From Massilia cavernae (GTDB lineage Bacteria > Pseudomonadota > Gammaproteobacteria > Burkholderiales > Burkholderiaceae_D), in contig NZ_QYUP01000124.1 of NCBI RefSeq assembly GCF_003590855.1, forward strand, positions 1-64,000: a stretch of DNA of 64,000 bases, written 5' to 3'. Position numbers and translations under genes: made by a program. The notes beneath the pieces were generated by a model. It was given only the letters and a program-made list of their open reading frames with translations, did no database searches and was not told the origin of the DNA. Positions 1-64,000 of this stretch are shown here, piece by piece. How positions within the stretch are numbered: position 1 is the stretch's first letter; every line of letters starts with the position of its first letter.

Positions 1-62
1 GCGGTCAGGGCCGGATTGCGGCGCAGGCTGCGCACGCCGAGAAGGAAGTAGTACGAGAACAT
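1..62 (-). CDS. ABC transporter permease, FtsX/MacB-like (5' end only)
   Basis: Only the first 20 codons lie in the window; the gene runs off the left edge on the minus strand. The ATG is at 62-60 and the peptide begins MFSYYFLLGVRSLRRNPALT, the short cytoplasmic start typical of FtsX-type permeases of MacB-like exporters. A GAGGAG ribosome-binding site overlaps the stop codon of the upstream ATPase gene, so the two are translationally close. The family call rests on this short start plus the adaptor-ATPase context; the permease subtype cannot be told. Confidence 0.7.
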   Translation of the reverse strand, partial: MFSYYFLLGVRSLRRNPALT

Positions 63-71
63 GGGATCTCC

Positions 72-785
72 TCAGGCCACGTGTTCGCTCTTGGACGCGA
101 CCAGGGTCGGCGCCTTGCGCACCAGGTCGGACACCTGGCCGTCGATGATGTGCACATTGCGCTGCGAGCGCACCGCCAGTTCCGGGTCGTGGGTGACCAT
201 CAGGATGGTGGTGCCTTGCGCGTTGATCTCTTCCAGCAGTTCCATCACGCCGCGCGCCATCTGGGTATCGAGGTTGCCGGTCGGTTCATCGGCCAGCAGC
301 AGCTTGGGCGAACCGGCCAGCGCGCGCGCGATCGCCACGCGCTGCTGCTGGCCGCCGGACAGTTCGGCCGGGTAGTGCTTCATGCGCGATGCCAGGCCCA
401 CCTTGGCCAGCGCGTCCTCGATGCGCTCCTTGCGCTCGGCCGCGTTGAAGCCGCGGTAGCGCAGCGGCACGTCGACGTTGTCGAACAGGGACAGGTCGGG
501 AATCAGGTTGAAGCCCTGGAAAATGAAACCCAGCTTTTCGTTGCGCAGGCGCGAGCGCGCGTTGTCGTCCATGCCCTTGACGTTGATGCCGTCCAGGACG
601 TACTCGCCATCGGTGAAGTCTTCCAGCAGGCCGGCGATGTTCAGGAAGCTGGTCTTGCCCGAGCCCGAAGGGCCGGTGACGGTGACGAACTCGCCCTGCT
701 TGACGTCGATCTCGAAGCCGCGCAGCGCGTGGGTTTCGATCATGTGGGTGCGGTACACCTTGCTCAGGTTTTTCATGCGCAGCAT
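72..785 (-). CDS. ABC transporter ATP-binding protein (MacB/LolD-like)
   Basis: ATPase subunit of 237 residues that should power the FtsX-type permease encoded just downstream. It has a Walker A GPSGSGKTS at residues 38-46, a Q-loop near FQG at 89-91, the signature LSGGQQQ at 142-148 and Walker B LLLADEP at 162-168 followed by the D-loop. This is the standard layout of the MacB/LolD/FtsE group, which uses ATP to drive mechanical work on periplasmic partners and not transport through the membrane domain. The first ATG has AAAGGAC upstream; an internal Met4 is possible. It lies 29 nt after the adaptor gene and 9 nt before the permease, so the three form one operon. The exported substrate (macrolide, peptide or lipoprotein) cannot be read from the sequence. 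Confidence 0.9.
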   Translation of the reverse strand: MLRMKNLSKVYRTHMIETHALRGFEIDVKQGEFVTVTGPSGSGKTSFLNIAGLLEDFTDGEYVLDGINVKGMDDNARSRLRNEKLGFIFQGFNLIPDLSLFDNVDVPLRYRGFNAAERKERIEDALAKVGLASRMKHYPAELSGGQQQRVAIARALAGSPKLLLADEPTGNLDTQMARGVMELLEEINAQGTTILMVTHDPELAVRSQRNVHIIDGQVSDLVRKAPTLVASKSEHVA

Positions 786-814
786 GGGATGTCCTTTCGG
801 GTTCGAAGTAGTGT

Positions 815-2080
815 TCAGTTAATCGAAACGCGTGCGGCGTTCTTGAATTCGTCGGTGCCGGAGATGACCACCTTGTCGCCTGCCTTCAGGCCGGACAGGA
901 TCTCCACCGAATTGATGCTGGTGGCGCCCATCGAGATCGGCTTGCGCACGGCGACGCCGCCGTCCATCACGTAGGCGAAGCGTCCGCCCTCGCTTTCGAC
1001 GAAGGGGCCGCGCGGCACGATCAGCACGTTCGGTTTTTCCTCGATCAGCAGGCGCGCTGTCAGGCGCTGGCTCTGGCGCAGGCCTTTCGGCTGTTCGCCG
1101 TCGAAGCGCACGCGCGCCAGCACCTGGTTGCGCACCACTTCCGGCGACAGCGCCGACAGCTTGCCGGTGGCGGTGCCGGTCGGCAGCTGGATTTCGGCAG
1201 TCATGCCCAGGCCCATGTCCTGCACGTAGGTCTCGGGCACCTCGAGTTCGACTTCGAGGCGCGACAGGTCGACCAGCGTCATGAGGGGAGCGTTGGCGGC
1301 GACCACCATGCGGTTCTGCACCGACAGCGTGCCGATGAAGCCATCGACCGGCGCGCGCACGGTCAGTTCGTCGACGCGGCGCTGGGCGTTGGCCAGCGAC
1401 AGGCGCTGGCGGTCCAGTTCATTGACCTTGGTTTTCAGCGCGAGCGAGACGTCGTCGCCTTCGAGCAGGGCGGCGTCGGCCGCGTGGCGGGCGCGGATCT
1501 GCGCGGACTTCAGTGCGTCCTTGGCCTTCTGGTAGTCGATCTTGGCGATGATGCCTTCGTTGGCGACGCCCTCGTAGCGTTCCAGCGTGCGCTGGGCTGA
1601 CAGGCGGTCGATCTCCGCAGTGTCGGCCTCGCGCTGGGCCAGCAGCTTCTGCTTGCGCGCCAAAATCTTCTGGCGCGCGACTTCTGCTTCGAGCTGGAGG
1701 TAGCTGGACTGCTCGCGCTTGAGTTCATCGGACAGGTCTGGCGATTCAAGGATCGCCAGCACCTGGCCTTTCTTGACAGTGTCGCCCGCCGCGACCTTGA
1801 GGTTGACGGTCGACGCGGAAGTGGAATACAGGGTCGGGCTGACGGCGGCGACCACGCGGCCGTTGACCGAGGCGTCGCGCACCAAGGTGCCGCGCGCGAC
1901 TTCGGCGATGCGCACGCGCGCGGCGCTGACCGAGTGTTCGCTCTTGCCCCAGGCCGAAAAAAGGAAGACGCCGGTGGCGATGATTGCGACGGTGGCGGCG
2001 CCGACCAGCGCGCGGCGCTTGTTGTTGTGGCCCTTTGGCGGGGCGATGACTGAATCCTGGTGTGATGTGTCGCGAATCAT
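815..2080 (-). CDS. Periplasmic adaptor subunit, HlyD/MacA-like
   Basis: Membrane-fusion (adaptor) protein of the MacAB-like exporter. From the ATG at 2080 it has 421 residues: a short cytoplasmic tail, one membrane segment (VGAATVAIIATGVFLFSAWG), a lipoyl-like half motif, a long alpha-helical hairpin rich in Q, R and A, a second lipoyl half and beta-barrel domains. It should bridge the inner-membrane ABC pump to a TolC-like outer-membrane channel; no TolC gene is seen here. An upstream in-frame TTG at 2134 would add 18 residues; neither start has a clear Shine-Dalgarno site, and I prefer the ATG because the TTG extension precedes the natural cytoplasmic tail. It is the first gene of the operon. 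Confidence 0.85.
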   Translation of the reverse strand: MIRDTSHQDSVIAPPKGHNNKRRALVGAATVAIIATGVFLFSAWGKSEHSVSAARVRIAEVARGTLVRDASVNGRVVAAVSPTLYSTSASTVNLKVAAGDTVKKGQVLAILESPDLSDELKREQSSYLQLEAEVARQKILARKQKLLAQREADTAEIDRLSAQRTLERYEGVANEGIIAKIDYQKAKDALKSAQIRARHAADAALLEGDDVSLALKTKVNELDRQRLSLANAQRRVDELTVRAPVDGFIGTLSVQNRMVVAANAPLMTLVDLSRLEVELEVPETYVQDMGLGMTAEIQLPTGTATGKLSALSPEVVRNQVLARVRFDGEQPKGLRQSQRLTARLLIEEKPNVLIVPRGPFVESEGGRFAYVMDGGVAVRKPISMGATSINSVEILSGLKAGDKVVISGTDEFKNAARVSIN

Positions 2081-2243
2081 GGCAGCGGTGTTTGTTGAAA
2101 CGATGTAAATATCGTTACGCACGAACCGTGCCAAGCGTTAAGAGATTGATTTCATGGGCGTTTCATTGCGCGGATGGTGTCCGCCGTGTCCGGTCGGGCA
2201 CTGGTGGACGCCGCGCCGGACAGCTTTCGGGCGCCGCGGCTTA

Positions 2244-4100
2244 CTATCGCTCCCGCTTCAGCGGAGTTCCCTTGTCGATCACCTCACGGCAGTCGCCCTT
2301 GAACTTCGCATTGTCGTAATTGCTCCAGCCGTAGCTGTCGACATAGCGTTTGTGTTCGGCGAAGGCGCGGTTCACGAAGCTCCATTCAAGCCGCTCGCCC
2401 GGATAGCGGATGTCGGCCATGTCGAGCAGGGTGTGGAACATGTTCTCGGTCGCCAGCCTCGATGTGCGGTGGCGCGCCAGTTGCTGCACCTTGTGCGGGT
2501 AGCGCTCGCGGTACAGGTCCGAGTACCAGACGAAGGCCGGAACGTGGAAATCGTATTGCGTATTGTGGCCATGGAAGCCCAGCTTGCAGCTGCCGTCGTA
2601 CAGCGACTGGCCGTGGTCGGCAATGTACACCATCGACGTGCGCTGCCCGGACGCCTTCAGCTTGCCGATCACCTGCGCCAGGAACCAGTCTGTATACAAG
2701 ATGCTGCTGTCGTAGCTGTTGTTCAGGTGCGCCTTCAGTTTCAGGTCGGTGTAGACCGGCTTGTCGATGCCGTGCAGCGAGGGCTGCCATTTGTCGAAGG
2801 CCTTCGGGTAGCGGTGGCCGTAGTTCCAGTGGCTGCCCAGCGAGTGCAGCACGATCAGCTTCTTGGGCGCGGCGTCGGACAGGGCGATACGCAGCGGGTC
2901 GAACAGGATTTCGTCGAAGTTGGAATTGTTGGTAAAGCCGCCAAGGTTCAGGAACTGCACCACGTCGGCCTCCCTGGCGAACACCGATATCGGGGTGTCG
3001 AACTCGCCGAAGGAGATCTGGTTGGACAGCCAGTAGGTCTTGAAGCCGGCTTCCTTGTACGCGGTCAGGAAGGATTTTTCGGCGAAGCCGTCCTTCAGGC
3101 TTTTCATCGACGGCTTGCGCGAAATGATCACCGGGACCGACAGGCGGGTGGCCGACACGGCGGTGATCACGTCCGGCAGCGCGACCAGGTTGGCTTCCTG
3201 GCGCAGCAGGGGATTGGTGTCGCGCGCGTAGCCGTTCAGGCTCCAGCGGTCGAAGCGCGACGATTCGCCCAGTACCAGCACCACGACCTCGGGCGCGGCG
3301 TCCGGTTTGGCCTGGCGCGCGTGGAAGCGGAACCTGGTGCTGCGCTCGCTCAGTTGGGCGAGGTACTCGCGCTCTTTATAGAAGTCGACGCCGCGCGCCA
3401 GCAGGCCGAATGGCCACGACTGCGAGAAGGCGTCGAATTCGAAGGGCAGGCTTGCCCAGTGCGGCAACGGCGCCAGCGCCAGGCCGGTGTGGCCGGCGCC
3501 GGGAATGCCGCCTGGCGGGCGTGCCGCAGCGGCAGGGCTGGCCTTTGCGAGGTGCGCCAGCGGCGGCAAGGCGCGCGCCGGCGCAGCGGCCACCTGTTTT
3601 GGGGCGATGCCGAATTCGTGGCTGTAGGCGCCGACAGCCGCGCTCACGGCGAGGGCGGCCAGCGCGACCCAGCGCGAGCTGTCGTTCCAGTCGAAGGCGC
3701 GGGTGGCGCGGGCGATGCGCAAGGTGCCGGCCCACCAGGCCAGCACCGCGGCGACCGCGGCCAGCATCAGCCACACCGTGTTGCCAAGGAATTCCAGCGC
3801 CTCCATCGGGCTGGTCTCCGCGATGATGCCGAGGTGGTGGGTGGAAATGCCCTGGCCGTAATAAGTCAGCAGGTAGATTTCGGTCGGCAGCGCCAGGAAG
3901 GCGGGCAGCAGCAGCCAGTGGAAGCGAGCCGGGCGCTTGAACACGGCCCAGGCCGCCACCCAGGCGAACAGTTCGATGCCGAACACCTGCCAGGGGCGTG
4001 CCAGCGGCCGGCCCAGCAGCGCGGGCGCGAAAGGCACGAGCGACACGGCCAGGTAAGTCAGCAGCAGGATCAGGTTGGCAGGGCGGAGCAGCGGGCGCAT
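2244..4100 (-). CDS. Phosphoethanolamine transferase (EptA/CptA-type, sulfatase fold)
   Basis: A 618-residue inner-membrane enzyme with about five N-terminal membrane segments (residues 8-30, 40-55, 62-80, 106-124 and 145-160) and a periplasmic sulfatase-fold domain. Family knowledge: such enzymes move phosphoethanolamine from phosphatidylethanolamine to lipid A or LPS core and change cationic-peptide sensitivity. The metal/nucleophile motif is VLVLGESSRFDRWSLNGY at about 275-290. EptA and MCR enzymes carry GET at this place, so the nucleophile here is probably Ser280 in place of Thr. Later motifs MVYIADHGQS and LGFHGHNTQYDFHVP supply the Asp/His metal ligands. It is monocistronic, with its own upstream region shared back-to-back with the rpsL promoter. 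The acceptor (lipid A or core sugar) is not determined. Confidence 0.87.
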   Translation of the reverse strand: MRPLLRPANLILLLTYLAVSLVPFAPALLGRPLARPWQVFGIELFAWVAAWAVFKRPARFHWLLLPAFLALPTEIYLLTYYGQGISTHHLGIIAETSPMEALEFLGNTVWLMLAAVAAVLAWWAGTLRIARATRAFDWNDSSRWVALAALAVSAAVGAYSHEFGIAPKQVAAAPARALPPLAHLAKASPAAAARPPGGIPGAGHTGLALAPLPHWASLPFEFDAFSQSWPFGLLARGVDFYKEREYLAQLSERSTRFRFHARQAKPDAAPEVVVLVLGESSRFDRWSLNGYARDTNPLLRQEANLVALPDVITAVSATRLSVPVIISRKPSMKSLKDGFAEKSFLTAYKEAGFKTYWLSNQISFGEFDTPISVFAREADVVQFLNLGGFTNNSNFDEILFDPLRIALSDAAPKKLIVLHSLGSHWNYGHRYPKAFDKWQPSLHGIDKPVYTDLKLKAHLNNSYDSSILYTDWFLAQVIGKLKASGQRTSMVYIADHGQSLYDGSCKLGFHGHNTQYDFHVPAFVWYSDLYRERYPHKVQQLARHRTSRLATENMFHTLLDMADIRYPGERLEWSFVNRAFAEHKRYVDSYGWSNYDNAKFKGDCREVIDKGTPLKRER

Positions 4101-4262
4101 GGTTGGACGAACGGGAAAAGTCGTCTATTATCATGGCGTTCCCAACCGTGGGGGGGAAATTTTGATCCGGAACGCGCCGCCGTTGCCCCACCGATTGTCG
4201 CCAGATAACGACGAATCCCGGCAGTTTACCGCCGATTCCACCCGGGCAAGACCGTAAACCGG

Positions 4263-4291
4263 TTGACCGTGCCTCGTCACAAGCATATACT
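4263..4291 (+). promoter_or_regulatory. Sigma-70 promoter for rpsL (str operon)
   Basis: TTGACC at 4263-4268 and TATACT at 4286-4291 are separated by 17 bp, a near-consensus promoter. Transcription should start near 4298, giving a leader of about 155 nt before rpsL. The bases after the -10 (CGCGAG) are GC-rich, as in stringently controlled ribosomal promoters. Confidence 0.75.
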
Positions 4292-4383
4292 CGCGAGTTC
4301 TCGAATTTATTCTGCACACCGTGTGCGTAGCTCAGCCGCTCCTTCGCGAGTGGCTTTTGTCGCCTCCGCTGTCAGTCCAAACC

Positions 4384-4418
4384 GGGACTCAGTTTTAGTC
4401 CCCGGGCATCAGCCCGGG
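4384..4418 (+). promoter_or_regulatory. Two overlapping hairpins in the rpsL leader
   Basis: GGGACT (4384-4389) pairs with AGTCCC (4397-4402), and CCCGGGC (4401-4407) pairs with GCCCGGG (4412-4418). The two stems share bases 4401-4402, so they either stack or compete. No U-tract follows, so a simple terminator is unlikely; a leader regulatory or stabilising structure is more plausible. Confidence 0.5.
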
Positions 4419-4452
4419 TTATTCACGTTGTATCTTTGTTGGATTAATAACG

Positions 4453-4836
4453 ATGCCAACCATCAATCAACTGATTCGCAAACCACGCGTCGCTACGATC
4501 GTGAAGAGCAAATCGCCGGCGCTGGAAAATTGCCCGCAAAAACGTGGTGTCTGCACCCGTGTGTACACGACGACCCCAAAGAAGCCTAACTCGGCTCTGC
4601 GTAAAGTCGCCAAAGTTCGCCTGACCAACGGTTTCGAAGTCATTTCGTACATCGGCGGTGAAGGCCACAATCTGCAAGAACACAGTGTCGTGCTGCTGCG
4701 CGGCGGCCGTGTTAAAGACTTGCCGGGTGTGCGTTACCACATGGTTCGCGGTGCACTGGATACCCAGGGCGTTAAAGACCGTAAGCAAGCTCGCTCGAAG
4801 TACGGTGCGAAGCGCGCTAAAGCAGGCAAGAAGTAA
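4453..4836 (+). CDS. rpsL: 30S ribosomal protein S12
   Basis: S12 sits at the decoding centre of the 30S subunit and affects translational accuracy. The 127 residues match the family along their whole length, including [25 protein letters not shown] and [12 protein letters not shown]. Lys residues stand at the positions that mutate in streptomycin resistance (the KKPNS loop and the GRVKDLPG loop), so the sequence looks streptomycin-sensitive. It is the first gene of the str operon, transcribed from the promoter at 4263-4291, and is followed by rpsG after 113 nt. Confidence 0.98.
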
Positions 4837-4949
4837 TATTTTTGCCCCACAATTGAGTTGAACCGACCGCAAGGTCGAGTAAGTGGATGGCTATGATGGC
4901 CTCCGCGAGTGCGCCAGGCGCGCTCAACTGAAGACTGAAAGGAATTGAA
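4837..4949 (+). promoter_or_regulatory. rpsL-rpsG intercistronic region with GNRA hairpin
   Basis: The 113-nt spacer contains CGACC-GCAA-GGTCG at 4864-4877, a five-base-pair stem closed by a GNRA tetraloop, and ends with AAAGGAATTG before the rpsG ATG. In E. coli the rpsL-rpsG spacer is the target for S7 autoregulation; whether this spacer does the same is inference from position only. Confidence 0.35.
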
Positions 4950-5419
4950 ATGCCACGTCGTCGTGAAGTACCCAAGCGCGAGATCCTGCCTGATCCAAAA
5001 TTCGGCAATACCGATGTCGCCAAGTTCGTCAACATTCTGATGCTGTCCGGTAAAAAATCGGTCGCTGAGAACATCATCTACGGTGCGTTCGAGCACATCA
5101 AGCAAAAGTCCGGCAAGGACCCGCTTGAAGTCTTCGCTGCAGCGATCAACAACGCCAAGCCAATGGTCGAGGTTAAGTCCCGCCGTGTCGGCGGCGCCAA
5201 CTACCAGGTGCCAGTTGAAGTTCGCCCAGTTCGCCGTATGGCGCTGTCCATGCGTTGGTTGCGCGAAGCCGCAAACAAGCGCAGCGAAAATCCATGCCAC
5301 AACGCCTTGGCGGTGAGCTGATGGAAGCGGCTGAAATGCGCGGCGGCGCAATGAAGAAGCGTGACGAAGTTCACCGTATGGCTGAAGCGAACAAGGCGTT
5401 CTCGCACTTCCGCTTCTAA
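4950..5419 (+). CDS. rpsG: 30S ribosomal protein S7, interrupted by a one-base frameshift
   Basis: S7 nucleates assembly of the 30S head and contacts the E-site. The reading frame is normal from [16 protein letters not shown] to about codon 113 (AANKRSE), then runs into a false stop at 5319-5321. Adding one A to the A-run at 5287-5290 restores the family ending ([15 protein letters not shown], then [15 protein letters not shown]) down to the TAA at 5417-5419. The span is 470 nt, one short of the 471 expected for 156 residues plus stop. A G-to-C change just after the shift also turns the usual Met-Ala into Met-Pro. Since S7 is essential and the rest is intact, a sequencing error is the likeliest cause. 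It lies between rpsL and fusA as usual. Confidence 0.93.
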
Positions 5420-5533
5420 TCCAATGGCCAGACCCTGCGAGGGGCGCGGCCATGCATCCGTTGTTCGAGGCCGGGCTCATTTTGTCGAAAAAATGTTGCT
5501 CGGTTTTGTCCATTAAAAGATTTAGGAATAATT

Positions 5534-7639
<2,106 letters not shown>

Positions 7640-7654
7640 TTCAAAGTTAGTTGA

Positions 7655-7686
7655 GGACAGGGCAAGGATAAACCCTTGCTCTGTCC
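7655..7686 (+). promoter_or_regulatory. 13-bp hairpin between fusA and tuf
   Basis: GGACAGGGCAAGG (7655-7667) pairs fully with CCTTGCTCTGTCC (7674-7686), including one G-T wobble, with a six-base loop. An A-rich stretch and not a U-tract follows, so it is more likely an RNA processing or stability element that sets EF-Tu against EF-G output than a terminator. Function is inference. Confidence 0.5.
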
Positions 7687-7720
7687 CGCAAAAAATAATC
7701 GCTCTTAAAGGAAGATCAAA

Positions 7721-8920
7721 ATGGCAAAAGGTAAATTCGAACGGACCAAGCCGCACGTCAACGTCGGCACTATCGGCCACGTCGACCACGGCAAGACCAC
7801 CCTGACCGCAGCAATCGCTACCGTCCTGTCGAAGAAATTCGGCGGCGAAGCTAAAGCTTACGACCAGATCGATGCAGCACCAGAAGAAAAAGCACGCGGC
7901 ATCACCATCAACACCGCACACGTCGAGTACGAGACCGCAAACCGTCACTACGCTCACGTTGACTGCCCAGGCCACGCCGACTACATCAAGAACATGATTA
8001 CCGGTGCAGCGCAGATGGACGGCGCGATCCTGGTTTGCTCCGCAGCTGACGGCCCAATGCCACAGACCCGCGAGCACATCCTGCTGGCACGCCAGGTTGG
8101 CGTTCCATACATCATCGTGTTCCTGAACAAGTGCGACCTGGTCGACGACGCAGAACTGCTGGAACTGGTTGAAATGGAAGTGCGCGAGCTTCTGTCGAAG
8201 TACGAATTCCCAGGCGACGACCTGCCAATCATCAAGGGTTCGGCACGTATGGCGCTGGACGGCGACACCGGCCCAATGGGCGAGCAGGCAATCCTGGCGC
8301 TGGCCGAAGCACTGGACACCTACATCCCTGAGCCAGAGCGCGCAGTTGACGGCGCATTCCTGATGCCAGTGGAAGACGTGTTCTCGATCTCGGGCCGCGG
8401 TACCGTGGTTACCGGTCGTGTCGAGCGCGGCATCATCAAAGTCGGCGAAGAAATCGAAATCGTCGGCATCAAGGATACCGTCAAGACCACCTGCACCGGC
8501 GTGGAAATGTTCCGCAAGCTGCTGGACCAGGGTCAAGCTGGCGACAACGTCGGCCTGCTGCTGCGCGGTACCAAGCGTGAAGACGTGGAGCGTGGCCAGG
8601 TTCTGGCCAAGCCAGGTTCGATCAAGCCGCACAACCACTTCACCGGCGAGATCTATGTTCTGTCGAAGGATGAAGGCGGCCGTCACACCCCGTTCTTCAA
8701 CAACTACCGTCCACAGTTCTACTTCCGTACCACCGACGTGACCGGCTCGATCGAGCTGCCAGCGGACAAGGAAATGGTTATGCCAGGCGATAACGTGTCG
8801 ATCACCGTCAAGCTGATCAACCCGATCGCGATGGAAGAAGGCCTGCGTTTCGCAATCCGCGAAGGCGGCCGTACCGTAGGCGCAGGCGTTGTTGCTAAGA
8901 TCCTGAGCGAAGGCAAGTAA
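7721..8920 (+). CDS. tuf: Translation elongation factor Tu
   Basis: EF-Tu carries aminoacyl-tRNA to the ribosomal A site as a GTP complex. The 399-residue protein has GHVDHGKTT at 19-27, DCPGHADY (switch II), NKCD and GSA guanine-binding motifs and the beta-barrel domains 2 and 3, ending [15 protein letters not shown] ribosome-binding site AAAGGAAG stands just upstream. Only one copy lies in the window; many betaproteobacteria carry a second near rpoBC. Codon use is strongly biased, fitting very high expression. Confidence 0.98.
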
Positions 8921-8975
8921 TTGCTTTTGCAGCCGGGGAGGGCGTCAGTCCGCCCCGCCTGACTCGGTATTGCAA

Positions 8976-9003
8976 CAGGGAGGGGCTTTCGGGTTCCTCC
9001 CTG
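8976..9003 (+). terminator. Hairpin between tuf and rpsJ
   Basis: CAGGGAGG (8976-8983) pairs with CCTCCCTG (8996-9003), an 8-bp stem with a 12-base loop. Only a short T-rich run follows, so it may terminate partially and reduce readthrough from tuf into rpsJ. Confidence 0.5.
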
Positions 9004-9077
9004 TGATTTCGTAGTACAATCTCGGTCCCCTATATATTGCCGTGCGCAAGCGCGGTTCGCTCTTTAAAGGAATTACC

Positions 9078-9395
9078 ATGTCCGCACCAAACCAGAAAAT
9101 CCGCATTCGCCTGAAAGCGTTCGATTACAAGCTGATCGACCAGTCCGCACTGGAAATCGTTGACACCGCGAAGCGCACCGGCGCCGTTGTCAAGGGTCCA
9201 GTCCCACTGCCAACCCGCATTCAGCGTTTCGACGTCCTGCGTTCGCCGCACGTCAACAAGACCTCGCGCGACCAGTTCGAAATCCGTACGCACCAGCGTC
9301 TGATGGACATCGTCGACCCAACGGACAAGACCGTTGACGCGCTGATGAAGCTGGACCTGCCAGCAGGTGTAGACGTAGAAATCAAACTGCAATAA
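9078..9395 (+). CDS. rpsJ: 30S ribosomal protein S10
   Basis: S10 is a head protein of the 30S subunit and, as NusE, a partner of NusB and NusG in antitermination. The start chosen is the ATG at 9078 ([18 protein letters not shown]) with AAAGGAA 5 nt before; an upstream in-frame ATG at 9042 lacks family support. It has 105 residues and ends in GVDVEIKLQ as expected. It is normally followed at once by rplC, but here two GC-rich hairpins and the cobalamin cluster follow, and rplC is 25.4 kb away. An 85-bp near-identical copy of codons 62-90 is found at 22720-22804. Confidence 0.97.
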
Positions 9396-9410
9396 TCATT
9401 GCGAGTTGAT

Positions 9411-9434
9411 GCCGGCGGGGTGATCCCCGCCGGC
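9411..9434 (+). terminator. GC-rich hairpin after rpsJ
   Basis: GCCGGCGGGG (9411-9420) and CCCCGCCGGC (9425-9434) form a perfect 10-bp stem with a TGAT loop. There is no long U-tract, but the stem is strong and stands directly behind rpsJ, where the S10 operon now ends. Confidence 0.6.
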
Positions 9435-9437
9435 TGA

Positions 9438-9485
9438 ATCGGGGCCGGGCAAGTCCGCTGTTTAGCGGATGAACCCGGCCCCGAT
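9438..9485 (+). terminator. Long imperfect hairpin after rpsJ
   Basis: ATCGGGGCCGGG (9438-9449) pairs with CCCGGCCCCGAT (9474-9485), and an inner stem TCCGCT/AGCGGA (9454-9459 with 9464-9469) extends it. Together with the preceding hairpin it should insulate the ribosomal genes from the cob cluster. Confidence 0.55.
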
Positions 9486-9539
9486 GCCATTGTGCGCGCG
9501 CTACGCGTGCCCGAGGAGCAGGCGACGCCAGTCCGGCGG

Positions 9540-9568
9540 TTGTGCAGGAAAGGATTGCCCTGCATAAT
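9540..9568 (+). promoter_or_regulatory. Possible promoter for cobT
   Basis: TTGTGC (9540-9545) and CATAAT (9563-9568) are 17 bp apart, upstream of the cobT ATG at 9596. The leader would be only about 20 nt, and cobT has no clear ribosome-binding site, so near-leaderless translation is possible. Confidence 0.45.
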
Positions 9569-9595
9569 ATTGCCACCTTCTCATCACTTCAATCC

Positions 9596-10630
9596 ATGCA
9601 AATTCCCACCGTCTCACCGATTGCCGATCCCGATCTTTCCGCGCGGCTCGAACGCGCCATTGCCAACAAAACCAAACCGCCGGGCAGCCTGGGTGCGTTG
9701 GAAACGATTGCCCACCAGATTGGCCTGATCCAGCAAACGGTTGAGCCGGCATTGCGGCGACCGGCAATCATCGTGTTCGCCGCCGACCATGGCGTGGTCG
9801 CGGAAGGCATTTCCGCCTATCCGCAGAGCGTGACGTGGCAGATGGTTGAAAATTTCCTGGCCGAGGGCGCCGCAATCAATGTGTTTGCGCGCGCCAGCGG
9901 CTGCGCGCTGCAGGTAGTCGATGCGGGCGTCAACCACGACTTCGGCCCGCGTGCGGGACTGGTCGACCGCAAGGTCGGGCACGGCACCGCCAACTTTGCG
10001 CAGCAACCGGCCATGAGTGCAGCCGACTGCGCGGCCGCGATTGCGCACGGGGTGGCGCTCGCGGCCGGCCTGGAAGGCAATCTGGTCGGCTTCGGCGAAA
10101 TGGGTATCGGTAACACCACGGCCGCCGCCGCCCTGATGCACAAGCTGACCGGCGTGCCGGTCGCCGAGTGCGTGGGCGCCGGTACCGGCCTGACGCCCGA
10201 CGGCATCCTGCACAAGCAGCGCGTGATTGAAGCGGCTGTCGAACGGCATGCTTCGGCATGCGAACCCCTCGACATCCTCGCGGCGTTCGGAGGTTACGAA
10301 ATCGCCATGATCGCCGGGGCGATGCTGGGTGCGGCCGAGCGCCGCATGGTACTGCTGATCGACGGCTTCATCGTCACCAGCGCGCTGCTGGTGGCAGCCC
10401 GGCTGCAACCGGCGATTCTCGACTACTGCGTGTTCTCGCACTGCTCCGACGAGCATGGCCACCGCCGCATGCTTGCCTATCTTGAGGCGCGGCCGCTGCT
10501 CAACCTGGGGCTGCGCCTCGGCGAAGGAACCGGCTGTGCGCTGGCCGTGCCGCTGCTGCACGCCGCCGTCGATTTCCTGCGCGAGATGGCGACGTTCGAG
10601 TCGGCGCAGGTCAGCGACAAGTCGGCCTAG
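9596..10630 (+). CDS. cobT: Nicotinate-nucleotide--dimethylbenzimidazole phosphoribosyltransferase
   Basis: CobT activates the lower ligand of B12 by making alpha-ribazole phosphate from dimethylbenzimidazole and nicotinate mononucleotide. The 344 residues from ATG 9596 carry the family signatures NKTKPPGSLG near the start, FAADHGVVAEGISAYP, GEMGIGNTTAA, AFGGYEIAMIAGAM and the catalytic-Glu region LRLGEGTGCALA near the C-terminus. An upstream in-frame start at 9542 would add 18 residues without family support. It is the first gene of the cobalamin cluster and is followed by cobS after 4 nt. Confidence 0.95.
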   Translation: MQIPTVSPIADPDLSARLERAIANKTKPPGSLGALETIAHQIGLIQQTVEPALRRPAIIVFAADHGVVAEGISAYPQSVTWQMVENFLAEGAAINVFARASGCALQVVDAGVNHDFGPRAGLVDRKVGHGTANFAQQPAMSAADCAAAIAHGVALAAGLEGNLVGFGEMGIGNTTAAAALMHKLTGVPVAECVGAGTGLTPDGILHKQRVIEAAVERHASACEPLDILAAFGGYEIAMIAGAMLGAAERRMVLLIDGFIVTSALLVAARLQPAILDYCVFSHCSDEHGHRRMLAYLEARPLLNLGLRLGEGTGCALAVPLLHAAVDFLREMATFESAQVSDKSA

Positions 10631-10634
10631 CGCC

Positions 10635-11426
10635 ATGCCGGCAGTCCTTCACCAGTTCCGCCTGTTCTTCATCGCGCTGCAATTCTTCACCCGCATTCCG
10701 ATTCCGCGCTGGGTCGGATTCCAGCCTGAGTGGCTGCATCACGCGTCGCGCTATTTTCCGATGGTCGGTATCGTGGTCGCCGCGGTTGCGGGCGCCGTGT
10801 ACTTCGCGGCGGCGCACATCTGGCCCGCCCCGGTTGCGGTCCTGCTATCGACGGCAGCAGGGATCTACCTGACCGGCGCTTTCCACGAGGACGGCTTTGC
10901 CGACATGTGCGACGGTTTCGGCGGCGGCACGACGCGCGAGCGTGTCATGGACATCATGAAGGATTCGCGCATCGGCACCTATGGTGCGGTCGGCGCCGGC
11001 TTGCTGGTGGCGCTCAAGTGCGCGCTGCTTTCCATGCTCGCGCCAACCAGCGTGATCGTCGCGCTGTTCATCGCTCACCCGCTGTCGCGGCTCGCCGCTA
11101 CGGCCTTGATCTGGAACCTGAAGTACGCACGCGACGAAGGCAAGGCCAAGCCGCTGGCCCAGCAAATGACGAATGCGGAATTCGCAATCGCGGCCGCCTG
11201 CGCGCTTGTTCCCTCCGTCATTCTCGGCGCGCTGGGATACCTCTCGTGGCTTGTCATCGCCGGCTGCATTGCGGGTGCCGCCGCTGTCGCGCTCTGGCTG
11301 AGCGCAAAGTTCGTGCGCCGTATCGGCGGCTACACTGGCGACTGCCTGGGCGCCGTACAGCAGGTCAGCGAGGTCGTGATCTACCTGTGCCTGCTGGCCA
11401 GCCTGCAGCAGGGCGCCTGGAACTGA
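10635..11426 (+). CDS. cobS: Adenosylcobinamide-GDP ribazoletransferase (cobalamin synthase)
   Basis: CobS (CobV in Pseudomonas naming) is the integral membrane enzyme that joins adenosylcobinamide-GDP and alpha-ribazole (phosphate) in the last assembly step. The 263-residue protein shows the N-terminal FFIALQFFTRIPIP, the acidic active-site motif FHEDGFADMCDGFGGG, several hydrophobic helices and the C-terminal GGYTGDCLGA. The ATG at 10635 is chosen because it fits both the cobT spacing (4 nt) and the family start. The next gene starts 2 nt after its stop. Confidence 0.94.
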   Translation: MPAVLHQFRLFFIALQFFTRIPIPRWVGFQPEWLHHASRYFPMVGIVVAAVAGAVYFAAAHIWPAPVAVLLSTAAGIYLTGAFHEDGFADMCDGFGGGTTRERVMDIMKDSRIGTYGAVGAGLLVALKCALLSMLAPTSVIVALFIAHPLSRLAATALIWNLKYARDEGKAKPLAQQMTNAEFAIAAACALVPSVILGALGYLSWLVIAGCIAGAAAVALWLSAKFVRRIGGYTGDCLGAVQQVSEVVIYLCLLASLQQGAWN

Positions 11427-11428
11427 CG

Positions 11429-11971
11429 ATGCGTGTCCACCTGGTGCGCCACTTTGCGCCGATGGTCGCTGCGGGAATTTGCTATGGCCGCAGCGATCTC
11501 TCTGTCGATCCGGAACTGCATGCGCGCTCGCTGCCGGCATTGCGCGCCCAACTTCCAGCCGGCGCCCCGATAATTTCAAGTCCGCTGCGGCGCTGCGCGA
11601 CGCTGGCCGTGGATCTGGGTGGCGAGGTACGTTTCGATGCGCGCCTGGCCGAACTCGATTTCGGCCGCTGGGAGATGCGACACTGGGACGACATACCGCG
11701 CGCCGAGGTCGATGCATGGGCTGCCGATGTTGCTCGATACCGGCCGGGCGGCGGCGAAAGCGTGCTCGATATGGCGCAGCGCGTGTCGGACTTCTACGCG
11801 GGCCTGATGCGGGAACCGGTGTCCTCGGCGGTGGTGGTCTGCCACGCCGGCGCGATACGCCTGCTGGCAGCCCGCCAGCGCGGACTCTCCCCATTGGAAA
11901 TGGCGTACGAGGCGGCGCAACGGCCCCACGCAATCGGCTACGGCGAAGTAATAGTCCTCGACTGTGTATAA
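11429..11971 (+). CDS. cobC: Alpha-ribazole phosphatase-like histidine phosphatase
   Basis: A 180-residue histidine (phosphoglycerate mutase-like) phosphatase, placed right behind cobS as CobC enzymes often are; it should remove the 5'-phosphate of alpha-ribazole phosphate or adenosylcobalamin phosphate. The catalytic RH pair is in HLVRHFAPM near residue 8, SSPLRRC gives the second phosphate-binding Arg, ELDFGRWEMR carries the family Glu, and VVVCHAGAIRLL holds the second His. The usual RHG is RHF here, a conservative variant in CobC-like proteins. Its stop codon overlaps a TATAAT that may serve the downstream riboswitch transcript. Confidence 0.88.
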   Translation: MRVHLVRHFAPMVAAGICYGRSDLSVDPELHARSLPALRAQLPAGAPIISSPLRRCATLAVDLGGEVRFDARLAELDFGRWEMRHWDDIPRAEVDAWAADVARYRPGGGESVLDMAQRVSDFYAGLMREPVSSAVVVCHAGAIRLLAARQRGLSPLEMAYEAAQRPHAIGYGEVIVLDCV

Positions 11972-11984
11972 TTGCGGGCGTTAT

Positions 11985-12180
11985 GGTGCCCGCATACATG
12001 TCCATGTGTGCAGTTAAACGGGAAACACGAAGCCTCCACGGCCCGCGTGTGCTGCCCCCGCAACGGTAAGCAAGTGTCGTTCTTCGAACGACGAGCCGCC
12101 TCAAAAGACCACTGTGCGTTTTTGCATGGGAAGGTGAGACGGCCGCACTTGCCAGCCCGGATACCGGCCATGACAGGTGG
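11985..12180 (+). ncRNA. Cobalamin (B12) riboswitch
   Basis: The 350-nt gap before btuB holds the hallmarks of the adenosylcobalamin riboswitch: AAACGGGAA near 12016, the conserved CCCCCGCAACGGTAAG near 12055-12070, a variable arm, and the B12 box AGCCCGGATACCGGCC at 12154-12169. A TATAAT at 11967-11972 fits a start just upstream. After the aptamer, about 140 nt remain for an expression platform that covers or frees the btuB start. It should repress btuB and the genes after it when B12 is plentiful. The first three cob genes lie upstream and escape it. Confidence 0.93.
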
Positions 12181-12322
12181 AAGTGTGCGAACGGGGATGT
12201 TCGCGGCGCGGCCGGGCCTTGCCTCATTCCCAGTCGGTCGATCCTCATCTTCAGTTCACGCATTTCTTTTCAACCTGGCCAACGGGGAACTCGGCCGGTT
12301 GCTTGCCAACTGAAGATTCATC

Positions 12323-14185
12323 ATGACCTTTCCTGTTTCACGCCGTGCGGCCTTATCGTCGCTCGCGCTAGCCATTACCTCGACTTTCGCTCAAGCCGAA
12401 AACACCAGCCAGGCTGCCGTGACGGCCGTCCTTGTCACCGCAACGCGCGCCCCGCAGGCGGCCGTCGATGTCCTGAGCGACCATATCGTGCTGTCGTCCG
12501 AGGACATCCTCCGCTCCGGCGCCGGCAATGTGGTCGACCTGCTGCAAAAACAGCGCGGCATTGAAGTTACCCGCAACGGCGGACCGGGCACGACTGCCTC
12601 GGTATTCATGCGCGGCGGCGACTCCAAACAGACCGTGGTACTGGTCGACGGCGTTCGCATCGGCTCGTCCACCACCGGCGTCGCCAACTGGGCTGCCCTG
12701 CCGCTGGCAAACATCGATCGCATCGAAATTATCTACGGTCCACTCGCGACCATGTACGGCGCCGACGCCATCGGCGGCGTGGTGCAGCTGTTCACGAAGC
12801 GCGGCGCCGGCGCGCCAGCCATGAAGGCGGCGATCGGCGCCGGCAGCGAAAAGGCCCGCCGCGCGGAAGCGGCCGTCGCCGGAAGCACCGGAGGCGTAAG
12901 TTACGCATTTGCGGCCGCGCGCGAACAAGACGACGGCTTCTCTTCAACGCTGCCCGCCAGCTCCTCATTTAACGCCGACAAGGACGGCTACCGGAAGGAG
13001 AGTGCCAGCAGCCAGCTGGCGGTCTCCCTGGCCAGCGGCCATGAAGCGGGCCTGCTGTTTTTGCACAGCCGCCTGAATGCGCAGTACGATGCGGGAAGGG
13101 CGAGCTACGACGTGCGTACCGTGCAAAGCCTGGACAACATCGCGCTCTACTCGAAGCACCAGCTCACGCCGGGCTGGCAGCTCAAACTTCAGGCGTCGCA
13201 GGCGGACGACAAGTCGGCCAACTTCAGCAACGCGACGGCGACCGGTACCAGCAGCATCGATACCAGGCAAACCGCGTTCAGCGCGCAAAGCGACGTGGCC
13301 CTCGGCGCCGGCCTGCTGCAGATGTTGCTTGAGCGCCGCGAGGAGGAAGTCGTGTCCAGTTCCACCGCCGCGCTGACCACCGGCCGCACGACCAACTCGG
13401 CGGCGCTGGCGTATTCGCTCAAGCGCGATGCCCACCTCGCCACGGCCAGTACGCGCATCGACGACAGCTCGCAGTACGGCTCAAAGGTCACCGGCGGTAT
13501 CGGTTATGGCTACCGGATCACCCGCACGCTGCGCGCCAATGCAAGCGCCGGCACCAGCTTCCGGGCGCCAACCTTCAATGAACTCTACTTCCCCGGATTC
13601 GGGGTCGCAGGCAACCAGCCGGAACACGGGAAGAACGTGGAAGCCGGCCTGGCTTTCAACGACGGCGCCACCGAGGCGACCGCGGTCTACTATCGCAACC
13701 GAATCACCGACCTGCTGGTCAATACGACCCCTTGTCCGGTCGAGGTGGCGACCCATCCTTTCGGCTGCGCCTACAACGTCAACCGTGCGATGTTGACCGG
13801 ACTGTCGGTGGGTGCGCGTACCCGCCTCGGCGACTTCGACCTGCGCGGCGCGTTCGACCTGCAGGATCCGCGCGACGACACCACCGGGAAACAGCTGGTA
13901 CGCCGCTCCAGACGCCACGCCAATTTTTCGGTAGAGTACCGCACCGGCCCGCTGGTTGCAGGCGCCGGCGTGCACCTGTCCGGCAAGCGCTTCGACGACA
14001 CCGCCAACCGCAACGTCCTTGGCGGCTACGGCCTGCTGAACCTGTTTGCGTCGTATCGCTTCGCGCCTGACTGGTCGGCCATCGTCCGCTGGAACAATGC
14101 AACGGACAAGCGCTACCAGCTGGCCCGCAACTACGCAACCGCCGGTTCCCAGGTGTTTGCCGGTGTTCGCTACGGTATGAACTAG
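12323..14185 (+). CDS. btuB: TonB-dependent cobalamin receptor (BtuB-like)
   Basis: Outer-membrane receptor of 620 residues for uptake of corrinoids, energised by TonB. It begins with a signal peptide ending TFAQA-E near residue 25, followed by a TonB box AVLVTATR, a plug domain (VFMRGGDSKQTVVLVDGVRI and YGADAIGGVVQ) and a 22-strand type barrel. The C-terminus is GVRYGMN and lacks the usual terminal Phe. Assignment to cobalamin rests on the riboswitch immediately upstream and the btuC/btuD/btuF and cob genes after it. Confidence 0.92.
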   Translation: MTFPVSRRAALSSLALAITSTFAQAENTSQAAVTAVLVTATRAPQAAVDVLSDHIVLSSEDILRSGAGNVVDLLQKQRGIEVTRNGGPGTTASVFMRGGDSKQTVVLVDGVRIGSSTTGVANWAALPLANIDRIEIIYGPLATMYGADAIGGVVQLFTKRGAGAPAMKAAIGAGSEKARRAEAAVAGSTGGVSYAFAAAREQDDGFSSTLPASSSFNADKDGYRKESASSQLAVSLASGHEAGLLFLHSRLNAQYDAGRASYDVRTVQSLDNIALYSKHQLTPGWQLKLQASQADDKSANFSNATATGTSSIDTRQTAFSAQSDVALGAGLLQMLLERREEEVVSSSTAALTTGRTTNSAALAYSLKRDAHLATASTRIDDSSQYGSKVTGGIGYGYRITRTLRANASAGTSFRAPTFNELYFPGFGVAGNQPEHGKNVEAGLAFNDGATEATAVYYRNRITDLLVNTTPCPVEVATHPFGCAYNVNRAMLTGLSVGARTRLGDFDLRGAFDLQDPRDDTTGKQLVRRSRRHANFSVEYRTGPLVAGAGVHLSGKRFDDTANRNVLGGYGLLNLFASYRFAPDWSAIVRWNNATDKRYQLARNYATAGSQVFAGVRYGMN

Positions 14186-14195
14186 GAGCAGTCAA

Positions 14196-15221
14196 GTGCA
14201 TCTGTCTTTCCGCAACATGCGCCACCGCGCCAGCGTCGTCATCACGGCGTTGTCGATGCTGGCCATCGCCAGCCTTGTACTGTCCGGCATGACCGGTTCC
14301 GTTCCGGTTCCGCTCGCCGAAATACCGGGTGCGCTGACGGAGCTTGCGAGCGGAACTGCCGGATCGCTGCCGGCGACCTTGCTCGACCTGCGCCTGTCGC
14401 GCGCCTTGGTGGCGTTCGTCACCGGGGCCGCGCTCGCGCTGGCGGGTGTCATGATGCAGGCCTTGCTGCGCAATCCCCTGGCCGACCCGTATGTCCTCGG
14501 CATCTCCGCCGGGGCGTCGGTCGGCGCGCTGGCGGCGCTGCTGTTCATGTGCGCGATGTGGGTGGTAGACGCATCCGCGTTCCTGGGCGCGGTCGCGGTC
14601 TCGATGATGCTGTTCCTGTTTGCGCAGCGCGACCTGCGCGGCGGAACAGCGGCCGAGGGCGGTGCTTCGCTGCTGCTCCTGACCGGGGTCATCCTGTCGT
14701 CGGCTTGCATGGCGATCGTGACCCTGATGCTGTCGATCGCTCCCGAAAGCCGGCTGCGCAGCATGATCTTCTGGATGATCGGCGACCTTGCCGGCGCGCC
14801 GCTGCGCGCCATTCCCTGGATCGTGCTGGCTGGCGCTCTCCTGTTCGCCCTGCGCAGCGCCCGTTCGCTCAACGTGCTGGCGCTGCACGCCGAAGCCGCC
14901 GCAACCCTGGGTATCCGGGTCGGAGCCCTGCGCAAGGGGCTGTTCTTTTGCTCGGCGCTGCTCACGGCAAGCGCAGTCACAAGCGCCGGCAGCATTGGGT
15001 TCGTCGGCCTGATCGTGCCGCATGCCTGCCGCTTTGCCTGCGGCCCCGATCATCGTGTGCTGATCCCGGTGGCGACGCTCGCGGGCGGCGCCTTCCTGGT
15101 GCTGGCCGATACGCTTGCGCGTACCGTGCTCGCGCCGCAGCAGCTCCCTGTCGGCGTCGTTACCGCACTGATCGGCGCTCCCGTCTTCCTGTATCAACTT
15201 CACAGGCTGCATCGACAATGA
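14196..15221 (+). CDS. btuC: Vitamin B12 ABC transporter permease (FecCD/BtuC family)
   Basis: Inner-membrane permease of 341 residues with about ten hydrophobic helices. Family motifs include RLSRALVAFVTGAALALAG, GVMMQALLRNPLADPYVLGI and the C-terminal IGFVGLIVPHACRF, all characteristic of BtuC/FhuB-type permeases. It starts at GTG 14196 with AGGAG at 14184-14188, partly inside the btuB stop region, so it is coupled to btuB. It should form the importer with the ATPase encoded next (4-nt overlap) and BtuF. Confidence 0.93.
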   Translation: MHLSFRNMRHRASVVITALSMLAIASLVLSGMTGSVPVPLAEIPGALTELASGTAGSLPATLLDLRLSRALVAFVTGAALALAGVMMQALLRNPLADPYVLGISAGASVGALAALLFMCAMWVVDASAFLGAVAVSMMLFLFAQRDLRGGTAAEGGASLLLLTGVILSSACMAIVTLMLSIAPESRLRSMIFWMIGDLAGAPLRAIPWIVLAGALLFALRSARSLNVLALHAEAAATLGIRVGALRKGLFFCSALLTASAVTSAGSIGFVGLIVPHACRFACGPDHRVLIPVATLAGGAFLVLADTLARTVLAPQQLPVGVVTALIGAPVFLYQLHRLHRQ

Positions 15222-15991
15222 TCGAGACGCAAAAACTGACACTCAGGGCCGGAACCCGCACGCTGGTCGACAAGCTGGACTGGCATGTCCGCGCCGGCGA
15301 ATGCTGGTGCATCATCGGCCGCAACGGCGCCGGCAAGAGCACGCTGATGCGCACGCTGGCCGGCCTGCGCGGCCCGGATGACGGCGTGGTCTCGATGCAG
15401 GGCCGCCCGCTGTCGCAATGGCCGCTGCCAGAACTGGCTCGCAGGCGCGCCTTCCTGCCTCAATCGCGCAGCGACGCGTTTGCCTACCGCGCCATAGAAA
15501 CGGTGCTGGCGGCGCGCCATCCCTACCACGCCAACCGCTACTGGGAAGGCAGCGACGACCACGTCATCGCACGCGCCGCGCTGGAATCGATGGAAGTGCT
15601 CGACCTGGCCGATCGCGACGTACGCACCTTGTCCGGCGGCGAGCGCCAGCGGGTGGCGATCGCCGCCATGCTGGCGCAGGATACGCCGCTGCTGCTGCTC
15701 GACGAACCGGCCAACGCGCTCGACCTTGCACACCAGTCGAGCGTCATGCGCCTGCTCGCCCGCCTGTGCCGCGAACAGGGCAAGACGGCGGTCATGATCG
15801 GACACGACCTGGGCCATGCGCACCAGGCGTCGACCCACGCACTGCTGCTGATGGGCGATGGAGAATGGCAGGCCGGCACCGTCGCCGACATGATGCAGGC
15901 TTCCGTCCTGAGCCGCTGCCTTGGCCACCCGATCGAAGTCGTCAGCCATGGAACACGCCGTATTTTCATCCCCACAGAGGAATTCGCATGA
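15218..15991 (+). CDS. btuD: Vitamin B12 ABC transporter ATP-binding protein
   Basis: ATPase of 257 residues for the BtuCDF importer. Walker A is GRNGAGKSTL near residues 30-39, the signature is LSGGERQRVAIAAML, and Walker B is PLLLLDEPANALD. The ATG at 15218 overlaps the btuC stop as ATGA, indicating translational coupling. It is also coupled to cobO by another ATGA overlap at its end. The larger open frame that extends upstream inside btuC is not coding. Confidence 0.94.
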   Translation: MIETQKLTLRAGTRTLVDKLDWHVRAGECWCIIGRNGAGKSTLMRTLAGLRGPDDGVVSMQGRPLSQWPLPELARRRAFLPQSRSDAFAYRAIETVLAARHPYHANRYWEGSDDHVIARAALESMEVLDLADRDVRTLSGGERQRVAIAAMLAQDTPLLLLDEPANALDLAHQSSVMRLLARLCREQGKTAVMIGHDLGHAHQASTHALLLMGDGEWQAGTVADMMQASVLSRCLGHPIEVVSHGTRRIFIPTEEFA

Positions 15992-16590
15992 ACGATATCA
16001 ACCAGCGTCACCGCGTCCGCATGGAACGCAAGAAGGCCGTCATCGACCAGAAGATCGCGGCGGCGCAGAAGGACATCGGCATCATCATCGTCAATACCGG
16101 AAACGGCAAGGGCAAGAGCTCCAGCGGTTTTGGCATGGTGGTCCGGGCGATGGGGCACGGAATGAAAGTCGCCGTCATCCAGTTCATCAAAGGCGCGATG
16201 TCGACGGGCGAAGAGAAATTCCTGCGCCGTTTCCCGGACGAGGTGAGCTTCCACGCCATGGGAGAAGGTTATACGTGGGAGACCCAGGACCGCGAACGCG
16301 ACATTTCAAAAGCGCAGCAGGCATGGGCGCTGGCCAAGACCTACCTGTCCGATCCGTCGATCGGATTGGTGCTGTTCGACGAGCTCAATATCGCCCTCAA
16401 GTATCGTTATCTCGACCTCGACACCGTGATCGCCGACCTGCTCGACCGCCCCGACATGCAGCACGTCGTCATCACAGGGCGCGGCGCACCGGATGAACTG
16501 ATCGCGATCGCCGATACGGTAACCGAGATGGCCGTCGTCAAGCATGCCTTCAAGGCAGGTATCGCGGCCCAGGCGGGAACGGAATGGTAA
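15988..16590 (+). CDS. cobO: Cob(I)yrinic acid a,c-diamide adenosyltransferase
   Basis: CobO (BtuR/CobA type) attaches the 5'-deoxyadenosyl group from ATP to reduced cobalt of corrinoids, both de novo and in salvage. The 200-residue protein has the P-loop NTGNGKGKSS near residue 36, a QFIKGAMSTGE segment, LVLFDELNIALKY and VVITGRGAPDEL, all typical. The start at 15988 overlaps the btuD stop codon. Its placement between the importer and the amidation enzymes fits adenosylation of imported corrinoid. Confidence 0.95.
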   Translation: MNDINQRHRVRMERKKAVIDQKIAAAQKDIGIIIVNTGNGKGKSSSGFGMVVRAMGHGMKVAVIQFIKGAMSTGEEKFLRRFPDEVSFHAMGEGYTWETQDRERDISKAQQAWALAKTYLSDPSIGLVLFDELNIALKYRYLDLDTVIADLLDRPDMQHVVITGRGAPDELIAIADTVTEMAVVKHAFKAGIAAQAGTEW

Positions 16591-17894
16591 CGGCGGCCCA
16601 CGCCGACGTGCGTGTACTGCTGGTCTCCGCGGTCGCATCGGGCCAGGGGAAGACCACCGTGACCGCTGCACTGGCGCGCTCACTGGCCAGGCGCGGCCTG
16701 CGCGTCAGGGTGTTCAAGTGCGGTCCGGATTTCATCGATCCCATGCTGCTCGAACGGGCCAGCGGCGCAGCGGTCGGTTCACTCGACCTGTGGATGGTCG
16801 GCATCGACCAATGCCGCAGCCAGCTGGCGCAAGCGGCCACAGAGGCGGATGTGATCCTGATCGAAGGCGTGATGGGCTTGTACGACGGCACGCCATCGTC
16901 GGCCGACCTGGCGCGCGCCTTTGGCGTACCGGTCATGGCGGTCATCGACGCATCGGCGATGGCACAGACTGCGGGTGCGCTGGTACATGGCCTGCGCGAC
17001 TATGGGCCGGTCGAGATGGCGGGCGTGATCGCCAACCGCGTCGCCAGTACTGGCCATGCCGCGATGGTTGCGGCGTCGATGCGCGGCATTCCGCTTTTTG
17101 CGACCCTGTCACGCCTGCCAAAGGCGCTGCCGGAACGCCACCTCGGGCTAGTGCTGCCGTCTGAACTGGAAGATATCGATGCCCTGCTTGATGACGCGGC
17201 TGCGCAGCTTTCAATCGACCAGGCGGCGTGGGATGCCTTGCGCCCCACACGCATCGACCTCTTGGCCTTGCCCGAGCCAGTCCCGCCGCTGCTGGCCGGC
17301 GTGACCATCGCCATCGCGCGCGACGCCGCTTTTGCCTTCCTGTATCCGGCAAACCTGCATACCCTGCGCGAGCTGGGCGCAACGCTCACGTACTTCTCCC
17401 CGCTGGCGGACGAGCCGGTGCCGGCCGAAGCCGATGCCGTGTACCTGCCGGGCGGATACCCGGAGCTGCACGCGCAGGCCTTGTCCGAGGCGACCGGCTG
17501 GAAGGCTTCGATGCTTGCCGTGCATGCCCAGGGCGTCCCTGTCGTTGCCGAATGTGGCGGCATGATGGCGCTGGCCGAAACGCTTGTGGACCAGGCAGGA
17601 AGCACCTGGCCGATGGCGGGCCTGCTGCCGGGACGAGCCGCCATGCAGGCTCGCCTCGCGGGCCTCGGTTCGCAAGGCATGAATACGCCGCACGGTGTCC
17701 TGCGCGGCCACGCCTTCCACTATTCGCAGCTCGACACCGCGCTGGCGCCGCGCACCCACACCGTCAAGCACCCGAGCGGTGCCGCCGGTGAAGCCGTGTA
17801 CCGTGTGGGTTCGCTGACCGCGTCCTACTTCCACGCCTACTTCCCGTCCTGTCCCGCTGCAGTGGCGGCGATGTTCTCGCGGAGCCCGGCATGA
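16584..17894 (+). CDS. cbiA: Cobyrinate a,c-diamide synthase
   Basis: Glutamine-dependent amidase of 436 residues (CbiA/CobB) that converts side chains a and c of cobyrinic or hydrogenobyrinic acid to amides with ATP. The N-terminal synthetase domain begins with the P-loop SAVASGQGKTTVT, followed by CGPDFIDPM and LIEGVMGLYDG. The C-terminal type-1 glutaminase domain has the Cys in VVAECGGMMAL and a His in FHYSQLD. It overlaps cobO by 7 nt and cobU by 4 nt. Its presence means the cell can start from un-amidated corrin acids, supplied by uptake or by ring genes outside this window. Confidence 0.94.
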   Translation: MVTAAHADVRVLLVSAVASGQGKTTVTAALARSLARRGLRVRVFKCGPDFIDPMLLERASGAAVGSLDLWMVGIDQCRSQLAQAATEADVILIEGVMGLYDGTPSSADLARAFGVPVMAVIDASAMAQTAGALVHGLRDYGPVEMAGVIANRVASTGHAAMVAASMRGIPLFATLSRLPKALPERHLGLVLPSELEDIDALLDDAAAQLSIDQAAWDALRPTRIDLLALPEPVPPLLAGVTIAIARDAAFAFLYPANLHTLRELGATLTYFSPLADEPVPAEADAVYLPGGYPELHAQALSEATGWKASMLAVHAQGVPVVAECGGMMALAETLVDQAGSTWPMAGLLPGRAAMQARLAGLGSQGMNTPHGVLRGHAFHYSQLDTALAPRTHTVKHPSGAAGEAVYRVGSLTASYFHAYFPSCPAAVAAMFSRSPA

Positions 17895-18448
17895 CGGCCA
17901 CGCTGATTCTGGGCGGCGCACGCTCTGGCAAGAGCGCCCATGCCGAAAGGCTGGCCGTGCAATCCGGGCGCGAAATCGTGTACATCGCAACCGCGCGCGC
18001 CGGGGATGGCGAAATGGCGGCGCGCATAGCGCACCATCGCGACGCCAGGCCCGCCCACTGGACCACCGTCGAGGAACCCTTGCGGCTTGGCGACGCGATA
18101 GTGCGCCATTCCGGTGCGACGCGCCTGGTCCTGGTCGACTGCCTGACACTGTGGCTGTCAAACCTGATGTTCTCCGATGGCCGCGACTATCCGGATGTCG
18201 GAACGATTGCGCTGCCGCCGCTGTTCCACGAGCAGCGCGCTGAACTGCTGGCCGCCTTGCAGCACGCCGGCGGCGATGTCGTGCTGGTGTCGAATGAGGT
18301 CGGGATGGGAATCGTGCCATACGGCGCAGTGTCGCGCAGCTTTGCCGACGAAGCGGGACGCCTCAACCAGGCGGTTGCCGCATTGTGCGATCGGGTAGTA
18401 TTCATCGCTGCCGGCTTGCCACTCGCGCTGAAAGGGACGCCATGCTGA
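17891..18448 (+). CDS. cobU: Adenosylcobinamide kinase / guanylyltransferase
   Basis: Bifunctional enzyme of 185 residues that phosphorylates adenosylcobinamide and then transfers GMP, preparing the substrate for CobS. The P-loop GGARSGKS is at 8-15, followed by IATARAGDGEM and HHRDARPAHW (the guanylylated-His region), VDCLTLWLSN and VSNEVGMGIVP. It overlaps cbiA (4 nt) and cbiB (7 nt). The length is typical for the family. Confidence 0.95.
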   Translation: MTATLILGGARSGKSAHAERLAVQSGREIVYIATARAGDGEMAARIAHHRDARPAHWTTVEEPLRLGDAIVRHSGATRLVLVDCLTLWLSNLMFSDGRDYPDVGTIALPPLFHEQRAELLAALQHAGGDVVLVSNEVGMGIVPYGAVSRSFADEAGRLNQAVAALCDRVVFIAAGLPLALKGTPC

Positions 18449-19386
18449 CGGGCCTGACGATGCCTGAGCTGGCATTCCTTATTGTGTGCGGCGTGCTGCT
18501 GGACTATCTGCTCGGCGAGACACGCCGCTGGCACCCGCTGGTTGGCTTCGGCAACCTGGCCACGCTGATAGAGCGCAGATTCAACAAGGGTGGCGCGCGA
18601 TTCCTGCGCGGCGCAGCCGCATGGACGATGGCCGTGGCGCCGCTGACCGCGCTCGGCTCCTGGCTGACCGGCTCCGCGGGCCTGATCGCGCATGCCGTGC
18701 TGCTTTATCTTTGTCTTGGATTGCGCAGCCTGCGTGACCACAACCTGCCGATCGCGCACGCGCTGCAGCGCGGCGAACTAGCGCAGGCACGCCTGCTGAC
18801 CGCGCGTATCGTCAGCCGGGATACCGCCGGCGCGGACGAAGGCGATTTGGCGAAGGCGAGCGCAGAATCGCTGCTGGAAAATGGTAACGATGCGGTGTTC
18901 GGCACATTGTTCTGGTTCCTTGTGGCGGGCGGCCCTGGTGCACTGCTATTCAGGCTGGCGAACACGCTCGACGCGATGTGGGGCTATCGCAACAGCCGAT
19001 TCCTGTCGTTTGGCTGCACTGCCGCCCGCATCGACGACGCACTCAATTACGTCCCGGCGCGGCTGACTGCACTTTCATACGTGCTGTTGGCGGACAACCG
19101 GAAGCGCGCATGGAACTGCTGGCGCCTTCAAACGCCGCATTGGCCCAGCCCGAATGCCGGACCTGTGATGGCCAGCGGCGCCGGTGCGCTTGGCCTCGCG
19201 CTCGGCGGCAGCGCGACCTACGACGGCGTTTCCGAACAGCGGCCGCCGCTGGGCAGGGGCCGCCCCGCCCAGGCCGGCGACATCCACCGTGCGTGGAAGC
19301 TGGTTAAGGCGACTACCGTGCTGTGGCTCGCCCTTGCCTGCGCCGCCGGCGCCGGCGTGTATGCATGGGGAGCGCCGCATGCTTGA
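18442..19386 (+). CDS. cbiB: Adenosylcobinamide-phosphate synthase
   Basis: Membrane enzyme of 314 residues (CbiB; CobD in Pseudomonas naming) that attaches aminopropanol (phosphate) to adenosylcobyric acid. Family signatures include LDYLLGETRRWHPLVGFGN at the start, RIVSRDTAGADEGDL, ENGNDAVFGTLFWF and NTLDAMWGYRN. Several hydrophobic segments are present, and the last (TTVLWLALACAAGAGVYAWG) ends the protein. The ATG at 18442 lies inside the cobU 3' end. The next gene starts 8 nt before its stop. Confidence 0.93.
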   Translation: MLTGLTMPELAFLIVCGVLLDYLLGETRRWHPLVGFGNLATLIERRFNKGGARFLRGAAAWTMAVAPLTALGSWLTGSAGLIAHAVLLYLCLGLRSLRDHNLPIAHALQRGELAQARLLTARIVSRDTAGADEGDLAKASAESLLENGNDAVFGTLFWFLVAGGPGALLFRLANTLDAMWGYRNSRFLSFGCTAARIDDALNYVPARLTALSYVLLADNRKRAWNCWRLQTPHWPSPNAGPVMASGAGALGLALGGSATYDGVSEQRPPLGRGRPAQAGDIHRAWKLVKATTVLWLALACAAGAGVYAWGAPHA

Positions 19387-20371
19387 ACATGGCGGAAACC
19401 TGCGCGAAGCCGCAGTGCGTTTCGGCCGCGATTACGCCGACTGGATCGACCTGTCGACCGGACTCAATCCGCAAGGATATCCGGCGCCGGCGCTCGCTCC
19501 TGATGCATGGCACCGATTGCCCGAAACCGATCCCGCACTGGCGCAAGCCGCGGCCAGGTATTACCGCGCGCCGTCCATGCTGGCCGTAGCGGGCACCCAG
19601 GCTGCCATCCAGGCGCTGCCGCAATTGCGATCGCCATCGCGGGTGGTGGTCGCGGCGCCATCGTACGCCGAGCACGCGCACCACTGGGCCATGCACGGCC
19701 ACCGGATGCGCGAGGTGGCGTATGCCGGCATCGAGGCCGCGCTCCCCGAATGCGAAGTCATGGTGCTCTGCAATCCCAACAACCCGACCGGGGCGATTGT
19801 GGCGCCAGGACGCCTGCTCGACTGGTCCTTGCAGCTGGCCGCGCGCGGCGGATGGCTGGTGGTCGACGAAGCGTTCGCCGACACCACGCCCGAGACCAGC
19901 GTTGCGCCATGGTGCAATCGTCCTGGCCTGATCGTGCTGCGCTCGCTCGGAAAATTCTTCGGACTGGCGGGCGCGCGGGTCGGCTTCGTCGGCGCACAAC
20001 CCGGCCTGCTCGCCATGCTGGCCGATGCGCTCGGCCCCTGGACAGTGAGCGGGCCGGCGCAGGAGATATCGCATGCCGCACTGATCGACGAGGACTGGCA
20101 GGAGCGCAGCCGCGCGCGCCTGGATGCCGATGGCGCGCGACTGCGCCTGCTGCTCGCATCGAATGGCATCGCATCGAACGGCAGCGCACTGTATCAATGG
20201 TGGCCGGAAGCGCGGCCAACGGAATTCTGGCAGCACATGGCCGAGCGTGGGATCTGGGTGCGCCTCTTCGCCAGTGCCGCGCGGGGAATCAGGATCGGCC
20301 TCCCGCCGGACGAGAGCGCGTGGCAGCGGCTGGACGCCGCCTTGAAAGAATGGAACCAGGAGCAACCATGA
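19379..20371 (+). CDS. cobD: Threonine-phosphate decarboxylase (PLP-dependent)
   Basis: Class I/II aminotransferase-fold enzyme of 330 residues (CobD in Salmonella, CobC in Pseudomonas) that makes aminopropanol phosphate for the nucleotide loop of B12. It opens with MLEHGGNLREAA and DLSTGLNPQGYP, typical of this subgroup, followed by NPNNPTGAI, VVDEAFADTTPE and the PLP-lysine motif LRSLGKFFGLAGARVGF. Arg in RGIRIGLPP binds the substrate carboxylate in relatives. It overlaps cbiB by 8 nt and btuF by 4 nt, so the aminopropanol donor and the enzyme that uses it are coupled. Confidence 0.93.
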   Translation: MLEHGGNLREAAVRFGRDYADWIDLSTGLNPQGYPAPALAPDAWHRLPETDPALAQAAARYYRAPSMLAVAGTQAAIQALPQLRSPSRVVVAAPSYAEHAHHWAMHGHRMREVAYAGIEAALPECEVMVLCNPNNPTGAIVAPGRLLDWSLQLAARGGWLVVDEAFADTTPETSVAPWCNRPGLIVLRSLGKFFGLAGARVGFVGAQPGLLAMLADALGPWTVSGPAQEISHAALIDEDWQERSRARLDADGARLRLLLASNGIASNGSALYQWWPEARPTEFWQHMAERGIWVRLFASAARGIRIGLPPDESAWQRLDAALKEWNQEQP

Positions 20372-21249
20372 AGAACTTCATCCTCGCTGTCGCGAGCTCA
20401 ATCGCGGTCAATGCCAGCGCTGCCATTACCGTCAACGATGACGGCGGCAACCCGGTGACGCTGCAAAAACCAGCGTTGCGCGTGATCGCGATGGCGCCGC
20501 ACGTGACTGAACTACTGTTTGCGGCCGGTGGCGGCGACCGCGTCATCGCCGCCGTCGATTACAGCGATTATCCGGAAGCCGCGAAACGCCTTCCCCGCGT
20601 CGGCAGCAACCGCCAGATCGACATGGAAAGGGTCGCCGCGTTAAAGCCGGACCTGATCGTCGTCTGGCTGCACGGCAGCTCGGAGCGCCAGATCGAACAG
20701 ATCCGGGCGCTGGGCATTCCGATGTTCCACAGTGAGCCGAGGAAGCTGGACGATATTGCGAGCAGCCTTACCCGACTGGGCAAATTGATGGGGACGGAAG
20801 CGGTGGCCGACGCCGCCGCTGTCGACGTGCGCAAGAAGTTGGCGACGCTGTCAAGCCAGTATGGCGGCCGTTCGCCGGTGCGCATGTTCTACCAGGTGTG
20901 GGACAAGCCGCTCTACACGCTTAACGGAGGCCATATCGTCAGCGATGCGGTTCGCCTGTGCGGCGGCGAGAACATCTTCGCAAGCATGAGGGTCACGGCG
21001 CCAGTTGTGAGCGTCGAAGCGGTATTGCAGGAAGATCCGGAAGCGATTTTCAGCAGCGCTGAGCGCGGTCCGGGCGACGGCGGCGTCGCTATCTGGAAGT
21101 CCTTCGCCAGCATGACCGCGGTGCGCCGCGCAAACTTGTTCCGGATCGATGGCAATCTGCTCAACCGCTCGGGCCCGCGCATGGTCGCCGGCACCGCTGC
21201 ATTGTGCGAAAAACTCGAGCTGGCACGCCAGCGCAGGAAGGCGCCATGA
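20368..21249 (+). CDS. btuF: Periplasmic cobalamin-binding protein (BtuF-like)
   Basis: Solute-binding protein of 293 residues that should deliver B12 to BtuCD. It has a signal peptide (cleavage after NASA-A near residue 20), then the class III binding fold with [35 protein letters not shown] and [12 protein letters not shown]. The ATG overlaps the cobD stop codon and its own stop overlaps the cobQ start. Separation from btuC/btuD by five biosynthetic genes is unusual but still one transcript. Confidence 0.92.
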
Positions 21250-22709
21250 GCTTCCCATGGCATACGCTGATGGTTCAGGGCACCACGTCCGATGCCGGCA
21301 AGAGCACCGTGGTCGCCGCCCTGTGCCGCCTCCTGAAAGACAAGGGGGTACGGGTGGCGCCCTTCAAGCCGCAGAACATGGCCTTGAACAGCGCGGTGAC
21401 GGCCGACGGCGGCGAGATCGGCCGCGCCCAGGCACTGCAGGCGATTGCGGCAGGGCTGGCGCCGCACACGGACATGAATCCGGTGCTGCTCAAGCCGTCC
21501 AGCGACATCGGCGCGCAGGTTGTCATCCACGGCAAGGTGCGCGCCGAAATGGACGCGCGGGACTACCACCACTACAAGACAATCGCGATGGGGGCCGTGC
21601 TCGAGTCGTATGGCCGCCTGCGCCAGCAGTACGACGCGATCATCGTCGAGGGCGCGGGCAGTCCGGCCGAGATCAACCTGCGCGATCGCGACATTGCGAA
21701 CATGGGCTTTGCCGAAGCCGTCGACTGTCCAGTCATCCTGGTGGCGGACATCGACCGGGGCGGCGTGTTCGCCCATATCGTCGGCACCTTGTCCTGCCTG
21801 TCGCAGAGCGAGCGCGATCGCATCGTCGGTTTTGTCATCAACCGGTTTCGCGGCGATATCTCGCTGCTCGAACCGGGACTGGAATGGCTGGAACAGCAAA
21901 CCGGAAAGCCCGTGCTGGCCGTGCTTCCGTACTTGCAGGGCTTGTTCCTTGACGCCGAGGACGCGGTGCAAGCGGTGCAGGCCTCGAGCGGCGCATTCAA
22001 GATCGTGGTGCCGTCGGTGCCCCGCATGAGCAACCACACCGACTTCGACGCGCTGCGCGTGCATCCGGACGTGGACCTGAAGTTCGTGCGCCAGGGCGAA
22101 GCGAAGCCGCCGTGCGACCTGCTGATTCTCCCCGGCAGCAAGAACACGCGCGGCGACCTCGCATGGCTGCTGGCGCAGGGATGGGGCGAATACATCGCAC
22201 GGCATGTGCGCTACGGCGGCAAGGTGATCGGGATCTGCGGCGGGTTCCAGATGCTCGGCGCAACGGTGGGCGATCCCCACGGCGTGGAAGGCGATGCAGG
22301 GCAATCCCGTGCACTTGGCCTGCTCGACATGCACACCGAGCTCACGCGCGACAAGCGCCTGGCACAGGTCACCGGGCATTGCGAATTTGCCGATGCCAGT
22401 GTTGCGGGTTACGAAATCCATATGGGAATCTCGACCGGCGCTGCAATGGAGCGCCCCGCATTCCGGATCGGCGGGCGCGGCGAAGGCGCGCGTTCGGGGG
22501 ATGACCAGATCCTCGGCAGCTACCTGCATGGCATGTTCGACACCCCGCAGGCATGCGCGGCTCTGCTGCGCTGGGCCGGCCTGGAGAGTTGCACCGGCGT
22601 GAATACAGCGCAGCTACGCGAGAACAGCCTGGACCGAATCGCCGAAGCCGCGCTCCCGCTATACCAGGCACTATGCCGTTCACTTCATCGAACTGCATTT
22701 CCACGGTAG
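21246..22709 (+). CDS. cobQ: Cobyric acid synthase
   Basis: CobQ/CbiP amidates side chains b, d, e and g of adenosylcobyrinic acid a,c-diamide. The 487-residue protein has an N-terminal ATP domain ([45 protein letters not shown]) and a C-terminal glutaminase domain with the Cys in [12 protein letters not shown] and a His in GSYLHGMFD. The last residues ([11 protein letters not shown]) look unlike the usual CobQ tail, and the sequence 11 bp after the stop becomes the rpsJ copy, so the 3' end may have been re-formed at a recombination junction. It is the last gene of the cluster. Confidence 0.93.
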
Positions 22710-22719
22710 CGCTGAGAGG

Positions 22720-22804
22720 CCTCGCGCGACCAGTTCGAAATCCGTACGCACCAGCGCCTGATGGACATCGTCGACCCAGCGGACAAGACCGTTGACGCGC
22801 TGAT
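22720..22804 (+). pseudogene. rpsJ: Partial duplicate of rpsJ (internal fragment)
   Basis: These 85 bp match rpsJ 9262-9346 with two differences: a silent T-to-C in an Arg codon and A-to-G giving Thr-to-Ala. It encodes [14 protein letters not shown] and [13 protein letters not shown] and stops abruptly on both sides without start, stop or ribosome-binding site. It lies 11 bp after the cobQ stop codon, so it marks one side of the rearrangement that separated rpsJ from rplC. It cannot make functional S10. Confidence 0.92.
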
Positions 22805-22906
22805 TTCGATGAATGCTCACATCGCAGCCGTTTCGGTAGATTGTTGACCAGCACGTAGTATTCCTTGCCTTGGAGAAGTGGCTGTGAGCTTGGACAAGTC
22901 GCCGGT

Positions 22907-22935
22907 TTGCGGCGTGCCACCTTCCGAAGTACACT
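22907..22935 (+). promoter_or_regulatory. Promoter for the DUF2784 gene
   Basis: TTGCGG (22907-22912) and TACACT (22930-22935) with a 17-bp spacer stand about 29 bp before the ATG at 22964. The form resembles the ribosomal promoters in this window. Confidence 0.5.
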
Positions 22936-22963
22936 CACCTTGCAACGTCAGCAGGGAGACTCA

Positions 22964-23389
22964 ATGAACTTTGACCCTTCGACATACCGGACGCTCGCGG
23001 ACGCGGTCCTGGTTCTGCATCTCGGCGTAGTAGTGTTTATTGTCGGCGGCCTGGTAGTGATTCTCTCCGGCGCGCGCCTGAACTGGATGTGGGTGAGGGA
23101 TATGCGGTTCCGCGTCCTTCACCTCGCAGCGATCGGATACGTGGTGGTAACGACGTGGTTCGGCATCGAATGCGGACTTACCACGCTTGAGCAATCGCTG
23201 CGTGTCAGGTCGGGACAGCTGTCATTCGAAGGCGATTTCATCGCCCATTGGATATCCCGGATCATGTTCTACGAAGCGCCACCTTGGGTGTTCGCCGCGG
23301 TATATACGGCATTTGGCCTACTGGTAGCGTGGAGTTGGCTCAGCGTACCCCCGCACCGGTTGCGAAGGCGAATACCTCATGCGAACTGA
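22964..23389 (+). CDS. DUF2784-family small membrane protein
   Basis: A 141-residue protein with three to four membrane segments and the layout of DUF2784: VLVLHLGVVVFIVGGLVV at the start, then LHLAAIGYVVVTTWFGIECGLTTLEQ, where the conserved Cys and the leading acidic/polar residues of the family fall, then FEGDFIAHWISRIMFYE. The function of the family is unknown. The ATG at 22964 has CAGGGAGA just upstream. It stands alone between the rpsJ fragment and a pseudogene, on the plus strand. Confidence 0.85.
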   Translation: MNFDPSTYRTLADAVLVLHLGVVVFIVGGLVVILSGARLNWMWVRDMRFRVLHLAAIGYVVVTTWFGIECGLTTLEQSLRVRSGQLSFEGDFIAHWISRIMFYEAPPWVFAAVYTAFGLLVAWSWLSVPPHRLRRRIPHAN

Positions 23390-23712
23390 TGATCCAGCCA
23401 TTCGTCCCGGCCAGTGTTTGGCTCGTGCGGCGACGAAGCAGTTCCCGATCGCGCCTTTGATGCCGGCGAACCTACGGTGGGCGGGGTGGGGCGCCCTGAA
23501 CCGCTGATTGGCCGACTCCGCGTGGAAGGTCCGCGCAACTACGGCGTCAAGCCAACAGCGAGCATGCGCTCGGCGTCAGAATTGTTCACACGCATTCGTA
23601 GCGGCGCTGCGCGGCACCATAGCCGTTGCTACCAGTTTGTTCTTACCCCGAGTAGAAATCGCGGCACGCGTTGCCGGCACTGGGTGCGAGTTGGATCCAC
23701 CGCTGGATGGCG
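23390..23712. other. Non-coding or decayed stretch
   Basis: No open frame with codon bias or family likeness is seen on either strand. It has the mixed composition of decayed coding sequence and lies between the DUF2784 gene and the chemotaxis-receptor fragment, so it probably belongs to the same decayed area. Confidence 0.5.
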
Positions 23713-23950
23713 GAATTCCACGCCAATCGCCTGGGCCACCGTGCGTGCGTGATCCTGCATGCTTTCGGAGGCAGTAGCAGCCTGCTCGACCAGCGCAGCA
23801 TTCTGCTGCGTCATCTGGTCCATTTGAGTGATCGCCTGATTGATCTGGCCGATCCCGTCGCTTCGCTCCTGGCTGGCAGCCGTAATTTCGCTCATGATGT
23901 CGGGCGACCTGCTTAACCGAGCGGACGACCAGTTGCATTGTCTGTTCCAG
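23713..23950 (-). pseudogene. C-terminal fragment of a methyl-accepting chemotaxis protein
   Basis: On the minus strand the peptide DIMSEITAASQERSDGI, continuing QAITQMDQMTQQNAALVEQA and ending ARTVAQAIGVEF, is the conserved end of a chemoreceptor signalling domain. Just before it, VVRSVKQV is in a different frame, so at least one frameshift separates them. There is no N-terminal sensor, membrane part or stop at the usual place. It is a remnant of a gene whose rest is gone. Confidence 0.75.
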
Positions 23951-24062
23951 ATGCAGGACATTGGGTGAATTATGAAGCCGCAGGGTGGCTCAATCCGAAT
24001 GCTCCGATTGGAGGCGCGGACGTCGCAGCTACCGGCATCCGCCGGTAGCGCGTCTGATCACG

Positions 24063-26276
24063 TCACGGTTTTAGTAGCTGAGTGGTCACCTTGGCGCTGC
24101 CCGTAAGACCGGTGTCGGCCGCATCGGTGCTTACCGAGACAGCGTACTCGCCGGCCGCGATGCGCCAGCCATGCGCAACACTATCGAAGTTCGCCAGGAG
24201 GCGCGGGTCGGCCGCCAGGGAGATACGCTTCTGTTCGCCCGGAGCCAGCTCGACCTTGTCGAAACCGATCAGACGCGTCAGTGGCTTGCCAGCCGCCGAG
24301 CGCAGATAGACTTGGGGCACGTGGGCGCCAGTTCGTTCGCCGGTATTCTTTACCGTGAAGCTGACCATCAGGGTCTTGCCTCCCTTCACCTTCAGATCCG
24401 ACATAGCGAAACTGGTGTACGACAGGCCGTGACCGAACGCGAACAGCGGCTTCGCACCGGTCCTGGCGAACCAGCGGTAACCCACATCCGATCCTTCCGG
24501 GAACTGGATCTCATAGCTGCTGTCCGGTGGCAGTCCGAAGCCCGGCAGTTGTGGGCGAGGTAGTTGGCTCTCAGAAACCGGGAAGGACACAGGCAGGCGG
24601 CCCGACGGGTTGACACGGCCGAAGAGCACGTCAGCGATCGCGGCCGCGCCATGCTGCCCCGGGTACCAGGACTCCAGCACCGCCGCTGTCTGCTCAAGCC
24701 AAGGCATGGCCACCGCGTTGCCAGTCTCGAGCACAACCACGGTACGCGGATTGGCCGCCGCCACCGCAGCGATCAGCGCATCCTGGCCTTGCGGCAAACT
24801 GATGTCCGGCGTGTCTTCATTCTCGCCATTCCATTGGGTGCCGAACACGATCGCCACGTCGGCGTTGCGCGCCAGCTCGGCTGCGGCGGCAGGATAACGC
24901 CCGTCATCAAAGACGACCTCGGTCTTGTCTGCCAATGTTCGGATCGCTTCCAGCGGACCGGGGCCGAACCATACCGCGCGGCGGAAGAACTGGTCCATTG
25001 GCCTATTGCCCCCCAGGTTGACGACGTACTGGGCTCCCGCAGGAGTCACCTGCGACGAGCCGCCGCCCGACAGCACCCCCATGCTGGCGTTGCCGCCGAT
25101 GACGGCGATGCGCTTCAGCGTGGGGGATAGCGGCAGCAGCTTGTCCTGGTTGCGTAACAGGACGATGCCTTCGGCCGCAACGCGCTGAGCTACCGCACCA
25201 TGCGCCGCCAGATCGATCGGCGCGGGGCCGGCCGGATGGTCGAACAAGCCATTGGCGAACATCGAGCGCAGCACGCGCGTGACCATGTCCGAGATGCGCT
25301 CTTTGGAAACCGCACCTGACGCGACCGCGTCACGTAAGGGGGCACCGAACCACACCTGCTTGTCCAGTTGTTCGCCAGACTGGTGGTCCAGCACCTTCGC
25401 GGCATCGACCGACTTAACAGCCCCCCAGTCCGACATCACCCAGCCCTTGTAGCCCCAGTCACCTTTCAGCACTTTACCCAGCAGGTATTCGCTGTGACAA
25501 GCCTGGGCGCCGTTGACGACATTATAGGCACACATGACCGAGCCCGGTTGGCCGCGTTCGATTGCCAGCTGGAAGGCCAAACCGTCGCTTTCGCGGAACG
25601 GCGCGTCCGCGATGACGGCGTTGTAGGTATTGCGGCTGATTTCGTAGTTGTTCAAGGCAAAGTGCTTGACGGTCGAGACCACGTGCGCGCTCTGGACGCC
25701 GGCGATTGAAGCGCCGGCCATGACGCCGGTGAGCCAGGGGTCTTCACTCAGATATTCGAAGTTGCGGCCGCCGCGCGGGTCGCGTGCCAGATTTGCACCG
25801 CCGGCCAGCAGCACATTAAAGCCCTTGGCGTGCGACTCCTGGCCGATGGCGGCACCAGCGGCGCGTGCCAGCGCCGGGTTCCACGTGGCCGCCAGCGCCT
25901 GGCCGGACGGCATTGCGGTGGCGTGGTCGCCCGGACGCAAGCCAAGCGGGTTCACGACGCCCAGGCTGGCATCGCTTTGCGCCAGCGCTGGGATACCCAA
26001 GCGCGCGATACCGGCAACGTAGCCGGCGGTGAACGGGGCGCCCTGCGGGCGCTGGAAAGGCCCCATGTCGAGCGACATCGGACTGTGCACCAGGCTAAAG
26101 CGCTCATCCATCGTGAGCTCGCGCTCGAGCAAGTGTGCGCGCTCGTCGGGCGAGAGCGTAGTGTTCATCCATGCCGGCTCGGCGGTGGCGGAATTCACGA
26201 CGGCCAGTGCGCAGCAAGCCAGCACGGCGCGGTACAGCGCGCCAATGGAGTTCGGAATCGGGTGGGTTTTCTTCAT
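24063..26276 (-). CDS. Glycoside hydrolase family 3 (beta-glucosidase-like), exported
   Basis: Secreted or periplasmic glycosidase of 737 residues from ATG 26276, where GGAAC lies just upstream; in-frame upstream Mets add only a basic stretch. A signal peptide ends NSATA-E near residue 33. The GH3 N-terminal barrel has DPRGGRNFEYLSEDP, VKHFALNNYE and the nucleophile Asp in GWVMSDWGAV (about residue 283). The C-terminal domain holds the acid/base region and a fibronectin-III-like end (KNTGERTGAHVPQVYLR). It should release glucose or xylose from beta-linked oligosaccharides taken up by the adjoining TonB receptor. It is the last gene of a three-gene minus-strand group. Confidence 0.9.
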   Translation of the reverse strand: MKKTHPIPNSIGALYRAVLACCALAVVNSATAEPAWMNTTLSPDERAHLLERELTMDERFSLVHSPMSLDMGPFQRPQGAPFTAGYVAGIARLGIPALAQSDASLGVVNPLGLRPGDHATAMPSGQALAATWNPALARAAGAAIGQESHAKGFNVLLAGGANLARDPRGGRNFEYLSEDPWLTGVMAGASIAGVQSAHVVSTVKHFALNNYEISRNTYNAVIADAPFRESDGLAFQLAIERGQPGSVMCAYNVVNGAQACHSEYLLGKVLKGDWGYKGWVMSDWGAVKSVDAAKVLDHQSGEQLDKQVWFGAPLRDAVASGAVSKERISDMVTRVLRSMFANGLFDHPAGPAPIDLAAHGAVAQRVAAEGIVLLRNQDKLLPLSPTLKRIAVIGGNASMGVLSGGGSSQVTPAGAQYVVNLGGNRPMDQFFRRAVWFGPGPLEAIRTLADKTEVVFDDGRYPAAAAELARNADVAIVFGTQWNGENEDTPDISLPQGQDALIAAVAAANPRTVVVLETGNAVAMPWLEQTAAVLESWYPGQHGAAAIADVLFGRVNPSGRLPVSFPVSESQLPRPQLPGFGLPPDSSYEIQFPEGSDVGYRWFARTGAKPLFAFGHGLSYTSFAMSDLKVKGGKTLMVSFTVKNTGERTGAHVPQVYLRSAAGKPLTRLIGFDKVELAPGEQKRISLAADPRLLANFDSVAHGWRIAAGEYAVSVSTDAADTGLTGSAKVTTQLLKP

Positions 26277-26413
26277 TGTAAGTTCCATGTGTCGTTTGTT
26301 GTTGCGAAAATTGGAAGAGTCAGAGCATGAACGTGTTGAACGAATCTGCCGGCAGAGCCACTGCGAACACGCGGTCACGAATAGCAAACCGAATCGGCAG
26401 GTCTTGCCGCAAA

Positions 26414-28543
26414 TTAGAAACCGACGTCCACACGAACGCCGGCGGTACGCGGCGCGCCAAGCCCTGCCCTGCGAACCGAGTAAGACGTTAATACGGTCTG
26501 GTCCTCGATGTTTCGGATATAGCCTTGCACATACCAGTTGCCCGTAGCCGAAAAATAGGTCAACGTCGCGTCGCTCTTATGGAATCCGCCCTGGCGGTAC
26601 TGCGTTCTGGTGTCGAAGTCGCTAATGAAGTAGGCGCTCGTATAACGGGTGCCTACATGAGCGCTGAGTTCGGCGCCGCTTTCCATCGCCCAACGGTGGT
26701 CGTAGCCCAGTCCCAGCGTGGCGCGTGGCGATTTGTCGAGGCGGAGGCCAGACCAGTCGATGTTCTGGGCTGGCATATAATCCGCATAGTGTGCATCCAG
26801 GTAGGTGGCCGAAAAATTGATGCGACCATTGCTGGTCACGGCATACTTGCCTTCGAGCTCCAGGCCGGCAATCTTCGCCTTGGCGGCGTTGCGAGTCTGA
26901 CTGGTCACACCGCCGTTGATAGGATCCTCTACGATCGACGTCAGCTGCAGATCGCGGTAGTTGTAGCCGAACAGAGCGGCGCTCGTCTGCAGCCGACCGT
27001 TGAGCATGCGTCCCTTGATACCCACCTCGATTGCCGTCAAATGTTCGGGAGCGTAGGTCAGGAAAGGGTTGGTGGCGCGCGTCCCGTCGTTGAAGCCGCC
27101 GGCCTTATAGCCGGTCGATGCAGTAACGTAGGCCATGATGTTCTTTGCCAAGGCATAGTCTACGCTGAGTTTACCGGTGGTCTGGGCATAGTTGACGGCC
27201 GCATCGTTGACCCCGCGCGCGATTACGGGATCGCCGATGATCGTGTAACCTTGCCGCGACTTCTCGTCCTTGGTACGGCGCAAACCCAGAGTCAAATGCA
27301 GGTCTCCGCTCAGATCAATAGTGAGGTCGCCGAACGCCGCCTTCGACGCCGACACGGTCGGATCCTGGATAAAGGCCAGGCGGCCCAGGCCGGGATAATT
27401 GACGAACTCGACATCGATGTGCGAGCTTTCACGGAACCAGTACAAACCGAGAATCGACTTGAGCGCGCCATGCTTTGACGCCAGCCGCAGCTCGTGCGAG
27501 TTTTGCGTATAGCCTGCCAGCGATGAGCCGAAGGGCGCCGGGTTGCTCAGGCCAAACCCAAGCGGCGTTATCTCGTCGCGGTCGAAGCTTCGATGCGCCC
27601 CCTGATAGGTCAAGGTTCCGACGTCGAGCGTCGCGTTCAGTTCAGCGCTGTATCCGTTGGCCTTGTTATCGATCCGCCCTTGGACGGTTGGCGTCGCGGT
27701 GCGCTGGGCGTCACCGCTCTGCGTTTGAAAAGTTTCCATGGGCACGTTACCTGGACCGGCGCCCCTGGTCTTGCTGGTATCGGCGCTCAGCAGCAAAGTG
27801 ACATCGGGAGCAAACTTGAAAAGTGCATGTACGCGCCCGGAAAGTGAGTCTTGGTCATCATAGTTGCGCGCCAAGCCCTGCGTCGAGCGCAGATAGCCAT
27901 CGTGCTTGCTGCTTGACACTGCAGCACGCAGTGCGAGCGTCTCGTTGACAGGGACGTTCAGCATCGCGTCAACGATGCGGGTGTCGTAGTTCCCCATCTG
28001 AAGCGCTACGTTGCCTTCGAATCGACTGCCGGGTTTGTTTGTGATCAGGTTGACGGCGCCAGCCGTGGCGTTGCGGCCATACAGCGTGCCTTGCGGGCCG
28101 CGCAACACCTCTATCCGCTCCAGGTCGTAGAACGCAATGCCGGCTGACTGTGGCCGGGCCAAGTTCACGCCATCGATATTGAAGGAGGCCGAGGGATCGC
28201 CTTTTTCCGTGTTGTCGGCGCTGCTGACGCCGCGAATTGCAATTTCCATCGCGCCACCGTTGTTTGCAATCTGTACGTTGGGTACGAGATCGGTCAGGCT
28301 GGCGGCATTCATCGCGCCTGCGTTTTTCAGGTCGTCCCCCGACACCACGCTGAGCGCCAACGGAGTCTTCGACGCCGGTTGCGCGACACGCTGCGCGGTG
28401 ACAATAACCTCTTGGATGGCGCCTGCAGAGGCGTCGGATTGCTCCTGGCCAGCGGCCTGGGTGGGCGCCATTACCGCGCCGGCAAGGAAGATCGCCACGG
28501 CCGAGGCGATGGTGTGTCGTTTGAATCCGGTATGCTCCAACAT
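26414..28543 (-). CDS. TonB-dependent receptor (carbohydrate-type)
   Basis: Outer-membrane transporter of 709 residues. Signal peptide ends near PTQAA-G, the TonB box is QEVIVTAQR, the plug contains VPNVQIANNGGAMEIAIRGV and LYGRNATAGAVNLITNKPG, and the barrel ends with an aromatic Phe (GVRVDVGF). The plug style (NIDGV, ERIEVLRGPQGTLYGRNA) is that of receptors for oligosaccharides or plant compounds rather than siderophores, but the ligand is inferred from the neighbouring GH3 and sugar transporter. It is followed by the GH3 gene after 137 nt and preceded by the MFS gene by 155 nt. Confidence 0.92.
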   Translation of the reverse strand: MLEHTGFKRHTIASAVAIFLAGAVMAPTQAAGQEQSDASAGAIQEVIVTAQRVAQPASKTPLALSVVSGDDLKNAGAMNAASLTDLVPNVQIANNGGAMEIAIRGVSSADNTEKGDPSASFNIDGVNLARPQSAGIAFYDLERIEVLRGPQGTLYGRNATAGAVNLITNKPGSRFEGNVALQMGNYDTRIVDAMLNVPVNETLALRAAVSSSKHDGYLRSTQGLARNYDDQDSLSGRVHALFKFAPDVTLLLSADTSKTRGAGPGNVPMETFQTQSGDAQRTATPTVQGRIDNKANGYSAELNATLDVGTLTYQGAHRSFDRDEITPLGFGLSNPAPFGSSLAGYTQNSHELRLASKHGALKSILGLYWFRESSHIDVEFVNYPGLGRLAFIQDPTVSASKAAFGDLTIDLSGDLHLTLGLRRTKDEKSRQGYTIIGDPVIARGVNDAAVNYAQTTGKLSVDYALAKNIMAYVTASTGYKAGGFNDGTRATNPFLTYAPEHLTAIEVGIKGRMLNGRLQTSAALFGYNYRDLQLTSIVEDPINGGVTSQTRNAAKAKIAGLELEGKYAVTSNGRINFSATYLDAHYADYMPAQNIDWSGLRLDKSPRATLGLGYDHRWAMESGAELSAHVGTRYTSAYFISDFDTRTQYRQGGFHKSDATLTYFSATGNWYVQGYIRNIEDQTVLTSYSVRRAGLGAPRTAGVRVDVGF

Positions 28544-28698
28544 AAAGTGTCCCTTCGCAAATATCGTTATATAAATGTGCCGCTATGGGCGTGTAAGCAA
28601 ACGGATCGGCGTACCGCCGGTCCGCTGTAATCAAAGCCACGGATAGTGCCTGGAGGTGGACGCCACGGCCTTGTGGGCATTGGCGCGGCCGCGAAAAT

Positions 28699-29988
28699 CT
28701 ATGCGGTGCCGTAGTCGCGCGGGTACAGCGCCCTGTACTTCAGACCATAAAACAGGATGAAGGCGTAACAGGCCAGCGGTACCAGGAAAGAACTGCGGAG
28801 GCCGGCATTGTCAGCGACAGCCCCCTGCAGGAAAGGCAGTACGGCGCCGCCGACGATCGCCATGCACAACAGGCCCGCTCCTTCGCCGCTACGCTGACCG
28901 AGGCCGTGCAGCGCCATGGCGAAGATCGTGGGGAACATGATGGCGTTGCAAAGTCCAACGGCAAGGAGCGACCACATCGCCACTGCGCCGCGACTGCCGA
29001 TGGCGCACGCGATCAGGAGCATGGCGCCGACAGCACTGCATGCCAGTACCTTGCCTGGGCTGACATTGCGCATCACGGCGAAGCCGATCAAGCGACCGAC
29101 CATGGCGCCGCCCCAGTAAATACTGACATAGCCGGCGGCCGTCGCAGGCCCCAGTGATGCGACCTCGTGATCGCCAAGAAAACTGATCAGGAAGCTGCCG
29201 ATACTGACTTCGCCGCCGACGTACAGGAAAATGGCCAACACACCGTATAGCAGCGGACGATGGGCCAGCAGCGGCGCCCCTTTCTCTTTCCCGATGGAGG
29301 CGGGGCTGGCGTGCTTCAGTTGCGGCAGCTTGATCAGGGCGAACATCAGTGCCAGCGCCAATAGCAAGAGCGCCAGTATCAGGTAAGGACCTTCCACGGC
29401 TTGCGCCTGGTGCAGGCGGTAAGCAACCCGGTCCGCTTCCGCCAGGTGTGTCACGCGCTCCGGCGATTGGACCACGTCGGACAGGATCAATATGCCTCCC
29501 AACGTCGGCGCGACTGCCGTTCCGAGCGCGTTGAACGCTTGCGTGAAGTTCAGGCGACTGGACGCGGTTTCCGGCCTGCCAAGTGCGGCAACGAAGGGAT
29601 TGGCTGCGACCTGCAGGATAGTGATGCCGGAAGCCAGCACGAAAAACGCGAACAGGAACATGGCGTAAGTGCTGCGCGCGGCCGGATAGAACAAGGCGCA
29701 ACCGAGTGCGGCGGTCAGGAGGCCGGCCACCGCGCCGCGCTGATAGCCTATGCGGCGCACCAATATGCCCGCTGGCAGGGAGACGAAAAAATAGGCGCCG
29801 AAAAAGCAGAACTGCACCAGCATGGCTTGCACGTAGCTGAGTGTGTAGACCGATTTCAGGTGAGGAATGAGGACATCATTCAGAGAAGTCAACAGACCCC
29901 ACATGAAGAACAGTAGCGTAATAATCGAAAGCGGGCCGTGGCTGGTCGCTTGGGCAGATTTTAAGTGAATCGATGACGTCGTTGGCAT
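28699..29988 (-). CDS. MFS sugar transporter, FucP/GluP (FHS) family
   Basis: Twelve-helix inner-membrane proton symporter of 429 residues. Family features: LFFMWGLLTSLNDVLIPHLK in helix 1, QAMLVQFCFFGAYFFVSLPA in helix 2, GITILQVAANPFVAALG and NFTQAFNALGTAVAPTLGG. These match L-fucose and glucose/galactose symporters. The ATG at 29988 is preceded by CAGGAGA at 5 nt, better than the longer upstream frame. It should bring the monosaccharide released by the GH3 enzyme into the cytoplasm and is first in the minus-strand group. Confidence 0.9.
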   Translation of the reverse strand: MPTTSSIHLKSAQATSHGPLSIITLLFFMWGLLTSLNDVLIPHLKSVYTLSYVQAMLVQFCFFGAYFFVSLPAGILVRRIGYQRGAVAGLLTAALGCALFYPAARSTYAMFLFAFFVLASGITILQVAANPFVAALGRPETASSRLNFTQAFNALGTAVAPTLGGILILSDVVQSPERVTHLAEADRVAYRLHQAQAVEGPYLILALLLLALALMFALIKLPQLKHASPASIGKEKGAPLLAHRPLLYGVLAIFLYVGGEVSIGSFLISFLGDHEVASLGPATAAGYVSIYWGGAMVGRLIGFAVMRNVSPGKVLACSAVGAMLLIACAIGSRGAVAMWSLLAVGLCNAIMFPTIFAMALHGLGQRSGEGAGLLCMAIVGGAVLPFLQGAVADNAGLRSSFLVPLACYAFILFYGLKYRALYPRDYGTA

Positions 29989-30135
29989 GCGGTCTCCTGT
30001 TTTTTGATCCCGGCATCCGGGCAATTTGGCGGACATTAACATAACGAAAATCCTTGCGCCATGCATCCTATTTTTTTGAACAAATTTACTAAGTAATTGG
30101 TTATAAAGGATTTATTTTTTCTAGACCATCTTCTA

Positions 30136-30152
30136 TGTAACATATGTTTACA
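30136..30152. promoter_or_regulatory. Imperfect palindrome in the divergent MFS / binding-protein region
   Basis: TGTAACATATGTTTACA has inverted arms TGTAA/TTACA. GTTTACA occurs again at 30176-30182, 30 bp away. The region 30067-30382 is unusually AT-rich for this genome and separates the two divergent transcripts, so these could be binding sites for the response regulator encoded downstream. A TATAGT at 30318-30323 could be the -10 for the binding-protein gene. Confidence 0.35.
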
Positions 30153-30382
30153 ATCCGCCGCCCGCTCGCCGGTCCGTTTACACTATGTCGCACAGCTGGT
30201 TCTTGCAGCTTTTCCTGACTCTGGCGGTTGTAACAAAACGCAATAAAACAATCACCTTTGTTGCTTGCATTTGTACTCGATTCGCAACGTTTTCGGGATC
30301 TGCCGTGGTATTTGCTGTATAGTCAGAATTCTGAAAAATTCATTTCCTAAGGATGTCGTACTAACTAGTTGGATCGATATTT

Positions 30383-31672
30383 ATGCGAGGACAGAACTGT
30401 TTGCACCGTATAGCCGTTGCGGTGTCACCATGGGCCTGGGTATTGGTATCAAATTTCTGCCTGCCTCTGACAGTTGCTGCCCAGGCGCAGGAGCTGCGCG
30501 TTCTGCACTGGTGGCGATCGCCGGGAGAGCGCCTTGCTTCGGATATGCTGGCGGCCGAGGCGCGCCGGGCACAGATCGGATGGCGCGAAATCGACGTTGG
30601 GGACGGCTTTGGCGCGGGCATCGTCCTGCGCAGCAGGATCCTGTCGGGCGACCTTCCCGACGTGGTGCAAGTGAACAGCTTGAGCGTACCCAGCTGGGCG
30701 CTGCTGGGGCAGATCGTCGCACTCAACGATGTGGCTGAATCGAGCAATTGGAACGCCACGCTATTGCCGGCCGTTTCACGCATGATGCGGATGGACGGCC
30801 AGATGCGCGCCGCCCCTCTCGGCGTCCACCGGGTTAACACACTGTTCTATAACCGCAGGCTACTGGCGAGACTGCGCCTCCGCACGCCCCACACCTGGGA
30901 TGAATTCGAACGCGTCGCCGAACGCCTGCGGCGCGCCGGCGTCGTACCGCTGGCGCAGAGTAGTGAGCCATGGCAGATCGTCCTTCTGTTTGAAAACCTG
31001 TTGCTGGCGCAGGCTGGGGCCGGGTTTCATGGCAGAGTTTTTCTTGGCGCCGACGAATCCGCGTTGGCCGATCCAGACATGGCCCGGGCACTGTTGCAAC
31101 TGCGCCGGCTGAAACGGTGGATGCCTCAGCCGGTTCCCGAACTCGACTGGCCAACCGTAACGCGGCAACTGGCCGCTGGCGGTGCCGCCATGATGCTGTC
31201 GGGCGACTGGGCCAAGGGTGAGCTGAATGCCGCCGGCCTGGTCACCGATCGTGAATTTGGCTGCACGGCGGCTCCCGGTACCGCTGCCATTCACCTGTAC
31301 GATCTCGACGCCCTGGTCATGCTGCGTTCGCGGCAGCCGGTGCGAGATGCACAGCGCAAGCTGGCACAGATCGTCCTCTCGTCGACATTGCAGAATCGCT
31401 ACAATCAGCTCAAGGGATCGGTTCCGGTGTTGCGGAGGCCGGACCGCGCTTCAATGGACAGCTGCGCCCGTGCCTCTTGGGACCTGTTGGCGCAGCCGAA
31501 CGCCGTACTGGTGCCAAGCTACACGGCAGGCACGTCGGGCAATGAGGCCATGCGCAGCGTACTCATCGACGAGCTGCACCGCTTTTTTATGGACGACCAG
31601 ATCGACGTCCTGGATACCCAACGCCGGCTGATCAAAGCCTGCAGTGCCATCAAGAAGGCCCGCCTGCCATGA
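30383..31672 (+). CDS. Sugar-type extracellular solute-binding protein, coupled to a two-component system
   Basis: A 429-residue periplasmic protein of the MalE-like class: signal peptide ending AAQA-Q near residue 35, then ELRVLHWWRSPGERLA, VVQVNSLSVPSWALLGQIV, APLGVHRVNTLFYNRRLLA and AAMMLSGDWAKGEL, which match ABC sugar-binding proteins. No ABC permease or ATPase is near; its stop overlaps the response-regulator start as ATGA. This favours a role as periplasmic ligand sensor for the histidine kinase of the operon rather than as a transport part. Ligand unknown, probably the same sugar handled by the divergent genes. Confidence 0.85.
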   Translation: MRGQNCLHRIAVAVSPWAWVLVSNFCLPLTVAAQAQELRVLHWWRSPGERLASDMLAAEARRAQIGWREIDVGDGFGAGIVLRSRILSGDLPDVVQVNSLSVPSWALLGQIVALNDVAESSNWNATLLPAVSRMMRMDGQMRAAPLGVHRVNTLFYNRRLLARLRLRTPHTWDEFERVAERLRRAGVVPLAQSSEPWQIVLLFENLLLAQAGAGFHGRVFLGADESALADPDMARALLQLRRLKRWMPQPVPELDWPTVTRQLAAGGAAMMLSGDWAKGELNAAGLVTDREFGCTAAPGTAAIHLYDLDALVMLRSRQPVRDAQRKLAQIVLSSTLQNRYNQLKGSVPVLRRPDRASMDSCARASWDLLAQPNAVLVPSYTAGTSGNEAMRSVLIDELHRFFMDDQIDVLDTQRRLIKACSAIKKARLP

Positions 31673-32382
31673 AGCGCAAGATTCTCGTCGTCGACGACGA
31701 CCAAAAAATCCGCACACTGCTCAAGACCTACCTCGAAAAAAACCAATTCGAAGTCATCCTTGCTCACGACGGTTCGTCTTTTCGCAACATGTTCGAGCGC
31801 GAAAACGACGAACTTTCGCTGATTGTCCTGGATGTCATGCTGCCGGATACCGACGGCTTCAGTCTGTGCCGCTTCGTTCGCCAGAGCTCGAATATTCCTA
31901 TCATCATGTTGACCGCAAGTTCGGGCGAGACCGACTGCGTGGTCGGCCTCGAGCTGGGGGCCGACGACTACATGGGGAAACCCTGCAGTCCGCGCGAGCT
32001 ACTTGCCCGTATCAAGGCAATCCAGCGCCGGGTCGGGATCGAATCCGCCGCCGCGCCGCGCTACTTCCGCTTCGCAGGCTATACACTCGACATCATCGAA
32101 CGCACCTTGTGCGACTTCGAAAACGCATTGGTGCCGCTGACCGGATTGGACTTCCAGCTATTGAAATGCTTCGTCGAGCGGCCAGGTGATGTCCTTGAGC
32201 GCAACCAGCTGCACGAGGCCACGCGCGGGCGCGACGCCGGCCCCCATGACCGGTCGCTCGATGTACAGATCAGCCGCCTGCGTACGCGCCTGAACGACGA
32301 TGGTCGTGACATACCGCTGATCAAGTCCGTGCGTGGCATCGGCTATGTGTTCTCGGCCGACGTGCGCAGCACCGATGCCTAG
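31669..32382 (+). CDS. OmpR-family response regulator
   Basis: A 237-residue regulator with a receiver domain (acidic pocket DDD at 9-11, phosphorylated Asp55 in LIVLDVMLPDTDGF, Lys in GADDYMGKP) and a C-terminal winged helix (RGRDAGPHDRSLDVQISRL and RGIGYVF). It starts inside the end of the solute-binding protein gene and overlaps the kinase start by 8 nt, so all three are translated together. Likely targets are the divergent MFS/TonB receptor/GH3 genes and its own operon. Confidence 0.93.
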   Translation: MKRKILVVDDDQKIRTLLKTYLEKNQFEVILAHDGSSFRNMFERENDELSLIVLDVMLPDTDGFSLCRFVRQSSNIPIIMLTASSGETDCVVGLELGADDYMGKPCSPRELLARIKAIQRRVGIESAAAPRYFRFAGYTLDIIERTLCDFENALVPLTGLDFQLLKCFVERPGDVLERNQLHEATRGRDAGPHDRSLDVQISRLRTRLNDDGRDIPLIKSVRGIGYVFSADVRSTDA

Positions 32383-33847
32383 CCGCTGGCCCCGGCGGCT
32401 GGATGCCGCACTGCCGCAGACCTTGCTTGGACGGCTGACCGCTGCGCTGGTGGCGGCGGTCCTGTTGAGCCAGGTTGTCGGCAATCTGATTTGGAGCACG
32501 CAGAGCACCGTGAAGGCCGAGGCCGAAACCCGGGGCGCCGCCCAGTCGATCGCGTACAGTGCCGCCGGTGCTATACGCTTTTTCCTGAGTCTATCGCCCA
32601 GCTACCATCAAATCATCATTCAACAGTTCCGTGAAATGGGCGGCACCCGTTTGTTCGCCACGATCAACCGTGCACCGATCAACATCGCCGCAATCGACGA
32701 GCAACCGCTGGCCAGCCTTGCCATCCGTCAGGTCAGCGCGACGCTGACCACGGCATTGCCGAGTGTCCGCAGGATTCATGTCGCCTTTGCCTGGCCAAGG
32801 CAACTTCAGGTCAGCGATGCCGGTACAATGATCGCCGATCTCCCTGACAGCTGGGTACAGCACATCGTATTATCCAAAACCGAGCCTGCACCGATCCTGG
32901 TGATCCAGGTGGAGCTGGCGCGGGATCGCTGGTTGTACCTAGCGACACTGATGCCAAATCCATACTTCCTGGGCAATGGGAATCTGCTCACCAGTGAGCG
33001 ACTGATATTGCAGGGCATGACATTGATGTTCGTGTTGGCGGTAACGATCTTTGTCGTTCGCAGGTCCATCTATCCGCTGGCCGAATTGTCGACTGCGGCG
33101 GAAGCATTCGCGCGAGGCGAGCCTGTGCCGCTTTTGCCGCAGTGCGGCAGCAAGGAGTTCGTCAGCACAGCGCGCGCCTTCAGCGCAATGCGCGAACATA
33201 TTCAAGGCTATATCGAAGACCGGGAACGGCTGTTCGTAGGGATTTCGCATGATCTGCGTACCCCCATCATGCGTTTGAGGCTGCGTGCAGAGCTACTCAA
33301 CGATGACGACGCGCGTGTAGAATTCCACGAGGATCTCGACGAACTGGACATGATGCTCAAGGCCGCCCTGCAGCACGTTCAGGATAGTAATATTCACGAG
33401 AACATGACTAATATCAGGCTTGATGTACTGCTGGCCCGGATGGTGCGCGACGCCAGACTGGCCGGACACGTCGTGGCTTATGGCGGCACGGAACTAAGCG
33501 TGACGGCGAAGCCGCTCGCTCTCAAGCGCGCGATCGGCAACCTGCTGGACAACGCACTGCACTACGGTTCCCGGGTGGAGATTGTAGCGCGCGGATCAGA
33601 GGGCGATATCTCTATCGAGATCCGCGACCACGGCCCGGGCGTTCCGACCGAAGCCCTGGAGGCACTGTTTGACCCGTACGTTCGACTCGATCATGGCCGC
33701 CAAAGAAACAGTGGCGGCATGGGACTGGGCCTCGGCATTGCACGCCGGCTGGTTCAAGGCATGAGTGGAAAGCTCGTGCTGGTGAATCATCCGGCGGGAG
33801 GACTATCTGCCACCATCGTGCTCGCGGCCGGCACGGCGGATGCGTGA
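32375..33847 (+). CDS. Sensor histidine kinase (EnvZ-like topology)
   Basis: A 490-residue inner-membrane kinase from the ATG at 32375. Membrane segments are at about 18-38 and 208-228, leaving a periplasmic domain of about 170 residues that could dock the solute-binding protein. A HAMP linker follows, then His292 in LFVGISHDLRTPIMRLR, an N box RAIGNLLDNALHYG, and DHGPGV and GGMGLGLGIA for ATP binding. It is the last gene of the coupled three-gene operon. Confidence 0.92.
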   Translation: MPSRWPRRLDAALPQTLLGRLTAALVAAVLLSQVVGNLIWSTQSTVKAEAETRGAAQSIAYSAAGAIRFFLSLSPSYHQIIIQQFREMGGTRLFATINRAPINIAAIDEQPLASLAIRQVSATLTTALPSVRRIHVAFAWPRQLQVSDAGTMIADLPDSWVQHIVLSKTEPAPILVIQVELARDRWLYLATLMPNPYFLGNGNLLTSERLILQGMTLMFVLAVTIFVVRRSIYPLAELSTAAEAFARGEPVPLLPQCGSKEFVSTARAFSAMREHIQGYIEDRERLFVGISHDLRTPIMRLRLRAELLNDDDARVEFHEDLDELDMMLKAALQHVQDSNIHENMTNIRLDVLLARMVRDARLAGHVVAYGGTELSVTAKPLALKRAIGNLLDNALHYGSRVEIVARGSEGDISIEIRDHGPGVPTEALEALFDPYVRLDHGRQRNSGGMGLGLGIARRLVQGMSGKLVLVNHPAGGLSATIVLAAGTADA

Positions 33848-33887
33848 CCCGGCTGCCGGATGACATTAATTGGATGGTTGTGGAAGC

Positions 33888-34500
33888 TCAGTGCAAAGAT
33901 TTCAGTGTGCGCAATATGCGTTCGACCCGACGACCATACGGCGGTTGAAAGGCACTGAATGAATTCCAGCGAGACTGGATAAACACGGGCTTCTCCTTGC
34001 TGAAACTGAGAAAACCGTATTCGCCATGATAGCTGCCCATGCCGCTGGCGCCCACGCCCCCAAATGGCAGGTCCTCGTGCGTCACATGCCAGCGCTTCAT
34101 CCAGCGTGTCGTACGCCATCACGGGCAACAGTGGACCGAAAATCTCTTCTCGCATCAAATCCATGTCGTTGTTCGCGTTGATGACCATCACAGGTGATAG
34201 CTTGCGATCACTAGCCCCTTGGCCCTCTTGCCGGGAAAGTGGCACGATCTCTCCTCCTTTTTCTTTGGCGTCACTCAACAATCGAAGCAGACGGTCATAG
34301 TGACGAGGAGAGACAATGCTTGTGTAATCCGGGTTCCCGCAATCGAAGGATACAAAGTGGCAACAGCGTTCTGCATGGCCTGCGCGAACTGATGCACGTG
34401 CTCACGCGGCACAAGCACGTAATCAGGGGCCGCACAAGTCTGGCCGGCGTTGGGCTTGCTATCTGCCGCCTTTCCTTGCGCAACCCAGGCCGGCGCAGAT
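33888..34500 (-). pseudogene. Aldehyde dehydrogenase (coniferyl-aldehyde type), decayed
   Basis: Minus-strand pieces in order: NAGQTCAAPDYVLVP with the catalytic Cys, then after a one-base loss NPDYTSIVSPRHYDRLL and LLSDAKEKGGEIVPLS, then MREEIFGPLLPVMAYDTLDE, then after a deletion of about 50 codons with a frame change HEDLPFGGVGASGMGSYHGE and RRVERILRTLK. The N-terminal half is missing and the gene breaks off next to the tRNA. It is a true relic: several lesions of different kinds, unlike the single-base errors elsewhere. The family resembles coniferyl aldehyde dehydrogenase; this is inferred from sequence style. Confidence 0.85.
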
Positions 34501-34515
34501 ATAATGCCGCTCCCC

Positions 34516-34592
34516 GGGCGGTTAGTTCAGCTGGTTAGAATACTTGGTCGACATCCAAGGGGTCGCAGATTCGAATTCTGCACCGCCCACCA
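34516..34592 (+). tRNA. tRNA-Val (anticodon GAC), with C at position 33
   Basis: A 77-nt cloverleaf with encoded CCA. Acceptor GGGCGGT pairs with ACCGCCC, D stem GTTC with GAAT, anticodon stem CTTGG with CCAAG, T stem GCAGA with TCTGC and T loop TTCGAAT. The seven-base anticodon loop is TCGACAT, so the anticodon is GAC (34550-34552), reading valine GUC/GUU codons; A73 and A35-C36 agree with valine identity. Position 33 is C in place of the near-universal U. The D arm is tRNA-Asp-like. It lies at the right end of the accessory stretch, just before the rplC promoter. Confidence 0.85.
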
Positions 34593-34684
34593 GATTTCCA
34601 CGCAGGCGCCGTCCTGCAGTCGTTCCCCGCAGCATCGTCGATGCGCCCAATGCGCAACAACCCGACATACCCCAAACATTCTCG

Positions 34685-34713
34685 TTGCGTCAAGCCCCTT
34701 ATCGCGCTATACT
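34685..34713 (+). promoter_or_regulatory. Promoter for the rplC-led part of the S10 operon
   Basis: TTGCGT (34685-34690) and TATACT (34708-34713) are 17 bp apart. The following AGCCGGC is a GC-rich discriminator of the stringent type. The leader to rplC is about 90 nt. It lets the ribosomal genes run without rpsJ. Confidence 0.75.
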
Positions 34714-34810
34714 AGCCGGCTTCGGTATGGGTTCGTCTTTTTTGAATCTGTGCTTTTACTTGGTAGTTAAACATCAGCCCCGCCCAATCGCAGGTGGGAA
34801 TGGAGAAAAA

Positions 34811-35467
34811 ATGAGCCTAGGCCTTCTCGGTCGCAAGGTTGGCATGATGCGCATCTTCACGGATGACGGGGATTCGATCCCAGTCACCGTGCTCGACGTA
34901 TCGAACAACCGTGTTGCGCAAATCAAAACTCCTGAAACGGACGGTTACTCCGCTGTTCAGGTTGCATTCGGTCAACGTCGCGCTTCCCGCGTGACCAAGG
35001 CAGTTGCAGGTCACCACGCTAAAGCTGGCGTTGAAGCCGGTACGATGCTGAAGGAATTCCGCGTCGATGCCGCTAAGGCCGCTGAAATGAAGACTGGCGA
35101 CATCGTCGCAGCTTCCCTGTTCGAAGTTGGCCAGAAAATCGACGTGCAAGGCACCTCGATCGGTAAAGGCTACGCCGGTACCATCAAGCGTCACAACTTC
35201 GCATCCGGTCGTCAAACCCACGGTAACTCGCGTTCGCACAACGTTCCAGGTTCCATCGGTATGGCGCAGGATCCGGGCCGCGTTTTCCCAGGCAAGCGCA
35301 TGACCGGCCACATGGGTGACGTCACCGTGACCACCCAGAACCTCGAAATCGCTCGTATCGATGCCGACCGTCAGCTGCTGCTGGTCAAGGGCGCGGTACC
35401 AGGCGCGAAAAATGGCCAGGTAGTGGTATCGCCTGCGGTCAAAGTTAAAGCACAGAAGGGAGCTTAA
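34811..35467 (+). CDS. rplC: 50S ribosomal protein L3
   Basis: L3 starts 50S assembly and reaches the peptidyl-transferase centre. 218 residues from [16 protein letters not shown], with GGAGAA 3 nt before the ATG; the longer in-frame stretch upstream is leader that includes the t[20 protein letters not shown] is the tip loop. It heads the rearranged S10 group in the absence of rpsJ, with rplD 3 nt downstream. Confidence 0.97.
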
Positions 35468-35470
35468 ACG

Positions 35471-36091
35471 ATGGAACTCAAGCTTCTGAATGAGCAAGGT
35501 AAAGAAGGCGCCAACGTAGCCGCAGCCGACACCGTTTTCGGCCGTGAATACAATGAAGCCCTGATCCACCAGATCGTGGTTGCTTACGCTGCAAACGCAC
35601 GTAGCGGTAACCGCAAGCAGAAGGATCGTGAAGAAGTTCACCACACGACCAAGAAGCCTTGGCGCCAGAAGGGCACCGGCCGCGCCCGTGCCGGTATGTC
35701 GTCGTCGCCTCTGTGGCGCGGTGGTGGCCGTATCTTCCCGAACTCGCCTGACGAGAACTTCAGCCACAAAGTCAACAAGAAGATGTATCGCGCAGGTATC
35801 TGCTCGATCCTGTCCCAGCTGGCCCGTGAAGGTCGCCTGAGCGTCATCGAAAACCTGAGCATCGAAGCTCCAAAGACCAAGCTGCTGTCGCAAAAACTGC
35901 AGTCGATGGGCCTGGAATCGGTTCTGGTTATCACCGACACGCTCGAGGAAAACCTGCTGCTGGCATCGCGCAACCTGCCGAACGTGCTGGTTGTCGAGCC
36001 GCGTCACGCTGACCCGATGTCGCTGGTGTTCTACAAAAAAGTTCTGGTCACCAAAGCAGCGCTGGCCAAGCTTGAGGAGATGTTCGCATGA
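35471..36091 (+). CDS. rplD: 50S ribosomal protein L4
   Basis: 206 residues. L4 lines the exit tunnel through the basic loop [15 protein letters not shown], and in E. coli also represses the S10 operon by acting on its leader. Since the leader here precedes rplC rather than rpsJ, any such control would act on a different 5' region. Overlaps rplW by 4 nt (ATGA). Confidence 0.97.
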
Positions 36092-36405
36092 GCGGCGTAA
36101 TGAAATTCAGCGAAGAGCGCCTGATGAAGGTGCTCCAGGCTCCGGTCATTTCCGAGAAGGCCACCATGGTCGCGGAAAAGAACGAGCAGATCGTTTTCCG
36201 CGTTCTGCCGGATGCGACCAAGCCTGAAATCAAGGCAGCCGTTGAACTGTTGTTCAAGGTTGAAGTCCTGTCGGTCCAGACAGCCAATCGCGAAGGTAAG
36301 CAAAAGCGTTCGGGCCGTTTCAATGGCCGTCGCAACCATACCAAGCGTGCTTTCGTGTGCCTGAAGCCTGGCCAGGAAATCAATTTTGTCGAGGAGGCTA
36401 AATAA
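36088..36405 (+). CDS. rplW: 50S ribosomal protein L23
   Basis: 105 residues; docking site at the tunnel exit for trigger factor and SRP. Core [20 protein letters not shown] and [16 protein letters not shown] are typical. The chosen ATG overlaps the rplD stop; a later Met ([10 protein letters not shown]) is an alternative start. Its stop overlaps the rplB ATG by one base (TAATG). Confidence 0.96.
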
Positions 36406-37232
36406 TGGCACTCGTTAAGATGAAGCCAACCTCCCCAGGCCGTCGCGGCATGGTGAAGGTTGTCAACGCCGACCTGTACAAGGGTCGTCCGTTCGCAGCC
36501 CTGGTTGAAAAGAAATCGAAGACTGCTGGCCGTAACAACAACGGTCACATCACCACCCGCCACATCGGCGGTGGCCACAAGCAGCACTATCGCCTGATCG
36601 ACTTCAAGCGTCAGAAGGATGGCATCCCGGCGAAGGTCGAGCGTATCGAATACGACCCGAACCGTACCGCGAACATCGCACTGCTGTGCTATGCAGACGG
36701 CGAGCGCCAGTACATCATCGCTACCAAGGGCATGGCCGTTGGCGACAGCGTGATGAACGGCTCGGAAGCGCCTATCAAGTCGGGCAACTGCCTGCCGATC
36801 CGCAACATTCCGGTCGGTACCGTGATGCACTGCGTCGAAATGCTGCCAGGTAAAGGTGCCCAGATGGCACGTACCGCCGGCGCCGGCGTCGTGCTGATGG
36901 CGCGCGAAGGCACCTACGCCCAGGTTCGCCTGCGCTCGGGTGAAGTTCGCCGCGTGCATATCGAGTGCCGCGCAACCGTGGGCGAAGTCGGCAACGCCGA
37001 ACACAGCCTGCGCAAGATCGGTAAAGCTGGTGCGATGCGCTGGCGCGGTGTTCGTCCTACCGTTCGCGGTGTGGTCATGAACCCGATCGATCACCCGCAC
37101 GGTGGTGGTGAAGGTCGTACGGCAGCTGGTCGTCATCCAGTGTCGCCATGGGGTCAACAGACGAAGGGTAAGAAGACGCGTTCGAACAAGCGCACTTCTT
37201 CGATGATCGTTTCGCGCCGCGGCAAGAAATAA
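36405..37232 (+). CDS. rplB: 50S ribosomal protein L2
   Basis: 275 residues; binds 23S rRNA near the peptidyl-transferase centre and is needed for subunit joining. The conserved C-terminal region [17 protein letters not shown] includes the functional His, and [14 protein letters not shown] follows. Full length and uninterrupted. Confidence 0.98.
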
Positions 37233-37242
37233 GGGATAAGAA

Positions 37243-37518
37243 ATGACACGTTCATTGAAAAAAGGGCCGTTTATCGATGCCCACCTGGTGAAAAAAGTCG
37301 AAGCCGCGCAAGCGAACAAAGACAAAAAGCCAGTCAAAACCTGGTCGCGCCGTTCGACGATCTCGCCTGACTTCATCGGCCTGACGATCGCGGTTCATAA
37401 CGGCAAGCTGCACGTGCCGGTATATGTTTCCGAAAACATGGTCGGCCACAAGCTTGGCGAATTCGCACTGACCCGTACGTTCAAGGGCCATGCCGCTGAC
37501 AAGAAGGCGAAGAAATAA
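37243..37518 (+). CDS. rpsS: 30S ribosomal protein S19
   Basis: 91 residues beginning [20 protein letters not shown]; forms a head complex with S13 and contacts the A-site side. [10 protein letters not shown]-like core reads [14 protein letters not shown]. Overlaps rplV by one base. Confidence 0.97.
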
Positions 37519-37847
37519 TGGAAACCAAAGCTATCCTCAAAGGTGTGCGCCTGTCGGACCAAAAGGGCCGTCTGGTCGCCGATCTGATCCGTGGCAAGAA
37601 AGTTGACGCAGCACTCAACATCCTGCAATTCAGCCCGAAGAAAGGTGCAACCATCATCAAGAAAGTGCTGGAGTCCGCAATCGCGAACGCCGAGCACAAT
37701 GATGGCGCCGACATCGACGAACTGAAGGTCGTTCAGATCTACGTTGAAAAGGGCCCGATCCTGAAGCGCTTCACTGCACGCGCTAAAGGCCGGGGTGATC
37801 GTATCTCGAAACAATCCTGTCACATCTACGTGACTGTCGGCAACTAA
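37518..37847 (+). CDS. rplV: 50S ribosomal protein L22
   Basis: 109 residues; its long beta-hairpin ([19 protein letters not shown]) reaches into the exit tunnel where macrolides bind. [19 protein letters not shown] is the family start. No insertion in the hairpin is seen. rpsC follows after 9 nt. Confidence 0.97.
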
Positions 37848-37856
37848 GGGGTCACG

Positions 37857-38678
37857 ATGGGACAGAAGATTCATCCAACAGGCTTCCGCCTGTCAGTAAC
37901 CCGTAACTGGGCTTCGCGCTGGTATGCAGGCAATGGCAACTTTGCCTCGATGCTGAACGAAGACCTCAAGGCACGCGCGTTCCTGAAAAAGAAACTGAAG
38001 AACGCTTCGGTTGGCCGCATCGTCATCGAGCGTCCTGCAAAGAACGCACGCTTCACGATCTACAGCTCGCGCCCAGGCGTGGTCATTGGTAAAAAAGGCG
38101 AAGACATCGAAGTACTGAAGTCGTCGCTGACCAAGATCATGGGCGTGCCTGTGCACGTGAACATCGAAGAGATCCGCAAGCCGGAAATCGACTCGCAGCT
38201 GATCGCCGACTCGATCTCGCAGCAGCTGGAAAAGCGCATCATGTTCCGCCGCGCAATGAAGCGCGCAATGCAAAACGCAATGCGCCTCGGTGCCCTCGGT
38301 ATCAAGATCATGTCTTCCGGCCGCCTGAACGGTATCGAAATCGCCCGTACCGAGTGGTATCGCGAAGGTCGTGTGCCTCTGCACACCCTGCGCGCCGATA
38401 TCGACTATGGCACCAGCGAAGCTTCGACCACCTACGGCATCATCGGTGTCAAGGTCTGGGTTTACAAAGGTGACCGTTCGGCCACCGGCGAAGCTCCGGT
38501 CATCGAGACGCCTGCTGACGAGAAGAAGACCCGCGGTCCGCGCCGTGACGATGGTAAGCCAGCCGGCCGTCCACGTCCTGCCGGTGCCAAAACCCCAGCT
38601 GCGCCTGGCGTCCGTGCCCGTCCTGCCGTCAAGGTAGCGCCGGCTGCCGCTGCACCAGCTGAGAAAGCAGGAGAATAA
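37857..38678 (+). CDS. rpsC: 30S ribosomal protein S3
   Basis: 273 residues; part of the mRNA entry helicase of the 30S subunit. It has the KH domain with GKKG in [17 protein letters not shown] and the S3 C-terminal domain [15 protein letters not shown]-like (here [17 protein letters not shown]). Residues after about 215 form a K/R/P/A-rich tail that makes it longer than the E. coli protein (233 residues), as is common in betaproteobacteria. Confidence 0.97.
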
Positions 38679-38680
38679 TC

Positions 38681-39100
38681 ATGCTGCAACCAGCACGCAG
38701 AAAATACCGTAAAGAGCAGAAAGGCCGTAACACCGGCATTTCGCACACCGCCGGCACTTCCGTGTCGTTCGGCGAATTCGGCCTGAAGGCAGTTGCCCGC
38801 GGCCGTATCACCGCGCGCCAGATCGAGTCCGCACGTCGCGCCATGACCCGTCACATCAAGCGTGGCGGCCGTATCTGGATTCGTGTGTTCCCGGACAAGC
38901 CGATCTCGAACAAGCCTGCCGAAGTCCGTATGGGTAACGGTAAGGGCAACCCGGAGTACTACGTTGCGGAAATCCGCCCGGGCAAGGTCCTGTACGAGAT
39001 GGACGGTGTTGCAGAAGAACTGGCACGCGAAGCGTTCCGCCTGGCTGCTGCCAAACTGCCACTGGCAACGACTTTCGTCGTGCGCCAGGTCGGCCAATAA
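38681..39100 (+). CDS. rplP: 50S ribosomal protein L16
   Basis: 139 residues starting [16 protein letters not shown]; organises the A-site tRNA elbow region of 23S rRNA. The [18 protein letters not shown] segment is typical. It begins 2 nt after rpsC. Confidence 0.97.
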
Positions 39101-39112
39101 AAGGAGTTGTCA

Positions 39113-39301
39113 ATGAATGCAAAAGAACTCCGCGGCAAAGACCAGGAAGCTCTGCAAAAAGAGCTGAATGAGTTGTTGAAGGCCCAGTTCGGCCTGCGCA
39201 TGCAAATCGCTACGCAGCAGCTGAGCAACACTTCCCAGCTCAAGAAGGTACGCCGCGATATCGCGCGTGTGAAGACCGTTATGAACTCGAAGGAAGCCTA
39301 A
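39113..39301 (+). CDS. rpmC: 50S ribosomal protein L29
   Basis: 62 residues ([20 protein letters not shown] onward); helical-hairpin protein at the tunnel exit. The ATG at 39113 has AAGGAG at 39101-39106, 6 nt away. A TTG at 39107 is in frame but would abut the ribosome-binding site. Its stop overlaps rpsQ (TAATG). Confidence 0.94.
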
Positions 39302-39573
39302 TGAACGACACTACCAAACTTGCGCTGAAGCGTACGCTGGTCGGTAAAGTGGTTTCCGACAAGATGGACAAGACTGTCACCGTCCTGATCGAGCGTCACG
39401 TCAAGCACCCGCTGTACGGCAAGATCATCATGCGTTCGAACAAGTATCACGCGCATGACGAGACCAACTCGGCCAAGACCGGTGACACGGTTGAAATCCA
39501 GGAAGGTCGCCCGATCTCGAAGACCAAGGCATGGACCGTCACCAAGGTTGTACAAGTAGCCCAGGTGCTGTAA
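39301..39573 (+). CDS. rpsQ: 30S ribosomal protein S17
   Basis: 90 residues with [18 protein letters not shown] and [18 protein letters not shown]; an early-assembly OB-fold protein of the 30S body. It is the last gene before a 273-nt gap with the next promoter, so it ends the S10 transcript section as in E. coli. Confidence 0.97.
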
Positions 39574-39634
39574 ATGCCTTACCCCGGAAGTGCGGAAGCG
39601 TCTGACGCTTTCGTGCAACCGGTATAAATTGTTC

Positions 39635-39670
39635 TTGCGGGCCCGCCAGTATTCTGCGATACTAGCGGGC
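39635..39670 (+). promoter_or_regulatory. spc-operon promoter with overlapping hairpin
   Basis: TTGCGG (39635-39640) and GATACT (39658-39663) are 17 bp apart. The same bases form a hairpin: GCCCGC (39641-39646) with GCGGGC (39665-39670) and AGTAT with ATACT, one mismatch. The 16 bases from 39659 match the rplC promoter region 34709-34724 at 15 positions. The leader to rplN is about 175 nt. Confidence 0.65.
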
Positions 39671-39846
39671 TTCGTTCATGTATTGCCGCATTTTTAGTCA
39701 CCCCGGTGTAAGCGGCCTGAACCGAAACGTTACTGGAAAGTCCATCACCCAATCAGCAGCTCCAGCAGGAGTTACTGGCGGGACCAAGACTGACCGCAGG
39801 CCCACGCTGTGGGGTTTCTTCGGCTTAAGTTGGGAAAGAGAATACT

Positions 39847-40215
39847 ATGATTCAAACTGAAAGCCGGCTCGAAGTGGCCGACAATACTGGTGCCAAAGAA
39901 GTCATGTGCATCAAGGTATTGGGCGGTTCCAAGCGCCGTTATGCTGGCATTGGCGACGTGATCAAGGTAACCATCAAGGTTGCTGCGCCACGCGGCCGTG
40001 TCAAAAAAGGTGAAATTTATAACGCCGTGGTTGTGCGTACCGCTAAAGGTGTGCGCCGCCAAGACGGTTCGCTGGTGAAGTTCGACGGCAACGCCGCCGT
40101 TCTGCTGAACGCCAAGCTCGAACCGATCGGTACCCGTATTTTTGGACCAGTCACGCGCGAACTGCGTACTGAGAAGTTCATGAAGATCGTGTCCCTGGCA
40201 CCTGAAGTTCTGTAA
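39847..40215 (+). CDS. rplN: 50S ribosomal protein L14
   Basis: 122 residues beginning [19 protein letters not shown]; forms intersubunit bridges with 16S rRNA and is the site of RsfS binding in other bacteria. First gene of the spc operon, behind its own promoter. rplX follows after 9 nt. Confidence 0.98.
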
Positions 40216-40224
40216 GGAGTCGTA

Positions 40225-40539
40225 ATGGATAAGATTCGTAAAAACGACGAAGTCATCGTTCTGACCGGCAAAGACAAGGGCAAGCGTGGCGTGGTTCAGA
40301 AGCGTGTAGACGCTGAACACGTCGTGGTTGAAGGCGTCAACGTCGCTAAAAAAGCGACCAAGCCTAACCCAATGACCGGCGTAACTGGTGGTATCGTCGA
40401 TAAGACTATGCCGATTCACGTGTCCAACGTTGCCCTGTTCAATGCAGCGACTGGCAAGGCAGACCGCGTAGGCTTCAAAGACGTAGACGGCAAGAAAGTC
40501 CGCGTTTACAAGTCCTCCGGCGAAGTAGTGAAGGTTTAA
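40225..40539 (+). CDS. rplX: 50S ribosomal protein L24
   Basis: 104 residues with the KOW motif near the start ([20 protein letters not shown]); assembly initiator of the 50S subunit. It ends 2 nt before rplE. Confidence 0.97.
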
Positions 40540-40541
40540 TC

Positions 40542-41081
40542 ATGGCCCGTCTCCAGCAAATCTACAAAGACAAGGTTGTTGCCGACCTGGTAGCCAAGTT
40601 CGGCTACAAATCGGCAATGGAAGTGCCGCGCCTGACCAAGATCACCCTGAACATGGGTCTCTCGGAAGCCGTCGCCGACAAGAAGATCATTGAGCACGCA
40701 GTGGGCGACCTGACCAAGATCGCCGGCCAGAAGCCAGTGATCACCAAGGCGCGCAAGGCAATCGCAGGTTTCAAGATCCGCGAAGGCTACCCGATCGGTA
40801 CCATGGTCACCCTGCGTGGCGCTCGCATGTACGAGTTCCTGGATCGTCTGATCACCGTGGCCCTGCCGCGCGTGCGTGACTTCCGTGGTGTCAATGGCAA
40901 ATCGTTCGACGGTCGTGGCAACTACAACATCGGCGTCAAGGAACAGATCATCTTCCCTGAAATCGAGTACGACAAGATCGACGCGCTGCGTGGCATGAAC
41001 ATCTCGATCACCACCACCGCGAAGACCGACGACGAAGCGAAAGCTCTGCTCGCCGCCTTTAAATTCCCGTTCAGGAACTAA
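40542..41081 (+). CDS. rplE: 50S ribosomal protein L5
   Basis: 179 residues; binds 5S rRNA and the P-site tRNA in the central protuberance. [36 protein letters not shown] and [18 protein letters not shown] are conserved. Confidence 0.98.
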
Positions 41082-41087
41082 TAGATC

Positions 41088-41393
41088 ATGGCAAAACTCG
41101 CACTGATTAACCGTGAACAGAAGCGTGCAGACCTGGTGGAGAAATTCGCCGCAAAGCGTGCCGCTCTGAAGGCCATCATCGATGACCAGTCCAAGTCGGA
41201 AGAAGAGCGTTATGAAGCTCGTCTGAAGTTGCAGGCCCTGCCGCGCAACTCGGCCCCGACCCGCCAGCGTAACCGCTGCGCAGTGACCGGCCGTCCACGT
41301 GGCACGTTCCGTAAATTCGGTCTGGCCCGTATCAAGCTCCGTGAATTTGCCATGCGTGGCGAGATTCCGGGTATGACTAAAGCAAGCTGGTAA
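41088..41393 (+). CDS. rpsN: 30S ribosomal protein S14 (zinc-independent form)
   Basis: 101 residues, the long form. The region [20 protein letters not shown] has only one Cys, so it lacks the zinc knuckle of the short form. Head protein near S3 and S10. Starts 6 nt after rplE. Confidence 0.97.
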
Positions 41394-41407
41394 TAGGAGA
41401 ATATGCA

Positions 41408-41803
41408 ATGAGTATGAGCGATCCTATCGCCGATATGCTGACCCGCATCCGCAATGCGCAAGGTGTTCAGAAGACGACCGTGGCCATGCCATCGTCGAAA
41501 GTGAAGATTGCAATTGCCAACGTCCTCAAGGACGAGGGTTACATTGAAGATTTCGCCGTCACCGAAGAAGGTGGCAAAGCGGAACTGAAGATCGGTTTGA
41601 AGTATTACGTAGGCCGTCCGGTCATCGAGCGCCTCGAGCGCGTTTCCCGTCCAGGGCTGCGCGTCTACAAGGGCAAAGATGAAATCCCGAGCGTCATGAA
41701 TGGCTTGGGCGTGGCGATCGTGTCGACCCCGCAAGGCGTCATGACGGACCGCAAAGCGCGCGCCACCGGTGTCGGCGGCGAAGTGATTTGCTACGTGGCT
41801 TAA
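41408..41803 (+). CDS. rpsH: 30S ribosomal protein S8
   Basis: 131 residues, [17 protein letters not shown] at the start; binds the central domain of 16S rRNA and represses the spc operon in E. coli by binding the rplE region. A second ATG two codons later (41414) is possible. Ends [10 protein letters not shown] as expected. Confidence 0.97.
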
Positions 41804-41813
41804 GGAGTAGACG

Positions 41814-42347
41814 ATGTCTCGAGTAGCTAAGATGCCAATCGCTGTCCCAGCTGGCGCCGAAGTGGCGATCACTGCAGCAGCGATCACGGTCAAGGGCCCG
41901 CTGGGCACCCTGACCCAGAGCCTGAATGGCCTGGTAAAAGTAGAAAACAAAGACAACACGCTGACCTTCGACGTCGTCGACGACAGCCGTGAGTCGAATG
42001 CGATGTCCGGCACCTTGCGTGCCCTGGTCAACAATATGGTGACCGGCGTGACCAAAGGCTTCGAGAAGAAGCTGTCCCTGGTGGGCGTGGGCTACAAGGC
42101 CCAGGCTGCCGGCGACAAGCTGAACCTCTCGCTGGGTTTCTCGCATCCAGTTGCACACGCGATGCCGGAAGGCGTCACCGCAACCACCCCAACCCCGACC
42201 GAAATCATCATCAAGGGTATCGATCGTCAAAAGGTTGGCCAGGTTGCCGCTGAAGTGCGTGCTTACCGCTCCCCTGAGCCTTACAAGGGCAAGGGCGTCC
42301 GCTATGTGGACGAAGTGGTTAAGCTTAAAGAAACCAAGAAGAAATAA
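41814..42347 (+). CDS. rplF: 50S ribosomal protein L6
   Basis: 177 residues, two repeated alpha/beta domains near the factor-binding site (sarcin-ricin loop). Typical [22 protein letters not shown] and [19 protein letters not shown]. Spaced 10 nt after rpsH. Confidence 0.97.
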
Positions 42348-42358
42348 TAGGGCCGACC

Positions 42359-42721
42359 ATGGACAAGAAAGAATCACGTCTGCGTCGTGGACGCCAGACC
42401 CGCATCAAGATCGCCCAGCTTGGCGTGAACCGCCTGTCGGTACACCGCACCAACCTGCACATCTATGCGAACCTGATCTCCCCGGACGCGAAAGTGCTCG
42501 TTTCGGCTTCGACCCTCGAAGCCGAAGTGCGCGCCGAGCTGGCTGGCCAGTCGGGCAAGGGCGGCAATGCCGCCGCTGCCGCCCTGGTAGGCAAGCGCGT
42601 TGCGGAAAAAGCACTGAAAGCCGGAATCACCGAAGTAGCGTTCGACCGCTCGGGTTTCCGTTACCACGGCCGTGTGAAGGCGCTGGCGGAAGCCGCGCGT
42701 GAAGCCGGTCTGAAGTTCTAA
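42359..42721 (+). CDS. rplR: 50S ribosomal protein L18
   Basis: 120 residues; 5S rRNA-binding protein of the central protuberance. [20 protein letters not shown] and [17 protein letters not shown]-like ending (here [20 protein letters not shown]) identify it. Confidence 0.97.
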
Positions 42722-42733
42722 GGAAGAATCGTC

Positions 42734-43252
42734 ATGGCAAAAATGCAAGCGAAAATGCAAAGCGACAAGCCGGATGATGGCATGCGCGAAAAAATGATCG
42801 CGATCAACCGCGTGACCAAAGTGGTCAAGGGTGGTCGTATCATGGGTTTTGCGGCACTGACCGTAGTTGGTGACGGCGATGGCCGCATCGGCATGGGCAA
42901 GGGCAAGTCGAAGGAAGTACCGGTCGGTGTGCAGAAGGCAATGGAAGAAGCCCGCCGCAACCTGATCAAGGTACCGCTCAAGAACGGCACCCTGCACCAC
43001 ACCGTTTCGGGCCGCCACGGCGCCTCGAAGGTGATGATGTCCCCGGCCAAGCCAGGTACTGGCGTGATCGCCGGCGGTGCAATGCGCGCTATCTTCGAAG
43101 TGATGGGCGTAACCGATGTGGTCGCGAAGTCCACCGGTTCGTCGAATCCTTACAACCTCGTCCGCGCGACGCTGGATGGCCTGTCGAAGATGAGCACCGC
43201 TTCCGACATCGCCGCCAAGCGTGGCAAGTCGGTCGAAGACATCCTGGGCTAA
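42734..43252 (+). CDS. rpsE: 30S ribosomal protein S5
   Basis: 172 residues; part of the mRNA entry and accuracy centre. The spectinomycin loop region [20 protein letters not shown] is unaltered in form, and [20 protein letters not shown] follows. Rpm D follows after 10 nt. Confidence 0.97.
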
Positions 43253-43262
43253 GGTGAAGACA

Positions 43263-43442
43263 ATGGCAAACACCATCAAAGTACAACTGGTCAAGGGCCT
43301 GATCGGCACCAAGCAGGATCACCGCGCCACCGTGCGTGGCCTGGGCCTGCGTCGTGTCAACTCGGTCTCCGAGCTGCAGGACACCCCATCCGTGCGCGGC
43401 ATGATCAACAAAGTCTCGTACCTCGTGAAAGTTGTCTCTTAA
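43263..43442 (+). CDS. rpmD: 50S ribosomal protein L30
   Basis: 59 residues from ATG 43263 ([20 protein letters not shown]). A longer in-frame start upstream lies inside rpsE and has no family support. Ferredoxin-like fold protein of the 50S subunit. The ending VSYLVKVVS is normal. Confidence 0.95.
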
Positions 43443-43473
43443 GCGCCTGTCGCTGACGAGAACGGAGAAAACA

Positions 43474-43905
43474 ATGGAATTGAACACAATCCAACCAGCC
43501 GAAGGCGCCAAGCACTACAAGCGCCGCGTCGGCCGCGGTATCGGTTCGGGCCTGGGCAAGACCGCGGGTCGCGGCCACAAGGGCCAGAAGTCGCGTTCGG
43601 GCGGCTTCCACAAGGTCGGCTTCGAAGGCGGTCAGATGCCTCTGCAGCGCCGTCTGCCTAAGCGCGGTTTCAAGTCGCTCAACGCCACCTTCAAAGCTGA
43701 AGTGCGCCTGTCCGACCTGAACAACCTGCCTGTCGGCGACGTCGACATCCTGGTTCTGAAGCAAGCAGGCATCCTGCCAGTGCTGGCGCGCGACGTGCGC
43801 GTCATCCTGTCCGGCGAAGTCACCAAGGCGGTGAACCTCAAGGGCCTGAAGGCAACGGCGGGCGCGAAAGCGGCAATCGAAGCAGCCGGCGGCTCGGTCG
43901 CTTAA
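43474..43905 (+). CDS. rplO: 50S ribosomal protein L15
   Basis: 143 residues from ATG 43474 ([20 protein letters not shown]) with GGAGAA upstream; the earlier in-frame start at 43432 overlaps rpmD and is unlikely. The glycine/arginine-rich N-terminal arm ([18 protein letters not shown]) threads into 23S rRNA. Confidence 0.96.
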
Positions 43906-43937
43906 GTTGCAGCCTAACAGCTTGATCGGAGCATAAA

Positions 43938-45272
43938 GTGGCGACTAATTCACAACTCGGTAAAAGTGCAGCGTCTGGTTTCCCTTGGGGCCGGCTGTGG
44001 TTTTTGCTTGGCGCATTGGTCGTGTACCGCATCGGTGCCCATGTCCCCGTACCGGGCATCGACCCGGTACAGCTGGCATCGCTGTTCAAGCAGAACGAGG
44101 GCGGCATCCTGGGCATGTTCAACATGTTCTCGGGTGGCGCGCTGGAACGCTTCACGGTTTTTGCGCTCGGCATCATGCCGTACATTTCGGCCTCGATCAT
44201 CATGCAGCTGGCGTCCATCGTGTCGCCCCAGCTGGAAGCACTGAAGAAAGAGGGCGAGGCAGGACGCCGCAAGATCACCCAGTACACCCGCTACTTCACG
44301 GTGGCGCTGGCACTGTTCCAGGCCTTCGGCATCGCCGTCGCGCTTGAGTCGCAGGCCGGACTGGTCATCGATCCTGGCATGGCATTCCGCTTCGTGACCG
44401 TGGTCACCCTGTTGACGGGTACCATGTTCCTGATGTGGCTCGGCGAGCAGATCACTGAGCGTGGTTTGGGCAACGGTATCTCGATCATCATTTTTGCCGG
44501 TATCGCAGCAGGTCTGCCGTCGGCGCTGGGTGGCTTGTTCTCCCTGGTGTCCACCGGTTCGATCTCGAGCCTGGCAGCGATCTTCATCGTGGTGCTGGTG
44601 GCTTTGGTTACTTACCTTGTCGTGTTCGTCGAACGCGGCCAGCGCAAGATCCTGGTCAACTATGCGAAACGCCAGGTCGGCAACAAGGTGTACGGCGGCC
44701 AAACCAGCCACCTGCCCCTGAAGCTGAACATGGCAGGCGTGATCCCGCCGATCTTTGCATCGTCGATCATCCTGTTCCCGGCGACCATCGTGGACTGGTT
44801 CACGCGCGGCAAGGATTCGACTTCGCCGGTGATCGGCTTCCTGAAGGACCTGGCGGCTTCGCTGGGACCTGGCGAACCGATCCATGCGTTGCTGTATGCG
44901 GTAGCCATCGTATTCTTCTGTTTCTTCTACACCGCGCTGGTATTCAACAGCAAGGAAACAGCGGACAACTTGAAGAAGAGCGGCGCCTTCGTTCCCGGGA
45001 TCCGTCCTGGCGAGCAGACCGCGCGCTACATCGACAAGATCCTGATGCGCCTGACCTTGGCTGGTGCCGTCTACATTACGGCCGTCTGCTTGTTGCCTGA
45101 ATTTATGCAAGCCCAATGGAAAGTGCCATTCTACTTTGGCGGTACTTCCCTGTTGATTATTGTGGTTGTCACCATGGACTTCATGGCGCAAGTACAGAAC
45201 TACGTCATGTCGCAGCAATATGAATCGCTGCTGCGCAAGGCAAATTTCAAGGGCGGAATCCCGACGCGATAA
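43938..45272 (+). CDS. secY: Preprotein translocase subunit SecY
   Basis: 444 residues, ten membrane helices; the protein-conducting channel with SecE and SecG. It starts at GTG 43938 ([17 protein letters not shown]). Conserved parts include [20 protein letters not shown] with the plug region after it, GGAL near [14 protein letters not shown] and the cytoplasmic loop [16 protein letters not shown]. Last large gene of the spc operon. The modest leader spacing (32 nt) and GTG start may lower its output. Confidence 0.97.
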
Positions 45273-45309
45273 GCAATTGCTTACCGCGAACCAGGAGTGC
45301 ACAAACCGA

Positions 45310-45528
45310 ATGGCAAAAGACGACGTCATCCAAATGCAGGGCGAGATTCTCGAGAATCTGCCGAATGCAACGTTTCGAGTGAAGCTGGAAAACGGGCACG
45401 TGGTGCTCGGACACATCTCGGGTAAAATGCGGATGAACTATATCCGCATTCTCCCCGGCGACAAAGTAACGGTGGAGTTGACGCCTTACGACCTGTCCCG
45501 GGCCCGCATTGTGTTCCGGACCAAGTAA
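45310..45528 (+). CDS. infA: Translation initiation factor IF-1
   Basis: 72 residues ([20 protein letters not shown] onward), a single OB fold that occupies the A site during initiation. The ATG is at 45310; the longer in-frame stretch upstream lies inside secY. Location between secY and rpmJ is usual in betaproteobacteria. Confidence 0.97.
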
Positions 45529-45568
45529 ACAATTTAAGTAACTGAACCAATCCAAAGAGAGTGCAAAA

Positions 45569-45682
45569 ATGAAAGTTCTCGCATCAGTCAAGCGGATCTG
45601 CCGCAACTGCAAAGTTATCAAGCGCAAAGGTGTGGTCCGCGTAATCTGCGTCGAACCGCGTCACAAGCAGCGTCAAGGTTAA
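45569..45682 (+). CDS. rpmJ: 50S ribosomal protein L36 (zinc form)
   Basis: 37 residues, [20 protein letters not shown] onward. Cys11, Cys14, Cys27 and His32 make a complete zinc ribbon, so this is the zinc-dependent type. It is too short for many gene finders. Located between infA and rpsM. Confidence 0.95.
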
Positions 45683-45709
45683 TTAACGTTATTTATTGAG
45701 GAATAACGA

Positions 45710-46075
45710 ATGGCACGTATTGCAGGGGTTAATATCCCAAATCATCAGCACACCGTAATCGGCCTTACCGCCATCTACGGTATCGGCCGTCCTCGCTCGC
45801 AGAAGATCTGCGCCGAGACCGGTGTACCGACCAACAAGAAGGTCAAGGACCTGGACGACTCCGAACTGGAAAAGCTGCGTGACGCAGTTGGCTCGTTCGT
45901 AGTTGAAGGCGATCTGCGCCGTGAGCTCTCCATGAACATCAAGCGTTTGATGGACCTGGGTTGCTACCGCGGCATGCGTCACCGCAAGGGCCTGCCAGTG
46001 CGCGGTCAGCGTACCCGCACCAATGCTCGTACTCGCAAGGGTCCGCGCAAGGCCGCACAATCGCTCAAGAAATAA
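45710..46075 (+). CDS. rpsM: 30S ribosomal protein S13
   Basis: 121 residues; head protein that contacts the P-site tRNA and forms bridges to 50[21 protein letters not shown] and [20 protein letters not shown] are typical. First gene of the alpha operon, though no clear promoter lies in the 27-nt gap. Confidence 0.98.
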
Positions 46076-46089
46076 TCTAGGAAACGACC

Positions 46090-46494
46090 ATGGCTAAGCA
46101 ACAAAGCAGCGCCGCAGCAGCGCGCGTACGCAAAAAAGTTAAGAAGAACGTCGCCGAAGGTATCGCACACGTGCACGCTTCGTTCAACAACACCATCATC
46201 ACGATCACCGATCGCCAGGGCAATGCCCTGTCGTGGGCGACGTCCGGCGGTGCTGGCTTCAAGGGTTCGCGCAAATCGACCCCGTTCGCAGCGCAGGTTG
46301 CGGCTGAAGCGGCAGGCAAGGTCGCTGTCGAGTGCGGCGTGAAGAACCTGGAAGTGCGTATCAAGGGCCCAGGCCCAGGTCGCGAATCCGCGGTTCGCGC
46401 TTTGAACAACCTGGGTATCAAGATCACCGAGATCCAGGACGTGACGCCAGTTCCGCACAACGGCTGCCGTCCACCGAAGCGTCGTCGCATCTAA
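46090..46494 (+). CDS. rpsK: 30S ribosomal protein S11
   Basis: 134 residues; platform protein near the E-site. [20 protein letters not shown] and [18 protein letters not shown] mark the family. A 230-nt gap separates it from rpsD. Confidence 0.98.
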
Positions 46495-46592
46495 ATAACG
46501 GTTGGCGAGGTTCGCTTCGTCGCCTGTTGTTTAATGGCCGCGCAATACGGCTGTTCGTTGAAGAAGATCGCCGGTGCAGTGTCCGAATAGGA

Positions 46593-46605
46593 TATACTGC
46601 CCGGC
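46593..46605 (+). promoter_or_regulatory. Candidate -10 and GC-rich discriminator before rpsD
   Basis: TATACT at 46593-46598 followed by GCCCGGC resembles the rplC and rplN promoters of this window, but no good -35 stands at 16-18 bp. It lies in the 230-nt rpsK-rpsD gap, which also has the inverted repeat GGCGA/TCGCC near 46504-46524. The region could also contain the S4-binding leader. Confidence 0.35.
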
Positions 46606-46724
46606 TATTGTCGCCTGCCGTGCACATGCACGCGGGCTTTAAGCCACGTCCGGCCCGCAGGGAATCGGACTAGCGCCTGTCGCCATGATGGTGTCGGGGC
46701 GTCATAATTTATAAAGGAAGTATT

Positions 46725-47348
46725 GTGGCACGTTATATCGGACCAAAAGCAAAACTGTCCCGCCGCGAAGGCACGGACCTGTTCCTCAAGAGCGCACGCC
46801 GCTCCCTCGATTCGAAGTGCAAGCTGGACGTCAAGCCAGGCCAGCACGGTGTCAAGTCGGGTGCCCGCACCTCGGACTACGGCAACCAGCTGCGCGAAAA
46901 GCAGAAGGTCAAGCGCATGTACGGCATCCTCGAGCGCCAGTTCCGCCGCTACTTCGCTGAAGCGAACCGCCGCAAGGGCAACACCGGCGAAACGCTGCTG
47001 CGCCTGCTGGAATCGCGTCTCGACAACGTCTGCTACCGCATGGGCTTTGGCTCGACCCGCGCCGAAGCGCGCCAGCTGGTCAGCCACAAGGCATTCACCG
47101 TGAACGGTAACGTCGTCAACATCGCTTCCTACGCAGTCAAGACCGGCGACGTCATCGCCGTGCGCGAAAAGGCCAAGAAGCAGGTTCGTATCGTCGAAGC
47201 ACTGTCGCTGGCTGAACAGGGCGGCATGCCAAGCTGGGTGTCGGTCGACAGCAAGAAGATGGAAGGTACCTTCCGTTCGTTCCCAGAGCGTAACGAGATC
47301 GCTAACGACGTCAACGAAGCGCTGATCGTCGAACTGTACTCGCGTTAA
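46725..47348 (+). CDS. rpsD: 30S ribosomal protein S4
   Basis: 207 residues; 16S rRNA assembly initiator, accuracy factor, and autoregulator of the alpha operon in E. coli. It starts at GTG 46725 with AAAGGAAG 4 nt before. [19 protein letters not shown] and the S4 RNA-binding domain [20 protein letters not shown] are conserved. Confidence 0.97.
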
Positions 47349-47399
47349 TAGCAGTATAAGCACCTTCGTGTTGTTCCTCCCATTGGTCGGAACAACCTC

Positions 47400-47428
47400 C
47401 GCCCGCTCCAACAAGGAGCGGGCGTTTT
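47400..47428 (+). terminator. Terminator-like hairpin between rpsD and rpoA
   Basis: CGCCCGCTCC (47400-47409) and GGAGCGGGCG (47415-47424) form a perfect 10-bp stem with an AACAA loop, followed by TTTT. It sits inside the alpha operon and may reduce rpoA relative to rpsD by partial termination. Confidence 0.6.
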
Positions 47429-47486
47429 CACTAATGCCATCAGCCTTATCGGTGTAATGAGCCGAGGGTATTGAAAAGGACATTTC

Positions 47487-48464
47487 ATGCAAAACAGTTT
47501 GTTGAAGCCACGTATTATCGATGTCGAGGCACTCGCTGCCGGTCACGCCAAAGTCGTGATGGAGCCGTTTGAACGTGGCTATGGCCACACCTTGGGTAAC
47601 GCGTTGCGCCGCGTACTGCTGTCGTCGATGGTCGGCTATGCGCCAACCGAAGTGACGATCGCCGGCGTGGTCCATGAGTACTCGTCGCTGGACGGCGTAC
47701 AGGAAGACGTCGTCGACCTGCTGCTGAACCTCAAGGGCGTGGTATTCAAGGTGCACAACCGCGATTCCGTCACGCTGACCCTGAAGAAGGAAGGCGAAGG
47801 CGCGATCCTGGCATCGGACATCGACCTGCCGCATGACGTCGAACTGATCAACCCGGACCACGTGATCGCTCACCTGACCGCCGGTGGCAAGCTGGACATG
47901 CAGATCAAGGTCGAGAAGGGCCGTGGCTACGTTCCTGGCAATGTGCGCCGCCTGTCGGAAGACACCAACAAGACCATCGGCCGCATCATCCTGGACGCAT
48001 CGTTCTCGCCAGTGCGCCGCGTGTCGTACGCAGTGGAATCGGCCCGTGTCGAACAGCGTACCGACCTGGACAAGCTGATCATCAACATCGAGACCAACGG
48101 CGTCATCACCCCGGAAGAAGCGATCCGCCAGTCGGCACGCGTGCTGGTTGACCAGCTCAACGTGTTCGCTGCGCTGGAAGGCACCGAAGCGGCCGCCGAA
48201 GCACCATCGCGTGCTCCGCTGGTCGATCCGATCCTGCTGCGCCCGGTCGACGACCTGGAACTGACCGTGCGTTCGGCCAACTGCCTGAAAGCAGAAAACA
48301 TCTACTACATCGGCGACCTGATCCAGCGTTCGGAAAACGAACTGCTGAAGACGCCGAACCTGGGCCGCAAGTCCCTGAACGAGATCAAGGAAGTGCTGGC
48401 ATCGCGCGGCCTGACCCTCGGCATGAAGCTGGAAAACTGGCCGCCTGCTGGCCTGGAAAAGTAA
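47487..48464 (+). CDS. rpoA: DNA-directed RNA polymerase alpha subunit
   Basis: 325 residues. The N-terminal dimerisation domain includes [20 protein letters not shown] and [14 protein letters not shown]; the C-terminal domain (about 245-325) binds UP elements and activators, with [19 protein letters not shown] and [18 protein letters not shown]. Full length. Separated from rplQ by 168 nt with two hairpins. Confidence 0.98.
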
Positions 48465-48472
48465 TAGTATTC

Positions 48473-48500
48473 ACCCGAAAGTACAACCCTACTTTCGGGT
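48473..48500 (+). promoter_or_regulatory. Perfect 11-bp hairpin after rpoA
   Basis: ACCCGAAAGTA (48473-48483) and TACTTTCGGGT (48490-48500) pair fully around a six-base loop. It has no U-tract, so it probably protects the rpoA 3' end or is a processing site. Confidence 0.5.
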
Positions 48501-48513
48501 GCGTTCAGCCAAT

Positions 48514-48540
48514 AAGGACTGGCAAAGCCAGATCCTTTTT
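48514..48540 (+). terminator. Intrinsic terminator-like hairpin between rpoA and rplQ
   Basis: AAGGACTGGC (48514-48523) pairs with GCCAG-A-TCCTT (48527-48537, one bulge), followed by TTT. With the hairpin at 48473 this gives two structures inside one operon, which may set rplQ lower than rpoA. Confidence 0.5.
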
Positions 48541-48632
48541 GGATGACAAAACCGTAGTAAACCACCCATATTCAACCGGCCCGCGCGCAAGCGATCGAAG
48601 AGCTGGATTTAAACAAACCGAAAGGAACTACC

Positions 48633-49028
48633 ATGCGTCACCGTCACGGCCTTCGCAAGCTGAATCGTACTTCGTCCCACCGCCTGGCTATGCTGCGCAA
48701 CATGACCGTTTCCCTGCTGCGTCATGAAGCCATCAAAACCACCGTGCCAAAAGCTAAGGAACTGCGCCGCGTTATCGAGCCGATCCTGACCCTGGGCAAG
48801 ACCGACACCCTGGCGAACAAGCGTCTGGCATTCTCCCGCCTGCGCGATCGCGAAATGGTTCTGAAGCTGTTCGCTGAACTCGGCCCACGCTACGCAAACC
48901 GCAACGGCGGCTACCTGCGTATCCTGAAAATGGGTTTCCGCGTTGGCGACAATGCACCGATGGCATACGTCGAACTGCTGGACCGTCCAGAAGTTACCGA
49001 TGCTGAAGAAGCACCAACCGCTGAGTAA
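48633..49028 (+). CDS. rplQ: 50S ribosomal protein L17
   Basis: 131 residues, [20 protein letters not shown] at the start, last gene of the alpha operon. Located at the tunnel exit in the ribosome. AAAGGAAC stands before the ATG. The C-terminus has a short acidic tail (DAEEAPTAE). Followed by a strong terminator. Confidence 0.98.
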
Positions 49029-49040
49029 TCAGCCGGTTAG

Positions 49041-49073
49041 AAAAAAAGCCAGGCCTAGCCTGGCTTTTTTTTT
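49041..49073 (+). terminator. Rho-independent terminator of the alpha operon
   Basis: AAAAAAAGCCAGGC pairs with GCCTGGCTTTTTTTTT: a 7-bp GC-rich core (49048-49054 with 49058-49064), extended by A-T pairs, and a nine-T tract. The strongest terminator in the window; it ends the ribosomal superoperon. Confidence 0.92.
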
Positions 49074-49204
49074 CGCCCGTTTTTCCGGGCTGACCCCGGT
49101 CTTTGCAATTGTAGATAAGCAGCCCTTAAGCACGTTCTCGTTCCCCCGGTGTACTATTCTGGTGCGCCGAAGCGCGCCTGTCGAACACAGAACAAAAGGA
49201 AGTT

Positions 49205-50992
49205 ATGCACCGTCTGCCGTCCCTCCGCCTGCTGGCCATCCAGGCCGCCGCACTGCTGTTGCTGGCTCTGTCCGTGCTGCTTGGCGCCGCAAGCGCCCGC
49301 GCGGAAGAGGAGTTCCTCGATCCCGCTGACGCCTTCCGCTTTACGGCCCGCATGGCCGATCCGCAGACCATCGCCGTGACCTGGGAAATCGCCGACAAGT
49401 ACTACATGTACCGCGAACGCTTCAAGTTCACCGCCACTGGCGCTACCCTGGGCGAGCCGCAGTTCCCGCCCGGTAAGGTCAAATACGACGAAACCTTCCA
49501 GAAGGACGTCGAAATGTACCGAAACGTAGTCACGATCATGATCCCGGTGCAGGCCGCGGGCATGTTCACCCTGAACGCCACCAGCCAGGGCTGCGCCGAC
49601 GCCGGCCTGTGCTACTCGCCGCAGGACACCAGCGCGCGCCTCGTGGCCACGGGATCCGGTGGCGGCGGCATGAGCGTACCGGGCGCGCCGGCACCACTCG
49701 CTCCCGCAGCGGCAATCGCCGACGCGCAGCCCGCCTCCGAGCTGTCCGGCATCGTCTCCGTGCTGGGCGGCGGCAAGCTGCTGGTCATCGTTCCTGCCTT
49801 CATCCTGCTTGGCCTCGGCCTCGCATTCACGCCCTGCGTGCTGCCGATGGTGCCTATCCTGTCCTCGATCATCGTGGGCGAGGGCGCGCAGGCGAAGCGC
49901 TCGCGCGGCTTCATCCTGTCGCTGGCGTATTCGCTCGGCATGGCGATTGTCTACACCGCGCTGGGCGTCGCCGCCGGGCTGATCGGGGAGGGTCTTGCGG
50001 CCGCCCTGCAGAACCCTTGGGTGCTGGGCGCCTTCGGTTTGCTGATGGTGGCGATGGCACTGTCGATGTTCGGCGTGTACGACCTGCAACTGCCTGCCGC
50101 GCTGCAGACCCGGCTGGCAGGCGCATCCGGCCGCCGCTCGTCCGGCAAACTGGCCGGCGTGTTCGCCATGGGTGCGATCTCGGCCCTGATCGTCGGCCCC
50201 TGCGTCGCCGCGCCGCTGGCCGGCGCGCTGGTCTACATCAGCCAGACCCGCGATGTGCTGATCGGCGGCGCCGCGCTGTTTGCGATGGCGGTCGGCATGA
50301 GCATCCCGCTGCTGCTGGTCGGCGTATCCGCAGGATCGCTGCTGCCGCGCGCCGGCGCATGGATGGAAGCGGTCAAGAAATTCTTCGGCGTGCTGATGCT
50401 GGCGATGGCCCTGTGGCTGGTGTCGCCGGTGCTGCCGCCGGTGGCGCAGATGCTCGGCTGGACCGCGCTGCTGCTCGGCTACGGCTTCTACCTGCTGCGT
50501 TCCACCCGCCACTTTGGCGCGATGGCCATGGGCGCGGCTTTCGCCATCCTGGGCGCGATCCAGCTGGTTGGCGTAGTCTCCGGCGCGCGCGACCCGCTCG
50601 CCCCGCTGGCGCACCTTAATGGCGGTGCAGCGCATGGCCTGACCTTCAAGCGCATCAAGACCGTTGCCGACCTTGACGCTGCGCTGGCGAATGCCGGCGG
50701 CAAGACCGTCATGCTCGACTTCTACGCCGACTGGTGCGTTTCGTGCAAGGAAATGGAAAAGCTGACCTTCGTCGACGAGCGCGTGCAGGCCCGCCTCGAA
50801 AACACGCTGCTGCTGCAAGTTGACGTCACCGCCAACGATGCGGCCGACAAAGCCATGCTGAAGCGCTTCACGCTGTTCGGCCCGCCAGCGATCATCCTGT
50901 TCGACAAGCAGGGCCAGGAAATCGCCGACAGCCGCGTGATCGGCTACCAGGATCCCGGCAAGTTCCTGGGATCTCTGAGCCGGCTCAACTAA
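49205..50992 (+). CDS. dsbD: Thiol:disulfide interchange protein DsbD
   Basis: Carries reducing power from cytoplasmic thioredoxin to periplasmic DsbC/DsbG and cytochrome c maturation. 595 residues: signal peptide (cleaved near ASARA-E), N-terminal domain with the Cys pair in QGCADAGLCYSP, a membrane core with eight helices containing FTPCVLPMVPILSS and GPCVAAPLAGAL, and a C-terminal thioredoxin domain with YADWCVSCKE (Cys511/Cys514). A 131-nt spacer separates it from the rplQ terminator region. Followed by a Spy-like gene on the opposite strand. Confidence 0.95.
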   Translation: MHRLPSLRLLAIQAAALLLLALSVLLGAASARAEEEFLDPADAFRFTARMADPQTIAVTWEIADKYYMYRERFKFTATGATLGEPQFPPGKVKYDETFQKDVEMYRNVVTIMIPVQAAGMFTLNATSQGCADAGLCYSPQDTSARLVATGSGGGGMSVPGAPAPLAPAAAIADAQPASELSGIVSVLGGGKLLVIVPAFILLGLGLAFTPCVLPMVPILSSIIVGEGAQAKRSRGFILSLAYSLGMAIVYTALGVAAGLIGEGLAAALQNPWVLGAFGLLMVAMALSMFGVYDLQLPAALQTRLAGASGRRSSGKLAGVFAMGAISALIVGPCVAAPLAGALVYISQTRDVLIGGAALFAMAVGMSIPLLLVGVSAGSLLPRAGAWMEAVKKFFGVLMLAMALWLVSPVLPPVAQMLGWTALLLGYGFYLLRSTRHFGAMAMGAAFAILGAIQLVGVVSGARDPLAPLAHLNGGAAHGLTFKRIKTVADLDAALANAGGKTVMLDFYADWCVSCKEMEKLTFVDERVQARLENTLLLQVDVTANDAADKAMLKRFTLFGPPAIILFDKQGQEIADSRVIGYQDPGKFLGSLSRLN

Positions 50993-51009
50993 ATAAGAAA
51001 AGGCAACGG

Positions 51010-51549
51010 TCAGCTTGCCTTGCCGTGCTCCATGCCATGGCCACCATGCCCATCGTGCCCATGGTGCATGCCGCGATGCCTCATGCCGTGGCGGCCGCCG
51101 TGCTTGCTGTTCTCGTCGAACAGCTTCTGCTGCTCAGGCGACAGCGCCGCGAACAGCTGCCGTGTGGCAGCCAGGCGCGCTTCCATGCGCGCGATGCGCT
51201 GCTTGGCCATCTCGATGCGCCTTTCCATGTGCTGCGGAGTGGACAGCGCCTTCCAGTCGCCACGCTCACCGCGTGCCTGCGGCGTGCCGGCCGGCTTAAT
51301 TGCCGCCTGGTAAGCGGCCCACGCAGGTTCCTGCGCGGCGCTCAGTTTGAGCGCATCATGCAGCTTGGCTTGGTGCCTGGCGCAATGCGCGGCGCGCTTG
51401 GCTTGCCATTCGGCACGTTTGGCATCCCGTTCCTGCTGCGTCATGGCGTGGCCCTGGCGGCCTTCCTCGGCGGCGAACGATGGCAGCACAGCGCTGCCCA
51501 GTCCAAGGACGGTGAGACCGATTACGATACTCTTGCGAAGTGCGTTCAT
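51010..51549 (-). CDS. Spy/CpxP-family periplasmic protein with His-rich tail
   Basis: 179 residues with a signal peptide (cleaved near SFA-A, residue 26). The rest is helical and charged with two LTXXQ-like repeats (ALKLSAAQEPAW and FAALSPEQQKLF), typical of Spy/CpxP proteins: periplasmic chaperones or modulators of envelope-stress signalling. The C-terminus is Gly/His/Met-rich (HGMRHRGMHHGHDGHGGHG), which suggests metal binding such as copper, nickel or zinc. It is divergent from an OmpR/kinase pair, the classical place for a CpxP-like regulator. Convergent to dsbD with only 17 nt between stops. Confidence 0.87.
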   Translation of the reverse strand: MNALRKSIVIGLTVLGLGSAVLPSFAAEEGRQGHAMTQQERDAKRAEWQAKRAAHCARHQAKLHDALKLSAAQEPAWAAYQAAIKPAGTPQARGERGDWKALSTPQHMERRIEMAKQRIARMEARLAATRQLFAALSPEQQKLFDENSKHGGRHGMRHRGMHHGHDGHGGHGMEHGKAS

Positions 51550-51635
51550 GTTGTTTGCTTCCTTCAGGTTGGGGTTGGACTACGGGATCCATCATGGCCC
51601 TGGGATGTAACGACGCAGTGTCCGCTGCCCGAGAG

Positions 51636-51684
51636 TTTGTATCTGTTTGTATCGCTTCCCTGTCAATATACACAGCGATACAAA
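51636..51684. promoter_or_regulatory. Direct plus inverted repeats, probable response-regulator operator
   Basis: TTTGTATC occurs at 51636-51643 and 51646-51653 (10-bp period), and its reverse complement GATACAAA at 51677-51684. TTTGTATCGC (51646-51655) and GCGATACAAA (51675-51684) form a perfect 10-bp inverted repeat. The site lies between the divergent Spy-like and response-regulator genes. One helical turn between direct half-sites is the usual pattern for OmpR-type tandem binding. Confidence 0.7.
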
Positions 51685-51725
51685 TAGGCCGTGCAGGCTG
51701 TCCTTAAGTCAGGATAATTGCGGTT

Positions 51726-52454
51726 ATGGATACTCCCTCTACTATTCTCATCGTCGACGACGACCGCGACATCCGTTCACTGCTGGCCGACTACCTCGAG
51801 GCCAACGGCTACCGCGCCCTGGTTGCGCCCGACGGCGCCGGCATGTGGAAGGCGCTCGACGACGCGCGCCCCGACCTGATCGTGCTCGACCTGAACATGC
51901 CGGGCGACGACGGCCTGACCCTGTGCCGCAAGCTGCGCGCCACCTCGACCATGCCGGTGATCATGCTCACCGCGCGCAGCGAACCGCTCGACCGCATCCT
52001 CGGCCTCGAGATGGGCGCCGACGACTACCTGCCCAAGCCGTTCGAACCGCGCGAGCTGCTGGCCCGCATCCGCAGCGTGCTGCGGCGCAGCCACGCGATG
52101 CCGTCGAACACCCCGTTCGACAACGCCCAGCGCATGCGCTTCTCCGGCTGGACGCTCGACCTCACCGCGCGCCACCTGATCAACCCGGACGGCCTGGTGA
52201 TCATGCTGTCGGGCGCCGAGTTCCGCCTGCTGCGCGTGTTCCTCGAGCACCCGAACCGCGTGCTCAACCGCGACCAGCTGCTGAACCTCACGCAGGGCCG
52301 CGACGCCGACCCGTTCGACCGCTCGATCGACATCCAGATCAGCCGCCTGCGCCAGAAGCTGGGCGAGGACGCGCGCCTGCCGCAGATCATCAAGACGGTG
52401 CGCAACGGCGGCTACGTGCTGGCGGGGCAAGTTACCGTGGAGCCAGGCGCATGA
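51726..52454 (+). CDS. OmpR-family response regulator (envelope-stress type)
   Basis: 242 residues. Receiver domain with the acidic pocket DDD at 11-13, phosphorylated Asp55 in LIVLDLNMPGDDGL and Lys in GADDYLPKPFEPREL; C-terminal winged helix with TQGRDADPFDRSIDIQISRL and RNGGYVLAGQ. Overlaps the kinase gene (ATGA). The operator-like repeats upstream suggest it regulates itself and the Spy-like gene, and perhaps the RND pump after it. Confidence 0.93.
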   Translation: MDTPSTILIVDDDRDIRSLLADYLEANGYRALVAPDGAGMWKALDDARPDLIVLDLNMPGDDGLTLCRKLRATSTMPVIMLTARSEPLDRILGLEMGADDYLPKPFEPRELLARIRSVLRRSHAMPSNTPFDNAQRMRFSGWTLDLTARHLINPDGLVIMLSGAEFRLLRVFLEHPNRVLNRDQLLNLTQGRDADPFDRSIDIQISRLRQKLGEDARLPQIIKTVRNGGYVLAGQVTVEPGA

Positions 52455-53815
52455 GGGCGTTCTTCGGATCGATGACCGGGCGCGTGTTCCTGACCCTGCT
52501 GCTCGGTACCGTATTCTCGGCTGCGCTGACCCAGCTGCTGGCCGAGGCCGAGCGCCAGCGCGTGATCTCGGATTTCCGCAGCATCCATGCGCTCGACCGC
52601 GCCGAGCAGCTGATCACGGCCGCCGAAATCGTGCCCGCCTCGGCGCGCCTGGCCTACCTGGGCGTCGCCAACCGCCCCGGCATACGGCTGGAAGAAGTGA
52701 CCGGCGCGCTGCCGGTGGCGCCGCAGCACTCCGAATTCACCGCCGCGCTGGCCCAGCGCATGGGCAAGGGTTACCAGTTCGCGACCATTGCCGCGCGCCC
52801 GAAGGAATGCGATATCCCGCGCCCCCAGTCCAGCATCTTCGGGCCGAAGGAAGCGCTGTGGAAGGGCGCCTGCGAAAGCATCGACGTGAACCTGCCCGAC
52901 GGCGGACGGCTGCGCCTGCAGATCCTGCCGCCGCCGCCATCGGTACTGGCCACCGAGACCGACTACCGCCTGATCATCGCGCTGTTCCTGGGCAGTATCG
53001 CGGTCCTGGCCTACCTGGTCGCGCGCATGACCACGCGCCCGCTCAAGCAGCTGGCGCAGGCGGCGAAAGATCTCGGCAACGACATCAACCACCCGCCGCT
53101 GGTGCTCGAAGGCGCCAGCGAGATTCGCCAGGCCAGCGCCGCCTTCAATGCCATGCAGGCGCGCATCCGCCAGTACATCGCGCAGCGCACCCAGATGCTG
53201 GCCGCGATCACCCACGACCTGCAGACCCCGCTGACGCGCATGCGCCTGCGGCTGGAAAAGGTCGGCGACCACGATCTGCAGGAGCGCCTGATCGGCGACC
53301 TGTCGGCGATGCAGCAAATGGTGCGCGAAGGCCTGGACCTGGCGCGCAGCACCGACAATACCGAAGCGATGCAGGCGCTCGACCTCGACTCGCTGCTCGA
53401 CAGCGTGTGCTCGGACGCCACCGACGCCAGCCAGCGGGTGGCGCTGCACGGGCGCGCCGGCATGGCCGTCATGGGCCGCCCGCTGGCCTTGCGGCGCTGC
53501 CTCGCCAACCTGATCGACAACGCGGTCAAGTACGGCAACCAGGCCGAACTGACCGTCGAGCGCGCGGCCGGCGCCGCGCGCATCCGCATCCGCGACCGCG
53601 GTCCCGGCATCGCCCGCGACGAGCAGGCGCGCGTGTTCGAGCCGTTCTACCGCGTCGAAAGCTCGCGTTCGCGCGAGTCGGGCGGCACCGGCCTTGGCCT
53701 GCCGATCGCACGCAATATCGCGGAGCAGCACGGCGGCAGCGTCACGCTGGCCAACCACCTCGACGGCGGGCTGGAAGTGACCCTTGTGCTGCCCCAGGCT
53801 TATCCCGGTAAATAA
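52451..53815 (+). CDS. Sensor histidine kinase (EnvZ/RstB-like)
   Basis: 454 residues from ATG 52451. Membrane segments at about 10-30 and 172-191 frame a periplasmic domain of about 140 residues. HAMP follows, then His255 in QMLAAITHDLQTPLTRMRLR, then CLANLIDNAVKYG (N box), RDRGPGI and GGTGLGLPIARN. The H-box region is EnvZ-like. Its partner is the regulator encoded in overlap before it. RND genes follow after 72 nt. Confidence 0.93.
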   Translation: MRAFFGSMTGRVFLTLLLGTVFSAALTQLLAEAERQRVISDFRSIHALDRAEQLITAAEIVPASARLAYLGVANRPGIRLEEVTGALPVAPQHSEFTAALAQRMGKGYQFATIAARPKECDIPRPQSSIFGPKEALWKGACESIDVNLPDGGRLRLQILPPPPSVLATETDYRLIIALFLGSIAVLAYLVARMTTRPLKQLAQAAKDLGNDINHPPLVLEGASEIRQASAAFNAMQARIRQYIAQRTQMLAAITHDLQTPLTRMRLRLEKVGDHDLQERLIGDLSAMQQMVREGLDLARSTDNTEAMQALDLDSLLDSVCSDATDASQRVALHGRAGMAVMGRPLALRRCLANLIDNAVKYGNQAELTVERAAGAARIRIRDRGPGIARDEQARVFEPFYRVESSRSRESGGTGLGLPIARNIAEQHGGSVTLANHLDGGLEVTLVLPQAYPGK

Positions 53816-53887
53816 ACGCGGCGTGATCGCCTTGCCTTATCCATAAATAACTGACGAAGAGCCGCCCGCGAGCGGCCAGGACATCAA

Positions 53888-55107
53888 ATGAAGCAGAAGA
53901 ACATCGTACTCGCCGTCGGCGTGATCGCCATTGTCGGCACGGCCGCCTGGTACATGAACCGCGACGTCAACGGCGCGTCGGCGCCTGCGGGCGGCAAGGG
54001 CGGCCCGGCGGCGCCCAGCCGCCGGTGGTGGTCAACGTGGTGGCGCCGGTGCGCCGCGACGTGCCGGTCCCCCGATACTAACTGCAGGCGCTAACGGGCA
54101 CGTCACGCCGGTCGCACCGTCGACCCGCATCTCGCCGACACCACACGATCCGCAAGGTTCACATCAAGGAAGGCCAGTTCGTCAAACGGGGCGAACCTGA
54201 GTGTTCTCGGCTCGACGAACCCGCAACGCGCGCGCCACATGTCGACAAGGCCCAGGCCCAGCTGGCGCGTGACCGCGCCCCCTGGCCGACCTCGAGCGCC
54301 AATACCAGCGCAACCAAGAGCTGGTGGCGCAGAAGTTCATCGGCACAGCGCGGTCGACACCCTGCGCAGCCAAGTCGAGGCGGCGGGCGCGCCGCGGTCG
54401 CGGTCCAACCAGGCGCGCTTGCAGGCGAGCGCGTGGAGCGCCAGCTAGGCACCATCGTCCGCGCGCCGATGTCGGGCCGGGTCGGCGCCATTGACGTCCA
54501 CCCGGGCAGCCTGGTGCAGCTGTCCACCTCGCTTACGACGATCACCCAGGTCGACCCGGTCAACGTCGCCTTCACGCTGCCGGAATCGGCGCTGTCCGAC
54601 CTGCTCGCGGCCCAGCGCGCCGGCACGGTGGACGTGGTGGCCGAAACCGCGGGCGGCGAGCCGGCCGTCGGCAAGCTGAACTTCATCGACAACACGGTCG
54701 ACCCGAAGGCCGGCACCATCCGGGTCAAGGCGCAATTCGACAACCGCGATTCGAAGCTGTGGCCGGGCCAGTACGTGTCCACCCGCGTGACCTTGCGCAC
54801 GCTGAAGGACGCTACCGTCGTCCCGCAGAATGCCCTCATCATTAATACGCGTGGTACCTTCGTATACGTGGTCGGCGAAGGCCAGGCCGCGCAGGAAGTA
54901 CCGGTGCAGCGGGTCCACGCCTTCGGCACCGACGCGGTCGTCACCGGCCTGTCGGGCAGCGAAAAAGTCATCACCGAGGGCAAGCAGAACCTGCGCCCGG
55001 GCGGCAAGGTACGCCTCGCGGACGAAGCCCCGAAGGGTGACGGCGGCAAGCGCGGCGGCGCCCGTCGCGACGGCGCACCGCCGGCACAGAAGGAAGCAAC
55101 GACATGA
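53888..55107 (+). pseudogene. RND periplasmic adaptor (MdtA-like), frame broken by several small indels
   Basis: The N-terminus (MKQKNIVLAVGVIAIVGTAA with a membrane anchor) is in frame to about 54015, and the C-terminal half (from about 54433, TIVRAPMSGRVGAIDVHPGS to PAQKEATT) is in another frame. Between them, fragments in shifting frames still read QPPVVVNVVAPVRRDVP, VHIKEGQFVKRG, KAQAQLARDRA and ELVAQKF, the expected lipoyl/hairpin region. Several single-base gains and losses in about 400 bp with intact codon bias look like local sequencing error, though a true pseudogene cannot be excluded. Its end overlaps the permease gene (ATGA). Confidence 0.85.
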
Positions 55108-58100
55108 GCATCTCCGAAATCTGCATCCGCCGTCCGGTGATGGTGGTGCTGTTGTCGATCAGCCTGGTGCTGGTTGGTATCCTCGCCTACATCAACATTC
55201 CGGTCGCGGCGCTGCCGAGCTATAACACCCCGGTCATCAACGTCAACGCCAACCTGCCCGGCGCCAGCCCGGAGACCATGGCTTCGTCGGTGGCGCTGCC
55301 GCTCGAGAAGCAGTTCTCGACGATTTCCGGCATCAAGATCATCACCTCCACCAGCACCCAGGGCAACACCAGCCTGACCCTGGAATTCGACCCGAAAATC
55401 GACGTCAACGAAGCCGCAGTCGACGTGCAGGCGGCGCTGCTCGGCGCCCAGCGCGCGCTGCCGCAGGAGATGACGGACCTGCCGTCGTACCGCAAGGTCA
55501 ACCCGGCCGACGCGCCGGTGCTGTTCATGGCGATGACCTCGCCGTCGATGAGCCTGTCCGACCTGAACGACTACGCCGAAAACCTGATCGCGCCCAGCCT
55601 GTCGACCCTGCCGGGCGTGGCGCAGGTGACGGTCAATGGCCAGAAGCGCTTTGCCGTGCGCGTGCGCACCAAGGCCGACCTGATGAACGCGCGCGACATC
55701 TCGCTCGACGAGCTGGCCGCCGCGCTGCGCGCCGCCAATTCGAATTCGCCGCTGGGCGTGCTCGATGGCCCCAACCAGACCCTGACCATCCAGGGCAATG
55801 CCCAGCTGATGAAGGCGTCCGAGTTCGCCGAGATCATCGTCGCCACTCGCAACGGCCAGCCGGTGCGCCTGCGCGACGTCGCCACCGTCGAGGACAGCTT
55901 CCAGTCGGTCAAGGCCGCCGGCAGCTTCAACGGCGAACGCTCGATCGTGCTGATGGTGCAGCGCCAGCCGAACGCGAACACGGTGCAGGTGGTCGACGCG
56001 GTGCGCGCGCTGCTGCCGCGCTTCCAGGCCCAGGTGCCGGCATCGATCAAGCTCAGCCTCGTCAACGACGGCTCGGTCTCGATCCGCGAGGCGATCCATG
56101 ACGTCGAGCTGACGCTGGCGTTCACGGTGGTGCTGGTGATCCTGGTGATCTTCCTGTTCCTGCACCGTGCCTCCGCCACCTTCATCCCGGCGGTTACGAT
56201 GCCGATCTCGCTGCTCGGCGCGGTGGGCCTGCTGTACTGGCTCGGCTACAGCCTCGACAACGTGTCCCTGCTCGGCATTACGCTGGCGGTCGGGTTGGTG
56301 GTCGACGACGCCATCGTGGTGCTGGAAAACATCGTGCGGCATATCGAAATGGGCAAGCGCCCGCTGGCCGCCGCCCTGATCGGTTCGAAGGAGATGGGCT
56401 TCACCATCATCTCGATCTCGATCTCGCTGGTGGCGGTGTTCATCCCGATCTTCTTCATGCCTGGCGTGATCGGCCTGCTGTTCCACGAATTTGCCGTCGT
56501 GGTCGGCCTGGCGGTGCTGGTGTCGGCCGTGGTGTCGCTGACCCTGGTGCCGATGCTGGCCAGCCGCCTGCTGCCGGCCCATGGCGACCACGGACCGGGC
56601 AAGAAAAACTTCGTCGGCCGCCACTTCGAGGCGGGCTTCGAAAAGGTCCGCACCGGCTACCAGAAAACCCTCGACATCGCGCTGGCGCACCGCACCATCG
56701 TGCTGCTGGTCGCGGTCGGCACCTTCGCGCTGACCGTCGTCATGTACGCCACCATCCCGAAGGGCTTCTTCCCCGAGGAAGACCTGGGCCGGCTGCGCAT
56801 CAGCGTCGAAGCGGCGGAAGAAACCTCGACCGACGCGATGGCGCAGTTGCAGGACAAGGTGGTGGCCATCGTGCGCGCTCATCCTGCGGTGCAGGATGTG
56901 ACCTCGTTCACCGGCGGCGGCAATACCGGCCGCATGTTCGTGATGCTCAAGCCGCGCGACGAGCGCAAGAAGATGCCGGAAGTCGTCGACGAACTGCGCA
57001 AGGACACGCGCGCGGTGCCGGGCGTGTCGGTGTTCCTCAGCCCGACCCAGAACCTGCAGCTTGGCGGACGCCAGAGCAAGAGCCGCTACCAGTACACGCT
57101 GCAGAGCGTGCGCGCGGACGACCTGAACGAATGGGCCAACAAATTCCTCGACCGCATGCGCGCCGACCCGGACTTCCGCGACGTCACCAGCGATTCGCAG
57201 CAGGGCGGCCTGCAGGCGCGCCTGAACGTCGACCGCGACAAGGCCGCCACCCTCGGCGTGGAAATGGCCGACGTGCGCACCGCGCTCTACGCGTCCTTCG
57301 GCGAGCGCCAGGTCTCGACCATCTACTCGCCGGCGGCCAGCTACAACGTCATCATGGAAGCCGATGCGGCCGACCGCCAGTTCGACGACGCGCTGACCCG
57401 CGTCTCGGTGCGCAGCAACACCGGCGCGCTGGTCAAGCTGTCCAGCTTCGCCACGGTGGAGCGCACTGTGGGCCCGACCTCGGTCAATCACCAGGGCCAG
57501 CTGCAGGCGATCACGCTGTCGTTCAACCTGCCGCCCGAAGTCCCGCTGGGTAACGCCACCGCCAAGATCGACCGCATGGCCACCGACATGAAGCTGCCGG
57601 CCTCCGTCATCACGCGCTACGGCGGCGACGCGGCGGTGTTCGAGGAATCGCAGGCCAGCCAGGTGATCCTGATCGTCGCGGCGCTGGGCGTGATCTACGT
57701 GCTGCTCGGCGTGCTGTACGAAAGCTATATCCACCCGCTGACCATCCTGGCCGGCCTGCCGTCGGCCGCGGTGGGCGCGCTGCTGACCCTGGAGCTGTTC
57801 GGCCTCGACCTGACCATGATCGCCATCATCGGCATCCTGATGCTGATCGGGATCGTCAAGAAGAACGCGATCATGATGATCGACTTCGCGCTGCACGCGC
57901 AGCGGGTCGAGGGCAAGAGCCCGCACGACGCGATCCGCGAAGCTTGCCTGCTGCGCTTCCGCCCGATCCTGATGACGACGCTGGCGGCGATGATGGGCGC
58001 GATCCCGATCGCGCTGGGCATGGGCGCCGGCGCCGAACTGCGCCAGCCGCTCGGCTTGGCCGTGGTGGGCGGCCTGCTGTTCTCGCAAGTGATCACGCTG

Positions 58101-58325
58101 TACATCACCCCGGTGATCTACCTCTACCTCGACAAGTACAGCGGCACCGGACCGCTGTCGGACGAGCAGCTGGCCGCGCGCGACGCCGCCTCGCTGCCGC
58201 CGCTGGCCGAACAGCCGGCCCCGCGCGAGCCGGGCGACGCCGGGGCGCCGGAAGGCGGGCAGGTGGCCGCCCGCGCCCGCCTGCTGCGCGAGGAGCAGTT
58301 GAAGCGCGACGCCGCAGCAGGTTGA
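55104..58325 (+). CDS. RND efflux permease (MdtB/MdtC or MuxB-like)
   Basis: 1073 residues; proton-driven inner-membrane pump of the HAE type. MSISEICIRRPVMVVLLSIS is the usual first helix; YINIPVAALPSYNTPVI begins the porter domain. Transmembrane helix 4 has TLAVGLVVDDAIVVLENIVR with the proton-relay Asp pair, and helix 10 has GILMLIGIVKKNAIMMIDFA with the Lys. The C-terminus is a proline/alanine-rich extension. It is coupled to the broken adaptor gene. No outer-membrane channel gene follows here, so TolC would come from elsewhere. Confidence 0.94.
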   Translation: MSISEICIRRPVMVVLLSISLVLVGILAYINIPVAALPSYNTPVINVNANLPGASPETMASSVALPLEKQFSTISGIKIITSTSTQGNTSLTLEFDPKIDVNEAAVDVQAALLGAQRALPQEMTDLPSYRKVNPADAPVLFMAMTSPSMSLSDLNDYAENLIAPSLSTLPGVAQVTVNGQKRFAVRVRTKADLMNARDISLDELAAALRAANSNSPLGVLDGPNQTLTIQGNAQLMKASEFAEIIVATRNGQPVRLRDVATVEDSFQSVKAAGSFNGERSIVLMVQRQPNANTVQVVDAVRALLPRFQAQVPASIKLSLVNDGSVSIREAIHDVELTLAFTVVLVILVIFLFLHRASATFIPAVTMPISLLGAVGLLYWLGYSLDNVSLLGITLAVGLVVDDAIVVLENIVRHIEMGKRPLAAALIGSKEMGFTIISISISLVAVFIPIFFMPGVIGLLFHEFAVVVGLAVLVSAVVSLTLVPMLASRLLPAHGDHGPGKKNFVGRHFEAGFEKVRTGYQKTLDIALAHRTIVLLVAVGTFALTVVMYATIPKGFFPEEDLGRLRISVEAAEETSTDAMAQLQDKVVAIVRAHPAVQDVTSFTGGGNTGRMFVMLKPRDERKKMPEVVDELRKDTRAVPGVSVFLSPTQNLQLGGRQSKSRYQYTLQSVRADDLNEWANKFLDRMRADPDFRDVTSDSQQGGLQARLNVDRDKAATLGVEMADVRTALYASFGERQVSTIYSPAASYNVIMEADAADRQFDDALTRVSVRSNTGALVKLSSFATVERTVGPTSVNHQGQLQAITLSFNLPPEVPLGNATAKIDRMATDMKLPASVITRYGGDAAVFEESQASQVILIVAALGVIYVLLGVLYESYIHPLTILAGLPSAAVGALLTLELFGLDLTMIAIIGILMLIGIVKKNAIMMIDFALHAQRVEGKSPHDAIREACLLRFRPILMTTLAAMMGAIPIALGMGAGAELRQPLGLAVVGGLLFSQVITLYITPVIYLYLDKYSGTGPLSDEQLAARDAASLPPLAEQPAPREPGDAGAPEGGQVAARARLLREEQLKRDAAAG

Positions 58326-58743
58326 ACTTGCCGCAAGGTTTCAATTGACCTGCAACAACGTGTGCGATTGACCGTCTGCCTACCATGGGCCTTGCTTTGG
58401 ACATGGCAGGCGGTCGACTTGACATCCTCCCCTTCGTGAACGAAAGGGGATTCCCACTGCTGGCGTCTGATGCCCCAGACGGAGGCCGGACTGAAACGAG
58501 CCCAGCTTCTTATTCAATCCACAGGATATCTCTCGACCTCGCCTAAGGCGTCTGCGGATTGGAAAAAGCGGTACTAGTAAGTCATGCCCCAGCGCGTAAT
58601 CGCATACTGAAGCACTTACGGAGTTTGACCGTGGACCAACACCAAAGTTCAAAACATTTTTTCACTTGGACGGCTGCGGGCGCGTCGCGCCCGGCTCCTT
58701 TCACTCCCTGCCCTGGAGGACAGGGTTTCTCGGAGCAATTCTG
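58326..58743. other. Spacer with an IS-like end and no gene
   Basis: 418 nt between the RND permease and the FAD protein. Besides the hairpin at 58419-58460 described separately, no coding frame is convincing. GGAG at 58732-58735 is the ribosome-binding site of the next gene. Confidence 0.6.
58419..58460 (-). mobile_element. IS200/IS605 (IS1341)-like right-end remnant
   Basis: Read on minus, GGGAATCCCCTTTCG then TTCACGAAGGGGAGGATG followed by TCAA is the sort of terminal hairpin seen after TnpB genes in this family: CCCCTTCG pairs with CGAAAGGGG across a TGAA loop with one bulged A, and the TTGACATCCTCC boundary is typical. The minus-strand frame next to it (58450-58652) has no clear TnpB motifs, so only the end of an element, or a small derivative, seems to remain. 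Confidence 0.5.
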
Positions 58744-60639
58744 ATGGAACGGTCCAGCGTCACCATCATCGGCATTGGCCCGCGCGGCATGTCCATCCTC
58801 GAGCGGATCGTCGCCTTCGCGCGCACAGTGCCGCTTCCCCTTCAGGTCAACCTGGTCGACCCGGGCGAATGCGGGCCCGGCGTGCACCTGCCGCGCCAGC
58901 CGCAGCACCTCCTGATTAACACCCTGGCCAGCCAGGTCACCATCTTCCCGTTCGCCGAAGCGGTGCAAATACCGTGCGCCTGCGAGGCGCCTTCGCTGAC
59001 CGAATGGGCGCGCGCGCAGGGCTACCGCCGCTTCGGCGAACAGTTCGTCAAGGCCGGCGCCGCCGGCGGGGGCGAGGAAATCACCGACGACGATTACCTG
59101 CCGCGCCAGCTGCTCGGGCTCTACCTGTCTTGGGCCTACGCGCAGGTGGCGGGCGCGGCGCCGCCGTCGATGACCATCCGGCACCTGCGCCAGCGCGCCG
59201 CCGACATGGCGCCCCAGCCCGGCGGCGGCTACCTGGTCGAGCTGGAAAACGGCTTCTCGCTGGCCAGCGACTTCGTTTTCCTTGCCACTGGCCACTGCCG
59301 CAACAAGCTCACCGACGAAGAAGCCTGGTACCGCAACTTTGCCCAGGACCATGCGCGCTACAACAGCAAGCTGGGTTTCGTGCGCCACGTGTACCCGCTG
59401 GACCGGCTGGCCGGCATCGCCGCCGACGCCACCGTGGCGGTGCAGGGCCTCGGCCTTACCGCGCACGACGTGGTAGCCGAGCTGACGGTAGGTCGGGGCG
59501 GCGAATTCGTCACGGAAGACGGCGAGTTGCATCACATCCGTTCCGGGATGGAGCCGCAACTGATACTCTTCTCGCGCAACTGCATGCCGGCACTGGCGCG
59601 CGGCGTCAACCAGAAAGGGCTGGCGGGCCGCCACCAGGCCCGCTTCTTCACGCGCGACGCGGTCGCGGAAATGCGCGAGCAGCGCCTGCGCGCGGGGCTG
59701 GGCGGCCAGCTCGATTTCGACCGCGACCTGTTTCCCCTCGTGATCAAGGAAATGGGCTACGCCTGGCGCACGGTCGCCGACGGCGTGGCGCCCGACGCCG
59801 GCTGGTATGCGGTGGGCGAGGACGAGAAGGAAGCCATCGACGCCATGCTGTTCCCGCTGCGCGGGCGCAGTTTCGGCAGCGCCGCCGAATTCCGCGCCTT
59901 CTTCCGTAACTGCCTGGAACAGGACCTGTGCGAAGCCGGGCGCGGCAACCTTGGCAGTCCGGCAAAAGCCGCGGCCGACGTGCTGCGCGACGCCCGCGCG
60001 GTGCTGCAGGACGTGGTCGAAAATGGCGGGCTGGCGCCGGCCTCGCACCGCAAGTTCCTCAACGTGTATAACCCCGCCATCAACCGCATCACCTTCGGCC
60101 CGCCGTGCCAGCGCAACGCCCAGCTGCTGGCGCTGATGGACGCCGGCGTGCTGTCGGTGGCGCCGGGGCCCAACGCCGCGCTGCGCATCGACGAGGAACG
60201 CTCCCGGTTCGCGCTGTATACGAAAATCGGTAACGGAACCGTCACCGCGCACGCCGACGTGCTGGTGGTGGCGCGGCTGGATACCTACTCGCCCGAGAGC
60301 GACGATTCGGTGTTCACCCGCAACCTGGTCAAGCGCGGTATCGTGCGGCCGTACTTCAATGGCGGCTTCCATCCCGGCGGGCTGGATATCGATTACGCCA
60401 ACCACCCGGTCGGACGCTCGGGGCGCGCCAGTTCCACCCTGTGGGCGGTCGGCTGCCTGGTCGAAGGCGCGCATTACTACACCCACGCCTTGCCGCGCCC
60501 GCGCATTCATTCGCGCCAGGTGCTCGACGCCGACCGCTGCGTGCGCGAGCTGTTCACCCAGCTGGCGGCGCGCCATCCGGCCGCTCCGAAAAAACGGGCT
60601 CCGCGCCTGGCCAGCGGACTCGCACTCCAGCGCTGCTGA
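58744..60639 (+). CDS. FAD/NAD(P)-binding protein (NAD_binding_9-like)
   Basis: 631 residues from ATG 58744 with GGAG 8 nt before; the in-frame extension to 58666 has no ribosome-binding site. It begins with an adenine-dinucleotide motif (VTIIGIGPRGMSILERIV, a GxGxxG variant) and has a second one near VAVQGLGLTAHDVVAEL. DFVFLATGH is the ATG motif of flavin/NADPH enzymes. This family is poorly characterised, resembling monooxygenase-like proteins. No operon partner is seen; a hairpin follows. The substrate is unknown. Confidence 0.8.
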   Translation: MERSSVTIIGIGPRGMSILERIVAFARTVPLPLQVNLVDPGECGPGVHLPRQPQHLLINTLASQVTIFPFAEAVQIPCACEAPSLTEWARAQGYRRFGEQFVKAGAAGGGEEITDDDYLPRQLLGLYLSWAYAQVAGAAPPSMTIRHLRQRAADMAPQPGGGYLVELENGFSLASDFVFLATGHCRNKLTDEEAWYRNFAQDHARYNSKLGFVRHVYPLDRLAGIAADATVAVQGLGLTAHDVVAELTVGRGGEFVTEDGELHHIRSGMEPQLILFSRNCMPALARGVNQKGLAGRHQARFFTRDAVAEMREQRLRAGLGGQLDFDRDLFPLVIKEMGYAWRTVADGVAPDAGWYAVGEDEKEAIDAMLFPLRGRSFGSAAEFRAFFRNCLEQDLCEAGRGNLGSPAKAAADVLRDARAVLQDVVENGGLAPASHRKFLNVYNPAINRITFGPPCQRNAQLLALMDAGVLSVAPGPNAALRIDEERSRFALYTKIGNGTVTAHADVLVVARLDTYSPESDDSVFTRNLVKRGIVRPYFNGGFHPGGLDIDYANHPVGRSGRASSTLWAVGCLVEGAHYYTHALPRPRIHSRQVLDADRCVRELFTQLAARHPAAPKKRAPRLASGLALQRC

Positions 60640-60667
60640 TACATCTTGTAACAACTATCGCTCTCCG

Positions 60668-60690
60668 CACCTTGTAAGCTCTACAAGGTG
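60668..60690 (+). terminator. Hairpin after the FAD-protein gene
   Basis: CACCTTGTA (60668-60676) and TACAAGGTG (60682-60690) form a perfect 9-bp stem with a five-base loop. No U-tract follows; it may be a weak terminator or an operator for the next gene. Confidence 0.4.
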
Positions 60691-60775
60691 TCCTGCCCGT
60701 GCGCAATTATCCCAAAACGTATAGACTGCGCCCTCATCCCCCATTTCGACTTTGCTGCAGCCTGGAAAGCCGTAT

Positions 60776-61672
60776 TTGAACTTGCGTGACCATTCCCATT
60801 CTTCCCCGGCAAACACCGGATACTGCGAGCACTGCGGCCAGGCGCTGCCGTCCGCGGTTCCCGTGTATGGAAGCGCGCGCGTCAACCGGGTCGGCCTGGC
60901 TGTCACGGTGGGGCTGCACCTGCTGCTGGTCGCGCTCTACCTCTTCAAGCCAGACAAGGACATCACCCTCAAGCCGCCGGCCGGCGGCGGGATGGTCTAT
61001 GTTTCGCCCATCAGCGAAAGGCCGAAGGCGCAGCCGAAGCCGAAAAGCGAGCCGCGCAAGCAGGCCAGCAAGGCGGCCAAGGCCAGGCCGGAGCCGGTGC
61101 TGAACGTCGAACGCCTGCCGGACACGATTACGCTGCCGAACGAGAAGCCGGTCAAGCTGGCGGAGGAACCGCCGAAAAAGCTGGAGGCGCCGCAGGACGA
61201 GGACATGGCCGCGCGCATCGCAAGGAAGCGCGCGGAGCGGGGACAGTCGGAAGAACCGCCGGCGCCGGAAAGCGAAGCGGCGCGCGGCATGAGGAATGCG
61301 CTGGCCAACATCGCGGCGGCCAATGGGCGCGCCCAGAACGACAGCAACGAGACTGGCGGAATTTTCGAGGTCACCGACAAGACGTTTTCAAGCGCGCAGC
61401 TGAAATTCCGCGGCTGGAATCCGAACTTCAAGCGCAGGTGGCTGCAGCAGGTGAACGTGGAGCTGGGCCGCGAACCGGATATCGAGACGGCGATCGTCAA
61501 GAAGATGATCGAGCTGATTCGCAAGGAGAAGGTAGGCGATTTCGACTGGGATTCGCGCAGGCTGCAGCGGGTGGTGAGGATGAGCGCGCGGGTGCAGGAT
61601 ACGGCGGAACTGGAGGCGTTCCTGTTCAGGGAGATGTTCGAGGATTACAAGCCGCCGCGGGGCAGGCGGTAG
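60776..61672 (+). CDS. Hypothetical TonB-like membrane protein with N-terminal zinc-ribbon-like CxxC
   Basis: 298 residues from TTG 60776, which has GGAAAG 6 nt before; TTG 60752 and CTG 60755 upstream are in frame too. It has a CEHCG motif near residue 18, one membrane segment (VGLAVTVGLHLLLVALYLF), then a Pro/Lys/Glu-rich linker (KAQPKPKSEPRKQASK) and a folded C-terminal part (LKFRGWNPNFKRRWLQQVNV). The layout of one membrane span plus Pro-Lys-rich region recalls TonB/TolA-type proteins, but the C-terminal domain is not one I recognise. It is convergent with hemB and ends in the large inverted repeat. Confidence 0.65.
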   Translation: MNLRDHSHSSPANTGYCEHCGQALPSAVPVYGSARVNRVGLAVTVGLHLLLVALYLFKPDKDITLKPPAGGGMVYVSPISERPKAQPKPKSEPRKQASKAAKARPEPVLNVERLPDTITLPNEKPVKLAEEPPKKLEAPQDEDMAARIARKRAERGQSEEPPAPESEAARGMRNALANIAAANGRAQNDSNETGGIFEVTDKTFSSAQLKFRGWNPNFKRRWLQQVNVELGREPDIETAIVKKMIELIRKEKVGDFDWDSRRLQRVVRMSARVQDTAELEAFLFREMFEDYKPPRGRR

Positions 61673-61690
61673 GGGAGGCCGCATCGGGAT

Positions 61691-61791
61691 CGTAGGGCGG
61701 ATAAGCGAAGCGCATCCGCCGTTTTCGGTCCGGGCCAACACCGTTGACGAAAAAAAAAGCGGCGGATGCGCTTACGCTTATCCGCCCTACG
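61691..61791. repeat. Large imperfect inverted repeat between convergent genes
   Basis: Left arm 61691-61721 starts CGTAGGGCGGATAAGCG and its partner 61760-61791 ends CTTATCCGCCCTACG. The arms are 31 and 32 bp and pair with a single bulged base. Between them lies a spacer with nine A. This GTAGGGCGGATAAGC-type repeat is a dispersed intergenic element in many proteobacteria. Here it separates the hypothetical gene from hemB and could terminate both transcripts. Confidence 0.8.
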
Positions 61792-61804
61792 GCCTTTCGG
61801 TCAA

Positions 61805-62839
<1,035 letters not shown>

Positions 62840-63565
62840 TTATTTGGCGCCGTCGCGCGACGCTACGCCGGCCTCTTGAGCCGGTGCGTCGTCAGCAGGC
62901 TTGTCATTCAGGCCGAGCAGTTCGAGGATCTTGGCGTCCGCCTCTTCGATGCCGATGCGCTTGAGCGCCGAGAACATCTGCACCGTGAACGGGAAGCCTT
63001 CGCCGTTTTCGTCGACATAGCTGTCGAGCATGGCGCGCGCCTTGCGCAAGGCGTTGGCCGTCTCGTTGTTGTTGAGCTTGTCGGCCTTGGTCAGGATGCA
63101 GTGGATCGGCTTGCCGGTCGGGGCGAACCATTCCAGCATTTGCACGTCGAGGTCGGTGAACGGGCGGCGCGAGTCCATGATCAGCACCAGCGCCGCCAGC
63201 TGTTCGCGGCGCTGGACGTAGTCGCCCAGCAGTTTTTGCCAGTGCAGCTTGGCCGAACCGGACACTTCCGCGTAGCCGTAGCCCGGCAGGTCGACCAGCA
63301 AGCCCTGGATTTCCTCGACGATGGTCGGGTCCTTGCGGTGCTGGCCGACGTGGGCGCCGCCGATCGAGAAGTAGTTGATGTGCTGGGTTCGGCCCGGCGT
63401 CTTCGATGCGAATGCCAGGCCCTTCTGGTTTGTCAGGATGTTAATGGCGGTCGATTTTCCCGCGTTGGAACGGCCCGCAAAAGCGATTTCGGGGACCTGC
63501 GTATCGGGCAGGTCGCGCAGTTGGTTAACGGTCGTAAAGAAGCGGGCTTGCCAGAGTTTGGACAT
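62840..63565 (-). CDS. engB: Ribosome biogenesis GTPase EngB (YsxC/YihA)
   Basis: 241 residues from ATG 63565 ([20 protein letters not shown]); the longer in-frame upstream part is not family-like. GTPase motifs: G1 [10 protein letters not shown]3 DLPGYGY and G4 LTKADK. It helps late 50S assembly and is essential in many bacteria. Upstream is the divergent cytochrome c gene with 165 nt between. The C-terminal tail is acidic and alanine-rich. Confidence 0.94.
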
Positions 63566-63730
63566 GGGGATGGGCAGAAATTGCAACAAAGGGGGCGATG
63601 ACCCGAGAAAGCTATTGTACAATAAGGGGTTGCGTATTGTTGCGGCGCGGTAGCTCCAGCGTCGATGAGGCAATACGGTTGCACTGCCAAATTTTCAAAG
63701 AACTCAATTTTTACAAGTCAGGGTGTGTGA

Positions 63731-64000
63731 ATGAATCGTGCGTTTTTCCCGGCCGCCGGTGCGGCGTTTGTGAAGTCCTTCCTGGTTGCCGCGCTGGCAG
63801 TATCGAGCCTCGCGACGGCCGCTGAACAACACGCGCAGCCAGCCGCCAAGGCCGATGCCGCCAAAGGCGCAACCCTGTACGACAGCGGCGATGCAGCACG
63901 CGGCCTGCCTGCCTGCGTGTCCTGCCACGGCGCCGGCGGCAACTCGACCATCGCCGCCAACCCGAAACTGACCGCGCAGTTCGAAGCCTACACCCACAAG
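63731..64000 (+). CDS. Cytochrome c4-type protein (5' part)
   Basis: The first 90 codons, open to the right edge. A signal peptide (LVAALAVSSLATAA-E) is followed by a haem c motif CVSCHG at residues 62-67 and the context of cytochrome c4/c-553 proteins. Start ATG 63731 has CAGGGTG nearby. Placement divergent to engB is common in betaproteobacteria. It should act in periplasmic electron transfer to an oxidase. Confidence 0.85.
   Translation, partial: MNRAFFPAAGAAFVKSFLVAALAVSSLATAAEQHAQPAAKADAAKGATLYDSGDAARGLPACVSCHGAGGNSTIAANPKLTAQFEAYTHK

Follow-up and report, generated by a model that had tools for sequence, protein, structure and literature searches.

The locus studied here raises the question of why a gene for a periplasmic solute-binding protein (SBP) stands at the head of a two-component system and faces genes for a sugar symporter, a TonB-dependent receptor and a glycoside hydrolase. 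Judged from the sequence of the window (the whole 64-kb stretch of DNA that was analysed) and of its relatives, the three genes probably encode a three-component sugar sensor, in which the SBP would act on the kinase, the kinase on the regulator, and the regulator on the MFS-TonB-GH3 operon. A three-part sensor facing these genes had been proposed in the initial annotation of the window, and it is the best-supported reading, on the basis of homology to GltB-GtrS-GltR, gene order and a conserved operator. The features concerned are the following.

24063..26387, minus strand: GH3 glycoside hydrolase gene, predicted target operon
26414..28543, minus strand: TonB-dependent receptor gene (TBDR), predicted target operon
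28699..30066, minus strand: MFS sugar symporter gene (GluP/FucP type), first gene of the predicted target operon
30138..30154, plus strand: predicted operator TAACATATGTTTACAAT, 18.9 bits, top match of the relatives' motif in the 64 kb
30227..30243, minus strand: second, weak motif site, 8.4 bits
30383..31672, plus strand: periplasmic SBP gene (SBP_bac_1, glucose-binding-protein type), proposed dedicated sensor
31669..32382, plus strand: OmpR-type response regulator gene (RR), GltR homologue with 50% identity, phospho-acceptor Asp55
32375..33847, plus strand: histidine kinase gene (HK), EnvZ-like GtrS homologue, His292, ATG at 32375

The MFS, TBDR and GH3 genes all lie on the minus strand, divergent from SBP-RR-HK. 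Both overlaps described earlier within the latter unit are present as stated: the SBP stop (TGA, 31670-31672) overlaps the RR start (ATG, 31669) by 4 nt as ATGA, and the RR, whose stop codon ends at 32382, overlaps the HK by 8 nt. These gene overlaps represent ordinary translational coupling, not the fusion of which the earlier description spoke. The protein families recognized are SBP_bac_1/8 in the SBP, Response_reg and Trans_reg_C in the RR, and HisKA and HATPase_c in the HK, with HAMP below its cut-off. A tblastn search with two sugar-permease types (E up to 1e-3) found no sugar ABC permease in the 64-kb window, and the ABC ATPase matches in it (186-782, 33%; 15275-15892, 28%) are both distant from SBP-RR-HK; the SBP gene does not belong to an operon of the GltB-GltFGK style, in which it would be accompanied by permease and ATPase genes. 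The statement that the unit occurs without an ABC transporter is hence correct for this locus as far as a sugar permease is concerned, but it fails as a general rule, as sugar ABC operon genes adjoin the unit in 56 of 80 loci (22 of class A, some of them clipped by contig ends, 28 of class B and six of class BC).

The kinase is 36% identical to GtrS of Pseudomonas aeruginosa over 451 residues (E 3e-93, in a single comparison), and the homology spans the length of the protein, periplasmic domain included. With GtrS as the query in the window's genome, this kinase ranks first (5e-92), and the second match (2.5e-59) is confined to residues 180-469 of 473, leaving most of the sensor uncovered. Hydrophobic stretches at about residues 12-42 and 208-236 flank the periplasmic domain, and a profile of 20 such domains from the module matches GtrS residues 33-195 (3e-45, one-sequence database). 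By these comparisons, the periplasmic domain is of the same family as the ligand-binding domain of GtrS. The structure model of the kinase has a low pTM (0.44), and the kinase core filled the fold searches, in which non-matches of the periplasmic domain are uninformative. The regulator is not only homologous to GltR but also its best match in the genome, although narrowly (215.5 bits vs 214.6 bits for a regulator at 51.7 kb).

The kinship with GtrS also gives rise to the alternative that survives best. GtrS is reported to bind 2-ketogluconate (2-KG; KD 5 uM) and 6-phosphogluconate (6PG) directly, according to the accessible text of PMC4081096, so the window kinase might sense its ligand alone, as part of an ordinary two-component system with which the SBP is merely co-expressed, e.g., as a periplasmic sugar buffer. 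Moreover, adjacency of SBP and kinase genes does not universally reflect a functional link; in the accessible part of PMC11113362, the kinases AgtS and AruS were not bound by the SBPs encoded close to them. Nevertheless, we consider direct sensing by the kinase unlikely. Glucose induction in P. aeruginosa requires the binding protein GltB, which binds the GtrS domain with a KD of 0.1 uM, whereas 2-KG and 6PG are described as dispensable in the available sections of PMC7927077. In addition, the SBP gene lies directly upstream of the regulator and kinase genes, in one order and on one strand, in all 78 loci where the three genes were found. These come from a sample of 80 named loci in bacteria of soil and water, mainly from Oxalobacteraceae but also from Chitinibacteraceae, of which L102 and L123 fall outside the count as stretches that end near the SBP or the regulator. 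This shared order and strand is beyond chance. Wherever ABC genes adjoin the unit (the 56 loci of classes A, B and BC), a transport-type SBP is encoded among them in addition to the unit's own sensor SBP, which argues against an SBP that is merely co-expressed. SBP, RR and HK occur together in 23 of 40 fetched loci; in L073, neither regulator nor kinase accompanies the SBP. No description of an SBP-RR-HK unit was found in the titles and abstract openings that were searched, among which subscription journals are poorly covered.

The N-terminus of the SBP has a hydrophobic stretch followed by AQA-QE, with no lipobox on inspection by eye, and the nearest PDB structures to this SBP, by sequence as well as by fold (structure model with a mean pLDDT of 85), are ppGBP (glucose-binding protein) entries. 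Eight of the 12 published glucose contacts are kept, the other four being changed (G68D, K92N, N301D and H379A). Since this is a glucose/galactose-binding type of pocket, cellobiose, laminarin and xylo-oligosaccharides, the ligands suggested in the initial annotation, are not specially favoured. All 22 adjacent transport SBPs have a lysine at contact position 92, which none of the 80 sensor SBPs has; in this comparison, class and pocket residues cannot be separated from phylogeny. An SBP tree was built from the window, 36 of the 80 sensor loci and a set of transport SBPs that includes 8 of the 22 adjacent ones. In it, a single branch (SH-aLRT 100) splits the sensor SBPs (37) from the transport SBPs (26), and with midpoint rooting the branch on the sensor side has a length of 1.82; the tree is the result of a quick search and carries a warning of long branches meeting. 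Among the SBP matches, long reading frames represent SBP-chemoreceptor fusions, an observation with no direct bearing on the window.

These differences bear on a second alternative, namely that the SBP is the transport protein of a distant ABC permease, placed here by chance or through shared regulation, and perhaps doing both jobs as GltB does (PMC7927077, accessible text). A possible partner is the complete, related glucose-type ABC operon on contig C21 of the same genome, where the best site for the operator motif, a weak one of 9.3 bits, lies about 190 nt before the transport SBP gene; owing to this site, the C21 operon may be controlled by the window's regulator, too. However, the C21 operon has an SBP of its own, which is 33% identical to the window SBP, and the separate branch and the loss of the lysine at position 92 likewise speak against a transport role. 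We therefore regard this alternative as quite improbable; from its sequence, the window SBP appears to be dedicated to sensing, apart from the transport SBPs.

The link between the proposed sensor and its target is the predicted operator in the MFS-SBP intergenic gap. Its motif was learned from relatives, with the window left out of training. A first, unsupervised motif run caught AT-rich runs and was discarded; the second was hand-seeded with TTACATATCTTTACAAA after inspection of upstream sequences. In the held-out test, the upstream stretch was shuffled 500 times, and one shuffle yielded a site as good as the window's top site; the window's own upstream sequence had already been viewed when the seed was chosen. 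A genome-wide pattern search gave two matches vs one for the reversed control and hence has little weight on its own. In the same gap, the plus strand reads GTAACAAA at 30230-30237, which fits the published GltR consensus GTNACAAA. The module's 17-bp operator profile has no match at the gltB promoter of P. aeruginosa, where the top score of the stretch, 4.9 bits, lies elsewhere.

Across the relatives, sites of at least 14 bits occur in 73 of the 80 loci, eight of which are on training contigs (L078, L083, L087, L088, L091, L092, L103 and L120). As a null, 480-nt stretches drawn at random from these 80 loci were scored; 95% remained below 9.0 bits and 3.1% reached at least 15 bits, some of them containing the true site. 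Within 420 nt before the SBP, such sites are present in 22/22 class A and 28/28 class B loci, and in all 50 the top site of the locus falls into the divergent gap, always with the same strand orientation (seven on training contigs). When the best site of the whole locus is taken, they are found in 6/6 BC, 1/1 D, 13/16 C and 3/7 other or edge loci. Since the next recognized gene in L130 is 5 kb off, just 12 of the 16 class C loci have a site that is placed by a transport gene. Seven loci (L096, L147, L154, L105, L123, L138 and L144) lack a site of at least 14 bits, and the training loci L037 and L038 have weak sites only (11.4 and 14.3 bits). None of the five loci held out for other layouts has a strong site directly before the SBP (2.0, 6.3, -1.7, 9.8 and 4.9 bits).

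The tandem loci bear on the promoter served. Their strongest sites precede a recognized transport gene, both in L075, L125, L136, L141, L142 and L151 and, with the unit downstream, in L111, L116, L117, L119, L128, L129, L133, L137, L139, L140, L143, L146 and L153; in L075, for instance, a site of 24.2 bits occupies the HK-MFS gap in front of the transport operon. This suggests, by sequence comparison, that the operator accompanies the transport operon, be it ABC, TonB receptor/NagP or MFS-TonB-GH3. That the unit leaves the facing operon unregulated and the motif serves only autoregulation of SBP-RR-HK is very improbable. In divergent loci, where the two promoters share a single gap, the site by itself does not reveal which of them it serves, and L142 carries an additional 15.0-bit site before the SBP, but every other listed tandem locus has at most 9.7 bits in that position.

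For the three-component sensor, these data can be combined into a mechanism. The SBP, a member of the glucose-binding family that appears to have departed from transport, would close on a hexose-type sugar, most likely the one released by GH3 and imported by the MFS symporter, or a closely related sugar. As suggested by the homology to GltB-GtrS, the sugar-loaded SBP would then dock on the GtrS-type kinase at its periplasmic domain, and phosphotransfer from His292 to Asp55 of the GltR-type regulator would follow the established chemistry of these families. On comparative evidence, the regulator is predicted to bind an operator built as a direct repeat (TTACATTTCTTTACAAA type) in the MFS-SBP gap and, once bound, to activate the MFS-TonB-GH3 operon and probably also SBP-RR-HK.

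The cargo beside the unit varies and includes a glucose-type ABC with LamB, a second ABC with nagKAB, a TonB receptor with NagP, and MFS-TonB-GH3, the cargo of the window and also of Telluria antibiotica TW-1. We lean, with little more than even confidence, towards a history in which a single duplication of a transport SBP gave rise to an SBP that serves a GtrS/GltR pair purely as a sensor, and in which the unit kept kinase and operator while its cargo was swapped and its SBP pocket was adapted to each cargo (positions 68, 92, 301 and 379). The accessible text of PMC9602780 describes the dual function of SBPs, as transport and as signalling proteins, as largely unexplored. Deletion of a double-duty SBP such as GltB costs transport. 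The 80 loci offer a sensor clade, a transport clade and a cargo-linked operator for comparison, together with cargo swaps that occurred naturally, which makes SBP-kinase docking and ligand specificity testable with transport intact.

Kinases fed by a periplasmic or extracellular SBP include those of TorT/TorS, LuxP/LuxQ, ChvE/VirA and XylFII/LytS, in which the SBP and kinase families appear to differ from those of the window unit. The first three had been offered as precedents; GltB/GtrS/GltR is closer, and the closest found. In that system, the kinase with its periplasmic domain and the regulator are homologous to those of the window, the SBP is of the same glucose-binding family, and the SBP is needed to activate the kinase (PMC7927077, accessible text). 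In contrast to P. aeruginosa, where a single SBP serves both ABC transporter and signalling and the order is gltR-gtrS-SBP-permease-permease-ATPase, the window unit has its SBP before RR and HK, no adjacent permease, an SBP of a separate clade and MFS-TonB-GH3 as its predicted target. CuaD-CuaS-CuaR of Ruminiclostridium cellulolyticum resembles the window in having a second, sensing-only SBP beside the two-component genes; as in that system, the window SBP lies beside its two-component genes and is distinct from the transport SBP. According to the available portion of PMC10384115, CuaS binds CuaD but not the transport SBP CuaA; this SBP is a lipoprotein in a relative of Clostridium, the regulator is of the YesN/AraC type, and an ABC transporter operon is controlled. 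In LevQRST of Streptococcus mutans, carbohydrate-binding proteins likewise work with a kinase and a regulator, but there are two of them, and a PTS permease and a fructan hydrolase are controlled (PMC3043104, accessible part). As for the MFS symporter of the window, it is found in 36 of 145 genomes of the family and has two further copies in its own genome.

The initial annotation described a solute-binding protein (SBP) gene overlapping those of a response regulator and a histidine kinase, and its positions and overlaps (ATGA between SBP and regulator, 8 nt between regulator and kinase) proved correct:

30383-31672, + strand, SBP (Pfam SBP_bac_1/SBP_bac_8)
31669-32382, + strand, response regulator (Pfam Response_reg and Trans_reg_C)
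ATG 32375 to 33847, + strand, kinase (Pfam HisKA and HATPase_c; HAMP match below cut-off)

A GTG at 32333 is a possible alternative kinase start. Divergent from this unit are genes that Pfam assigns to an MFS transporter, a TonB-dependent receptor, and a GH3 enzyme, the MFS being of the GluP/FucP type (above the cut-offs of TIGR01272 and TIGR00885). That the locus has no permease or ATPase was also borne out, as tblastn with two permease types as queries found no sugar permease in the 64-kb window, and both ABC ATPase matches in the window are far from the unit. Directly behind the kinase gene, a partial aldehyde dehydrogenase reading frame (33787-34281, - strand) covers only positions 325-387 of the Pfam Aldedh profile and looks like a gene remnant or a frameshifted gene.

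The SBP-regulator-kinase unit is real, conserved, and functionally coherent. To collect relatives' loci, an alignment of sensor SBPs (those belonging to such units) was run against named genomes; 224 loci were confirmed, and the best 80 of them were compared. All 78 of these 80 loci that contain the three genes have them on one strand and in one order; the remaining two are cut short by the end of the stretch. Among the best 80 of 224, the unit occurs chiefly in Oxalobacteraceae (Massilia, Telluria, Rugamonas, Duganella, Pseudoduganella, Undibacterium, Collimonas, Janthinobacterium, Herbaspirillum, and Glaciimonas), and also in Chitinibacteraceae, e.g., Iodobacter, Andreprevotia, Silvimonas, and Chitiniphilus. 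A literature search of partial coverage found no description of the unit in these bacteria. Besides a full unit, genome G057 encodes a sensor-like SBP (38%) at locus L073 (7970-9340) with neither regulator nor kinase beside it.

The unit is homologous to the published GltB-GtrS-GltR system (glucose-binding protein, kinase, and regulator) of Pseudomonas aeruginosa, joined with the dedicated-SBP arrangement known from CuaDSR. The P. aeruginosa reference record has the gene order edd, glucokinase, gltR, gtrS, SBP, permease, permease, ATPase. Identity of the window kinase to GtrS is 36% over 451 residues, of the regulator to GltR 50%, and of the SBP to that of the record 34%. When the window's genome was queried with GtrS, the window kinase ranked first and the runner-up aligned over residues 180-469 only; with GltR, the window regulator came first, nearly tied with a regulator at 51.7 kb. 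A profile made from 20 periplasmic domains hits GtrS at residues 33-195 (3e-45, one-sequence database), and this domain occurs in 3 of 369 genomes sampled from the class (E up to 1e-6), including the window's own. The other two have the order regulator-kinase-SBP, followed by permeases and an ATPase in one and by the contig end in the other. A second two-component pair in the window (51726-53815, + strand), with 46% to GltR and 42% to the GtrS kinase core, leaves the GtrS sensor part unmatched and is flanked by a DsbD-like gene and an AcrB-type pump gene.

The unit is constant and its neighbouring genes are variable.

Transport genes adjoining the unit in the best 80 of 224 loci
Class A, 22 loci: glucose-type ABC operon, usually with LamB
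Class B, 28 loci: second ABC type; 14/28 with nag genes
Class BC, 6 loci: class B ABC and TonB receptor
Class C, 16 loci: TonB receptor and/or NagP-like MFS
Class D, 1 locus: MFS-TonB-GH3 as in the window (L075, Telluria antibiotica)
Undecided, 7 loci

NagK, NagA, NagB-II, and NagP were named from NCBIfam matches, nagA above cut-off and the rest below. With the best 80 of 224 relatives' loci compared, the window layout occurs in two loci only, the window and L075, with identities of 67% (MFS), 67% (TonB receptor), and 81% (GH3). All 56 A, B, and BC loci of the best 80 of 224 have a transport-type SBP of their own among the ABC genes. In nine loci (L111, L117, L128, L133, L139, L136, L141, L142, and L151), a second SBP of the SBP_B type adjoins a TonB receptor and NagP-like MFS, and the ABC permeases and ATPase found next to SBP_B elsewhere are missing.

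Among solved structures, glucose-binding proteins come closest to the window SBP both by sequence and by fold, with ppGBP at the top. A tree of 63 SBPs separates 37 sensor from 26 transport SBPs by a single branch (SH-aLRT 100; 1.82 long from the midpoint root to the sensors), and the window SBP groups with that of L075 (support 100) within the class A sensors. PMC7927077 lists 12 glucose contacts of ppGBP, eight of which the window SBP retains (W35, W36, E41, Q90, W250, W270, D303, and K339), the changes being G68 to D, K92 to N, N301 to D, and H379 to A. Among the best 80 of 224 loci, position 92 is lysine in 22/22 adjacent transport SBPs and 0/80 sensors, class A sensors having N there and class B either I or N; at position 301, all 50 sensors of classes B, BC, and C have S, and all 22 of class A have N, D, or T; and position 68 is S in 22/22 of class A and A in 46/50 of B, BC, and C. 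This fits pocket residues that would follow the cargo, class being confounded with phylogeny.

A 17-bp operator profile was built from relatives with the window held out; its consensus, TTACATTTCTTTACAAA, has two TTAC half-sites 10 bp apart. Its top match in the 64 kb lies at 30138-30154 and scores 18.9 bits; of 500 dinucleotide-shuffled versions of the upstream stretch, one scored as high. A weaker match lies at 30227-30243. A whole-genome pattern search allowing up to 2 mismatches gave two matches, 30138-30154 included, versus one for the reversed control pattern. Among the best 80 of 224, the top site of the whole locus lies in the divergent gap, on the same strand, in 50/50 class A and B loci (7 of them on contigs used in profile training); 40 of the 50 have two sites of at least 12 bits and one has three. 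Where unit and transport genes stand in tandem, strong sites lie in front of the transport operon, with the top site on the strand opposite the transport genes, a relative orientation as in the window. A strong site precedes SBP_B, NagP, or the TonB receptor in 6/6 BC and 12/16 C loci of the best 80 of 224; L075 has a 24.2-bit site at 11520, between kinase and MFS genes, and in L142 the SBP is additionally preceded by a site of 15.0 bits. Overall, 73 of the best 80 of 224 loci have a site of at least 14 bits (8/80 overlap the training set). Five loci of other layouts outside the training set (L036, L066, L069, L071, and L072) showed no strong site directly before the SBP; L069 (= L111) and L071 (= L130) have strong sites elsewhere in the locus, and a whole-locus scan of L066 (= L105) found none. 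Predicted control of the transport operon by the regulator, also in the window, draws its strongest support from this operator pattern across loci. Two abutting profile matches at 40209-40241 (- strand; 16.0 and 11.3 bits), about 6 to 10 kb from the unit, may be due to chance.

From the homology to GltB-GtrS, kinase activation by the sugar-loaded form of the SBP is most likely. In the main rival explanation the kinase senses its ligand directly, since GtrS binds 2-ketogluconate (PMC4081096) and SBPs encoded beside kinases sometimes play no part in kinase function (PMC11113362). Activation through the SBP has its model in GltB, which, according to PMC7927077, binds the GtrS domain with a KD of 0.1 uM; of five GltB pocket mutants described there, three abolish induction and two halve it. 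In contrast to GltB, the window SBP is a separate paralogue, and the genome carries, on another contig (C21), a complete ABC operon of the glucose type that includes an SBP of its own. A dedicated sensing SBP is known from CuaDSR (PMC10384115). A weak operator-profile site (9.3 bits) precedes the C21 SBP gene by about 190 nt, and it is therefore possible that the unit also controls the C21 operon.

Two genomes of the same order (G092 and G141) encode four proteins of about 780 aa that combine SBP and chemoreceptor (MCP) domains:

L203, 3095-5431, + strand, SBP-MCP protein
L204, 4099-6426, - strand, SBP-MCP protein
L205, 4322-6691, - strand, SBP-MCP protein
L206, 4724-7093, - strand, SBP-MCP protein

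Each has an N-terminal hydrophobic hairpin (judged by eye), an MCP signalling domain, and a C-terminal SBP_bac_1/8 domain of the glucose-binding type; three of the four have a HAMP match, one of these below cut-off. Such a topology would place the sugar-binding domain in the cytoplasm, an unusual location for an SBP.
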